Source: an uncultured Pelagibacteraceae bacterium
GTDB lineage: Bacteria > Pseudomonadota > Alphaproteobacteria > Pelagibacterales > AG-422-B15
DNA: 40,632 nt
Direction of reading: 5' to 3'
NCBI GenBank assembly: GCA_902584215.1
Contig: CACHYW010000008.1
Span: forward strand, 1-40,632
Below the pieces are notes generated by a model. It was not told the origin of the DNA and made no database searches. It saw only the letters and a program-made list of their open reading frames with translations. Below, piece by piece: positions 1 through 40,632 of the stretch (its first letter is position 1; the number at the start of each line of letters is the position of its first letter). Made by a program: the position numbers and the translations under genes.

Positions 1-15
1 TAACTGGAAATATAG

Positions 16-888
16 TTGTTTAATAATTTTAAAACCCAGATAAGTAAAATTTTTTCAAGCCACAGGATAGATGATGCCTCACTTGAAAAATTCGAGGATC
101 TTTTAATCATGTCCGATATCGATTTGGAAACATCTGCATATATTATTGGTATACTTAAAAATGAAAAATTTATAGAGAACCCTTCTATAGAAAAAATACA
201 ATCCTCATTAGAGAAAATAATAAAAAATATTTTATCTAAAAATAAAAAAAATATTGATTACTCAATAAACAAAAGTCCCTATGTTATTTTAATGACTGGT
301 GTGAATGGATCTGGCAAAACTACAACGATTGCAAAATTAGCAAATCAATTTAAGGAAAATAATAAGAATGTCTTAATGGTTGCAGCAGATACATTTAGAG
401 CAGCGGCAACGGAGCAATTAAGTGAATGGTCTAGTAGAATTGGGACTGACATAATTAAAGATGTTGATGGATCTGATCCAGCAAGTATAGTCTTTAAATC
501 AATAGAACATGCAAAACGAAATGGTAATGATGTTATTATTATTGATACAGCTGGCAGACTACAGAACAAACAAGATTTGATGGATCAACTAGGAAAAATT
601 GATCGAGTTTTAAAAAAACATGACGATAGTTTTCCTCATGAATCCATTATTGTTATAGATGCAACTACTGGTCAAAATGCACTTAAACAGATTGAGGAGT
701 TCAATAAATATACTCCAATTACTGGGGTTATTTTAACGAAGTTTGATTCGAATGCTGCGGGAGGAACAATTGTATCATTATCAAACTCTACTGATATACC
801 AGTATTAGCAATCGGCTCAGGCGAAAGCATTAATGATATTGAGTCATTCGATCCAGATAAATTTTCTAAAATCTTAGTAAATAACTAA
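16..888 (+). CDS. ftsY: Signal recognition particle receptor FtsY
   Basis: FtsY is the SRP receptor GTPase that docks ribosome-nascent chain complexes at the inner membrane. The 290 residues are an NG domain only: a helical N part (about 1-80) and a G domain with the P-loop GVNGSGKTTT (95-104), DTFRAAATEQL (125-135), DTAGR (177-181) and TKFD (241-244). No acidic A domain precedes it, so membrane binding must rely on the short N-terminal helix. The start is TTG at 16, directly after an in-frame TAG at 13-15, so no earlier start is possible; a weak GGA lies 7 bases upstream. The loop after TKFD reads SNAAGG where the family normally has GTA(K/R)GG, and GSGE replaces the usual GVGE near residue 267, so this is a divergent copy. 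The stop overlaps the convergent neighbour by 4 bases. Confidence 0.95.
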   Translation: MFNNFKTQISKIFSSHRIDDASLEKFEDLLIMSDIDLETSAYIIGILKNEKFIENPSIEKIQSSLEKIIKNILSKNKKNIDYSINKSPYVILMTGVNGSGKTTTIAKLANQFKENNKNVLMVAADTFRAAATEQLSEWSSRIGTDIIKDVDGSDPASIVFKSIEHAKRNGNDVIIIDTAGRLQNKQDLMDQLGKIDRVLKKHDDSFPHESIIVIDATTGQNALKQIEEFNKYTPITGVILTKFDSNAAGGTIVSLSNSTDIPVLAIGSGESINDIESFDPDKFSKILVNN

Positions 889-1373
889 AATGATCTAATG
901 AGTGAAACTGTTGCACTCTCGGTTCCTGGGTTAGTATCTCCTAAGCTCGCATTTGAAATATGATTTAAGTTGAAACCAATCCTATTTTCGCCCATTGCAT
1001 AAGAAAATTCTATCTGGCTTCTAAACTCTAGATTATATCCTAAATCTTTACTGTCTCCTCTATCATAATATCCTAAAGCAAAGCTTGGAGTAAAATTCCA
1101 TTTTTTTGAAACTATAAAGTCTTTCCTCAAACCAGTATAAGCGTATTTTCCACTATCACCATTCAACATGGCTCCAATGAATGGTTTTAAACCATAACTA
1201 TTTTCATAAAAATTATTTCCGTATAATAATTCTAATCTTAATTCAGAAGAATCTATTGTATCATTAATATCAAACTGGCCAATTGATATTGACCACTTAT
1301 CCTTTTGATCTGCAAAAGAGAAGTTTCCAAGTGCAAAAGTGATGAGTATAATAAAAAAGCTTTGCTTAAGCAC
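885..1373 (-). CDS. PagL-like lipid A 3-O-deacylase (acyloxyacyl hydrolase family)
   Basis: A 162-residue outer-membrane protein with a signal peptide (about 1-21, ending SFA before DQK) and alternating polar/hydrophobic strands ending in a terminal Phe, as in small beta-barrels. Near the C-terminus H138, S140 and E152 occur in the context HISNAS...GTES. The His-Ser-Glu spacing equals that of the PagL catalytic triad (H126/S128/E140 in the Pseudomonas enzyme), so it probably removes an acyl chain from lipid A in the outer membrane. The family is seen from the motif and overall form; substrate is inferred. It lies 3 bases after the small secreted gene at 1377-1697 and may be cotranscribed with it. 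It converges on ftsY with a 4-base overlap. Confidence 0.75.
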   Translation of the reverse strand: MLKQSFFIILITFALGNFSFADQKDKWSISIGQFDINDTIDSSELRLELLYGNNFYENSYGLKPFIGAMLNGDSGKYAYTGLRKDFIVSKKWNFTPSFALGYYDRGDSKDLGYNLEFRSQIEFSYAMGENRIGFNLNHISNASLGDTNPGTESATVSLIRSF

Positions 1374-1376
1374 TGG

Positions 1377-1697
1377 TTATGACCCAGTCCTTACATAAGT
1401 ATCAGCTACTTCACCTTCTTCTATATATCCACCTGACCAAGTAACACATCCTTGAGACCATTTAACAACATTTGCTTCGCCATCACATCCATCAGCTATG
1501 ATTTCCTCTAACTTTTCATACAATGGCTCCTGCAATTCTTGAAATTCAGAAATGTCTTCTCTGGTAGTCAATTCAACATTTTCATAATCTTTAGATTCTT
1601 CTGCAGAGTCATCATCTTCAATGCCGCCAGCAGTTGCTATATTAAAATTTAAGCTTAGAACGAAAAATAGTAGCACACTGTAAATTTTTAACTTCAT
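1377..1697 (-). CDS. Small secreted protein of unknown function
   Basis: I do not recognise a family in these 106 residues. The first 23 form a typical signal peptide (basic MKLK, hydrophobic core, ATA before GG). The mature part is strongly acidic with runs of D and E (27-65) and has two cysteines, C71 and C84, that could form one disulfide around a short Trp-containing segment. The ATG at 1697 is supported by an AGGAG at 1706-1710, 8 bases upstream, and a good sigma70-type promoter sits just beyond. It is followed after 3 bases by the PagL-like gene, suggesting a two-gene envelope unit separate from the ccm operon. Confidence 0.7.
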   Translation of the reverse strand: MKLKIYSVLLFFVLSLNFNIATAGGIEDDDSAEESKDYENVELTTREDISEFQELQEPLYEKLEEIIADGCDGEANVVKWSQGCVTWSGGYIEEGEVADTYVRTGS

Positions 1698-1720
1698 AAG
1701 AAATACTCCTTTGTTTTTAT

Positions 1721-1748
1721 ATTATATTAAAATCATTTAATTGTTCAA
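1721..1748 (-). promoter_or_regulatory. Putative sigma70 promoter for the 1697 gene
   Basis: On the minus strand TTGAAC (1748-1743) is followed after 16 bases by a perfect TATAAT (1726-1721). The -10 lies 23 bases before the ATG at 1697, leaving room for a short leader that carries the AGGAG at 1706-1710. It would let the secreted protein and the PagL-like gene be transcribed independently of ccmH, which ends at 1773. Predicted from sequence only. Confidence 0.55.
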
Positions 1749-1772
1749 AAAATATCTACAAAGTGACAAAAT

Positions 1773-2135
1773 TTAGGCCTTTTCTTTTTTTCTTCGAAAA
1801 ATAACAATGAAACCAATAGCCATGAAAATAATTGGGGCAAACCAAAGAACATAGGTAAGTTCCTTAACCGGCGGGGTCATCAGAATCCAATCTCCGTATT
1901 TTTCAACTAAGAAACCTTTTATTTCTTTATCTGTCTTTCCCTCAACAATTTTTTCACGAATGAGTGTCTTTAAATCCTCTGCTATTTCGGCGTTTGACTC
2001 ATGAATAGTTTGACCCTGACATACTAAACATCTTACTTCTTTAAATAAATTGATTGCGCGAGTCTCTTCAGCAAATGCAGAGAAACACAACAATATACAA
2101 GTACATACTAAAATAGGAACAAAGCTTAATTTCAT
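1773..2135 (-). CDS. ccmH: Cytochrome c maturation protein CcmH
   Basis: Periplasmic thiol-redox subunit of System I cytochrome c maturation; it keeps the CXXCH motif of apocytochrome reduced for haem ligation by CcmF. The 120 residues hold a signal peptide (1-22), the redox motif RCLVCQ with C36 and C39, a helical bundle, and one C-terminal membrane helix (about 94-114) followed by a basic tail. This matches the short CycL/CcmH N-terminal form without a fused CcmI-like TPR domain. It is the last ccm gene, 3 bases after ccmG. No ccmI follows; an unrelated promoter and secreted gene come next. Confidence 0.92.
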   Translation of the reverse strand: MKLSFVPILVCTCILLCFSAFAEETRAINLFKEVRCLVCQGQTIHESNAEIAEDLKTLIREKIVEGKTDKEIKGFLVEKYGDWILMTPPVKELTYVLWFAPIIFMAIGFIVIFRRKKEKA

Positions 2136-2138
2136 TAA

Positions 2139-2666
2139 TTATAAATCCTTTATCAACGGTAAAATTTTCTCATCTAATTGGTTCATATGTATTGGGCCAA
2201 TATGTTTATAAATAATAATGCCGTTCTGAATAATAAAAGTCTCTGGAACACCATATACGCCTAGATTAATCGCCGATCTGCCAGAAGTATCAACGCCAAT
2301 TTTTTCAAAGGGATTGCCTAATCCCTCAATAAAATTTTTAGCTTCCGTCTCATTATCTTTGTAATTTAAGCCATATATATCTACATCGTATAGCTCTGAC
2401 AAAACCATCAGCACATCATGTTCGGCTCGGCAGGGAATACACCACGACGACCAAATATTTAATATGACAGGTCTATCACTAATCAAATCTTTATTTGTCA
2501 TTTTTCCACTATTAAATAAACGATCAACTGAAAATTTAGGCACATCTTTACCAACTAATGGTGATGATAGTTTTGTAGTATCGTTATTAAGTGAGAAAAA
2601 GAAAAATATACATAGCAGAACTATGATGATAAGTGGCAAAAACTTAATTAATCGCATTTTCTTCAT
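2139..2666 (-). CDS. ccmG: Thiol:disulfide interchange protein CcmG (DsbE)
   Basis: Membrane-anchored thioredoxin-like reductant of the cytochrome c maturation pathway. An N-terminal hydrophobic anchor (about 5-26) precedes a thioredoxin fold with the active site WCIPC (C76, C79) and the cis-proline in GVPET (P141), both standard for CcmG/DsbE. Length 175 is normal. The ATG at 2666 overlaps the end of ccmF by 23 bases; an internal ATG at 2657 would shorten the overlap and cannot be excluded. It probably passes electrons to CcmH encoded 3 bases downstream. Confidence 0.93.
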   Translation of the reverse strand: MKKMRLIKFLPLIIIVLLCIFFFFSLNNDTTKLSSPLVGKDVPKFSVDRLFNSGKMTNKDLISDRPVILNIWSSWCIPCRAEHDVLMVLSELYDVDIYGLNYKDNETEAKNFIEGLGNPFEKIGVDTSGRSAINLGVYGVPETFIIQNGIIIYKHIGPIHMNQLDEKILPLIKDL

Positions 2667-4554
2667 ATTTTTTTCTATTCAAGATTGCAGTTATAATTCC
2701 ACCTAAAATAATCATGATAACGCCTAACCAAAGAATATTCATAAATGGCTTGATATGCAGTCTAAGACTAATCGATTCTTGATTTTGAGGAACATTCATT
2801 ACTACGTAAACATCTGAGAAAAATTGGTGAATGATACTTGTTTCAGAAGTTATTGTTGGAGGATCAGAGTAAAAACGGATCTCGGGAGAAAATTCACCTA
2901 AATCTCTTCCATTTTTAGACAGTGATAAATAAGCTTTTATTGAATTGAAATTATCTTTTTCTTCTTGTTCAATATTCTTAAAATCAAAAATATATTCATC
3001 TAATTGAAGCTTGCTACCAATCTTTGCATCATAAATCTTTTCTTGCGAATAAACAGCATTGCTAACTACTGCTAACATAAAAATTCCAAAACCGGCATGA
3101 GCTATACTTTGTCCAAAATTCGACTTCACAATAACCTTAGTGCTTTTAAAATTAAGACCCGAAGACAGTGAAGAAATAATTAAAATTAAGCTTAAAAAAA
3201 TGATTAATATTTCTGTAAGGTTAAATAGGTCATAGTATAAACTTGTTAAGAAAGTAATTGTTAAGCAAGAAATCAAAATGTATCTCATCTCATTTAAAAT
3301 TTTTAAAAGTTTGCTTTCTCCCCAGCTCAATTGTGGAGAAAGAATCATGAAGAATAAAAAAAGGATAATAATAGGCGTTATACTTATTGCATAATATTGA
3401 GGGCCTACAGTTAGGCTTTGATTATAAATAAGATCTGTTGCTAAAGGATACATAGTTCCAAGAAAAACCACACTCAAAATTGATATAAGAAGCCAATTAT
3501 TTACAATTATTCCTGTATTTCTGCTGTAAATATTATGTGAAGAAGGCTTATTAATCTTTTCTGATTTTAAAGCGAATAATAAAAATGAAGAGCTTAAGAT
3601 AATAAACAAAAACATTAAAATGAACAACCCTCTACCGGGGTCAGAAGCAAATGTATGGACTGAATTTAAAACTCCTGACCTAACTAGGAAGGTTCCTGCT
3701 AAACTTAGTGAAAATGTTAGAATTGCAAGAACCATTGTCCAGGACTGCATCGTATTTCTTCTCTGCAAAACAACAACACAATGTATTAAGGCTGTTGCAG
3801 AAAGCCAGGGCATAAGTGAAGCATTTTCGACGGGATCCCAAAACCAGTATCCACCCCATCCTAATTCATAGTAGGCCCAATATGATCCAAGAGCGATACC
3901 AGCTGTTAAAAAAGACCATGCAGCAAACACCCATGGCTTTGCAATGGTAGCCCATTTCTTATCGACTTCACTAGTCAGGAGACCAGTAATAGATAAGCTA
4001 AAAATAAGTGAAAATCCAACATAACCTATATACAAAATTGGTGGATGAATTGCTAATAATGGATCTTGTAGAATTGGATTAAGTCCTAACCCATCATTAA
4101 AATTTTCATTATTTATGTTAAAAGGATTAGAAAGAAGTAATAAAAATAATACAAAGCCAAATATCATTAAACTTTGAACTGCTACAGTTATTTCTTTAAA
4201 CTCCTTGGAGCTTGATTTTGAAATAGAAAATAAAAAATTAAACAAAACCAATATCAGTATCCAGAGTAACATGCTCCCTTCATGATTTCCCCATACACCA
4301 GATAATTTATAGATAAGGGGTTTCTCAGAATGAGAGTGAAAATAGACTAGATCAAAATTAAAATCAGAAGTTATGAATAAAAATATTAATATAAAAAAAG
4401 AAACTAAAATTGACAGAAACTGTATTGCTGAAATTTGAGATATACTAAATAAATTATAATCCTGAATTTTAAATAAAAATCTTGATTGGATTATTGAAGT
4501 TATTAAACATAAAATTAATAATGAATTCGCAATATAATTTAGAGCTAAACTCAT
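2644..4554 (-). CDS. ccmF: Cytochrome c haem lyase subunit CcmF
   Basis: Large polytopic membrane protein that takes haem from holo-CcmE and, with CcmH, ligates it to apocytochrome c. It has many membrane helices through its length and the WWD signature of haem handling proteins, here GWGGYWFWDPVENASLMPW, facing the periplasm. I place the start at the ATG at 4554, giving 636 residues beginning MSLALNY. This ATG shares one base with the ccmE stop (TAATG), a coupled arrangement, and has AGGA just upstream; a GTG four codons earlier (4566) is less likely. The end overlaps ccmG. Confidence 0.94.
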   Translation of the reverse strand: MSLALNYIANSLLILCLITSIIQSRFLFKIQDYNLFSISQISAIQFLSILVSFFILIFLFITSDFNFDLVYFHSHSEKPLIYKLSGVWGNHEGSMLLWILILVLFNFLFSISKSSSKEFKEITVAVQSLMIFGFVLFLLLLSNPFNINNENFNDGLGLNPILQDPLLAIHPPILYIGYVGFSLIFSLSITGLLTSEVDKKWATIAKPWVFAAWSFLTAGIALGSYWAYYELGWGGYWFWDPVENASLMPWLSATALIHCVVVLQRRNTMQSWTMVLAILTFSLSLAGTFLVRSGVLNSVHTFASDPGRGLFILMFLFIILSSSFLLFALKSEKINKPSSHNIYSRNTGIIVNNWLLISILSVVFLGTMYPLATDLIYNQSLTVGPQYYAISITPIIILFLFFMILSPQLSWGESKLLKILNEMRYILISCLTITFLTSLYYDLFNLTEILIIFLSLILIISSLSSGLNFKSTKVIVKSNFGQSIAHAGFGIFMLAVVSNAVYSQEKIYDAKIGSKLQLDEYIFDFKNIEQEEKDNFNSIKAYLSLSKNGRDLGEFSPEIRFYSDPPTITSETSIIHQFFSDVYVVMNVPQNQESISLRLHIKPFMNILWLGVIMIILGGIITAILNRKKYEENAIN

Positions 4555-4988
4555 TATTCCTGCCACTTACCAGTTTCTTTTAAGGATTTTATAACTTCAG
4601 GTGGCATATAGTTTTCATCATGCTTGGCCAAAACTTTATTAGCAATAAACCGTCCGTCGTTCATATATATGCCTTCTACAACAACTCCTTTTTCCTCAGC
4701 AAATAAATTGGGCAGTATTCCTTGATATTTGACACTTATTTGCTTTTGGCCGTCAGTTATTTTAAAGTGAAAAATACTGTCTCCATCACTCATAACTGAC
4801 TCAGATTCAACTAATCCACCGAGTCTGACAATTTGACTGCCTGTCTGATTATTTTCTATAATTTCTGACGGGCTATAGAAATAAACAATATTATCTCTTA
4901 AATTGTAAACTATTATTAAAATAGCTATTCCAAAAATAATTAAACTTACTAGGAATTTAATTAGCCTTTTTTTTACTGTATCAGTCAC
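4554..4988 (-). CDS. ccmE: Haem chaperone CcmE
   Basis: Periplasmic membrane-anchored chaperone that covalently binds haem from CcmC and delivers it to CcmF. The 144 residues show one N-terminal membrane helix (about 10-29), an OB-fold domain, and the haem-binding H123 in AKHDENY with Y127 four residues on, as in the HXXXY form. The start is GTG at 4988, 8 bases inside ccmD; no other plausible start lies before the membrane helix. The stop overlaps the ccmF start by one base. Confidence 0.94.
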   Translation of the reverse strand: MTDTVKKRLIKFLVSLIIFGIAILIIVYNLRDNIVYFYSPSEIIENNQTGSQIVRLGGLVESESVMSDGDSIFHFKITDGQKQISVKYQGILPNLFAEEKGVVVEGIYMNDGRFIANKVLAKHDENYMPPEVIKSLKETGKWQE

Positions 4989-5136
4989 GATTATTATTTA
5001 TTTTATTTAATACTTCTTCTTTTTTTTTTAATCTCAGGAAGTTTGTGATAAATAGTATTATTATAGTAATAAAAAAGAATCCATAAGCAGACCAAATAAA
5101 AGGTGCATATCCTCCCATACTTATAAGTTCATTCAT
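4981..5136 (-). CDS. ccmD: Haem exporter protein CcmD
   Basis: A 51-residue single-pass membrane protein that helps release holo-CcmE from the CcmABC complex. Reading the minus strand from the ATG at 5136 gives MNELISMGGYAPFIWSAYGF followed by a hydrophobic helix (to about residue 32) and a basic, Lys-rich cytoplasmic tail ending in RD. GGYAPFIWSAYG is the typical CcmD signature. Its ATG overlaps the ccmC stop (ATGA, 4 bases) and its TGA lies 8 bases inside ccmE, so translation is probably coupled on both sides. It is short enough to be missed by automatic gene callers. Confidence 0.93.
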   Translation of the reverse strand: MNELISMGGYAPFIWSAYGFFFITIIILFITNFLRLKKKEEVLNKINNNRD

Positions 5137-5840
5137 TTTACTTCTCTTATCCTCAATATCTTATTATCTAATATTTCAATCCTAAGTCTGATAAAAAAAA
5201 CTGTTACCAAAAAAAGAAAAGTTGCAAGCGTCATTATAAAAAGGGGTACCATCATTGATATATCAATACTTGGTGAAGAAAGCTTTGAAATTGTAGCAGG
5301 TTGATGCAATGTATTCCACCAATCAACAGAAAATTTTATAATTGGAATATTCACAAAACCAACAATTGCTAAAGCTGCAGATATTTTAGAAGCAAGATCT
5401 TTATTGGTAACGGACTGCCATAAAAAAATATATGCTAAATACAAAAAGAATAATAATAACATTGATGTTAATCTTGCATCCCATACCCACCATACACCCC
5501 AAGTAGGTTTTCCCCATATGCTTCCAGTCACAAGTGAAATTAATGTGAATATCATTCCTATCTGTGCAATCGATCTTGCAATTATACTAAAGATTGGATT
5601 TCTAGTAATAAACCAAAGAACTGAAGAACCAGCAAGTATAGTGTATGCCATTAAAGCAAACCAAGCAGACGGCACATGTATGTACATAATCCTCATTGAG
5701 TCACCTTGAATATAATCAGGTGGAGATTGTAATAACGAAAAATATAGCCCAAAAGTAAAAGCAACTATCGTAGATACGATGAGAAATGGATTTGCTTTTT
5801 CAATTATATTGATTTGTTTATTTGTTAATCTTAAATTCAT
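5133..5840 (-). CDS. ccmC: Haem transporter subunit CcmC
   Basis: Inner-membrane protein that presents haem to CcmE. The 235 residues contain about six membrane helices, the WWD motif WGVWWVWDARLTS (114-126) and two flanking histidines expected to ligate haem, H55 (in IHVPSAW) and H179 (in WWNTLHQPA). ATG at 5840. It overlaps ccmD by 4 bases and follows ccmB after 33 bases, the longest gap within the operon. Confidence 0.95.
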   Translation of the reverse strand: MNLRLTNKQINIIEKANPFLIVSTIVAFTFGLYFSLLQSPPDYIQGDSMRIMYIHVPSAWFALMAYTILAGSSVLWFITRNPIFSIIARSIAQIGMIFTLISLVTGSIWGKPTWGVWWVWDARLTSMLLLFFLYLAYIFLWQSVTNKDLASKISAALAIVGFVNIPIIKFSVDWWNTLHQPATISKLSSPSIDISMMVPLFIMTLATFLFLVTVFFIRLRIEILDNKILRIREVK

Positions 5841-5873
5841 TATCTAAAGATATATATTTATTCATAATTATTT

Positions 5874-6497
5874 CTATTCCACATATAGACGCAGACCATA
5901 TGCTGAAACATACATTGAAAGAACAAAAGACATCATAGAAAGAGCTAGCAAAATAGGCCATGATTCAAGGTTTGTGCCAAATATCAGAAAAGGAATAAAT
6001 AGTGGTATTACAATTATTGCTTTTAGAAATATTGTTCTTTTAGCACCAAGAGTTAAAGCACTGACAAACGTTACTATAAAAACCATGCCAAAGGATCCGA
6101 AAAAAAGATTAAGAAAAATTAGAAAAATATTATCAAAACTTATATCAAATAAAAAACTTAACATCGGAAGCACTATAAATAATGGCAGGCAGTAAACTAT
6201 CCAATGACTGATATATTTACTAATAATTACTATTTCAATTGATGGATTTTGTTGAAGAATAATATCTAAATTTCCATCTTCATAATCAGCATTAAATATT
6301 CTTTCCATTGTTAATAGAATTGATAATGATAATCCTATCCAAATTATACCTTTAAACAAAACCTGAAGTTGAACATCGTTTATGCCAAAAAGGAATGGTA
6401 ATATAATTAAGATTAGAGCAAAAAAGGAGGAAGTATAAAAAAAACTTGAGCTTGAGTATAATGCTAAATATAAATCTCTCTTAAGTAATGTAAGCAT
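5874..6497 (-). CDS. ccmB: Haem exporter permease CcmB
   Basis: Membrane subunit of the CcmAB ABC complex that drives release of haem-loaded CcmE. It is 207 residues with about six hydrophobic helices, and keeps the family segments ERIFNADYEDGNLD in the first cytoplasmic loop and SALTLGAKR further on. The N-terminus is a little more hydrophobic and Ser-rich than usual. ATG at 6497, 9 bases after ccmA. Normal length for the family (about 220). Confidence 0.92.
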   Translation of the reverse strand: MLTLLKRDLYLALYSSSSFFYTSSFFALILIILPFLFGINDVQLQVLFKGIIWIGLSLSILLTMERIFNADYEDGNLDIILQQNPSIEIVIISKYISHWIVYCLPLFIVLPMLSFLFDISFDNIFLIFLNLFFGSFGMVFIVTFVSALTLGAKRTIFLKAIIVIPLFIPFLIFGTNLESWPILLALSMMSFVLSMYVSAYGLRLYVE

Positions 6498-6506
6498 AGC
6501 TATTAT

Positions 6507-7106
6507 TTAAATTTTAATTTCATTTGTAAATGTATTATGTAAATTGATATTAGAAGTAATAATCACAATCCCATTTTTATTATTAAAATTTCTAATTTTT
6601 TGAATTAATAATTGACTATTTTCTTCATCAAGAAAAACAAAAGGTTCATCTAAATACCATATCTTACTTTCTGTTAAATTAAGCCTAAGTAGTGATATAC
6701 ACTTTTTTTGTCCGTCACTTAAAGAAGCAACATCTCTTTCCATAAGATGTGATATATTAAAATCTTCTAAAAGTTTGGAATAAAAAATATTTTTTTTATA
6801 AATAATTTCCCATAGTTTTAAATTATTTTTGACTGATAGATTGTCTTTTAGGGAATTCTTTTGACCTACAAAATTGAAACAGTTTCTGTAATTAGCATCG
6901 TCAAGTACATTGTGATCATTAAAGAGTATTTTTCCATTATACGATTTTATGAAATTTGATAGCACCCGCAAAAGAGTGGTTTTGCCTGACCCATTACTTC
7001 CTCTGATTACAAGTGAATCGCCAGATTTAAGCTTCATATTTAGATCTTTTAGGACTAACTTATCACCTCTATAACAAGTTAAGTCCTCAATTTTTAGTTC
7101 ATTCAT
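6507..7106 (-). CDS. ccmA: Haem exporter ATP-binding protein CcmA
   Basis: ABC ATPase partner of CcmB. The 199 residues carry Walker A GSNGSGKT (36-43), Q82, the signature LSDGQ (129-133), Walker B IWYLDEP (149-155) and the D-loop. Short length and operon position fit CcmA. The switch-region histidine normally found after Walker B (as in TTH) is N186 in the segment ITSNINLH, an unusual substitution at a catalytic position. The signature also has D for the usual G or S. First gene of the ccm operon; ATG at 7106, 61 bases from the divergent acnA start, so both promoters lie in that gap or partly within the genes. Confidence 0.93.
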   Translation of the reverse strand: MNELKIEDLTCYRGDKLVLKDLNMKLKSGDSLVIRGSNGSGKTTLLRVLSNFIKSYNGKILFNDHNVLDDANYRNCFNFVGQKNSLKDNLSVKNNLKLWEIIYKKNIFYSKLLEDFNISHLMERDVASLSDGQKKCISLLRLNLTESKIWYLDEPFVFLDEENSQLLIQKIRNFNNKNGIVIITSNINLHNTFTNEIKI

Positions 7107-7167
7107 ATTAAACTTTCTATTGATAGCTGTTCAAATTAGTCTTATTAATACATCCAGTAAACCCTCT

Positions 7168-9855
7168 ATGTACGATAGCTTTAAAACAAAAAAAACACTA
7201 AAAATCGGCAAAAAGACCTATACATATTATAGTCTTAAACGTGCTGAAAAAAATGGATTGAAGAATGTATCGTCTTTGCCTTACTCAATTATGGTGCTTC
7301 TTGAGAATCTTATCAGACACGAAGATGACAAAACTGTCTTGAAAAGCGATATACTAGAGTTTCAAAAGTGGAAAAAACAAAAAAAGATAGCAAAAGAAAT
7401 TAATTTTAGACCAGCTAGAGTTCTTATGCAGGATTTTACTGGGGTACCCGCGGTGGTTGATCTTGCTTCGATGCGTTCTGCAATAAAAGATAAAAAAGGT
7501 GATCCCAAAAAGATTAATCCTTTATCCCCCGTCGATCTTGTTATTGATCACTCAGTCATGGTTGACAAATTTGGCTCAGCTTCTGCACATAAAACAAATG
7601 TCGATCTTGAATATAAAAGAAATATTGAACGATACGAGTTTCTCAGATGGGGACAAAAATCATTTGATAATTTCCGTGTTGTTCCACCAGGAACAGGGAT
7701 ATGTCATCAAGTAAACTTAGAGTATCTTGCTAAAACAATATGGTCTTCAAGTACCTTAATTAATAATAAGCAAGTAGATCTAGCATATCCTGATACAGTA
7801 GTAGGAACCGATAGTCATACTACAATGATCAATGGCTTATCAGTACTTGGTTGGGGAGTTGGTGGTATTGAAGCTGAGGCTGCAATGCTTGGTCAACCAA
7901 TTTCAATGGTTGTTCCTGAAGTAATCGGTTTTGAAATTAAAGGCAAAATTAAAGAAGGTATAACTGCTACAGATTTAGTTCTTACAATTACAGAACAACT
8001 AAGAAAAAAAGGGGTAGTTGGTAAGTTTGTAGAATTCTTTGGCGAGGGACTTAAAGAATTATCTATACCTGACAGAGCTACAATTTCAAATATGGCTCCT
8101 GAGTATGGAGCAACATGTGGTTTTTTTCCAATTGATGAAGAAACAATCAAATTCTTAAAAGTAAGTGGTAGAGATGAAAATGGTATTCAGCTTGTGAAAA
8201 AATACGCAAAACTTCAAGGGCTATGGGAAGATTATAAAAAAAATGACAGGGTTTATACTGATAAAATGCAATTAAACTTGTCACATATATTACCAAGTCT
8301 TGCTGGACCTAAGAGACCTCAAGATAAAATAGTTCTATCAAAAGTTTCAGATGAATTCTTGAAATCACTCAAAACAGAGTTCTCACAAAAAAAACTTATT
8401 AATTCATCTAAAGTTAAAGGTGCAAAATTTAAAATAGACCATGGTCATGTGGCTATAGCTGCAATAACAAGCTGCACCAATACATCTAACCCAAGTGTGA
8501 TGGTAGGGGCAGGCTTGCTTGCAAAAAAGGCTGCTGGGTTAGGCTTAAAAACAAAACCCTGGGTCAAGACTTCACTTGCACCTGGCTCAAAAATAGTAAC
8601 TGACTATTTAACAAAATCAGGGTTACAAAAATATTTAGATCATTTAGGATTTCATCTAGTTGGCTTTGGATGCACAACTTGTATTGGAAATTCCGGACCT
8701 CTTGATAAAAATATATCAGATACCATAAGTAAAAATAATCTCATAGTAAGTGGTGTGTTATCTGGAAATAGAAATTTTGAGGGAAGGATAAACCCGTTTG
8801 TTAAAGCAAATTATTTAGCGTCTCCGCCTCTAGTTGTCGCCTATGCGCTTGCTGGTTCAACAAAAATAAATTTAAATAAAGATCCAATTGGTATTAGCAC
8901 TAAAGGTCAAAATATATACTTAAAAGATATTTGGCCAAGTAATAAAGAGATACAAAAAATAATAAATAAAACTATTACTTCCCAACTCTATAAACAAAGA
9001 TATAAAAATGTATTTAAAGGAGATAAAAAGTGGAATGCAGTTAAGGCTCCTGCAGGTTTGACTTATAAATGGAATAAAAATTCAACATATGTTCAACACC
9101 CACCTTTCTTTAAAGATCTAAAATTAAATCAAAATAATATAAGTGATATTAAGAAAGCATATATTCTTGGTATTTTTGGAGACTCAGTAACTACTGATCA
9201 TATTAGTCCTGCTGGAGCGATAAAAGATGATGGGCCAGCAGGTGACTATTTAAAAGATAAAAATGTTAATAAAAACGATTTTAATTCTTTCGGCGCTAGA
9301 AGAGGAAATCATCAAGTTATGATGAGAGGTACATTTGCTAATATAAGAATTAAAAATGAAATGCTAAATAATGTCGAAGGAGGTTATACAATTCACTATC
9401 CTTCAAAAAAACAAATGTCTATTTATGAAGCTTCAATTAAATATCAAAAAGCCAAAACACCTTTGATCATCATTGCAGGAAAAGATTATGGGATGGGATC
9501 GTCAAGGGACTGGGCAGCAAAAGGTACAAAATTATTAGGTGTTAGGGCAGTTATTGCAGAGTCGTATGAGAGAATTCATAGATCAAATTTAGTTGGAATG
9601 GGAGTCTTACCTTTCAAATTTGAAGGTGGAGTTAATAGAAAGTCGTTAAAATTATTAGGATCTGAAAGTGTAAACATATTAAATATTTATCAGAATTTGA
9701 AGCCTCAGGGTTTATATGAAGCGTCAATCAAATATAGTAACAGGAAAACTAAAAAAATTAAGATTAGGTTATTAGTCAATACCATTACTGAGATTGAATA
9801 TCTAGAAACTGGAGGAATACTTCAATTTGTATTCAAAAATTTAGTAAACGCTTAA
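7168..9855 (+). CDS. acnA: Aconitate hydratase A
   Basis: TCA-cycle enzyme converting citrate to isocitrate through a 4Fe-4S cluster. The cluster cysteines lie in SCTNTSNP and GFGCTTCIG; with the start at the ATG at 7168 they are C436, C502 and C505, one residue from the E. coli AcnA positions 435/501/504, which supports this start over an in-frame TTG at 7120. The product is 895 residues, full length, with the C-terminal swivel domain keeping the GKDYGMGSSRDWAAKG active-site loop. No strong ribosome-binding site is visible. Divergent from ccmABCDEFGH, a neighbourhood also known in other Alphaproteobacteria. Confidence 0.96.
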   Translation: MYDSFKTKKTLKIGKKTYTYYSLKRAEKNGLKNVSSLPYSIMVLLENLIRHEDDKTVLKSDILEFQKWKKQKKIAKEINFRPARVLMQDFTGVPAVVDLASMRSAIKDKKGDPKKINPLSPVDLVIDHSVMVDKFGSASAHKTNVDLEYKRNIERYEFLRWGQKSFDNFRVVPPGTGICHQVNLEYLAKTIWSSSTLINNKQVDLAYPDTVVGTDSHTTMINGLSVLGWGVGGIEAEAAMLGQPISMVVPEVIGFEIKGKIKEGITATDLVLTITEQLRKKGVVGKFVEFFGEGLKELSIPDRATISNMAPEYGATCGFFPIDEETIKFLKVSGRDENGIQLVKKYAKLQGLWEDYKKNDRVYTDKMQLNLSHILPSLAGPKRPQDKIVLSKVSDEFLKSLKTEFSQKKLINSSKVKGAKFKIDHGHVAIAAITSCTNTSNPSVMVGAGLLAKKAAGLGLKTKPWVKTSLAPGSKIVTDYLTKSGLQKYLDHLGFHLVGFGCTTCIGNSGPLDKNISDTISKNNLIVSGVLSGNRNFEGRINPFVKANYLASPPLVVAYALAGSTKINLNKDPIGISTKGQNIYLKDIWPSNKEIQKIINKTITSQLYKQRYKNVFKGDKKWNAVKAPAGLTYKWNKNSTYVQHPPFFKDLKLNQNNISDIKKAYILGIFGDSVTTDHISPAGAIKDDGPAGDYLKDKNVNKNDFNSFGARRGNHQVMMRGTFANIRIKNEMLNNVEGGYTIHYPSKKQMSIYEASIKYQKAKTPLIIIAGKDYGMGSSRDWAAKGTKLLGVRAVIAESYERIHRSNLVGMGVLPFKFEGGVNRKSLKLLGSESVNILNIYQNLKPQGLYEASIKYSNRKTKKIKIRLLVNTITEIEYLETGGILQFVFKNLVNA

Positions 9856-9869
9856 ATTTTAGAATATTT

Positions 9870-10508
9870 TCACCTATAGTCCCCTAAGAAATCCAAAGAT
9901 GCTGCATTTCCAGCTAAAGTTGATCTAATCGTATCAAACATGCGAACCGAGAACTCTTCAAAATTTGCTTCTGTCAGGTTGTTATAATTTTCTTTAAAGA
10001 GAGCGAAATTTACTTCAATACATATTTCATTACAATCTGTAAAATAGAATTGATGAATAGTATTTGTACCACCTTGTGTGAACTCAGTGAATGCTGAACA
10101 TGTTTCCTCAAAGTTACCTAAGCCTCTGTAGTTAATCTTATTAGTTTTTGTAGTGCTTGCAGTATAAAGACCCGCATCACAACCATAGAAAGTTTTTCTA
10201 TAATCTGTTTCTTCAGAATTAGCACCTAATACTGCATAATTTATGCTATCAACGTAAAAAGCATTATCGTTTGGTCCAAAACTTTCAGGAACTAGTGTAG
10301 CGTAAACATAGAAATTACCAGAGGGAACACTACCTGATTTTTCAAGATCAAATATTTTCCAATTGCCGGGTAGTAATGGTATATCAACTTGGTTATATGC
10401 TCTTTCCACTGTTCCTGAATATATAGAATTTTCATTGAATTCAGTTGAAATTGCATAAGAAGTTAAAGCAAAGATAAAAATTGAAGTTATAGTAATTAAT
10501 TTTTTCAT
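9870..10508 (-). CDS. Exported protein of unknown function
   Basis: No family recognised. The 212 residues start at the ATG at 10508, because GAGGA lies 8 bases upstream and the N-terminus is then a standard signal peptide (MKKLIT, hydrophobic core, SYA at 17-19). An upstream in-frame start at 10544 would only add a hydrophobic extension. The mature protein has four cysteines (C110, C137, C159, C163) that could pair, and an LPGNW segment near the N-terminus. It is soluble-looking and rich in N, T and aromatic residues, so probably periplasmic. It stands alone, convergent with acnA and about 80 bases after htpG. Confidence 0.7.
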   Translation of the reverse strand: MKKLITITSIFIFALTSYAISTEFNENSIYSGTVERAYNQVDIPLLPGNWKIFDLEKSGSVPSGNFYVYATLVPESFGPNDNAFYVDSINYAVLGANSEETDYRKTFYGCDAGLYTASTTKTNKINYRGLGNFEETCSAFTEFTQGGTNTIHQFYFTDCNEICIEVNFALFKENYNNLTEANFEEFSVRMFDTIRSTLAGNAASLDFLGDYR

Positions 10509-10516
10509 AATTGTAT

Positions 10517-10521
10517 TCCTC
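10517..10521 (-). promoter_or_regulatory. Ribosome-binding site deciding the start at 10508
   Basis: GAGGA on the minus strand lies 8 bases before the ATG at 10508. It sets the start of the exported protein 12 codons inside the longest possible reading frame. Confidence 0.75.
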
Positions 10522-10590
10522 ATTAATATAAATAATATAAACAAAATTTTTCTAAATAAAGAGTCTTAATTTCATAAGTAAATATTTAAT

Positions 10591-12480
10591 TTAATTCAGT
10601 GATGCATATATTGTATCAATCAAGCTTTTTGAGAATAATGCAGGATCTGTTGGCTTTTCACCATCTAAAATTTTGGATTGTTCATACAACATTGTTGCTA
10701 TTTTATTAATTTTAATAATCTCATCTTTTTTAGTGCACATTTTTGATAATTTTTTAATCAATTTATGATCTGAATTTATTTCTAATATTTTTAATGATAA
10801 TTCATGATTTAGTTGATTATGCTGCTGAAGTATCTTTTCTAGCTGAGGGTCCATAGCATTATCATCTCCTACCAGACATACAGCACTATCGGTTAGTCTT
10901 GATGAAATTCTTACATCTTTAACTTTATCTTTAAGTTGTTCCTTTAATAAAACAATTAATGGATCAATGGATTTGTCTTCTTTTTTGTTATCTTTTTCTT
11001 TTTTGCTATCAAATGAGTCTAAATCATCAAGACCTTTTGTTACTGACTTAAAAGATTTCTCTTTATAGAGAGGAGTGGATGATGTCCAAAAACTATCTAC
11101 TGGATCATCTAATATCAATACATTAATACCCCTGGATTTATATCCCTCTAAACTTGGGTTATTAAGTATATTTTCGTAGCTATCTCCAGTCATGAAGTAA
11201 ATATCTTTTTGTTTTTTTTCCATTCCTTCAACATACTCATCGAGTGAAATTAATTCGTTAGATTTAGAGTTTTTAAAAAGAGAAATTTCTAATAAAGATT
11301 CTTTCTTTTCAAAATCCTCATAAATTCCTTCTTTTAACACTGGGCCAAAATTTGACCAAAATGATTCGTAAGATTTTCTATCTTTTGAAAGTTTCTTTTT
11401 AAAGTCAGATAAGGTTCTTTTGACAAGAGATGATCTTATTTTTGTAACCACAGGATTATTTTGAAGCATTTCACGACTTATATTTAATGGAAGATCTTCG
11501 GAGTCAATTACACCTCTTATAAACCTTAAGTATGGGGGGACTAACTCAGGACAATTATCAGTAATGAATACTCTTTTGACATATAATTTTAATCTATTTT
11601 CTCTTGCCGGTTCATATAAATCAAAAGGTTTTGATGAAGGTATAAAATTAAGTACCGTATATTCAATTTTTCCCTCAGCCTTATAATGTGAAGTCATCCA
11701 CGGATCATCAAACATTTGCCCTACATGATTATAAAATTCTTTATATTGCTCTGTTGTAATTTTATTTTTAGAACGTGTCCATATTGCAGAAGCTGAATTA
11801 ACTGACACAGGTTTCTCATCTTTTTTTTCTGAACCATCTGTTATGAAAATTGGAATACTTATGTGATCTGAATATTTACGTATAATACTTTCGACCCTTG
11901 ACTTTTCTAAATACTCCTTCGCTTCTTTTGTTAGAGTTAATTCAATAGTAGTTCCCCTATTAGATGGCAAAAGATCAAGATCTTCGTTCTCTTCAATTGT
12001 AAAATTACTCTCACCATCTGAAACCCAAATCCAGACTTTATTTTCACCAGCTTTTCTTGTTATAACTTTTGTTTGAGATGCAACCATAAACGCTGAATAA
12101 AATCCAACTCCAAATTGACCAATTAGTGAAAGATCCTTTGTTTTAGACTCTGATAGTTCTTTTAAGAAGTGAGCTGTTCCAGATCTAGCAATTGTTCCAA
12201 GATTTGATATTAAATCTTTTTTATTCATTCCAACTCCATTATCGGAGATTGAAATCAAATTTGATTTTTTATCTATATTAATACTTACTGAAAAATTAGG
12301 GTCATCCTTAAGTAATTTTTCTTTTGTATTAGATAAGTACCTGAGCTTATCACAAGCGTCAGATGCATTAGATACAAGCTCTCGAATGAAAACTTCTTTT
12401 TCAGAATACACGGAATTAATCATCAATTTAAGCAATTGACTGACTTCAGTTTGAAATTCTAATTTTTCCGATTTTGGCAT
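10591..12480 (-). CDS. htpG: Molecular chaperone HtpG (Hsp90)
   Basis: ATP-dependent Hsp90 chaperone of the cytosol. The 629 residues match the usual length. The N-terminal GHKL ATPase site is intact: E34 and N38 in FIRELVSNASDACDKLR, the DNGVG motif (80-84), and GQFGVGFYSAF (121-131) of the lid. The middle domain follows (near EPARENRLKLYVKRVFI), then a charged linker rich in D and K around residues 485-500, then the dimerisation domain. ATG at 12480. I looked for a heat-shock (sigma32) promoter in the 128 bases before it and saw none. Confidence 0.96.
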   Translation of the reverse strand: MPKSEKLEFQTEVSQLLKLMINSVYSEKEVFIRELVSNASDACDKLRYLSNTKEKLLKDDPNFSVSINIDKKSNLISISDNGVGMNKKDLISNLGTIARSGTAHFLKELSESKTKDLSLIGQFGVGFYSAFMVASQTKVITRKAGENKVWIWVSDGESNFTIEENEDLDLLPSNRGTTIELTLTKEAKEYLEKSRVESIIRKYSDHISIPIFITDGSEKKDEKPVSVNSASAIWTRSKNKITTEQYKEFYNHVGQMFDDPWMTSHYKAEGKIEYTVLNFIPSSKPFDLYEPARENRLKLYVKRVFITDNCPELVPPYLRFIRGVIDSEDLPLNISREMLQNNPVVTKIRSSLVKRTLSDFKKKLSKDRKSYESFWSNFGPVLKEGIYEDFEKKESLLEISLFKNSKSNELISLDEYVEGMEKKQKDIYFMTGDSYENILNNPSLEGYKSRGINVLILDDPVDSFWTSSTPLYKEKSFKSVTKGLDDLDSFDSKKEKDNKKEDKSIDPLIVLLKEQLKDKVKDVRISSRLTDSAVCLVGDDNAMDPQLEKILQQHNQLNHELSLKILEINSDHKLIKKLSKMCTKKDEIIKINKIATMLYEQSKILDGEKPTDPALFSKSLIDTIYASLN

Positions 12481-12580
12481 ATTCTAAAAATGTTATGGGT
12501 AATATTGTAATTTTTTAGATAAATGCAAGTAATTATGGCTAAGTTATTATGAAAAATTTCCCTAAAATTAGCTGTTTTTG

Positions 12581-12586
12581 TATAAT
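12581..12586 (+). promoter_or_regulatory. Putative -10 box for the DUF2794 gene
   Basis: A perfect TATAAT lies 22 bases before the ATG at 12609 in the htpG/DUF2794 divergent region. No good -35 is visible at the normal distance, so the call is weak. Confidence 0.35.
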
Positions 12587-12608
12587 TTTCGCGTTAAAAT
12601 AAGATAAT

Positions 12609-12962
12609 ATGGCCATTCACTATTTAAACACACAACCGAGAGATGAAAAGTTAGTTCAAAAAACTCGGATAACTAGTTTTAGTAAAGTAGAGCTCAATAT
12701 GATTTTATCTATTTATGGGAAAAACGTAAGTAATGGAATTTGGAGAGATTATGCAATTGACCATAACGAAAACACAGCTGTCTTTTCAATTTATCGAAGT
12801 ACGTTCGAAAAAGCTTTTTTACAAATTATCAAAAGTAAGAAGTCCTTGAAGAAACAAAAAAAATATCTTCTTTTGAATGCAAACAACAAAAAATTAAAAG
12901 ACTCTAACGAACTAATGGGAATTATAAACTTCTTAGATTTTTCTTTAAAGAGGATTGTTTAA
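12609..12962 (+). CDS. DUF2794 family protein
   Basis: A 117-residue cytosolic protein of the DUF2794 family, found in Alphaproteobacteria and of unknown role. The family core is seen at about 26-68: KVELNMILSIYGKNVSNG, then WRDYAIDH, then a strand with AVFSIYR. The C-terminal third is more basic (SKKSLKKQKK) and closes with a helix as in relatives. No catalytic residues are apparent. It is divergent from htpG and convergent, with a 3-base gap, with the Bax-inhibitor-1 family gene. Its main value here is as a taxonomic marker. Confidence 0.85.
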   Translation: MAIHYLNTQPRDEKLVQKTRITSFSKVELNMILSIYGKNVSNGIWRDYAIDHNENTAVFSIYRSTFEKAFLQIIKSKKSLKKQKKYLLLNANNKKLKDSNELMGIINFLDFSLKRIV

Positions 12963-12965
12963 TAC

Positions 12966-13700
12966 TTACCTTCTTTGACCAAAAAGCCTGAGCAACATAA
13001 TAAATAAATTTATAAAGTCTAAGTATAGAGTCAATGCACCCATAATTGCTTTTTTTGCTGCAACTTCAGCGCTATCATAGGCCATATACATATTCTTAAT
13101 TTTTTGAGTATCGTACGCAGTGAGGCCAACAAATATTAAAACTCCAAGAATCGAAATTCCATAATAAAGAGCTGGTGATTGCATAAATATATTTACAATT
13201 GAAGCGATTATAATTCCTATAAGTCCCATGAACAGAAAAGAACCAAATCCAGTAAGATCTCTTTTGGTCGTGTAACCATATATACTCATAGCACCAAAAG
13301 TACTTGCAGTGATAAAGAACACACGGGCAATACTAGCACCTGTATACGTTAAGAAGATAGTAGAAAGAGATAATCCCATAAGAAATGCAAATATCCAAAA
13401 CATAGTTTGTGCACGTGAGGCTGACATGTTTCTAATACCAAATGACATATACAAAACTATTCCAAGAGGCGCTAAGGCAACAACCCACATCATAGGACCA
13501 GTATATAAAGTAACACCTAAGCTGGTAAGACCAACAATATCTCCTGTAGGACCAGTCACAGCAGTTGCTTGAAATAACATATAGGCTACTAAACCTGTAA
13601 GGGCTAAACCAGATGCCATATAGTTATAAACGCTCATCATGTATTGTCTAAGACCTTCGTCGATCGCTGGTGTTGATTGAGCTCTAGTTTGATAGTCCAT
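12966..13700 (-). CDS. Bax inhibitor-1/YccA family membrane protein
   Basis: Inner-membrane protein of the BI-1 (UPF0005) family, proposed to act as a pH-sensitive calcium leak or in FtsH-linked quality control. The 244 residues have about seven membrane helices; the family segments LTAYDTQKIK and LTLYLDFINLFIMLLRLFG occur in the last 60 residues, with the paired Asp residues expected near the pore. ATG at 13700 with AAGAGG 9 bases upstream. It is transcribed alone; the region 13701-13828 to the next divergent gene is AT-rich and contains a short inverted repeat, TGTATT-TT-AATACA, at 13731-13744. Confidence 0.92.
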   Translation of the reverse strand: MDYQTRAQSTPAIDEGLRQYMMSVYNYMASGLALTGLVAYMLFQATAVTGPTGDIVGLTSLGVTLYTGPMMWVVALAPLGIVLYMSFGIRNMSASRAQTMFWIFAFLMGLSLSTIFLTYTGASIARVFFITASTFGAMSIYGYTTKRDLTGFGSFLFMGLIGIIIASIVNIFMQSPALYYGISILGVLIFVGLTAYDTQKIKNMYMAYDSAEVAAKKAIMGALTLYLDFINLFIMLLRLFGQRR

Positions 13701-13828
13701 ATTTAAAAACCTCTTGTAATAATTATTAATTGTATTTTAATACATAATTATAAAGGTAATCAATACAAGTAATTATTTACTAAGATTTTATTAAATAATT
13801 CCAGGTAGTTAGGGGAGAAATTACTTTA

Positions 13829-14839
13829 ATGGAAAAAGTACTCGTTACAGGAACCACAGGTTATATTGGCCTTCATTGCGTCGCTCAGCTACTTGAATCT
13901 GGCTATCATGTAAGAGGCTCGATGAGGTCTAAAAAAAGAGAGCCAGAAGTTAGAAACGCCCTTGCTAAAGTTGTTAACTCAGAAAATAGATTTGAAACAT
14001 GTGAACTCGACTTGATGAATGATGCTGGTTGGGATGATGCTGCAGCAGGATGTGATTATGTCTTACATATAGCGTCACCACTTACTGAAAAAGCTCCTGA
14101 TCATGAAGATGACATCATAATTCCTGCTAGGGATGGACTGCTTCGTGCAGTAAAAAGTGCGGTTAAAAATAAAGTTAAAAGGTTTGTCATGACCTCATCT
14201 TTTTCAGCTGTAGGTTACGGACATGTTAAAGAAGTATTTGATGAGAGTCATTGGACAGATCCTAATCAAAAAATTGGTGCATATAATAAAAGTAAAGCTA
14301 TAGCTGAAAGAGCTATGTGGGATTATCTCTCAGGACTTAGTGAAGAAGACAAAATTGAAGCTGTTGCAATTAATCCTACACTTGTTATAGGACCTTCGTT
14401 ATCAGATGATATGGGATCTTCTAATATGTTTATTCAAAGAATGCTTGATGGTTCTTATTCTGTTGTACCACAAGTTCATCTTGGATTTGTGTCTGTCAAA
14501 GATACAGCAAGGGCACATATTGCTGCCATGACACATCCTGAAGCCAATGGCAAAAGATTTATCTTAGCAGAGCGAAACATGTGGTTAACTGAAATGAATG
14601 AGATGTTGATAAAAAATGGTTTTACAAAAGCACCAACTAGAAAAGTTCCGAATTTTATTATTAAATTGATGGGATTATTTAATAAGGAAGCGGCTGTAAT
14701 TGCAGGATTTGTTGGTAAAACAAAATATACAAATTCAGAAAATGCGAAAAAAATACTTAACTTTAATTTTGAAAGTATTGAAGGTGCTGTTGTAGACACT
14801 GCAAAGCAGATGGAAGATTTAGGGTTGATAGTAAAATAA
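13829..14839 (+). CDS. NAD(P)-dependent extended SDR (epimerase/dihydroflavonol reductase type)
   Basis: A 336-residue extended short-chain dehydrogenase. It has the nucleotide-binding GTTGYIG (8-14), an R-rich stretch after the second strand (GSMRSKKR) typical of NADP binding, the catalytic S123/S124 and the YNKSK pair Y152/K156. It resembles the aldehyde reductase or dihydroflavonol-4-reductase branch, so it probably reduces a carbonyl; the substrate is unknown. AGGGGAG lies about 11 bases before the ATG. The stop shares one base with the next gene (TAATG), so the two are probably translated together. Confidence 0.88.
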   Translation: MEKVLVTGTTGYIGLHCVAQLLESGYHVRGSMRSKKREPEVRNALAKVVNSENRFETCELDLMNDAGWDDAAAGCDYVLHIASPLTEKAPDHEDDIIIPARDGLLRAVKSAVKNKVKRFVMTSSFSAVGYGHVKEVFDESHWTDPNQKIGAYNKSKAIAERAMWDYLSGLSEEDKIEAVAINPTLVIGPSLSDDMGSSNMFIQRMLDGSYSVVPQVHLGFVSVKDTARAHIAAMTHPEANGKRFILAERNMWLTEMNEMLIKNGFTKAPTRKVPNFIIKLMGLFNKEAAVIAGFVGKTKYTNSENAKKILNFNFESIEGAVVDTAKQMEDLGLIVK

Positions 14840-15894
14840 TGGAATTTAGAAAATTGGGACGATCGAATATAGATGTAAGCTCCATTTGTCTCGGTACAAT
14901 GACTTGGGGGGAGCAAAATACTGAAGCTGACGCGCATGATCAATTAGACTATTCCCTAGACCATGAAGTCAATTTTATTGATACTGCAGAAATTTATGCC
15001 ATACCCACTAAAGCCAAGACGCAGGGCCTTACGGAGGAATATATTGGTTCGTGGTTTAAGGCGCGAGGCAAAAGAGATAAAGTTATTCTTGCTACAAAGG
15101 TTGCTGGACGATCGGGAATGTCATGGCTAAGAGAGAATGAAGAGATCCCAAGGCTGACTAAGGAGCAAATTTTTTACGCTGTTGAAGGTAGTCTTAAAAG
15201 ACTGCAAACTGATTATATAGATCTCTACCAAGTTCACTGGCCTGATCGACCATTTGGAGCATTTTCAGGACGACTTGAATACAAGCATATGGATACCTCT
15301 GATTCCATCCCACTTGAAGAAACCCTTGAAGCACTTGGTGAGCTCGTTAAACAGGGAAAGGTTAGGGAAATTGGTCTCTCCAATGAAACTCCGTGGGGTA
15401 CAATGAAATATCTTCAATATGCTGAGACCAAAGGCCTTCCTCGCGTAGCTTCTATTCAAAATGCCTATAACTTAGTGAACAGAGGTTTCGAAATAGGTCT
15501 TTCTGAAGTTGCTGCGCATGAACAAGTAGGGTTGCTTGCTTATTCACCATTGGCACAAGGAACATTATCTGGAAAATATTTGAACGGACAGATGCCACAA
15601 GGTTCTAGAATGGCTTTGTTTGGCGATGGTCCTCTCATGTATAGATATAAAAATGAGAAGACCATGAAAGCAATTGAGATGTATGTTGAAATTGCAAAAA
15701 AATATGAGCTTGATCCCTCTCAACTAGCAATCAGATTTTGTGACATACAACCTTTTGTCACATCTACTATAATTGGTGCAACGACAATGGAACAATTGAA
15801 AGCCTGCATAGACAGTATCCACCTTGATTTAAATAAGGAGATTATAAATGATATCAGAAATGTACATAAGGAGATACCAAACCCATCACCATGA
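14839..15894 (+). CDS. Aldo/keto reductase, Tas-like
   Basis: NADP(H)-dependent aldo/keto reductase of 351 residues, close in form to E. coli Tas: the N-terminal GRSNIDVSSICLGTMTWGEQ, the insertion with TQGLTEEYIG, and C-terminal ATTMEQL are shared features. The tetrad is present: D48, Y53, K87 and H133 (in QVHWPDR). Tas is linked genetically to prephenate/tyrosine metabolism in E. coli, but its real substrate is unsettled. Start overlaps the SDR stop by one base; stop overlaps the next gene by four (ATGA). Here it sits beside a pterin dehydratase, which hints at aromatic or pterin metabolism, an inference only. Confidence 0.92.
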   Translation: MEFRKLGRSNIDVSSICLGTMTWGEQNTEADAHDQLDYSLDHEVNFIDTAEIYAIPTKAKTQGLTEEYIGSWFKARGKRDKVILATKVAGRSGMSWLRENEEIPRLTKEQIFYAVEGSLKRLQTDYIDLYQVHWPDRPFGAFSGRLEYKHMDTSDSIPLEETLEALGELVKQGKVREIGLSNETPWGTMKYLQYAETKGLPRVASIQNAYNLVNRGFEIGLSEVAAHEQVGLLAYSPLAQGTLSGKYLNGQMPQGSRMALFGDGPLMYRYKNEKTMKAIEMYVEIAKKYELDPSQLAIRFCDIQPFVTSTIIGATTMEQLKACIDSIHLDLNKEIINDIRNVHKEIPNPSP

Positions 15895-16178
15895 TTAAGA
15901 AACTTACAAAAACTGAAGTTACTCAAAAATTAAAACGCTTGTCAGGCTGGAAAATGGTCAAAGGACAGAATGCGATTGTTAAAACATTTAAGTTTAAAGA
16001 TTTTATACAGGCCTTTGGTTGGATGACAGCTATGGCCATATACGCAGAGAAGAAAGATCATCATCCTGAATGGTTTAATGTATACAATACAGTAGTCGTT
16101 ACCTTAACTACGCACGACTCGGGTGGAGTAACTAAACTTGATCTTGATATGGCTCAAGAAATGAATAAGAAAAAATAA
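15891..16178 (+). CDS. phhB: 4a-hydroxytetrahydrobiopterin dehydratase (pterin-4a-carbinolamine dehydratase)
   Basis: Small cytosolic dehydratase that recycles the 4a-carbinolamine formed by pterin-dependent aromatic amino acid hydroxylases. The 95 residues show the family signature EKKDHHPEWFNVYNTV with H57, H58 and P59, and the third conserved His (H75) in TTHD. The ATG is inside the aldo/keto reductase stop. No phenylalanine hydroxylase is in this window, so either it is encoded elsewhere or the protein serves molybdopterin or another pterin route, as proposed for lone copies. Function assignment by family is strong; the pathway is open. Confidence 0.92.
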   Translation: MIKKLTKTEVTQKLKRLSGWKMVKGQNAIVKTFKFKDFIQAFGWMTAMAIYAEKKDHHPEWFNVYNTVVVTLTTHDSGGVTKLDLDMAQEMNKKK

Positions 16179-16186
16179 TAAAGCGT

Positions 16187-17203
16187 CTAAGATTTATAAA
16201 AAGAAGTTGTTAGCGCAATCTTTCCTGTAGCTTTGCGTGCGAGAATTGTTTCAAGAGCTTCTTGACCTCTTTCAAGTGGGAGAACTTCTGTAACAGGAGC
16301 TTTTAATTTACCCTCTTCATACCAACTCGTCAGCTGGTTCATATTATCCAAGTGATTTTGTGGCTCTAAAGCAGTAAATTGGCCCCAGAAGACACCTACA
16401 GCGGAACATCCCTTGATCAAATAAAGATTCATGGGAATCTTAGGTATATGGCCTGCAGCCCAACCAATAACTAAGAAACGTCCATTCCATGCAATACTCC
16501 TTAACGCAGGCTCAGTAAAATCAGCTCCAACAGGATCATAAATAACGTCTGGTCCTTTACCACCTGTTGCTTTAGAGATTTCACTTCTAAATTGTTTAAC
16601 TTGATCACGGTCTGTTAAATCATAACCACCATAATTAATTACTTCATCAGCACCGTACTGTTTACACACTTCTAATTTTTCATCAGATGATGCAGCTGCT
16701 ACAACTTTGGCGCCAAGAGCTTTACCAATTTCAACGGCTGATATACCAACACCTCCAGCCGCTCCAAGAACCAATAACGTTTCACCTTCTTTGAGCTGGC
16801 CACGATTTTTTAGTGCATACTGTGATGTGCCATAAGTCAATGTAAAGCATGATGCCGTGGTAAAATCCATGCTGCTTGGCTTTTTATAAATTTGGGCAGC
16901 ACCGACGATCACTTGTTCTCTGAAGCCTCCAAAACCTGTCATGGCAACAACTTCATCACCAACTTTCCAATCTGTGATGCTTTCACCAACTGCACTGATG
17001 GTTCCTGATATTTCACCACCTGGTGAAAAAGGAAGAGGTGGTTTTACTTGATACTTATCTTGTATAATTAAGGTATCAGGAAAATTAACTCCAGCTGCAT
17101 GCACATCCACCAATATTTGACTTTTCTTTAATTCAGGAACTTCAACATCCTCATAAACCAATGAACTTGGAGGTCCGAATTCTTTACAAACAATTGCTTT
17201 CAT
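16187..17203 (-). CDS. Zinc-free MDR oxidoreductase (NADPH:quinone reductase family)
   Basis: A 338-residue medium-chain dehydrogenase/reductase. It has the GroES-like N domain (to about 125) and a Rossmann domain with GAAGGVG (147-153). The cysteines that bind structural zinc in alcohol dehydrogenases are absent, placing it with quinone or enoyl reductases that use NADPH. Family members annotated as NADPH:quinone oxidoreductase often have other unsaturated carbonyl substrates, and the true one cannot be read here. ATG at 17203. It is convergent with the pterin dehydratase (8-base gap) and divergent from the IalB-like gene (30 bases). Confidence 0.88.
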   Translation of the reverse strand: MKAIVCKEFGPPSSLVYEDVEVPELKKSQILVDVHAAGVNFPDTLIIQDKYQVKPPLPFSPGGEISGTISAVGESITDWKVGDEVVAMTGFGGFREQVIVGAAQIYKKPSSMDFTTASCFTLTYGTSQYALKNRGQLKEGETLLVLGAAGGVGISAVEIGKALGAKVVAAASSDEKLEVCKQYGADEVINYGGYDLTDRDQVKQFRSEISKATGGKGPDVIYDPVGADFTEPALRSIAWNGRFLVIGWAAGHIPKIPMNLYLIKGCSAVGVFWGQFTALEPQNHLDNMNQLTSWYEEGKLKAPVTEVLPLERGQEALETILARKATGKIALTTSFYKS

Positions 17204-17233
17204 AATTATGAATCTCGTTATAAATTACAGGCT

Positions 17234-17752
17234 ATGAAATTTATTAATTTTAAACTTATTCTATCAATATTACTGCTGAGTTCAATAAATGCTTTTGCAG
17301 TTATCGATGTTGTGCATCTTGGCTCTTTTGGTAAAAGTGGAGCATGGCAAGCGAAAGAATTTAAAGATGGTACATCTAAAATTTGTTACATCATTTCAAA
17401 ACCAATTGCGACCAATCCCTCAGGCCTAAATCGTGGTGAGCATGCTTTAATGATTACAAATTTTCAAGACGATGGGACCTCTCATGAAGCCAGTGTAGAT
17501 ACAGGGTTCACCTTTAAACCTAAAAGCATGGTTGAAGTCAGCATCAATAACAGCAACTACAAATTTTTCACGGTTGAATCAAGAGCCTGGCTGGCAGACG
17601 GCGAAAATGATAAGAAGCTCATAAAAGATATGAAGAACGGAGCACGCGTCAAAGTGAAGAGTATCTCAAGTAGAGGGACCAAAATAACAGATACATATTC
17701 ACTCATTGGATTTACAAAAGCATTAGCGGCGATCGACGAAGCCTGCTCATAA
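17234..17752 (+). CDS. Invasion-associated locus B (IalB) family exported protein
   Basis: A 172-residue protein with a signal peptide (1-22, ending AFA) and a mature domain matching the IalB family: an early Cys in KICYII (C51), PFKPGS-like FKPKSMVEVSI, a VESRAWL strand, the RGTKITDTYSL segment, and a final Cys (C171) that could pair with C51. IalB in Bartonella is linked to red-cell invasion, but free-living Alphaproteobacteria carry many copies, typically just before rlmN as here, so an envelope role is more likely. It ends 6 bases before rlmN and is probably cotranscribed with it. Confidence 0.85.
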   Translation: MKFINFKLILSILLLSSINAFAVIDVVHLGSFGKSGAWQAKEFKDGTSKICYIISKPIATNPSGLNRGEHALMITNFQDDGTSHEASVDTGFTFKPKSMVEVSINNSNYKFFTVESRAWLADGENDKKLIKDMKNGARVKVKSISSRGTKITDTYSLIGFTKALAAIDEACS

Positions 17753-17758
17753 AACATC

Positions 17759-18856
17759 ATGACAGATGCAAAATCAGACTTAATTGGACTAAGTCAATCG
17801 GAGATATATGAGTCTTTGATCGCAAATAATCTCATCGAAGCAAAAGATAAATTTCGTGCTAAACAAATATGGCACTGGCTTTATAATAAAGGTGAGACTG
17901 ATTTTGGGAAAATGAGTTCGATCTCTAAAGAATTAAGATCGGCGCTTCCTCAATTTTATAAAATTAAAAGGCCAACAATACAAACGCATGAAAAATCTAT
18001 TGATGGAACACAAAAATGGTTATTCAAACTCCATGATGGAAATCTCATAGAAACAGTTTTTATTCCTGAGGACAATCGAGGAACACTGTGTGTGTCATCA
18101 CAAGTAGGCTGTACACTAAATTGTACATTTTGCTATACTGGAACACAAAAGTTAGTACGTAATTTAACAAGTGAGGAAATTGTTTCACAATTACTGGTAG
18201 CTAAGGATGAATTATCTGATTGGTCAAATAAACATGGGAGAAAGATTTCAAATGTTGTTTTTATGGGTATGGGAGAGCCTCTCTATAATTATAATAATGT
18301 CAAACAAGCTGCAGAAATTATGGGCGATAAGGAAGGAATTCAATTATCAACAAAGAGAATTACGCTGAGTACATCAGGCATAGTCCCTGAAATAATGAAA
18401 TGGGGAGCAGAGGTGGATTCAAGACTTGCTATATCGTTGCATGCAACAAACGATGCATTACGCAATGAGATCGTACCGATTAATAAAAAATTTCCCTTAA
18501 AAGAATTGATTAAATCTTGCAGAGAATATCCAAGAGCTAAAAATGCAAAACGCATCACGTTCGAGTATGTCATGCTCAAAGGTGTCAATGACGGCGTGGC
18601 CGATGCACGTAAACTAGTTAAATTAATTTCAGGAATTCCAGCAAAAATTAATCTTATTCCCTTTAACCCGTGGCCTAATTCACCCTATGAATGCTCTGAT
18701 AAAGAGCAAATTAAGAAATTTAGTGACATCATTAAAAATGCAGGTTATGCAAGCCCTGTTAGAAAAACAAGAGGACAAGATATTATGGCTGCATGCGGTC
18801 AACTCAGGTCCTCAAGCATAAAAGTAAGAAAAAGTGAACTAAGAAATCATGGATAA
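17759..18856 (+). CDS. rlmN: Dual-specificity 23S rRNA/tRNA adenine-C2 methyltransferase RlmN
   Basis: Radical-SAM enzyme that methylates C2 of A2503 in 23S rRNA and A37 in some tRNAs. The cluster motif is CTLNCTFC (C118, C122, C125), and the methyl-carrying Cys is C346 in MAACGQLR; the GMGEPL motif (170-175) is intact. The 365 residues are full length. ATG at 17759. The stop overlaps the argG start by 8 bases, an alphaproteobacterial IalB-rlmN arrangement with argG added behind. Confidence 0.96.
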
Positions 18857-20042
18857 AGTAAATAAAGTTGTTCTTGCTTACTCAGGTGGGCTCGATACAT
18901 CCGTTATATTAAGATGGCTTAAAGAAACATACTCGTGCGAGGTGGTAACATTTACCGCAAACTTAGGCCAAGATGAAGATTATAATTTGGTTGAGAAAAA
19001 AGCAACTCAGCAAGGAGTTAAAGAAATATTCATTGAGGATCTTAAAGAAGAATTTGTTCGTGATTACGTATTCCCAATGTTTAGAGCTAATCCACTTTAT
19101 GAAGGCTACTATCTTTTAGGCACATCTATCGCAAGACCTTTAATTGCACAAAAACAAATTGAAATTGCAAACAAAGTGGGAGCAGACGCCGTTTCACATG
19201 GTGCAACAGGCAAAGGCAACGATCAAATAAGATTTGAGTTAGGTTATTATTATCATAAACCGGATATTAAAATTATCAGTCCATGGAGAGAATGGGATCT
19301 TACATCTCGAACATCTTTAGTTGAGTATGCAGATCAACACGGTATTGAAATTGCTAAAGATAAAAGAGGTGAACAACCTTTCAGTATTGATGAAAATATT
19401 TTACATTCATCTGCTGAGGGAAAAGTCCTTGAAGACCCCTGGGAAGAAGCTCCTGATTATGTATATACAAGATCTGTATCACCAGAGAATGCTCCCGATA
19501 CCCCAGAAGAGATCACCATAGAATTTAAACAAGGTGATGCCTGCGCTTTAAACGGACAAAGTATGACACCCTTTGATTTGTTGAAAGCGTTAAATCAGAT
19601 GGGTGGGAAACATGGCATCGGAAGAGTCGATTTGGTTGAAAACAGGTTCATTGGCATGAAATCTAGGGGCATATACGAAACACCTGGTGGAACGATCCTT
19701 TATCATGCTCATAGAGCCATAGAGAGCATCACATTAGACAAGGAAGCAGCTCATATGAAGGATGAACTGTCTCCTAAGTATGCAGAATTAGTCTACAACG
19801 GCTACTGGTTTTCACCAGAGAGAGAAATGATGCAATCCATGATTGATAAATCTCAAGAAAATGTAGAAGGCAAAGTCAGACTAAAACTCTACAAAGGCAA
19901 TACCATGATTACAGGTCGTGAGAGTTCAATGAGCTTATACAATCCTAATCTAGCAACTTTTGAGTCAGATAATATTTATTCTCAAAAAGATGCTGAGGGC
20001 TTCATCAAACTGAATGCCTTGAGGTTAAGGGAAAAAAAATGA
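18849..20042 (+). CDS. argG: Argininosuccinate synthase
   Basis: ATP-dependent enzyme of arginine synthesis joining citrulline and aspartate. The 397 residues begin with the PP-loop SGGLDTS (12-18) and contain the family segments [13 protein letters not shown] and SPWREWDL; length is standard for the type I enzyme. The ATG at 18849 lies 8 bases inside rlmN, so expression is tied to that gene. Downstream 47 bases to the folD end (20043-20089) hold no gene and no clear terminator. argH is not in the window. Confidence 0.96.
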
Positions 20043-20089
20043 AAAGGTTCAGAATAAATAATGAAGGTTTGCACAGAAAAAGAAGGCTC

Positions 20090-20977
20090 TTAATTTTGCT
20101 GTCTGATAGCGGCATCAACAGTATTTTTTAACAAACACGCGATTGTCATAGGTCCAACACCTCCTGGTACAGGGGTAATTGCTGAAGCAACACTTAATAC
20201 TTCATCAAAATCAACATCACCAACGAGTTTTGTTTTGCCTGGACTTTCCGGATGATCAACGCGATTGATGCCAACATCAATAACGATCGCACCTTCTTTA
20301 ATCCAATCTTTTTTAACCATCAGTGGTCTGCCCACCGCTGCAACAACAATATCTGCTTGCCTGGTAAGTTCTTCAATATTTCTTGTCTTCGAATGCACAA
20401 TAGTCACGGTGCAAGACTCCTCTAAAAGCAATTGCGCCATAGGTTTCCCAACGATATTGGATCTGCCAATAATAACAGCATGCATCCCTTTTAGATCAGC
20501 AACAGATCTTTTTAACATCAAATAACAGCCAAGAGGAGTACACGGAGTAAATGTTTTATTTAAAAGTTCACCACCAATTGAGTTTCTGCCAACGTTTACT
20601 GCATGAAATCCATCTGCATCTTTAATAGGATCAATTGAATCGATAATTGCTCTTGAGTCTATATGTGATGGCAGCGGTAATTGAACCAATATGCCATTCA
20701 CTTTTTCGTCTTTATTTAGATCATCAATAAGCTTTAATAAGTCAGCCTCAGCAACGCTGGCATCTAAAAAATGATCTTCTACATCCATACCAATTTCTTT
20801 AGCCATTTTTGTTTTCGTCTTTACATAAACTTGACTGGCTGGATCTTCACCAACCAAAACAACTGCAAGGGTTGGAACTTTGTTATAATCTTTTTTAAAA
20901 GCCTCTACTTTTACTGCAGTTTCTGCACGCAAATCAGATGCAATTTTTTTCCCATCAATTAATTTATTTTCATCCAT
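20090..20977 (-). CDS. folD: Bifunctional methylenetetrahydrofolate dehydrogenase/cyclohydrolase
   Basis: Interconverts 5,10-methylene- and 10-formyl-tetrahydrofolate, feeding purH and formylation. The 295 residues carry YVKTK with Y51 and catalytic K55, the GILVQLPLP segment, the NADP site GRSNIVGKP and the C-terminal [10 protein letters not shown]. It is 3 bases after yggT; yggT upstream of folD is a recurring alphaproteobacterial order. It is the last gene of the minus-strand run that begins at 23888. Confidence 0.96.
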
Positions 20978-20980
20978 GAA

Positions 20981-21274
20981 TTACAGCGCAATAGTCATAT
21001 AAAAATATTCAAAAAGTAGATTTCTAATAAAATACAAAATCAAAATCAATACTACTGGAGATATATCAATTCCACTGAGATTCGGCAGAAAGTTTCTTAT
21101 AGGGTTAAGCAGTGGATCGGTTAACCTTTTTGTCCCATAATAAACAGCAATAATAATTCTATTCTGTGTATTGAAGATATTCATAGCAATCAACCAGCTA
21201 AAAATGACATTGATGATCAATACCCACGTATAAAGATTGATAACTTGATCAAAGAGAATGATGAGTGAATTCAT
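20981..21274 (-). CDS. YggT family membrane protein
   Basis: A 97-residue inner-membrane protein of the YggT family, with two hydrophobic hairpins (about 3-28 and 66-92) and the conserved LTDPLLNPIRNFLPNLSGIDISP region between them. Family members have been linked to osmotic tolerance and to cell division or shape, but the mechanism is unknown. ATG at 21274 overlaps the amidotransferase stop by 4 bases; folD follows after 3 bases. Confidence 0.88.
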   Translation of the reverse strand: MNSLIILFDQVINLYTWVLIINVIFSWLIAMNIFNTQNRIIIAVYYGTKRLTDPLLNPIRNFLPNLSGIDISPVVLILILYFIRNLLFEYFYMTIAL

Positions 21275-21969
21275 GTATTAATATCTTTCAATAAGTAGTT
21301 ATCTAAAAAAGAGTCTAACCATAAATTTATTTTTTTACCATGTTTAAGTCGATGAGTAAGTTGTTCACGTCGATTTTGTGCACCTTTTTCTTTTAACATA
21401 TAACCAGCATAATATAACCAACGAAGATGCATCTTTAAATTAACCTCAGGATGAAATTGAATAGCTAAAGCATTATTATATCGGAATGCCTGTTCCCTAA
21501 ATAGATCGCCATTAGCTAGGATTTCACATGACTTGGGCACAGTAAAACCTTCTCGGTGCCACTGGAAAAACTTTTTCTGACTTTGGAACATTTTATGGCC
21601 ATCTCCTGTAGGATTGATATCAAAAAAACCAATTTCAAGTGTAAGATCATGAGATTTTTGAACTGACCCACCAAGGTTCTTCGCCAACATTTGAGCGCCT
21701 AAACATATTCCAAGAAACGGCTTATTAGACTCTAACACTTTAGAAATCCAGTCTATCTCGTATTTTATATAATCGAGATCATCATTAACACTTGGCGGAC
21801 CACCATAGATGACCGCTAAATCATGCTTATCCATATTTTCTGGAAGTTTCTCACCCATCACTGGCCTTCTGACATCCAATGTATAGCCACGCTTTCTTAA
21901 TTTAATGCCAACATCACCCGTGCTTGATCTTGGTTGATGAACAACCATTAATGCAGTTTTTTTATTCAT
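21271..21969 (-). CDS. Class I glutamine amidotransferase family protein
   Basis: A 232-residue cytosolic protein with the class I GATase fold. The catalytic triad is complete: C89 in GICLGAQ, and H173/E175 in QFHPE; the oxyanion strand YGGPPS precedes. Stand-alone enzymes of this type act as hydrolases such as gamma-glutamyl hydrolases or as GMP-synthase-like amidotransferases; no synthase partner is next to it, so substrate is unknown. The C-terminal 50 residues are basic and helical. It lies between an SDR (16-base gap) and yggT (4-base overlap). Confidence 0.88.
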   Translation of the reverse strand: MNKKTALMVVHQPRSSTGDVGIKLRKRGYTLDVRRPVMGEKLPENMDKHDLAVIYGGPPSVNDDLDYIKYEIDWISKVLESNKPFLGICLGAQMLAKNLGGSVQKSHDLTLEIGFFDINPTGDGHKMFQSQKKFFQWHREGFTVPKSCEILANGDLFREQAFRYNNALAIQFHPEVNLKMHLRWLYYAGYMLKEKGAQNRREQLTHRLKHGKKINLWLDSFLDNYLLKDINT

Positions 21970-21985
21970 AGCTCAAGCTATGAAA

Positions 21986-22756
21986 CTACATCGCGCTTAA
22001 GCCGCCATCAAGAACAATTTCTGTCCCAGTCATAAATTTGGATTCATCAGATGCTAGATATAAAATGGCATACGATACATCGTCTGTATCGCCAATTTTA
22101 TTCATAGGAATTTGTCTAGCTAATTTGGCAACTGCTTCATCTGCGCCAAAAGCCTGCTTAATAGGATCTAGAATAGGTGTATTCACAAATGCTGGGTGAA
22201 CAGAATTGCAGCGAACTTCAAATCCTTTTTTTGCACAAAACAGAGCCACTGATTTAGAGAGAAGACGAACACCTGCTTTTGAAGAATTATAAGCAGCAGT
22301 ATTCCATCCTGCAACTATACCTGAAATGGATGAGATATTAATAATTGAGCCATGTCCATACTTGCCCATAACTGGAACAGCATATTTACATCCAAGAAAA
22401 ACACTATCAAGATTCACTTGATGTACTTTTTTCCATATATCAAAATCAGTTGATACAACGTCAGCACCAAGACTAATACCTGCACTGTTAACTAAAATAT
22501 TGATTTTACCATGATCAATCTCAGTTTTATTGATTATGTCAATCCAAGACTCTTCTTGGGTGACGTCATGAAATATAGCTTGAAATTGTGACTTACTGAA
22601 ATCACTTAAGCGCTCCGACATTGAGTCTAATACTTCTTGATTTACATCAGTAAGTATAACCTTTGCACCCTCCTCAAGAAGTTTACGTGCCGCAGCAAAT
22701 CCAAGTCCAGAAGCTGCACCTGTAATAATTGCAACTTTGTCTTTTACCCTTCCCAT
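21986..22756 (-). CDS. Classical SDR family oxidoreductase
   Basis: A 256-residue classical short-chain dehydrogenase: TGAASGLG (12-19) for NAD(P), D37 after the second strand suggesting NAD preference, NSAG (90-93), catalytic S143, Y156 and K160 in AAYNSSKAG, and the C-terminal TGTEIVLDGGL. It resembles alcohol or hydroxysteroid dehydrogenases of the glucose-1-dehydrogenase-like group. It begins one base after the YCF48-like gene ends, so it is probably cotranscribed with it, which could link it to the DUF1302/DUF1329 locus. Substrate is unknown. Confidence 0.92.
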   Translation of the reverse strand: MGRVKDKVAIITGAASGLGFAAARKLLEEGAKVILTDVNQEVLDSMSERLSDFSKSQFQAIFHDVTQEESWIDIINKTEIDHGKINILVNSAGISLGADVVSTDFDIWKKVHQVNLDSVFLGCKYAVPVMGKYGHGSIINISSISGIVAGWNTAAYNSSKAGVRLLSKSVALFCAKKGFEVRCNSVHPAFVNTPILDPIKQAFGADEAVAKLARQIPMNKIGDTDDVSYAILYLASDESKFMTGTEIVLDGGLSAM

Positions 22757-22757
22757 C

Positions 22758-23888
22758 TTATCCTAAATCAACAGTAAAATAACTATCCTGCGAATTTGAT
22801 TTATCTGATGTAAAATTTTCATAACATTCAGACATACTGTGCTTTCTAAATCCATTTTCTCCAGCTAATAAAAACTCATCACTACCTAAATATACAATTG
22901 ATGTATTACTCAAGCGATCAGATCTAACGCAAGTTTCAATATTTTTTTTTCTGAATAAATCAACTACTGTGACAGAGCCCCCGTTGCCGCTTATGGCTAT
23001 GCGTCCATCATTCAAAATAATTGCATTAGTTAAACTATTTTTTGAACCAATATATAGTCTTTCAAAAGCAAGGGTTTTACATTCTCCAGAAAAAATTCCA
23101 CTTTCATAACAAGCAAGTGTTGTAATTTTATCATCGGGTATAACATCATCAGGTCCATAATCGTTAATTAATGTGAGGTTACCAGACATACCTAATAAAA
23201 GTGACTGTCCCTCATCTACCTTTATACCAGCCCAATAAGAACCTTCGTAACCAGTTTCCACAGAAAGCCAACTAAGACCCCTGTCATCAGAAAGGTAATA
23301 TTTCCCCAACTCTCCTACAGCATAAGCTTCATTCATTGCAGACTTTCTCCATGCTTGGGAATCAGCATAAGCAAAGTTTAAATGGGGTTGAAATTCATCA
23401 TCATCTACAAATAAATAACCCCAGCTTTTACCCCCATCAGATGTTCTTAATGATAGTGCAAAAGCACCTAACGCAATACCATCATTTTCATCAAACATAT
23501 GAATTGATAACAATGGTGCGTCCCAATCAATATCTTCATATTGTTTAACCCATGTTTTGCCATAATCATTTGAGTGGAGAATAACAGCATCGTGACCAAC
23601 GACCCAACATGATTTTTTTGTGGGACAGCTAAGGTCTGTAATTGTACTGGTGTAAGGAACACTTTCAGCCTGTATCCAAGTCTCACCAAAATCGTCTGAG
23701 TAAACAATTATTCCATGCTCCCCAGCAGCATAGATTCGATCATCAACTTTTTCCATCGCATTCATTAGTGATTTTGATGCAAGAGCAGATTGAGCAGCAT
23801 ATCCGGACTTATAGTTAAAGTTGGAAGATGAAACTGTGGATACAGTTATAAAAAAAATCGCACCTAACGCTGTAAGAATTCTAACCAT
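22758..23888 (-). CDS. YCF48/BNR-repeat exported protein
   Basis: A 376-residue exported protein with a signal peptide (about 1-21). It has beta-propeller repeats of the photosystem-assembly YCF48/BNR type; three clear copies end SDDFGETW, SNDYGKTW and SDDRGLSW, and fainter ones follow. In bacteria without photosystems these proteins are commonly encoded beside DUF1302 and DUF1329 proteins and an MMPL transporter, as a likely periplasmic partner. The first two are present here; the transporter is not. The ATG at 23888 lies just 18 bases beyond a terminator hairpin and no ribosome-binding site is obvious, so its expression may be low relative to the genes before it. Confidence 0.85.
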   Translation of the reverse strand: MVRILTALGAIFFITVSTVSSSNFNYKSGYAAQSALASKSLMNAMEKVDDRIYAAGEHGIIVYSDDFGETWIQAESVPYTSTITDLSCPTKKSCWVVGHDAVILHSNDYGKTWVKQYEDIDWDAPLLSIHMFDENDGIALGAFALSLRTSDGGKSWGYLFVDDDEFQPHLNFAYADSQAWRKSAMNEAYAVGELGKYYLSDDRGLSWLSVETGYEGSYWAGIKVDEGQSLLLGMSGNLTLINDYGPDDVIPDDKITTLACYESGIFSGECKTLAFERLYIGSKNSLTNAIILNDGRIAISGNGGSVTVVDLFRKKNIETCVRSDRLSNTSIVYLGSDEFLLAGENGFRKHSMSECYENFTSDKSNSQDSYFTVDLG

Positions 23889-23906
23889 AAGTTTTTGTTA
23901 AAAAAT

Positions 23907-23939
23907 AAAACCCGACTTAATAAATTCAAGCCGGGTTTT
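23907..23939 (-). terminator. Rho-independent terminator after the DUF1329 gene
   Basis: A 12-base stem (arms 23907-23918 and 23928-23939) with a 9-base loop and one G-T/A-C wobble position; the GC core is CCCGRCTT. On the minus strand it is followed by ATTTTTT. It lies 31 bases past the DUF1329 stop and 18 bases before the YCF48-like start. Because the stem is AT-flanked, it may also work weakly on the plus strand, but no plus-strand gene ends there. Confidence 0.85.
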
Positions 23940-23970
23940 AAATTAAAATTAATTGATGGTAAAGTGTTTA

Positions 23971-25203
23971 TTACCTTGCGTAACGTCTCAAGCCATCAGG
24001 TGTATAGAAGCTAACAGCTTTTTCCTCACCGTTAAAAATCGGTGCAGATGGTTGAATGGCAGGTCCCATTAGGTTTCCACCTGAATACGTTCGAGTTGCA
24101 AAGTCAAATGTATATTCACCTTGAACATTACATATATCATCCGACAACATGCCTGTTCCGCCTAAATTACCGGCCACATGTGTTTGCATATACGTACGCA
24201 TTAGATCTTGATTTCCATCAAACATATCTTGATACACTAGAAGACCTGGTTGACCATCTAAAAAATAAAAAGTTCTAGACTCATAGAGGTGTCTTTGTCC
24301 TGGGCGCAGTTGTGCGTGAACAATGTGAACATCTTTTTCTTCAAATCTTACATAGCTTGGGTCTAAGTGAAATGGAGTATGTGTATCAGCAATTGTATTA
24401 TTAGCTAATGCATCATTCGCAAAAGGAACGATCATACTTTGCTTACCTTCGTAAGACCAATCATACCTATCTTGCGCACCATTAAATCCACCAAACTGGT
24501 CAACTGTAACGATACCGCCACCTGCTGTTGTTAATGTATCGTAAGAAATGTTAGGCGCTCTACGAACTCGTCTTGTTGCTGGATTGTACTGCCACGCTTT
24601 TCTTGGTTGCATATAACTGTCAATAAAGTCATGAACGAGAGTAACTGTACCTGCACTTCTAGGTGGGCCTAAGTTTTTCTGCATGAACAAGGCAAATAAA
24701 TTCTTGTCAGCATACATTGTTTTTGTTCTTGGATTTGTTGGGAAAGAAATTGACGTTTCTTGTTGTCCCAAAGTAATAGAACCATCAGGCTTCACGTTTG
24801 TAGAAGATTGAACTCTTTCAATTGCACTAATCTCCCCAGCATACATACGATAATTCCAAACAAAGTGTTGAGCTTGACTTGGATCAGGGAAAGGTGTCTG
24901 ACCAAAGTTTGGTACCTCAATACCTTCATTGTCGTTTACCATAGTGCCGTTTGATTGGGTGATAGCTGCAATATCAGGATCAGTTGCACAGCTTGGACTA
25001 TCCTCATATACATCAATTCTGTATGAGTCAGGATATTGAGCAAACATATTCATTTGTCCTGGATTTAGCATGGTAGCATACTCAGCAACATTTGCAGATG
25101 TTATTGAGTATTTAACGTGTCCATCAGCAGATGCAGACGATACTGAAAGTGCCAACACAGACGTTAGTGTTATTATTATTTTTTTAATGTTCATTTTATA
25201 CAT
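23971..25203 (-). CDS. DUF1329 family exported protein
   Basis: A 410-residue protein with a signal peptide (1-26, ASA before DG). The mature part matches DUF1329, a family with a LolA-like outer-membrane lipoprotein-sorting fold in predictions: recognised segments are SSTNVKPDG, the region KAWQYNPATRRVRRAPNISYD, and YLDGQPGLLVYQDMFD. Start at 25203 is fixed by AAGGGAAGG at 25211-25219, 7 bases upstream; a second ATG three codons in is too far from it. It follows the DUF1302 gene by 18 bases and ends at a terminator. The partnership points to handling of a hydrophobic compound at the outer membrane; the compound is unknown. Confidence 0.88.
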   Translation of the reverse strand: MYKMNIKKIIITLTSVLALSVSSASADGHVKYSITSANVAEYATMLNPGQMNMFAQYPDSYRIDVYEDSPSCATDPDIAAITQSNGTMVNDNEGIEVPNFGQTPFPDPSQAQHFVWNYRMYAGEISAIERVQSSTNVKPDGSITLGQQETSISFPTNPRTKTMYADKNLFALFMQKNLGPPRSAGTVTLVHDFIDSYMQPRKAWQYNPATRRVRRAPNISYDTLTTAGGGIVTVDQFGGFNGAQDRYDWSYEGKQSMIVPFANDALANNTIADTHTPFHLDPSYVRFEEKDVHIVHAQLRPGQRHLYESRTFYFLDGQPGLLVYQDMFDGNQDLMRTYMQTHVAGNLGGTGMLSDDICNVQGEYTFDFATRTYSGGNLMGPAIQPSAPIFNGEEKAVSFYTPDGLRRYAR

Positions 25204-25221
25204 TATTTTACCTTCCCTTAA

Positions 25222-28026
25222 TTAAAATGAATGAGTTACTGAAGCTGAGACATAATCTCTATCAGAATTAGTGTTATCCTCAAAATCTCCTAATTCAGCA
25301 ACGTAGTTCAGTTTCATGGTTGTACCACTGTTAGTGAACGAAGTTCCCAAAGTTACTTTTGCTTCACCTTCTACCCATCCACCAATAGATGATGGCGCAT
25401 TTCCTATGATGTCATAATCAAGACCAACGGAAGGCGAGAATGTCCAAGGAGAATTGTTAAAGTTAAAGTAGTTTAGTGACCCTCTAATTCGTGTTGTTAC
25501 AGATAAATCATCTGGTCCAGAATTATTTTCACAATACCCATTACCAAACAAGCCGTTAGATTGAACAGCTAAAGATGAAGTACCGGCTACATCAAGACAT
25601 CCACCGCCAACTACATCATGACCATCAGCTTGATGGCTGGTCTGAACTAATCCTTGACCATGATCATAATCCGGTAGATACAACGCGCCAATTTCCAGGA
25701 GCAGGCTTCCTCCGTCAGCACCCGCATTTTGAGCTACAGGATCTGAAGCAGTATAGTTTCTGATACCTAGTAAATCTAACGACCAAACATCGTGTTCAGC
25801 TGTACCATCACAAACCGCATAACCTGGCATTTCTACAGACGTTTTACCTGTTGCAGAAGATATGTCACAATTAGGCTGTGATGACCATTTTTGCAAATTC
25901 ACTGCGTTACTTGCAATGATAGCCCCTGCATTAGCACCAGCTGTAGCAAGCGATGCTAGACTTTGAATAACAGTACCTCCTGATGAGTCATAAACATTCA
26001 ACAGAAGTTGAGGAACTGAAATTTGAAAAGGAAAATCAGGTCTGTATGTTAGCTCGGCGTTTGTTGCCCATTCACCAATACCAGTAGAAATCGAAGCTCC
26101 AAAAGTCTGGATATCTTCAGGATAATAAAGTTGGTACCTTGCAGCGTTACCAAAGCCAAGAGTTGCCAAAGCACCGTTTGTTGCACCAGTCGCTTGAGCA
26201 TGAACGGCTGCTTGCGCTGCCGGACCACCAACTAGTGGGTTAGCATCATATGTTGGAGTTTCTTTCAACTGATCAGCTTGGTAAGCTAACAATCCTAGAT
26301 TATTAAAAGTTTCATAACATACCTCAGGATCATGTAGATATCCTAGAGTTGTGTCGGCATCTGTAGCTGCACTAGAGAATGCTCCATAAGCAGCTGCAGC
26401 GCCTGCACCAGATTTGTAAATAAGACCGCATATTAAGTCATTATATGCAATACTTGCTTGAACTTGCTCAAAAGCTGTTACATCTGCATCGGTAAAATCT
26501 CTAGTCGCATCTAAGACAGAATACATTGTGTAAAGAGTTGTTGCATATCCGTCTTCAATAGCAAGCATTCTAATTCGCGGAGAATTACTGTGTGAATTGT
26601 TAAAATATAATCCCCATTCAACACCAGTTCCAACGTCATCTACGTAACCGCTTAGGTTAAAACCATATTGCCCAGAATCATCAGCAAACGCATCTGGAGC
26701 ACGTCTAACAGCTACAAGACCCGCAGTATTATTAAGACCATCAAACTGAGAGCTAAGTCTCAATAAAGAGGCATTAATTTCTGCGTCTGTAAGAGCAACA
26801 CCTGTTTGTTGAGCACCAACTGAAGTTACAAGACCACCAGCAGCAGCCGCTCCTGCACCAATAAGGCCTGTAATGAATGCATCTGTATCAGCATAGCTTG
26901 TACCGTTCTGTAAATTGTAACCCTGTCTGGCCAGAGAGTAACCACCTCCGCCATATGCTGCATAGAGACCATAGAGAGTTGCCTCAGGACCTGCTGTTGG
27001 AGTACCAGTTCCAGTTGCCGCGTCTATGCCTGCCCACAATTGAGTATCCTTACAATGTCCACCGATACCGTCAGCAAAACATGTTGCGGCATCATGCCTG
27101 TTTCCACCAAAAGGAATTAGAGGGTTCTCTCTGTAATTGGGTGAATTTTTAAGTTGAGTCGTTGAATGTCTTCCCGCAAAGTCACTACCGTAAAATGAGT
27201 GAGCAACATCGATTTCAACTTCTTTTTGTTCAAGCTGATAATAAGCTTCTGCGGTAACACCGCCATCTAAGTATGCTGTAACGCCCATCATTGCTTGAGG
27301 GAGTAGAGCATCTTTTACTTGCGCTCCTGGAGATCTTAAGATTGGAAGTGATACAGGGTTAACTACATTAACACCAATTGGTAAGAGTGCAGTCACACCT
27401 TGAGATTGAACGTAATTACCAAGAGTAAAAGAAATGTCATCTGTCAGAGGGGCTTGAATGTATGCATTTCCTATTTTATATTGGTTTTCAAATTCACTTT
27501 CCATTTTGCTTGTAAATGCTCTGAAAGCCGGAGTCGTTATATCTAATGCGGCATTATAATAAGCAAGTCCAGATAAATTTATTTTAACACCATTTGCATT
27601 GGTAGCATCAAAACCAACTGCTAAAGAGTTACCAGCATCAAAGATGTCACCTTTATCAAAGTTTAATTTACCATCATCTTGGTTTGAGTTTACTCGCTCT
27701 ATAGATTTTGTTGATGTATTGCCGTAAGCATCTGTTTCAAAAATATTACAACCACCATTACCATTATCAGGATTGTATCCAACGTGCGATGTAAAATTTG
27801 AACGGTCTTCAAGGGTACCGTTTTTTGCTAAGCTGTCTCCTGAAATGAGTCTGCAATCGTTATCTTCTGTTCTCATAGAAAAACCAGAAGACACAGTTGT
27901 TGTTAAAGTTCCTGTAAATCCACCTAGAGATACCTGTTCAGCTTTTACGGAAATAGTAGCCATTTGAAAAAGTGATATAGCAAATAGACACTTTACAAAC
28001 GATCTAAAAATAGTGTTTCGTGACAT
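25222..28026 (-). CDS. DUF1302 family large outer-membrane protein
   Basis: A 934-residue exported protein with a signal peptide (1-29, VKA before EQ) and a beta-barrel pattern ending in VTHSF, the terminal Phe expected for BAM insertion. The start GFTGTLTTTVSSGFSMRTED and the NGNGG and GDIFDAGNS segments fit DUF1302 proteins. About ten cysteines are scattered through predicted loops, unusual for a porin-like protein, and Ala/Gly-rich tracts lie near 390-405 and 540-555. AGAGGGG at 28034-28040 is the strongest ribosome-binding site in the window. Probably a channel or receptor for a hydrophobic substrate together with the DUF1329 protein; the substrate cannot be read. Confidence 0.87.
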   Translation of the reverse strand: MSRNTIFRSFVKCLFAISLFQMATISVKAEQVSLGGFTGTLTTTVSSGFSMRTEDNDCRLISGDSLAKNGTLEDRSNFTSHVGYNPDNGNGGCNIFETDAYGNTSTKSIERVNSNQDDGKLNFDKGDIFDAGNSLAVGFDATNANGVKINLSGLAYYNAALDITTPAFRAFTSKMESEFENQYKIGNAYIQAPLTDDISFTLGNYVQSQGVTALLPIGVNVVNPVSLPILRSPGAQVKDALLPQAMMGVTAYLDGGVTAEAYYQLEQKEVEIDVAHSFYGSDFAGRHSTTQLKNSPNYRENPLIPFGGNRHDAATCFADGIGGHCKDTQLWAGIDAATGTGTPTAGPEATLYGLYAAYGGGGYSLARQGYNLQNGTSYADTDAFITGLIGAGAAAAGGLVTSVGAQQTGVALTDAEINASLLRLSSQFDGLNNTAGLVAVRRAPDAFADDSGQYGFNLSGYVDDVGTGVEWGLYFNNSHSNSPRIRMLAIEDGYATTLYTMYSVLDATRDFTDADVTAFEQVQASIAYNDLICGLIYKSGAGAAAAYGAFSSAATDADTTLGYLHDPEVCYETFNNLGLLAYQADQLKETPTYDANPLVGGPAAQAAVHAQATGATNGALATLGFGNAARYQLYYPEDIQTFGASISTGIGEWATNAELTYRPDFPFQISVPQLLLNVYDSSGGTVIQSLASLATAGANAGAIIASNAVNLQKWSSQPNCDISSATGKTSVEMPGYAVCDGTAEHDVWSLDLLGIRNYTASDPVAQNAGADGGSLLLEIGALYLPDYDHGQGLVQTSHQADGHDVVGGGCLDVAGTSSLAVQSNGLFGNGYCENNSGPDDLSVTTRIRGSLNYFNFNNSPWTFSPSVGLDYDIIGNAPSSIGGWVEGEAKVTLGTSFTNSGTTMKLNYVAELGDFEDNTNSDRDYVSASVTHSF

Positions 28027-28033
28027 ATGAATT

Positions 28034-28040
28034 CCCCTCT
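28034..28040 (-). promoter_or_regulatory. Strong ribosome-binding site of the DUF1302 gene
   Basis: AGAGGGG on the minus strand, 7 bases before the ATG at 28026. It is much stronger than most sites in this window and implies abundant protein. Confidence 0.8.
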
Positions 28041-28071
28041 TATGTACTTATTACAATTTAATAATTCGCCT

Positions 28072-28100
28072 ATTCAACTTAAAAAAACAAGTTTAGTCAA
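28072..28100 (-). promoter_or_regulatory. Putative promoter of the DUF1302-DUF1329 unit
   Basis: TTGACT (28100-28095), a 17-base spacer, then TTGAAT (28077-28072) on the minus strand, in the 160-base gap between hemD and the DUF1302 start. The -35 matches well, the -10 only in four of six positions. No clear terminator for hemD is seen in this gap. Confidence 0.4.
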
Positions 28101-28186
28101 GCAATTAAAGGGGCTTATATAAAAGTATAATTTTTATTAATTGAACGCTAAAATACTGCTTAATCGTTGTTATTTAATGATATTTA

Positions 28187-28900
28187 TTATTTTAACTTCA
28201 AATTTTTGATTATTCCAAGCATTCCTTTTTCTGACGGGTCTGAAGAATAATGAACATTATATCCAAGTTTTTGGGCAAATCCACCAACACGCTTACTGAC
28301 ACATATATAATGAATTCTTTTGAGACAAGATTTTGAAACCTTATCTAATTTGCAGAGCTCAAGAAAAACCATAAGAGAAAACTTAGAGAAAAATACAGCC
28401 GCAGAAAATTTGTCATTTTTTAAATTCATAACAACAGACTTTTTTAATTTTTTAACTTTGAAAGTTTCATAGACCCTGACTAATGTAATTTTACATTTCA
28501 TTTTTTTTAACGATTCAACAAGCTCTTTATTATATACATTTGAACATAAAAATTTCACGTCACTTAATCTATTTATCTTCGACTTTAATTTATTGATTAA
28601 GTCAGCACTGTCTTTTGCAGAAATCAATATGTTTTGACATCCCAATTGTTTGAGGCGTTGAGTTGTTTTTTCACCAATGACAATAAATTCATTTTTTTTA
28701 CAACGTTCTATAATTTTACTCATGATAAGATAATCTATAGATCTTGGACTCGTGATAAGTATAGAACAACTACCTAAAGAAATTTGTTTTTTAAAAATTT
28801 TAAATTTTGATAGTTCTTGAACCTCAGAATTAATTTTTAATTTTTCTAATCTTTTTTGAAACTCTAAAGAGTTTTTTCTAGGGCGTGTAATTAAAATCAC
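28187..28900 (-). CDS. hemD: Uroporphyrinogen-III synthase
   Basis: Closes and inverts ring D of hydroxymethylbilane to give uroporphyrinogen III. Sequence conservation in this family is low; the N-terminal ILITRPRKNS, the ITSPRSI strand and the C-terminal half with AAVFFSKFS (SPS-like) fit HemD, and position directly after hemC confirms it. The start is GTG at 28900, 23 bases inside hemC. The 237 residues are very Lys-rich, in line with the AT bias. Confidence 0.85.
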   Translation of the reverse strand: MILITRPRKNSLEFQKRLEKLKINSEVQELSKFKIFKKQISLGSCSILITSPRSIDYLIMSKIIERCKKNEFIVIGEKTTQRLKQLGCQNILISAKDSADLINKLKSKINRLSDVKFLCSNVYNKELVESLKKMKCKITLVRVYETFKVKKLKKSVVMNLKNDKFSAAVFFSKFSLMVFLELCKLDKVSKSCLKRIHYICVSKRVGGFAQKLGYNVHYSSDPSEKGMLGIIKNLKLK

Positions 28901-29843
28901 TTTTTAAATTGTCCAGTTCATTTATTTTCGTTAGACCTACGACGTCTATAATCTCCTTAACTAGTTCGTCACATAACGATAAATAGTTTTCTTTTAAACC
29001 TTCCTTTAATTTTTTAAAAATTTTATTCCCTAGATGATCAAACATTTCAAATTTTAGCGATATGTTATTTTCGTTTATATTTGCATAAATTGAAACAGGA
29101 CTATTGCAGTTTGCATTTATATTTCTTAAAACTTTTCTTTCAGCCATACACTCAGTTTGAGTTTTGAGATCATTAATGGGAGCAAATATATTTTTTATCT
29201 CACTGTTTTTGAGGGCTTGTACACCAACAGCTCCCTGGCAGGCGGCTGGCAGAAATAAATTATGCTCTAATACTTCAGTAACTAAATGATCTAGATTTAA
29301 TCGGGCCAATCCCGCAAAGCTTAATATGATAGCATCATATTCATGATTTCTAAGTTTTTGAATGCGCGTATCAACATTGCCTCTAAGTAACTTGATTGAT
29401 AAATCTTTTCGTAAACTCAAAACTTGTGACCTTCTGCGAATAGAACTGGTGCCAATTACACTACCTGTTGGCAAATCCATAAAACTTTTTCCTGAATTGC
29501 TTATTATTGCGTCATTTGTTTTATGTCTTTGCATCCAACAAATAATGTCAAGATCTGGGTAAGCGTCTTGAGCAGGTACATCTTTCATTGAATGCACGCC
29601 AATATCAATTTTACCCGACATAATCTGTTCCTCAATTTCTTTAATAAATAGACCTTTCCCACCAATTTGATCCAGTCGATGAGTATTATGGATATCTCCA
29701 GTTGTTTTGATTGTCTTTATATTAAAGGTATCTTCACTTAACTTTGGGTCTTGTTTGAGCAATGCCTGAATCAAAAGATTAGTCTGAGATTTAGATAAGT
29801 TACTGCTGCGGATTCCAACTACAATTTTTGGCAATTCAGACAT
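28878..29843 (-). CDS. hemC: Porphobilinogen deaminase (hydroxymethylbilane synthase)
   Basis: Polymerises four porphobilinogens on a dipyrromethane cofactor. The 321 residues keep HSMKDVP with catalytic D88, GTSSIRRRSQ, RGNVDTR and the AACQGAVG segment. The cofactor-bearing Cys is C246, in NANCNSPV rather than the common GGC-x-x-P context. It overlaps hemD and is divergent from tsaD across 91 bases, an order conserved in Alphaproteobacteria. Confidence 0.95.
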   Translation of the reverse strand: MSELPKIVVGIRSSNLSKSQTNLLIQALLKQDPKLSEDTFNIKTIKTTGDIHNTHRLDQIGGKGLFIKEIEEQIMSGKIDIGVHSMKDVPAQDAYPDLDIICWMQRHKTNDAIISNSGKSFMDLPTGSVIGTSSIRRRSQVLSLRKDLSIKLLRGNVDTRIQKLRNHEYDAIILSFAGLARLNLDHLVTEVLEHNLFLPAACQGAVGVQALKNSEIKNIFAPINDLKTQTECMAERKVLRNINANCNSPVSIYANINENNISLKFEMFDHLGNKIFKKLKEGLKENYLSLCDELVKEIIDVVGLTKINELDNLKSDFNYTP

Positions 29844-29934
29844 ACATTATAATATCGAACATTTCCTACGTTAGGTTTATAATTAGAGATATAACACTTA
29901 AAGTATACTACATTTAACTGGATTTTTATAAATT

Positions 29935-31017
29935 ATGACAATGAAAAAAATCAGGGTACTTGGCATTGAGTCCAGTTGTGATGAAACATCAGTATCAGTT
30001 GTAGAAAAAGCAGGAGATAGAATTAAAGTCCTTTCAAATATTGTTAAATCTCAACTCGAAGTTCACAAAGATTATGGAGGCGTTGTCCCAGAGCTGGCTG
30101 CAAGAGCTCACTCAGACGTTATTCATAAGTTAATTAAGATGGCTCTTGATCAGGCAAACATTTCATTCCGTAGCATTCATGCTATTGCCTCAACGGCAGG
30201 TCCTGGTCTATTGGGCGGATTGTTGGTCGGTGTCGTTGCTGGAAAGACTCTTGCTTCCTCACTTAATAAACCATTCATCGCGGTCAACCACCTAGAAGGC
30301 CATGCTCTGTCCATTAAGCTCGAACAAAAGATTGAATTTCCATATCTCTTATTATTAGTGTCTGGTGGGCACACTGAATTTACAATTATCAAAAAATTTA
30401 ATAGCTATAAACGGATTGGCACAACCATCGATGATGCATTGGGTGAAGCATTTGATAAAACTGCGCGTCTTTTAAAAATGGAATATCCAGGTGGACCTGA
30501 AATCGAAAAATATGCTAAAGAGGGAGATGAAAATAAATATAACTTACCCTTACCTCTCATCAATGAAAGAAATTGTCACTTCTCTTTTGCTGGTCTGAAA
30601 TCAGCAGTAGCTAATGTAGTAGCAGAAAATAAATGTACTGAAAAATTTAAAAGAGATATGTCAGCCTCTTTTCAAAAGACTATAAACAAAATTTTGTCTA
30701 CCAAAGCTCGACATGCAATTGAGCGTCTTCAAAATATTAATAAATCTAAAGACACTACAAAAATTGTTGTTGCAGGAGGTGTTGCGGCCAACAAAAGTCT
30801 TCGAGGTGCACTTAGAAAATTAGAATCAACTCATCAATGTGAATTTCTATTTCCGTCCATAAAATATTGTACTGACAATGGGGCCATGATTGCGCTTGCA
30901 GGTATAGAGAGATTTGAAAGAAACATGTTTAACAAACTTGATTTCAAACCAAGACCAAGATGGCCACTTGATAAAGATGCTTTGTTCATGAAAGGAAAAA
31001 GAATCGTTGGCGAATAA
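29935..31017 (+). CDS. tsaD: tRNA N6-adenosine threonylcarbamoyltransferase TsaD
   Basis: Catalytic subunit of the t6A37 tRNA modification complex with TsaB and TsaE. The 360 residues carry GIESSCDET at the N-terminus, the metal-binding H119/H123 in NHLEGHAL, LLVSGGHTEF and a C-terminal metal-binding CTDNGAMIA. ATG at 29935; a second ATG two codons later is also possible. The stop overlaps the gpsA start by 11 bases. A TATACT at about 29908 could be a -10, but no good -35 accompanies it. Confidence 0.96.
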   Translation: MTMKKIRVLGIESSCDETSVSVVEKAGDRIKVLSNIVKSQLEVHKDYGGVVPELAARAHSDVIHKLIKMALDQANISFRSIHAIASTAGPGLLGGLLVGVVAGKTLASSLNKPFIAVNHLEGHALSIKLEQKIEFPYLLLLVSGGHTEFTIIKKFNSYKRIGTTIDDALGEAFDKTARLLKMEYPGGPEIEKYAKEGDENKYNLPLPLINERNCHFSFAGLKSAVANVVAENKCTEKFKRDMSASFQKTINKILSTKARHAIERLQNINKSKDTTKIVVAGGVAANKSLRGALRKLESTHQCEFLFPSIKYCTDNGAMIALAGIERFERNMFNKLDFKPRPRWPLDKDALFMKGKRIVGE

Positions 31018-32005
31018 TAAAAAGTTTAAAATTGGAATCATCGGAGCTGGTGCCTGGGGTACAGCGCTTGCAAATATATTAGCTCAAAAGCAACAGGTAA
31101 GACTCTGGGCCAAAGAAAGAAGTGTCTGTGAAAACATTAAAAATCAAAGAGAAAATAAAAGATTTCTTCCAAAAATAAAATTAAGCAAGAAAATTAATTG
31201 TACGACAGAAATCAATGATGTTTCTGAATGTGAGATATTATTTTTAGTGATACCAGTTCAATATCTCTCTGGGGTTTTAAACAAATTAAGAAATTCTTTA
31301 AATGAAAAAACAATTTTTGTTTGTTGTTCAAAAGGACTAGAAATGAACAGCTTAAAGTTACCAAGTCAAATCGTATCTTCAATATTTCCAAAAAATAAAA
31401 TTGCAATCATCTCAGGTCCAAACTTTGCAGCGGAAATTGCAAAAGGATTACCTGCTGCAACAACTGTTGCTTCAAAGAGTGAAGAGGTATCAAAGAAAAT
31501 TGCAAACCTCATCAAGTCACCAAAACTGCGACCTTATTTGTCCAATGATATTATTGGGTCACAAATCTCAGGTGCACTAAAAAATATATACGCCATAGCC
31601 AGTGGTATTGTCGTTGGAAAAAAATACGGCGAGAATGCAGTAGCTTCAATCATTTCAAGAAGCTTTGCAGAAATAACAACGGTTGCAAAATCAATGAACG
31701 CAAAAAAAAGTACACTTGCTGGTCTTTCAGGGATGGGCGATTTATTTCTTACATGTTCTTCTAAAGAATCCAGAAACTTTTCTCTTGGAATTGATTTAGC
31801 GAAAGGAAAAACATTAAATGAAATTATTCAAAAAAAATTTTCAATTGCTGAAGGTGTATTTACTGTTCGAGCATTAAAGAAACTTGCTGATAAAAAAAAA
31901 TTAGATTTACCAATTAACGAAGCTGTCTATAGAGTATTGTACCGAAAAAAAAATATTGATCTTGCCATACAAGAACTTTTAAATAGACCCATAACGAAGG
32001 AATAA
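31007..32005 (+). CDS. gpsA: Glycerol-3-phosphate dehydrogenase [NAD(P)+]
   Basis: Makes sn-glycerol-3-phosphate for phospholipids from dihydroxyacetone phosphate. The 332 residues have GAGAWG (13-18), SKG with K110, SGPNFA (137-142) and the catalytic K193 in SGALKNIYAIASG. The start is TTG at 31007 within tsaD; no ATG is available before the Rossmann motif, and AAAGGA lies upstream at about 10 bases. The EVE gene starts 2 bases after the stop. Confidence 0.95.
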   Translation: MANNKKFKIGIIGAGAWGTALANILAQKQQVRLWAKERSVCENIKNQRENKRFLPKIKLSKKINCTTEINDVSECEILFLVIPVQYLSGVLNKLRNSLNEKTIFVCCSKGLEMNSLKLPSQIVSSIFPKNKIAIISGPNFAAEIAKGLPAATTVASKSEEVSKKIANLIKSPKLRPYLSNDIIGSQISGALKNIYAIASGIVVGKKYGENAVASIISRSFAEITTVAKSMNAKKSTLAGLSGMGDLFLTCSSKESRNFSLGIDLAKGKTLNEIIQKKFSIAEGVFTVRALKKLADKKKLDLPINEAVYRVLYRKKNIDLAIQELLNRPITKE

Positions 32006-32007
32006 AA

Positions 32008-32424
32008 ATGCAATATTGGTTAATGAAATCTGAGCCTGAAACATGGTCCTGGGAACAGCAAGTTAAAGCCGGTGCCAAAGGAGAAGGCTGGGACGGTGTT
32101 AGAAATTATCAAGCATCAAACAACATGAAGAAAATGAAAAAAGGTGACCTTTGTTTTTTTTATCACTCAGTAAAAGAGCGTGATGTTGTGGGCATCGTCA
32201 AGGTTATAAAAGAGTATCACCCTGATCCAACAGATAAGTCTGAACGCTTTGGTATGGTGAGTGTAAGCGCAGTGAAACCGCTAAAAAAAAGAGTGAATCT
32301 CGATCAAATAAAAAGTGACAAAAGGCTTAATCACCTCGCATTAGTCAAACAGTCTCGATTATCAGTAATGCCCATCGATAAGAAGTCCTGGACTATTATT
32401 TGCAATCTAGGTGGTATCAAATAA
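32008..32424 (+). CDS. EVE domain protein
   Basis: A 138-residue EVE (PUA-like) domain protein, related to thymocyte nuclear protein 1. It has YWLMKSEP at the N-terminus, WDGVRNYQASN, and GDLCFFYHS; these line the pocket that binds modified bases in related domains. In bacteria a lone EVE gene between gpsA and acs is a conserved alphaproteobacterial arrangement, so a housekeeping role in reading modified nucleic acid is more likely than restriction. Start 2 bases after gpsA, end 12 bases before acs. Confidence 0.9.
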   Translation: MQYWLMKSEPETWSWEQQVKAGAKGEGWDGVRNYQASNNMKKMKKGDLCFFYHSVKERDVVGIVKVIKEYHPDPTDKSERFGMVSVSAVKPLKKRVNLDQIKSDKRLNHLALVKQSRLSVMPIDKKSWTIICNLGGIK

Positions 32425-32436
32425 GATATTTGGTCT

Positions 32437-34377
32437 ATGAGCGATAATGAAAAATTTAACGTCAGTGCCGATTGGTCTGCCAACGCCCAGATAAATCAAG
32501 ATAAATATAATGAGTGGTATGAAACATCATTCAATAATAATGAAGATTTTTGGAACGAACACGGCAAACGCATGGAATGGATGAAGCCGTATACAAAAGT
32601 GAAAAACGTTTCATTTAATAAAGATAACTTTTCAATCAAATGGTACGAAGATGGTGCACTTAATGCTTCCGCCAATTGCATCGATCGACATTTAAAAGAT
32701 AAAGGGGATCAGACAGCCATCATTTGGGAAGGCGATGATCCAAAAGACTCAAAACACATTACTTATAATGAACTTCATAAAGAAGTTTCAAAATTATCTA
32801 ATGGGATGAAATCCCTTGGTGTAAAAAAAGGTGACCGTGTAACCATTTATATGCCAATGATTCCTGAAGCAGCATACGCCATGCTTGCGTGCACACGCAT
32901 TGGTGCTATTCACTCAGTTGTCTTTGGTGGTTTCTCGCCTGACTCACTTGCAGGACGCATTAGTGATTGTAAATCAGATATTGTGATTACAGCTGATGAA
33001 GGATTAAGAGGCGGCAAACCAATTCCGTTAAAAAAGAATACAGACGATGCCATCAACATCTCAGGTGGTGTGAGACATTGTATTGTTGTCAAACGAACAG
33101 GTGGTGCAATCGACTGGCATGATGACCGTGATGTTTGGTATCACGAATTAATAAGTGATGCATCAGATGACTGCCCACCAGAAGAAATGAGTGCGGAAGA
33201 TCCATTATTTATTCTCTATACATCTGGCTCTACAGGAAAACCAAAAGGCGTGATGCATACTACTGGCGGTTACATGGTGTATGCGTCCATGACACATCAA
33301 TATGTATTTGATTACAAACCAGGAGATGTTTATTGGTGCACGGCTGATGTTGGTTGGGTCACAGGACACAGTTACATTGTATATGGACCACTCGCAAACG
33401 GCGCTATTACTGTGATGTTTGAAGGGGTGCCTAATTATCCAAGTGCGTCTCGTTTCTGGGAAGTGGTTGATAAACATAAAGTAAATATTTTCTACACAGC
33501 GCCGACAGCTATTCGCGCACTCATGCGCGAAGGCGAAGGACCAGTAACAAAAACAAGTCGGTCTTCTCTTAAATTACTCGGTACTGTGGGCGAGCCGATC
33601 AATCCGGAAGCCTGGATGTGGTATTATAATATTGTTGGTGAAAAGAAATGTCCCATCGTTGATACGTGGTGGCAAACTGAAACGGGCGGTATCTTAATTT
33701 CACCTCTCCCTGGCGCTATTGCTCAAAAACCAGGATCAGCTACAAAGCCTTTCTTTGGTATCCAGCCTGAGATCATGGATGCTGAAGGAAATATATTAGA
33801 AGGTGCTTGTGAAGGATCATTGTGTCTTGCAGATTCTTGGCCGGGGCAAATGAGAACCGTATACGGCGATCACAAAAGATTTATTGAAACTTATTTCTCT
33901 CAATTTGATGGAAAGTATTTCACCGGTGATGGATGCAAGCGTGATGAAGATGGTTACTATTGGATCACGGGGCGTGTTGACGACGTCATTAATGTATCTG
34001 GTCACCGCATGGGAACCGCAGAAGTTGAATCGGCTTTAGTTGCACATCCAAAAGTCAGCGAAGCCGCTGTTGTTGGTTATCCTCATGACATCAAAGGTCA
34101 GGGAATTTACGCTTACGTAACCTTAAACGCGGGTGAGGAAACATCTGATGAATTATATAAAGAGTTGGTTGCTTGGGTTCGAAAAGAAATCGGACCCATT
34201 GCATCTCCTGATCTTATTCAATGGGCGCCCGGTCTTCCAAAGACACGGTCTGGTAAAATCATGAGAAGAATTTTAAGAAAGATTGCTGAAAATGAATACA
34301 GCAATCTTGGCGATACATCTACTTTAGCCGAACCAGCAGTAGTCGATGATCTGATCAACAATCGAATGAACAAATAA
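32437..34377 (+). CDS. acs: Acetyl-CoA synthetase
   Basis: AMP-forming ligase activating acetate to acetyl-CoA. The 646 residues have the adenylation P-loop [11 protein letters not shown] (about 262-272), the acetate pocket region with WWQTETGG, and the C-terminal K607 in RSGKIMRR, the residue usually acetylated for control (K609 in Salmonella). ATG at 32437. Base composition is noticeably richer in G and C than its neighbours, as often seen for highly expressed genes. End of the tsaD-gpsA-EVE-acs run. Confidence 0.97.
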
Positions 34378-34383
34378 TTGTAA

Positions 34384-35022
34384 ATGATTAGCCTTAACAT
34401 GAATGGATTATTGATCATTAGATTTATAATTTTGAGTTTAATATTGTTTTTTTATTTATCAAATTCCTATGCTGCTTCTTTGAGTAATAAAGCAATGTGG
34501 CAAATATCTAAAGAATGGATCTGTTATGATAGGTTTGATATGTCAGCAATTATGAATGAAGAATACTTAAAAGAGAAAAATCAAAGAATTGAAAATGTTT
34601 TAGGACAAGATGCCTGGAAAGGACAGGAAAATACATTGGATTATAACGGAATGAGCAAGAATAATTTTGGTGGTTATATGCATATTTATGATTTTAAAAA
34701 TAACAGGGTAAAATATTTTGATCAAAACGGAGATAGTGAGGGAACTAGTAAAATTACATTTAAAAGATTTCTGCAGATCGAAGGAGTGTCAAACACAAAT
34801 ATTTTAATTAGACAGCGAGAAAATGGGGATGAGATCGTTGAAGAAATCGTTGAAAAATATGATTTTTATACGAGTAATGATATTGGAACATTTTGGGAGC
34901 TAGACACATGGACAAAAGGGAAGGCGATTCAGGATAACGAGAGCATTTATGAAGATGATAAAAAATGGGTAATGGCACGTCTTGTAAGCCGTGCTTATGA
35001 ATGTAAACCAGTTTTTGAATAA
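34384..35022 (+). CDS. Exported protein of unknown function
   Basis: No family recognised. The 212 residues start with a long hydrophobic signal (about 9-29, SYA before AS); an ATG five codons in (34399) would give a more normal signal peptide. The mature part is hydrophilic, with the first third carrying W39, W45 and C47 and the end C207, a likely disulfide pair across the domain. KITFKRFLQIEG and FWELDTWTKG suggest a beta-rich lipocalin-like fold, but this is a guess. It begins 6 bases after acs and may be read through from it. Confidence 0.65.
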   Translation: MISLNMNGLLIIRFIILSLILFFYLSNSYAASLSNKAMWQISKEWICYDRFDMSAIMNEEYLKEKNQRIENVLGQDAWKGQENTLDYNGMSKNNFGGYMHIYDFKNNRVKYFDQNGDSEGTSKITFKRFLQIEGVSNTNILIRQRENGDEIVEEIVEKYDFYTSNDIGTFWELDTWTKGKAIQDNESIYEDDKKWVMARLVSRAYECKPVFE

Positions 35023-35068
35023 GTGGCAAAATTAATCGATTTTTTTATTATTATGCCTCAATTATAAA

Positions 35069-35080
35069 GACGTTAACGTC
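35069..35080. repeat. Perfect 12-base palindrome
   Basis: GACGTTAACGTC reads the same on both strands. It lies in the 122-base gap between the convergent genes ending at 35022 and 35145. No T-tract follows on either side, so it is not a normal terminator; it could be a protein-binding site or chance. Confidence 0.6.
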
Positions 35081-35144
35081 AACTAAGTCAAAAAGTGTCA
35101 TTACAAAAAATACTAAGTTTAAAACAGCATCTAATTCTTCCACG

Positions 35145-35705
35145 TTAAGAGCAAACCCACTTTCCATTGATCATGATGTCTTCGGGTGAGATAGCATAAG
35201 CTGTAGAGTAATGAGCAGTCATTCCTTGCCAAATATCTGCAACTTTAATTATTACTCTTTTATCTTCCTCAAAAGAAGTCCACCATTTATCTTTACATTC
35301 ATCATTTTCTTCATTTGATTTATTATCATCTAAAAATATCAATATATATTCAGTAAGTGAGTATTCATGTTTTTGAACATTTATATTTGATTTCTTTATC
35401 CATAAATCATCGGGATCCTCAACATATACCTGGCCTGTGTTTTCATTTTTATAACAAACATCGGCAATGAGTTTAACCCCGAGTTGCTGAAATGAACCAT
35501 GAGATGGATGCTCACCATCAAAGATACTGGTTTTACCTCTAACTTGCTTTCCTCTGTCATGAAATACTTCGTATGCCTGACCATCAGAACCTGGATAATA
35601 ACTCATATTTAAATCACAAAAATATGGAAAATCACCACTCGCATGAACATTAATTATATTCAAACCAAAAAAAATAAGCGTGATAATAAAGTTGCGTTGA
35701 TACAT
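35145..35705 (-). CDS. Exported protein of unknown function
   Basis: A 186-residue protein with a signal peptide (about 1-22, VHA before SG). The mature part has four cysteines (C30, C84, C137, C185), and three of these sit near the ends of strand-like segments, so two disulfides are plausible. Several W and Y residues (W140-W141 WW pair) and an acidic stretch DDNKSNEENDE occur. No family recognised. It is divergent from the gene at 35883 across 177 bases that contain a 22-base palindrome. Confidence 0.65.
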   Translation of the reverse strand: MYQRNFIITLIFFGLNIINVHASGDFPYFCDLNMSYYPGSDGQAYEVFHDRGKQVRGKTSIFDGEHPSHGSFQQLGVKLIADVCYKNENTGQVYVEDPDDLWIKKSNINVQKHEYSLTEYILIFLDDNKSNEENDECKDKWWTSFEEDKRVIIKVADIWQGMTAHYSTAYAISPEDIMINGKWVCS

Positions 35706-35792
35706 AAAAAAAATTTATGAATTAAAATTACTCAATTACGTAGACTTTATTTTGTTTAGAATGTGTTTTAATTATGACTTTTAATATGTGTG

Positions 35793-35814
35793 TAAATTTA
35801 GTTAACTAAATTTA
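35793..35814. repeat. Perfect 22-base palindrome in a divergent promoter region
   Basis: A perfect inverted repeat, each half TAAATTTAGTT, centred on GTTAAC between the divergent genes starting at 35705 and 35883. The position and symmetry suit a dimeric regulator binding site controlling both genes. It is AT-rich, so chance is possible but a full 22-base match is uncommon. No regulator gene is adjacent. Confidence 0.6.
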
Positions 35815-35882
35815 TAAAATCTTTTTTTAAACATATTTTTAACCAACTTCAGACTTGATTTTTTGTCATTGTTTGAATCAAC

Positions 35883-36434
35883 ATGAAGAAGTCTAATTTT
35901 AAACCACAGTATATAAGTCGAAAATCCTATCTAGCGGACTCGACCTTGGTCATTAATCCTTCAAAAACAAAGCCGAAACTTTCTAGAACACCCAAACTTT
36001 TATCGAGCTTTGTAATAGCCTCTGGTCTGATTGGACTGATGTTTTTCTCCCTTAATGTTGAGGCCAAACCCATTCGGTATGAATGTACTGATACCAATGT
36101 GGTCGGCCTTGGAGGGTTAATGAAAGGTAACGTGCAAGGCTATGAGTTTGAAAATGAGACTTTTGAGATAGAAGTCGATACTGAAAGCGAAACCATTAAT
36201 ACAATATCGGGTAATCGCATGTTTGCGGCACAATGTGAAACTATTGGCGGCAATGATAAAGAATTTTATTCTGTCTGCTCTGATCATTTTGGACAGATTA
36301 TACTTAATTATCACTCAGGACACTTTACTAGAACCTATCACACGGGAAATATTCCATTGACTGACTCAATCTATGTGGGTCTTGGAGAATGTGAACAGAT
36401 GTTTGAGATTAATACTGAAAAGATAGTTGGATAA
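35883..36434 (+). CDS. Exported or membrane-anchored protein of unknown function
   Basis: No family recognised in 183 residues. A basic, Ser/Lys-rich N-terminal arm of about 38 residues precedes one hydrophobic helix (40-58) ending VEA before KP, which may be a signal peptide with an unusually long N-region or a stop-transfer anchor. The exported domain has four cysteines (C68, C118, C132, C170) and a short strand-rich pattern. ATG at 35883 has no clear ribosome-binding site. An initiation nearer the helix would leave a normal signal, but no ATG is available there. Confidence 0.6.
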   Translation: MKKSNFKPQYISRKSYLADSTLVINPSKTKPKLSRTPKLLSSFVIASGLIGLMFFSLNVEAKPIRYECTDTNVVGLGGLMKGNVQGYEFENETFEIEVDTESETINTISGNRMFAAQCETIGGNDKEFYSVCSDHFGQIILNYHSGHFTRTYHTGNIPLTDSIYVGLGECEQMFEINTEKIVG

Positions 36435-36457
36435 ATTATATAGTTTATTTAAATATT

Positions 36458-36778
36458 TTATTTACAAATAAATACACTTTCTAGTATTGGTTTTTTGTAT
36501 CCTAAATGCTCGACTTCACTTGTATCTATACTTATGACTTCATAATTTAAACCACATATTCCAGAAATTTCTTGTCTAAACTGCGCCCTTAATTCTGATT
36601 GTTCAGAATATATATTTCCTCTTATTAATAAGCTATATTTATTAGAGCCCATGGGAATTAGATCAATCTCTCTAATATCATTATTAACTATAGGTTTTCC
36701 ACTATAAGAAGTTGCTGTTGAACATGCATATAAAAAAGACAAACTAATTAATATAAAAATTATTTTACAGTATTTCAT
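36458..36778 (-). CDS. Small lipoprotein of unknown function
   Basis: A 106-residue lipoprotein: signal peptide with lipobox LYAC, so C19 is the lipidated residue, followed by STATSYSGKP. No Asp at +2, so outer-membrane sorting is expected. The mature part has strands and two further cysteines (C74 and the penultimate residue C105) that could pair. No family recognised. ATG at 36778, 36 bases from the divergent cupin gene. Confidence 0.65.
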   Translation of the reverse strand: MKYCKIIFILISLSFLYACSTATSYSGKPIVNNDIREIDLIPMGSNKYSLLIRGNIYSEQSELRAQFRQEISGICGLNYEVISIDTSEVEHLGYKKPILESVFICK

Positions 36779-36814
36779 AATTATTAAAGTAATTGATGTA
36801 TAATATCATTAAGT

Positions 36815-37231
36815 ATGAATGATAAAAGTCTTATTAGGAGTTTAATAGAAGAACATAAAATGGAACCTCATCCTGAGGGTGGGCATTATGTTGAGATTTT
36901 TAGAAATGACGATGTCACTCATATATATTTTTTATTAGAAGAACATGAAAACTCTCATTGGCACAGAATAACCAAAACGGAAACATTACACTTTTACTCT
37001 GGCAGTCCTCTTAACGTATACACCTCAAAAGACGGAGTAGAATTTCAGATTGATGAAATTGGATCCAATAATAATTTTATGTATACTGTTGAAAAAGGTA
37101 CTTGGTTTGCCTTGAAGTCTACTGGTTCCTATAGCTTGATTGGCTGTACGGTTGCGCCTGCGTTTCAATTTGAAGATTTAGAACTCGCTCCCAAGGATTG
37201 GAAACCGTCTACATTTGATCAGCAGCTTTAA
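36815..37231 (+). CDS. DUF985 cupin family protein
   Basis: A 138-residue single-domain cupin of the DUF985 family. It begins with the typical LIEEHKMEPHPEGGHYVEIFR, followed by the metal-ligand region SHWHRI (H48, H50) and TETLHFYSG (E56, H59), and ends with VAPAFQFEDLELA. Some relatives are described as sugar or small-molecule binding; no activity is established for most. A TATAAT at 36799-36804 lies 10 bases before the ATG, which would give a near-leaderless transcript if used. Confidence 0.9.
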   Translation: MNDKSLIRSLIEEHKMEPHPEGGHYVEIFRNDDVTHIYFLLEEHENSHWHRITKTETLHFYSGSPLNVYTSKDGVEFQIDEIGSNNNFMYTVEKGTWFALKSTGSYSLIGCTVAPAFQFEDLELAPKDWKPSTFDQQL

Positions 37232-37286
37232 ATAGTTCTTAAAAAATCTTCTTGATGTTGATTTTTATCAAATTATTTAATGTAAC

Positions 37287-37742
37287 GTGACTAAGAAAAA
37301 TTCACTCTACATATTAATTACAGGAATTATCATCGTTGGCTTATATTTTACGATGATGCCCGATAACAACAGTACTCAGAACAGGGTTGATATTGTTAAT
37401 GCGCAGACATCTCCTGCTTTAGTGTCTCTTTATCAAAATAATTGTGCATCGTGCCACGGTAAAAATTTACAAGGACAAGTTGGATGGCAGAATCAACTTG
37501 ATGACGATGGACATCGACTTGCGCCTCCATTAAATGGTACGGCTCATACATGGCATCATTCACCAGAATATTTATACAGAGTCATAAAATATGGCTTCAC
37601 AAGTTTTGATCCGAATTATGAAGGAAAGATGCTTGGCAACTCAGGTCTTTCTGATGAGGAAGTTTGGGAACTGGTTTCGTATATGAAAGAAATATGGCCT
37701 AACGAAATCAAAGAAGTTTATGAAAATAGGTTTGGGTCATAG
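37287..37742 (+). CDS. Membrane-anchored c-type cytochrome
   Basis: A 151-residue monohaem cytochrome c with an uncleaved-looking N-terminal membrane helix (about 7-24), a linker, and the haem motif CASCH (C53, C56, H57). M115 in GKMLGNSGLSDEE is a good candidate for the sixth ligand, and the C-terminal helix SDEEVWELVSYMKEIWP fits class I cytochromes. The start is GTG at 37287. It would need the Ccm system encoded at 1773-7106. Electron partners are not in the window. Confidence 0.9.
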   Translation: MTKKNSLYILITGIIIVGLYFTMMPDNNSTQNRVDIVNAQTSPALVSLYQNNCASCHGKNLQGQVGWQNQLDDDGHRLAPPLNGTAHTWHHSPEYLYRVIKYGFTSFDPNYEGKMLGNSGLSDEEVWELVSYMKEIWPNEIKEVYENRFGS

Positions 37743-37754
37743 AGGACCACGCTA

Positions 37755-37910
37755 TTAGAAATCTGAGGTAATCCCTTTTTTTTCCCAGTCGCCAAAGCGC
37801 GTTGGTTCAGGGCCATCTGTGCCGCCTATTTCCTTTTTCTTTTTAGGGAGTTTTGAGGCAGTTTTCTTGTCTTCTGTATCCTCAACAACTTCAGTTTTTT
37901 TATCGCTCAT
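37755..37910 (-). CDS. DUF1674 / SdhAF4-like succinate dehydrogenase assembly factor
   Basis: A 51-residue gene readable on the minus strand from the ATG at 37910. It begins MSDKKTEVVE, has a Lys-rich middle, and ends with the family signature EIGGTDGPEPTRFGDWEKKG followed by ITSDF. This C-terminal block defines DUF1674, the bacterial counterpart of SDHAF4, which binds flavinylated SdhA and helps succinate dehydrogenase assembly. Family identity is strong; the role is inferred from eukaryotic relatives. The stop is 12 bases from the convergent cytochrome c end. It is short and easily missed. Confidence 0.9.
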   Translation of the reverse strand: MSDKKTEVVEDTEDKKTASKLPKKKKEIGGTDGPEPTRFGDWEKKGITSDF

Positions 37911-38009
37911 AATACTTAATTTAATCCTATATTTTGAGTTATCAAAGCATGAAAAATAGTGGGAAACAAATGGGGTTTCTGTTATACAGAGAAATAATGC
38001 TTCTTACAC

Positions 38010-38666
38010 ATGTCGGTTAAAATATCACCTTCGATACTAGCATCTGATTTTTCATCATTAGGCGAGGAAGTCGTCAACATCACTAAAGCAGGCGCGGACT
38101 ATATTCATGTTGATGTCATGGATGGACACTTTGTGCCAAACTTAACCATCGGACCTGACATTGTAAAATCAATCAGAGATAAATCATCACTGCCTTTTGA
38201 CGTTCACTTAATGATTGATCCTGTTCAACCATACATTGAAAAGTTTGTCGAAGCGGGAGCTGATATTGTATCCGTTCACCCTGAAGCGAACGACGATACA
38301 CAAGCTTGTATTGATAAGATAAAATCTTTGAATGTGAAAACAGGACTTGCAATAAATCCTGATACAGAATGGGAAGTAGTAAAACCATTTATGGATCAGT
38401 TAGATCTGATTTTGGTGATGAGTGTGCATCCGGGTTTTGGCGGACAAAAATTTATTCCAACTGCACTTGATAAACTTGAGAAGCTTCGAAAAGAAATCGA
38501 TCAATCGGGTAGAGAAATTGATTTAGAAATTGATGGAGGAATCAATTTTGAGAATATTCAATCAGTCATTGATGCTGGAGCAAACATGATTGTGGCTGGC
38601 ACCACAACATTCAAAGGTGGACCAGGTGAATATGCAAATAATATTGAAAAATTAAGAGGCCATTAA
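38010..38666 (+). CDS. rpe: Ribulose-phosphate 3-epimerase
   Basis: Interconverts ribulose-5-phosphate and xylulose-5-phosphate in the pentose phosphate pathway, supplying ribose for purines. The 218 residues form a TIM barrel with metal ligands H33, D35, H66 and D175, and family motifs VDVMDGHFVPN, MSVHPGFGGQ and IDGGIN. The catalytic Asp pair (D35, D175) is intact. ATG at 38010, no clear ribosome-binding site. purH starts one base after the stop. Confidence 0.96.
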   Translation: MSVKISPSILASDFSSLGEEVVNITKAGADYIHVDVMDGHFVPNLTIGPDIVKSIRDKSSLPFDVHLMIDPVQPYIEKFVEAGADIVSVHPEANDDTQACIDKIKSLNVKTGLAINPDTEWEVVKPFMDQLDLILVMSVHPGFGGQKFIPTALDKLEKLRKEIDQSGREIDLEIDGGINFENIQSVIDAGANMIVAGTTTFKGGPGEYANNIEKLRGH

Positions 38667-38667
38667 A

Positions 38668-40233
38668 TTGGACATCAAAATAAAAACTGCTCTGATATCT
38701 GTTTCAGATAAATCAGGTTTAGAAAAAATTGTTCACTCACTACAAGAGCATGGGGTGAAAATAGTTTCAACTGGTGGTACTGCAAAAGCTATTACTGAAA
38801 TGGGCGTGGACGTCATGGATGTCTCTACACTAACAAATTTTCCAGAAATGATGGATGGGCGAGTTAAAACATTACATCCCAATGTGCATGGAGGATTACT
38901 TGCTAAAAGAGATGATAAAGATCACATTCAGTCTCAAACTGAGCATGGCATTGAAGATATTGATTTGATTATTGTTAATCTTTATCCCTTTGAAGAAACT
39001 ATAAATACTCAAGAAAATGAGGAAATTTGCATCGAAAACATAGACATTGGCGGACCCGCAATGTTGCGCTCAGCTGCAAAGAATCACAAATTTGTGACAG
39101 TGGTTACTGACGTAAACGACTACTCAGATGTGATCAACGAGATGAAGGAAAACAAAGGATCAACAACATTAGACTTTAGAAAAAAGTTAGCTGCTAAGAC
39201 ATTTTCAATGACTGCTTATTACGACTCGATGATCAGTAATTGGTTTCATCGAGATCAAGCTGAACGTATAAATAATTTTTCATTAGCAGGTAAATTATCA
39301 TCGACACTTCGCTACGGGGAAAACCCTCATCAATCAGCTGGACTTTATAAAACATCACAACACCAATCAGGTATTCCTTATGCAACTTTACTACAAGGAA
39401 AAGAGCTAAGCTATAATAATATTAACGACTCTGATGCTGCACTACAATTGATCAAAGAATTTGGTCAAAATATCCCAACTGTTGCGATTATCAAACATGC
39501 AAACCCCTGTGGTGTTGCAAGTGCAAGTACTTTAAGTGATGCATACTTAATGGCTTTTTCTTGTGATACCACAAGTGCGTTTGGGGGAATTATCGCAACT
39601 AATCAAATTATTGATGAAGATACTGCAAAAGAAATGATCAAAATATTTACTGAAGTTATCATTACTCCTGGGATCAGTGAAGGAGCAGAGAAGATTTTTA
39701 AAACAAAAAATAATTTACGTATTTTAGTTTTACCTTCCATGCATGAGAAACATATTTCACGAAACTTTAAAAGTATCGAAGGCGGCATACTTGTACAGTC
39801 AGGTGATAATAAGCAAACCGAAAAATCAAATTTAAAAATTGTCACTCAGAGAGAACCGACGAGTGATCAAATGGATGATATGCTATTTGCATTTAAAGTG
39901 TGTAAGCATGTTAAATCAAACGCAATCATTTATGTAAAAAATCAAAAAACAATTGGTATTGGTGCAGGTCAGATGAGCAGAGTTGATAGTGCCAAAATTG
40001 CAACTCAAAAAAATAGTGAAATGGAAAGCAATGATGAAAATTCGCTTAAAGATTCAGTTGTTGCTTCGGATGCTTTTTTCCCCTTTTCAGATGGGCTCTT
40101 GGTAACGATATCATCAGGTGCCACAGCAGTAATCCAGCCTGGTGGCTCAATTAAAGATGATGAAGTTATTAAAGCTGCAGATAATGCAGGAATTTCAATG
40201 GTTTTTACTGGTGTTCGACACTTCAGACATTAA
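38668..40233 (+). CDS. purH: Bifunctional AICAR transformylase/IMP cyclohydrolase
   Basis: Last two steps of IMP synthesis. The N-terminal cyclohydrolase (about 1-200) has [21 protein letters not shown] and NLYPF; the transformylase has RYGENPHQ and K276-H277 in IIKHANPCG. The 521 residues are full length, ending GVRHFRH as expected. The start is TTG at 38668, with AGAGG about 10 bases upstream inside rpe. It uses 10-formyl-tetrahydrofolate, which FolD in this window can supply. The end overlaps the convergent FkbM gene by 4 bases. Confidence 0.97.
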
Positions 40234-40632
40234 AAATTAATATAGAAGTAATCCTTTACCGTATCCTGATGAGTGAATGTACCCTTCTCAATTAATTTGA
40301 AGTTGTGTGCATCAAGAAATTTTGAAGTCTCACTCAACTCTTGATCAAAAATTTCTATTTGTAAGAAGACCTTGTTATTTTTAATTAGGTTTTCGACACC
40401 TTGCAGTACAGATAATTCAAAACCCTCAACATCTATTTTTATTGCAATGATTTTATTTATATCTTTAATTAAATCATCACCACAAACTTGAGAAATTTTC
40501 ATCTGTCCTTCAGAAGAGACACTTGCTCCACCAGATTGAAAAGTACCAAATCTTGTCCCAGCTATTAAATAACCCACTTTGTTCTCATTAGATAAAGCCA
40601 AATTATGAGATTTAATAATTTGAGAAAAACCA
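40230..40632 (-). CDS. FkbM family methyltransferase (C-terminal part, runs off the window)
   Basis: The reading frame stays open to the right edge, so only the last 134 residues are present and the start lies beyond 40632. The segment IIAIKIDVEGFELSVLQGVE and the following VFLQIEIFD are characteristic of FkbM-type SAM-dependent methyltransferases, which often methylate sugars of surface polysaccharides or secondary metabolites. The SAM-binding N-terminal part is missing, so the substrate cannot be judged. Confidence 0.85.
   Translation of the reverse strand, partial: GFSQIIKSHNLALSNENKVGYLIAGTRFGTFQSGGASVSSEGQMKISQVCGDDLIKDINKIIAIKIDVEGFELSVLQGVENLIKNNKVFLQIEIFDQELSETSKFLDAHNFKLIEKGTFTHQDTVKDYFYINF

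Follow-up and report, generated by a model that had tools for sequence, protein, structure and literature searches.

The closest described counterpart of the locus studied here is AmeABCD from Castellaniella defragrans, which, in the parts of the article considered, is presented as an efflux system for apolar monoterpenes formed by DUF1302, DUF1329 and COG4447 proteins and an RND pump of the HAE3 type (PMC6394551). Another case comes from Pseudomonas putida where, according to the passages considered, PP_0765 and PP_0766 share a Tween 20 phenotype with PP_2018 and PP_2019 (PMC10866462), i.e., a DUF1302-DUF1329 pair that by its locus numbers is apart from an RND pump shows a phenotype linked to it. 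As far as it is described in the passages considered, BstABC from Methylococcus capsulatus is a sterol transporter in which an MMPL pump likewise works with periplasmic and outer-membrane-associated components on a greasy molecule; BstB is assigned to pfam12974, and those passages make no mention of DUF1302 (PMC10942540). Among the titles and abstract openings of the DUF1302 and DUF1329 literature, none describes a locus such as ours, and SAR11 and DUF1302 gave no joint match; a survey of unknown domains in marine metagenomes names DUF1329 once in the part considered (PMC3597751).

The window analysed in this work is a stretch of 40,632 nucleotides from an uncultured Pelagibacteraceae bacterium, and all the features described below lie on its minus strand. 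The locus starts with a DUF1302 protein (25222-28026), a putative AmeA-like outer-membrane beta-barrel of 934 residues with a signal-like N-terminus (Pfam PF06980, 257 bits, cut-off 23.2, E 4.5e-76), followed by an AmeB-like DUF1329 protein (23971-25203), a putative periplasmic LolA-like protein of 410 residues (PF07044, 276 bits, cut-off 23.1, E 7e-82). After an intrinsic-terminator-like hairpin comes an AmeC-like YCF48 protein (22758-23888) of 376 residues, also with a signal-like N-terminus (PF14870, PSII_BNR, 47.9 bits, cut-off 27, E 1.4e-12), and directly after it an SDR oxidoreductase of 256 residues (21986-22756); a class I glutamine amidotransferase or GATase (21271-21969) is the last gene of the block. 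Judged by eye, signal-like N-termini are also present on relatives of the DUF1329 and YCF48 proteins. The gap between YCF48 and the SDR gene is 1 base in the window and ranges between -1 and 6 bases over 36 loci. The block is flanked by the conserved folD (20090-20977) on one side, and by hemD (28187-28900) and hemC (28878-29843) on the other. The open reading frames and the Pfam matches bear out the order DUF1302, DUF1329, hairpin, YCF48 and SDR given by the sequence-only reading, which also held that the locus has no MMPL gene; indeed, none of 40 same-genus loci (each of at most 20 kb, several shortened by contig ends) matches either MMPL protein of this genome, and no MMPL gene was found just outside the homologous loci of close relatives. 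Compared with AmeABCD as described in the parts of the article considered, the same three families occur in the same order, and the pump is of a lineage seen in ten clusters of that layout; in contrast, the four genes do not form a single cassette, since the pump gene is on another contig beside an AurF-like gene, there is an internal hairpin, SDR and GATase genes follow, and DUF1302 has 934 residues versus 605 (PMC6394551). The difference from P. putida is of another kind: there a gene for a periplasmic protein is numbered next to the pump in the passages considered, whereas here YCF48 stays with the pair (PMC10866462).

The locus had been described as lacking its usual transporter, and this is correct for the locus but not for the genome, which encodes an unlinked HAE3-type MMPL gene (G000:C11:10725-13409) divergent from an AurF-like gene. 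The best NCBIfam match of this pump is TIGR00921 (HAE3), with 191 bits, under the family cut-off of 351.9. A profile built for the family pumps gave 547-815 bits on the pumps of the ten canonical DUF1302-DUF1329-YCF48-HAE3 clusters, 826-1045 bits on full-length pumps outside canonical clusters, and at most 42 bits on the only three other MMPL proteins matched. In the tree, the family pumps fall in one clade with unlinked pumps of other Alphaproteobacteria (SH-aLRT 99). Judged through the canonical-cluster pumps and not against AmeD itself, the C11 pump can be assigned to the AmeD-type lineage. Of 29 family loci, 28 have an AurF gene next to the pump, and in the remaining one the contig ends at that point; among 13 other genomes, 7 show the same neighbour, and G369 carries a further AurF-like gene after YCF48.

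In the family to which the window belongs, the pump is present in 47 of 53 genomes (46 full-length and one contig-end fragment) and DUF1302 in 46 of 53, versus none of 194 sister-family genomes in both cases; this contrast between the two families may go back to a single event. The six family genomes with DUF1302 and no pump (G005, G007, G008, G015, G021 and G027) are all incomplete. Seven have the pump and no DUF1302 (G004, G022, G070, G082, G084, G089 and G100), and all of these are at most 79% complete except G022, which is 93% complete; in G004, DUF1329 is at a contig start and DUF1302 was not seen. In the class, an AmeD-type pump was found in 17 of 20 genomes with DUF1302 (hand-chosen from 45 other genomes with a match) versus 1 of 20 without it (17 listed class genomes, 222 more being unlisted, and three of the sister family), with a Fisher value of 4e-7; in these co-occurrence counts, genomes are taken as independent even when they are related. 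If the three genomes whose linkage was known beforehand are excluded, the pump is present in 14 of 17 DUF1302 genomes. The exceptions are G262, with a pump and no DUF1302 match, and G258, G377 and G447, with DUF1302 and no pump; G380 has a DUF1302 cluster with a pump scoring only 308 bits.

The class-wide co-occurrence also bears on an improbable alternative, in which the three proteins act without an RND pump and, together with the SDR and the GATase, form a passive uptake and processing route. It would agree with the lack of MMPL matches at the 40 genus loci and with the SDR and GATase genes, which follow YCF48 as a fixed block here and in the distant genome G294; nevertheless, the pump accompanies DUF1302 in most of the chosen class genomes and is nearly absent from those without it. 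A still less likely partner, indeed a very improbable one, is the other MMPL protein revealed by the search of the rest of the genome, a protein of 762 residues encoded on contig C29. The neighbour of this protein is a LolA_like protein with a distant relationship to DUF1329 and a weak match to that family (46.6 bits). However, the C29 protein scores 42 bits on the family AmeD-type pump profile and already has this periplasmic neighbour of its own, and it was set aside on the profile scores. The proposal that the SDR stands in the transporter's place is not supported, given that the genome has a pump of the right lineage at another site and that the same SDR-GATase block is behind YCF48 in G294. 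Of the metabolic link to a hydrophobic substrate that was proposed with it, a weak form is left: five more unlinked loci (L167, L168, L171, L182 and L184) have a comparable SDR (306-328 bits) no farther than 4 kb from YCF48, two enoyl-CoA hydratases and an acyl-CoA dehydrogenase are in the neighbourhood of the SDR in L167, and an AurF-like gene is by the pump.

The hairpin between DUF1329 and YCF48 (23906-23940) has 15 pairs, a loop of 5 and then TTTTTT, and its 3' end is 17 bases from the ATG of YCF48. Its stem is by far the longest among the seven terminator-like sites found over 10 kb, a count that is not above that of shuffles (5.4, sd 2.4); the stem pattern was found once in 1.1 Mb of this genome, and no Rfam match at gathering score was obtained for the hairpin or elsewhere in the window. 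The hairpin is considered to be above chance because it occurs at the same position in all 38 genus loci that hold both DUF1329 and YCF48 (the window counted in; L117, L120 and L046 are excluded since both flanking genes are not present), which upholds the earlier claim of an internal terminator as far as the structure and its place are concerned. When windows of 115 bases are drawn at random from these loci (some may contain the hairpin itself), 4 of 820 reach the score of the weakest hairpin. Shine-Dalgarno-like motifs precede DUF1302 in 35, DUF1329 in 36, YCF48 in 7 and SDR in 11 of 36 loci; thus, the strong ribosome-binding sites noted for the first two genes only are a genus-wide pattern. 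Conservation of both the hairpin and this pattern makes it plausible, from sequence features, that more of the outer-membrane pair (DUF1302 and DUF1329) than of the YCF48 protein is made.

Other Alphaproteobacteria show the same split, with the pump elsewhere and often beside AurF. Among class loci with an adjacent DUF1329-YCF48 pair, to which this comparison is confined (among others, L161, L164, L173, L174, L185, L186, L188-L190 and L193-L195 lie outside it), the internal hairpin is present in 14 of 15 unlinked loci versus 2 of 10 linked ones; L160, whose contig ends just past YCF48, was left out, and with it among the unlinked loci the figure is 14 of 16. For the 16 hairpin-bearing loci, between 0 and 10 of 300 random windows of the same locus match the hairpin score. 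In five of the ten canonical clusters the DUF1329-YCF48 gap is below 25 bases, which leaves hardly any room for a hairpin. In G294, the block occurs together with an unlinked pump, without the hairpin and without an AurF gene adjacent to the pump.

A different type of variation was found in DUF1302, whose hypervariability is reported here as a new finding. In genome pairs with 99% identity at argG and rlmN, DUF1302 can be as little as 27% identical, and hemD, the upstream part of the exchanged stretch, is highly divergent among close relatives. In close pairs, DNA homology ends at most 25 bases from the hemC stop codon in 35 of 51 cases, and in 38 of 51 it starts again somewhere in the final 120 bases of DUF1302 (the pairs share genomes). 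As read from these sequence comparisons, DUF1302 is a hypervariable cassette, and the hemD-DUF1302 stretch is replaced between conserved flanks in close relatives. A precedent in the Pelagibacterales is the O-chain cluster, described as a replacement flexible genomic island in the parts of the article considered (PMC11898729); both cases present alternative surface-determining DNA between conserved flanks, but here hemD and DUF1302 are divergent homologous alleles, whereas there the island is a polysaccharide gene cluster. Homologous recombination at the flanks may be the route of exchange here; what was observed in this respect are the sharp borders and the presence of allele classes in more than one core clade. 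In the portions considered of the literature on SAR11 hypervariable regions (including PMC7318151 and PMC11898729), nothing was seen on the hemD-DUF1302 locus apart from this O-chain precedent.

Neither DUF1302 nor DUF1329 has a PDB sequence match at E of at most 1. The predicted structure of DUF1302 shows paired strands with a mean pLDDT of 47.8 (11 sequences), and the PDB matches listed by Foldseek (E of at most 0.001) are all outer-membrane barrels or barrel complexes, including MOMP, FadL, OpdK and AlgE; with a model of such low confidence, these matches argue for an outer-membrane barrel and for nothing more specific, and the assignment is provisional. Equally provisional, mean conservation is 0.48 in predicted-strand residues versus 0.32 in the others, the two longest inter-strand stretches have values of 0.21 and 0.23, and another of 38 residues has 0.62.

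These two features, the hairpin and the divergence of DUF1302, admit other explanations. The hairpin could be a stabiliser or processing site of the mRNA 3' end, or overlap the promoter of a YCF48 message with almost no leader, and not act as a terminator, even a partial one. Across the genus, YCF48 starts 8-31 bases past the hairpin, mostly without a Shine-Dalgarno motif, and the stem sequence is nearly constant, which exceeds the needs of a terminator. However, the hairpin and the T tract are also present in L144, L145, L146 and L148, from other genera, and in L144 and L146 the stem sequence is unrelated; this explanation is taken to be somewhat unlikely. Relaxed constraint or fast drift of DUF1302, in place of the exchange of maintained alleles, is quite improbable: although hemD is still divergent (median identity 0.36) among pairs with DUF1302 at least 50% identical, both sharp homology borders are seen in 27 of 51 close pairs, three DUF1302 allele classes are present in both large core clades, and DUF1302 identity gives a rank correlation of 0.01 with that of the core genes (31-38 of 40 rows per gene, proteins below 75% of the length of the window protein having been dropped), versus 0.80 for the pump.

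Taken together, the locus probably encodes the outer half of a transporter that would move a hydrophobic molecule across the envelope and whose genes are split, the AmeD-type HAE3/MMPL pump being encoded elsewhere, and it can be read as a variant of the AmeABCD type at the sequence level. DUF1302 would form the port in the outer membrane, DUF1329 would carry the molecule across the periplasm, YCF48 would be a periplasmic accessory, and the pump, which would draw its energy as other RND proteins do and is encoded beside the divergent AurF-like gene, would work in trans; assembly in trans, the class of substrate and the direction of transport are what we infer here. This reading includes the dosage of the outer pair, where strong ribosome-binding sites and a terminator would yield many copies of the pair and few of YCF48, and the exchange of the port among related species, in the form of a hemD-DUF1302 cassette, which a separate pump would tolerate. 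It is a tentative proposal, which could well turn out otherwise, that the port is a main diversifying surface protein in this SAR11 family, with several old allele classes kept by negative frequency-dependent selection and swapped between species as this cassette, the split layout, with a distant pump gene and a transcript that would stop just past the outer-membrane pair, letting one conserved pump serve any port allele; phage adsorption would be the most likely selective agent. From this study, DUF1302-DUF1329-YCF48 loci without an MMPL gene gain a testable partner, the AmeD-type pump often found beside an AurF-like gene, and one SAR11 family gains a putative hydrophobe-transport system that, by DUF1302, is missing from 194 sister-family genomes. 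If the port is indeed diversified in this manner, allele swapping at a single outer-membrane gene could bear on phage infection of very abundant marine bacteria.

On the minus strand, the genes for DUF1302 (25222-28026), DUF1329 (23971-25203), YCF48 (22758-23888) and an SDR (21986-22756), together with the hairpin at 23906-23940, were found where the sequence-only reading had placed them, and the full order is hemC (28878-29843), hemD (28187-28900), DUF1302, DUF1329, hairpin, YCF48, SDR, GATase (21271-21969) and folD (20090-20977). The genome assembly, which probably belongs to SAR11, has 1.10 Mb and is 74% complete; genomes of the order were divided here into the window's family (f1) and a sister family (f2), and the window's group may correspond to SAR11 clade II. 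The order from hemC to folD is constant across 40 loci of the same genus, wherever the contig extends and hemD is recognisable. Among five folD regions fetched from f2, hemC lies near folD in four and argG in four, and DUF1302, DUF1329, YCF48 and GATase are present in none (0/5). In a distant genome, G294, the order is hemC-hemD-DUF1302-DUF1329-YCF48-SDR-GATase-folD-argG. On this evidence, DUF1302 to GATase form a stretch that behaves as one unit. A second variable spot is the folD-argG gap, with ca. 0.8-2.6 kb of additional DNA in loci L083, L091, L095, L102, L110 and L113. The genome also carries an orphan DUF1329 gene of 429 aa (contig C2, 19372-20661; L036:7373-8662), closer than the locus copy to the DUF1329 of most clusters of the class; the search of the genus gave 30 loci with a full-length gene of the orphan type.

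The transporter had been described as missing. This holds for the locus, also in relatives, since neither MMPL protein of the genome, used as query, found a match in the 40 same-genus loci; it does not hold for the genome, which has two MMPL genes elsewhere. One, on contig C11 (10725-13409), encodes a pump of the HAE3 type with 895 aa, for which TIGR00921 is the best model, with a score under that model's cut-off; it is divergent from an AurF-like gene. Pumps of this type (L037:6726-9413) have 887-921 aa in the ten f1 pumps compared, about 100 residues beyond most pumps of canonical clusters, and the pumps encoded away from the cluster in G262, G248, G369 and G294 are likewise long; the extra residues seem to be located between about 575 and 712. 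A separate region (contig C29, 498-4777; L038) encodes a LolA_like protein together with an MMPL pump of 762 aa and a protein of 397 aa that matches no Pfam family.

The pump is full-length in 46 of 53 f1 genomes, with a contig-end fragment in one more, and was found in 0/194 f2 genomes (top score, 45 bits); likewise, DUF1302 is present in 46/53 versus 0/194. Within f1, the pump is missing from six genomes with DUF1302, and DUF1302 from seven genomes with the pump; almost all of these assemblies are incomplete. In G022, of the same genus and 93% complete, the pump and the AurF-like gene are present, but neither DUF1302 nor a close SDR was matched, through either an assembly gap or a true loss. 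The pattern between families may reflect one event, and the search was therefore widened to genomes of the class.

DUF1302 was matched in 46 of 288 class genomes, the window's genome counted. Ten fetched clusters (L157, L158, L159, L162, L163, L166, L170, L172, L187 and L191) join DUF1302, DUF1329, YCF48 and HAE3, the layout published for AmeABCD (PMC6394551), and their pumps score 547-815 bits against the f1 pump profile; L188 is an eleventh, divergent linked cluster (308 bits). DUF1302, DUF1329 and YCF48 occur without HAE3 at the locus in L165, L167, L168, L169, L171, L175 (from G294, with a DUF1302 of 1336 aa; 8762-12772), L182, L183, L184 and L192. When 40 chosen genomes were searched with a pump alignment, an AmeD-type pump was detected in 17/20 with DUF1302, three of these known beforehand as linked, versus 1/20 without it; the exceptions are G258, G377, G447 and G262. 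Full-length pumps away from DUF1302 clusters score 826-1045 bits, and in a rapidly built tree, whose outgroup branches are long, the unlinked class pumps and the f1 pumps form a single clade (SH-aLRT 99). A divergent AurF-like gene adjoins the unlinked pump in 28/29 f1 pump loci and in seven of the 13 class genomes fetched (G353, G446, G522, G373, G254, G248 and G369; 7/19 loci), two of the other six having contig starts that cut off that side of the pump. G369 has an additional AurF-like gene after YCF48 (L192), under Pfam's cut-off. Because AurF-like genes lie beside pumps and, in G369, behind YCF48, AurF connects the two halves, the pump and the DUF1302 locus.

The hairpin and the split layout go together. 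Where DUF1329 and YCF48 are direct neighbours, 14/15 unlinked versus 2/10 linked loci have a terminator-like hairpin (Fisher 0.0003), a value that overstates the association because the count by family is only 4/5 versus 1/7. All 38 genus loci that hold both genes have the hairpin, with an almost invariant stem, a variable loop, and stem changes paired on both sides in L094 (A-T to G-C) and L106 (C-G to T-A); the distance to the YCF48 start is 8-31 bases. In other genera, hairpin and T tract are kept at the same site in four loci, two of which (L144 and L146) have an unrelated stem sequence. Strong ribosome-binding sites had been ascribed to the first two genes only, and the survey agrees: a Shine-Dalgarno-like motif precedes DUF1302 in 35 of 36 loci (a count biased upwards, as an ATG with a motif was preferred among several) and DUF1329 in 36/36, versus YCF48 in 7/36 and SDR in 11/36. 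Hairpin position and motif pattern are consistent with a high dosage of the outer-membrane pair.

The DUF1302 port is hypervariable. The rank correlation of its identity with the mean identity of argG and rlmN (core identity), calculated from 31-38 of 40 rows for each gene, is 0.01, versus 0.73 for tsaD and 0.78 for folD; for the pump it is 0.80 (19 genomes). At a core identity of at least 0.975 (40 pairs, DUF1302 available in 38), the median identity is 0.38 (range 0.27-0.79) for DUF1302 and 0.96 for folD. Between L096 and L114, DNA identity is 91-92% across 5.3 kb on the upstream side and 10 kb on the downstream side of a homology gap that begins 5 bases before the hemC end and closes 90 bases short of the DUF1302 stop; their hemD is about 25% identical, though argG and rlmN are 99% identical. 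Among 51 close pairs with divergent DUF1302, which are not independent since genomes recur, 35 lose homology no more than 25 bases from the hemC stop, 38 regain it in the final 120 bases of DUF1302, and 27 show both borders. Chimaeric assemblies could mimic single cases, but hardly these recurrent borders. At 50% identity, 37 rows fall into eight allele classes. Of these rows, 35 have a core clade: both large clades contain classes 0, 1 and 2, and class 3 is shared by the largest clade and a clade with a single genome. The 18 bases upstream of the start codon are identical in L099, L100, L108 and L111, from two core clades. The two longest segments that separate predicted strands, which presumably form outer loops, rank among the least conserved in a weak model. 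Genome G068 has two DUF1302 genes (C9 and C18), and in SAG-MED32 (L071:5823-8664) DUF1302 is divided between two overlapping frames, because either the gene is broken or the sequence contains an error.

From the parallels with AmeABCD (PMC6394551) and with P. putida genes (PMC10866462), we infer that a hydrophobic molecule would be moved between the membranes, either outwards or inwards, by the pump, DUF1329, YCF48 and the DUF1302 barrel. There are hints that the SDR, AurF and the acyl-CoA enzymes of L167 might modify it. Because the DUF1302 barrel is exchanged, a surface target is suggested, most simply of phages.
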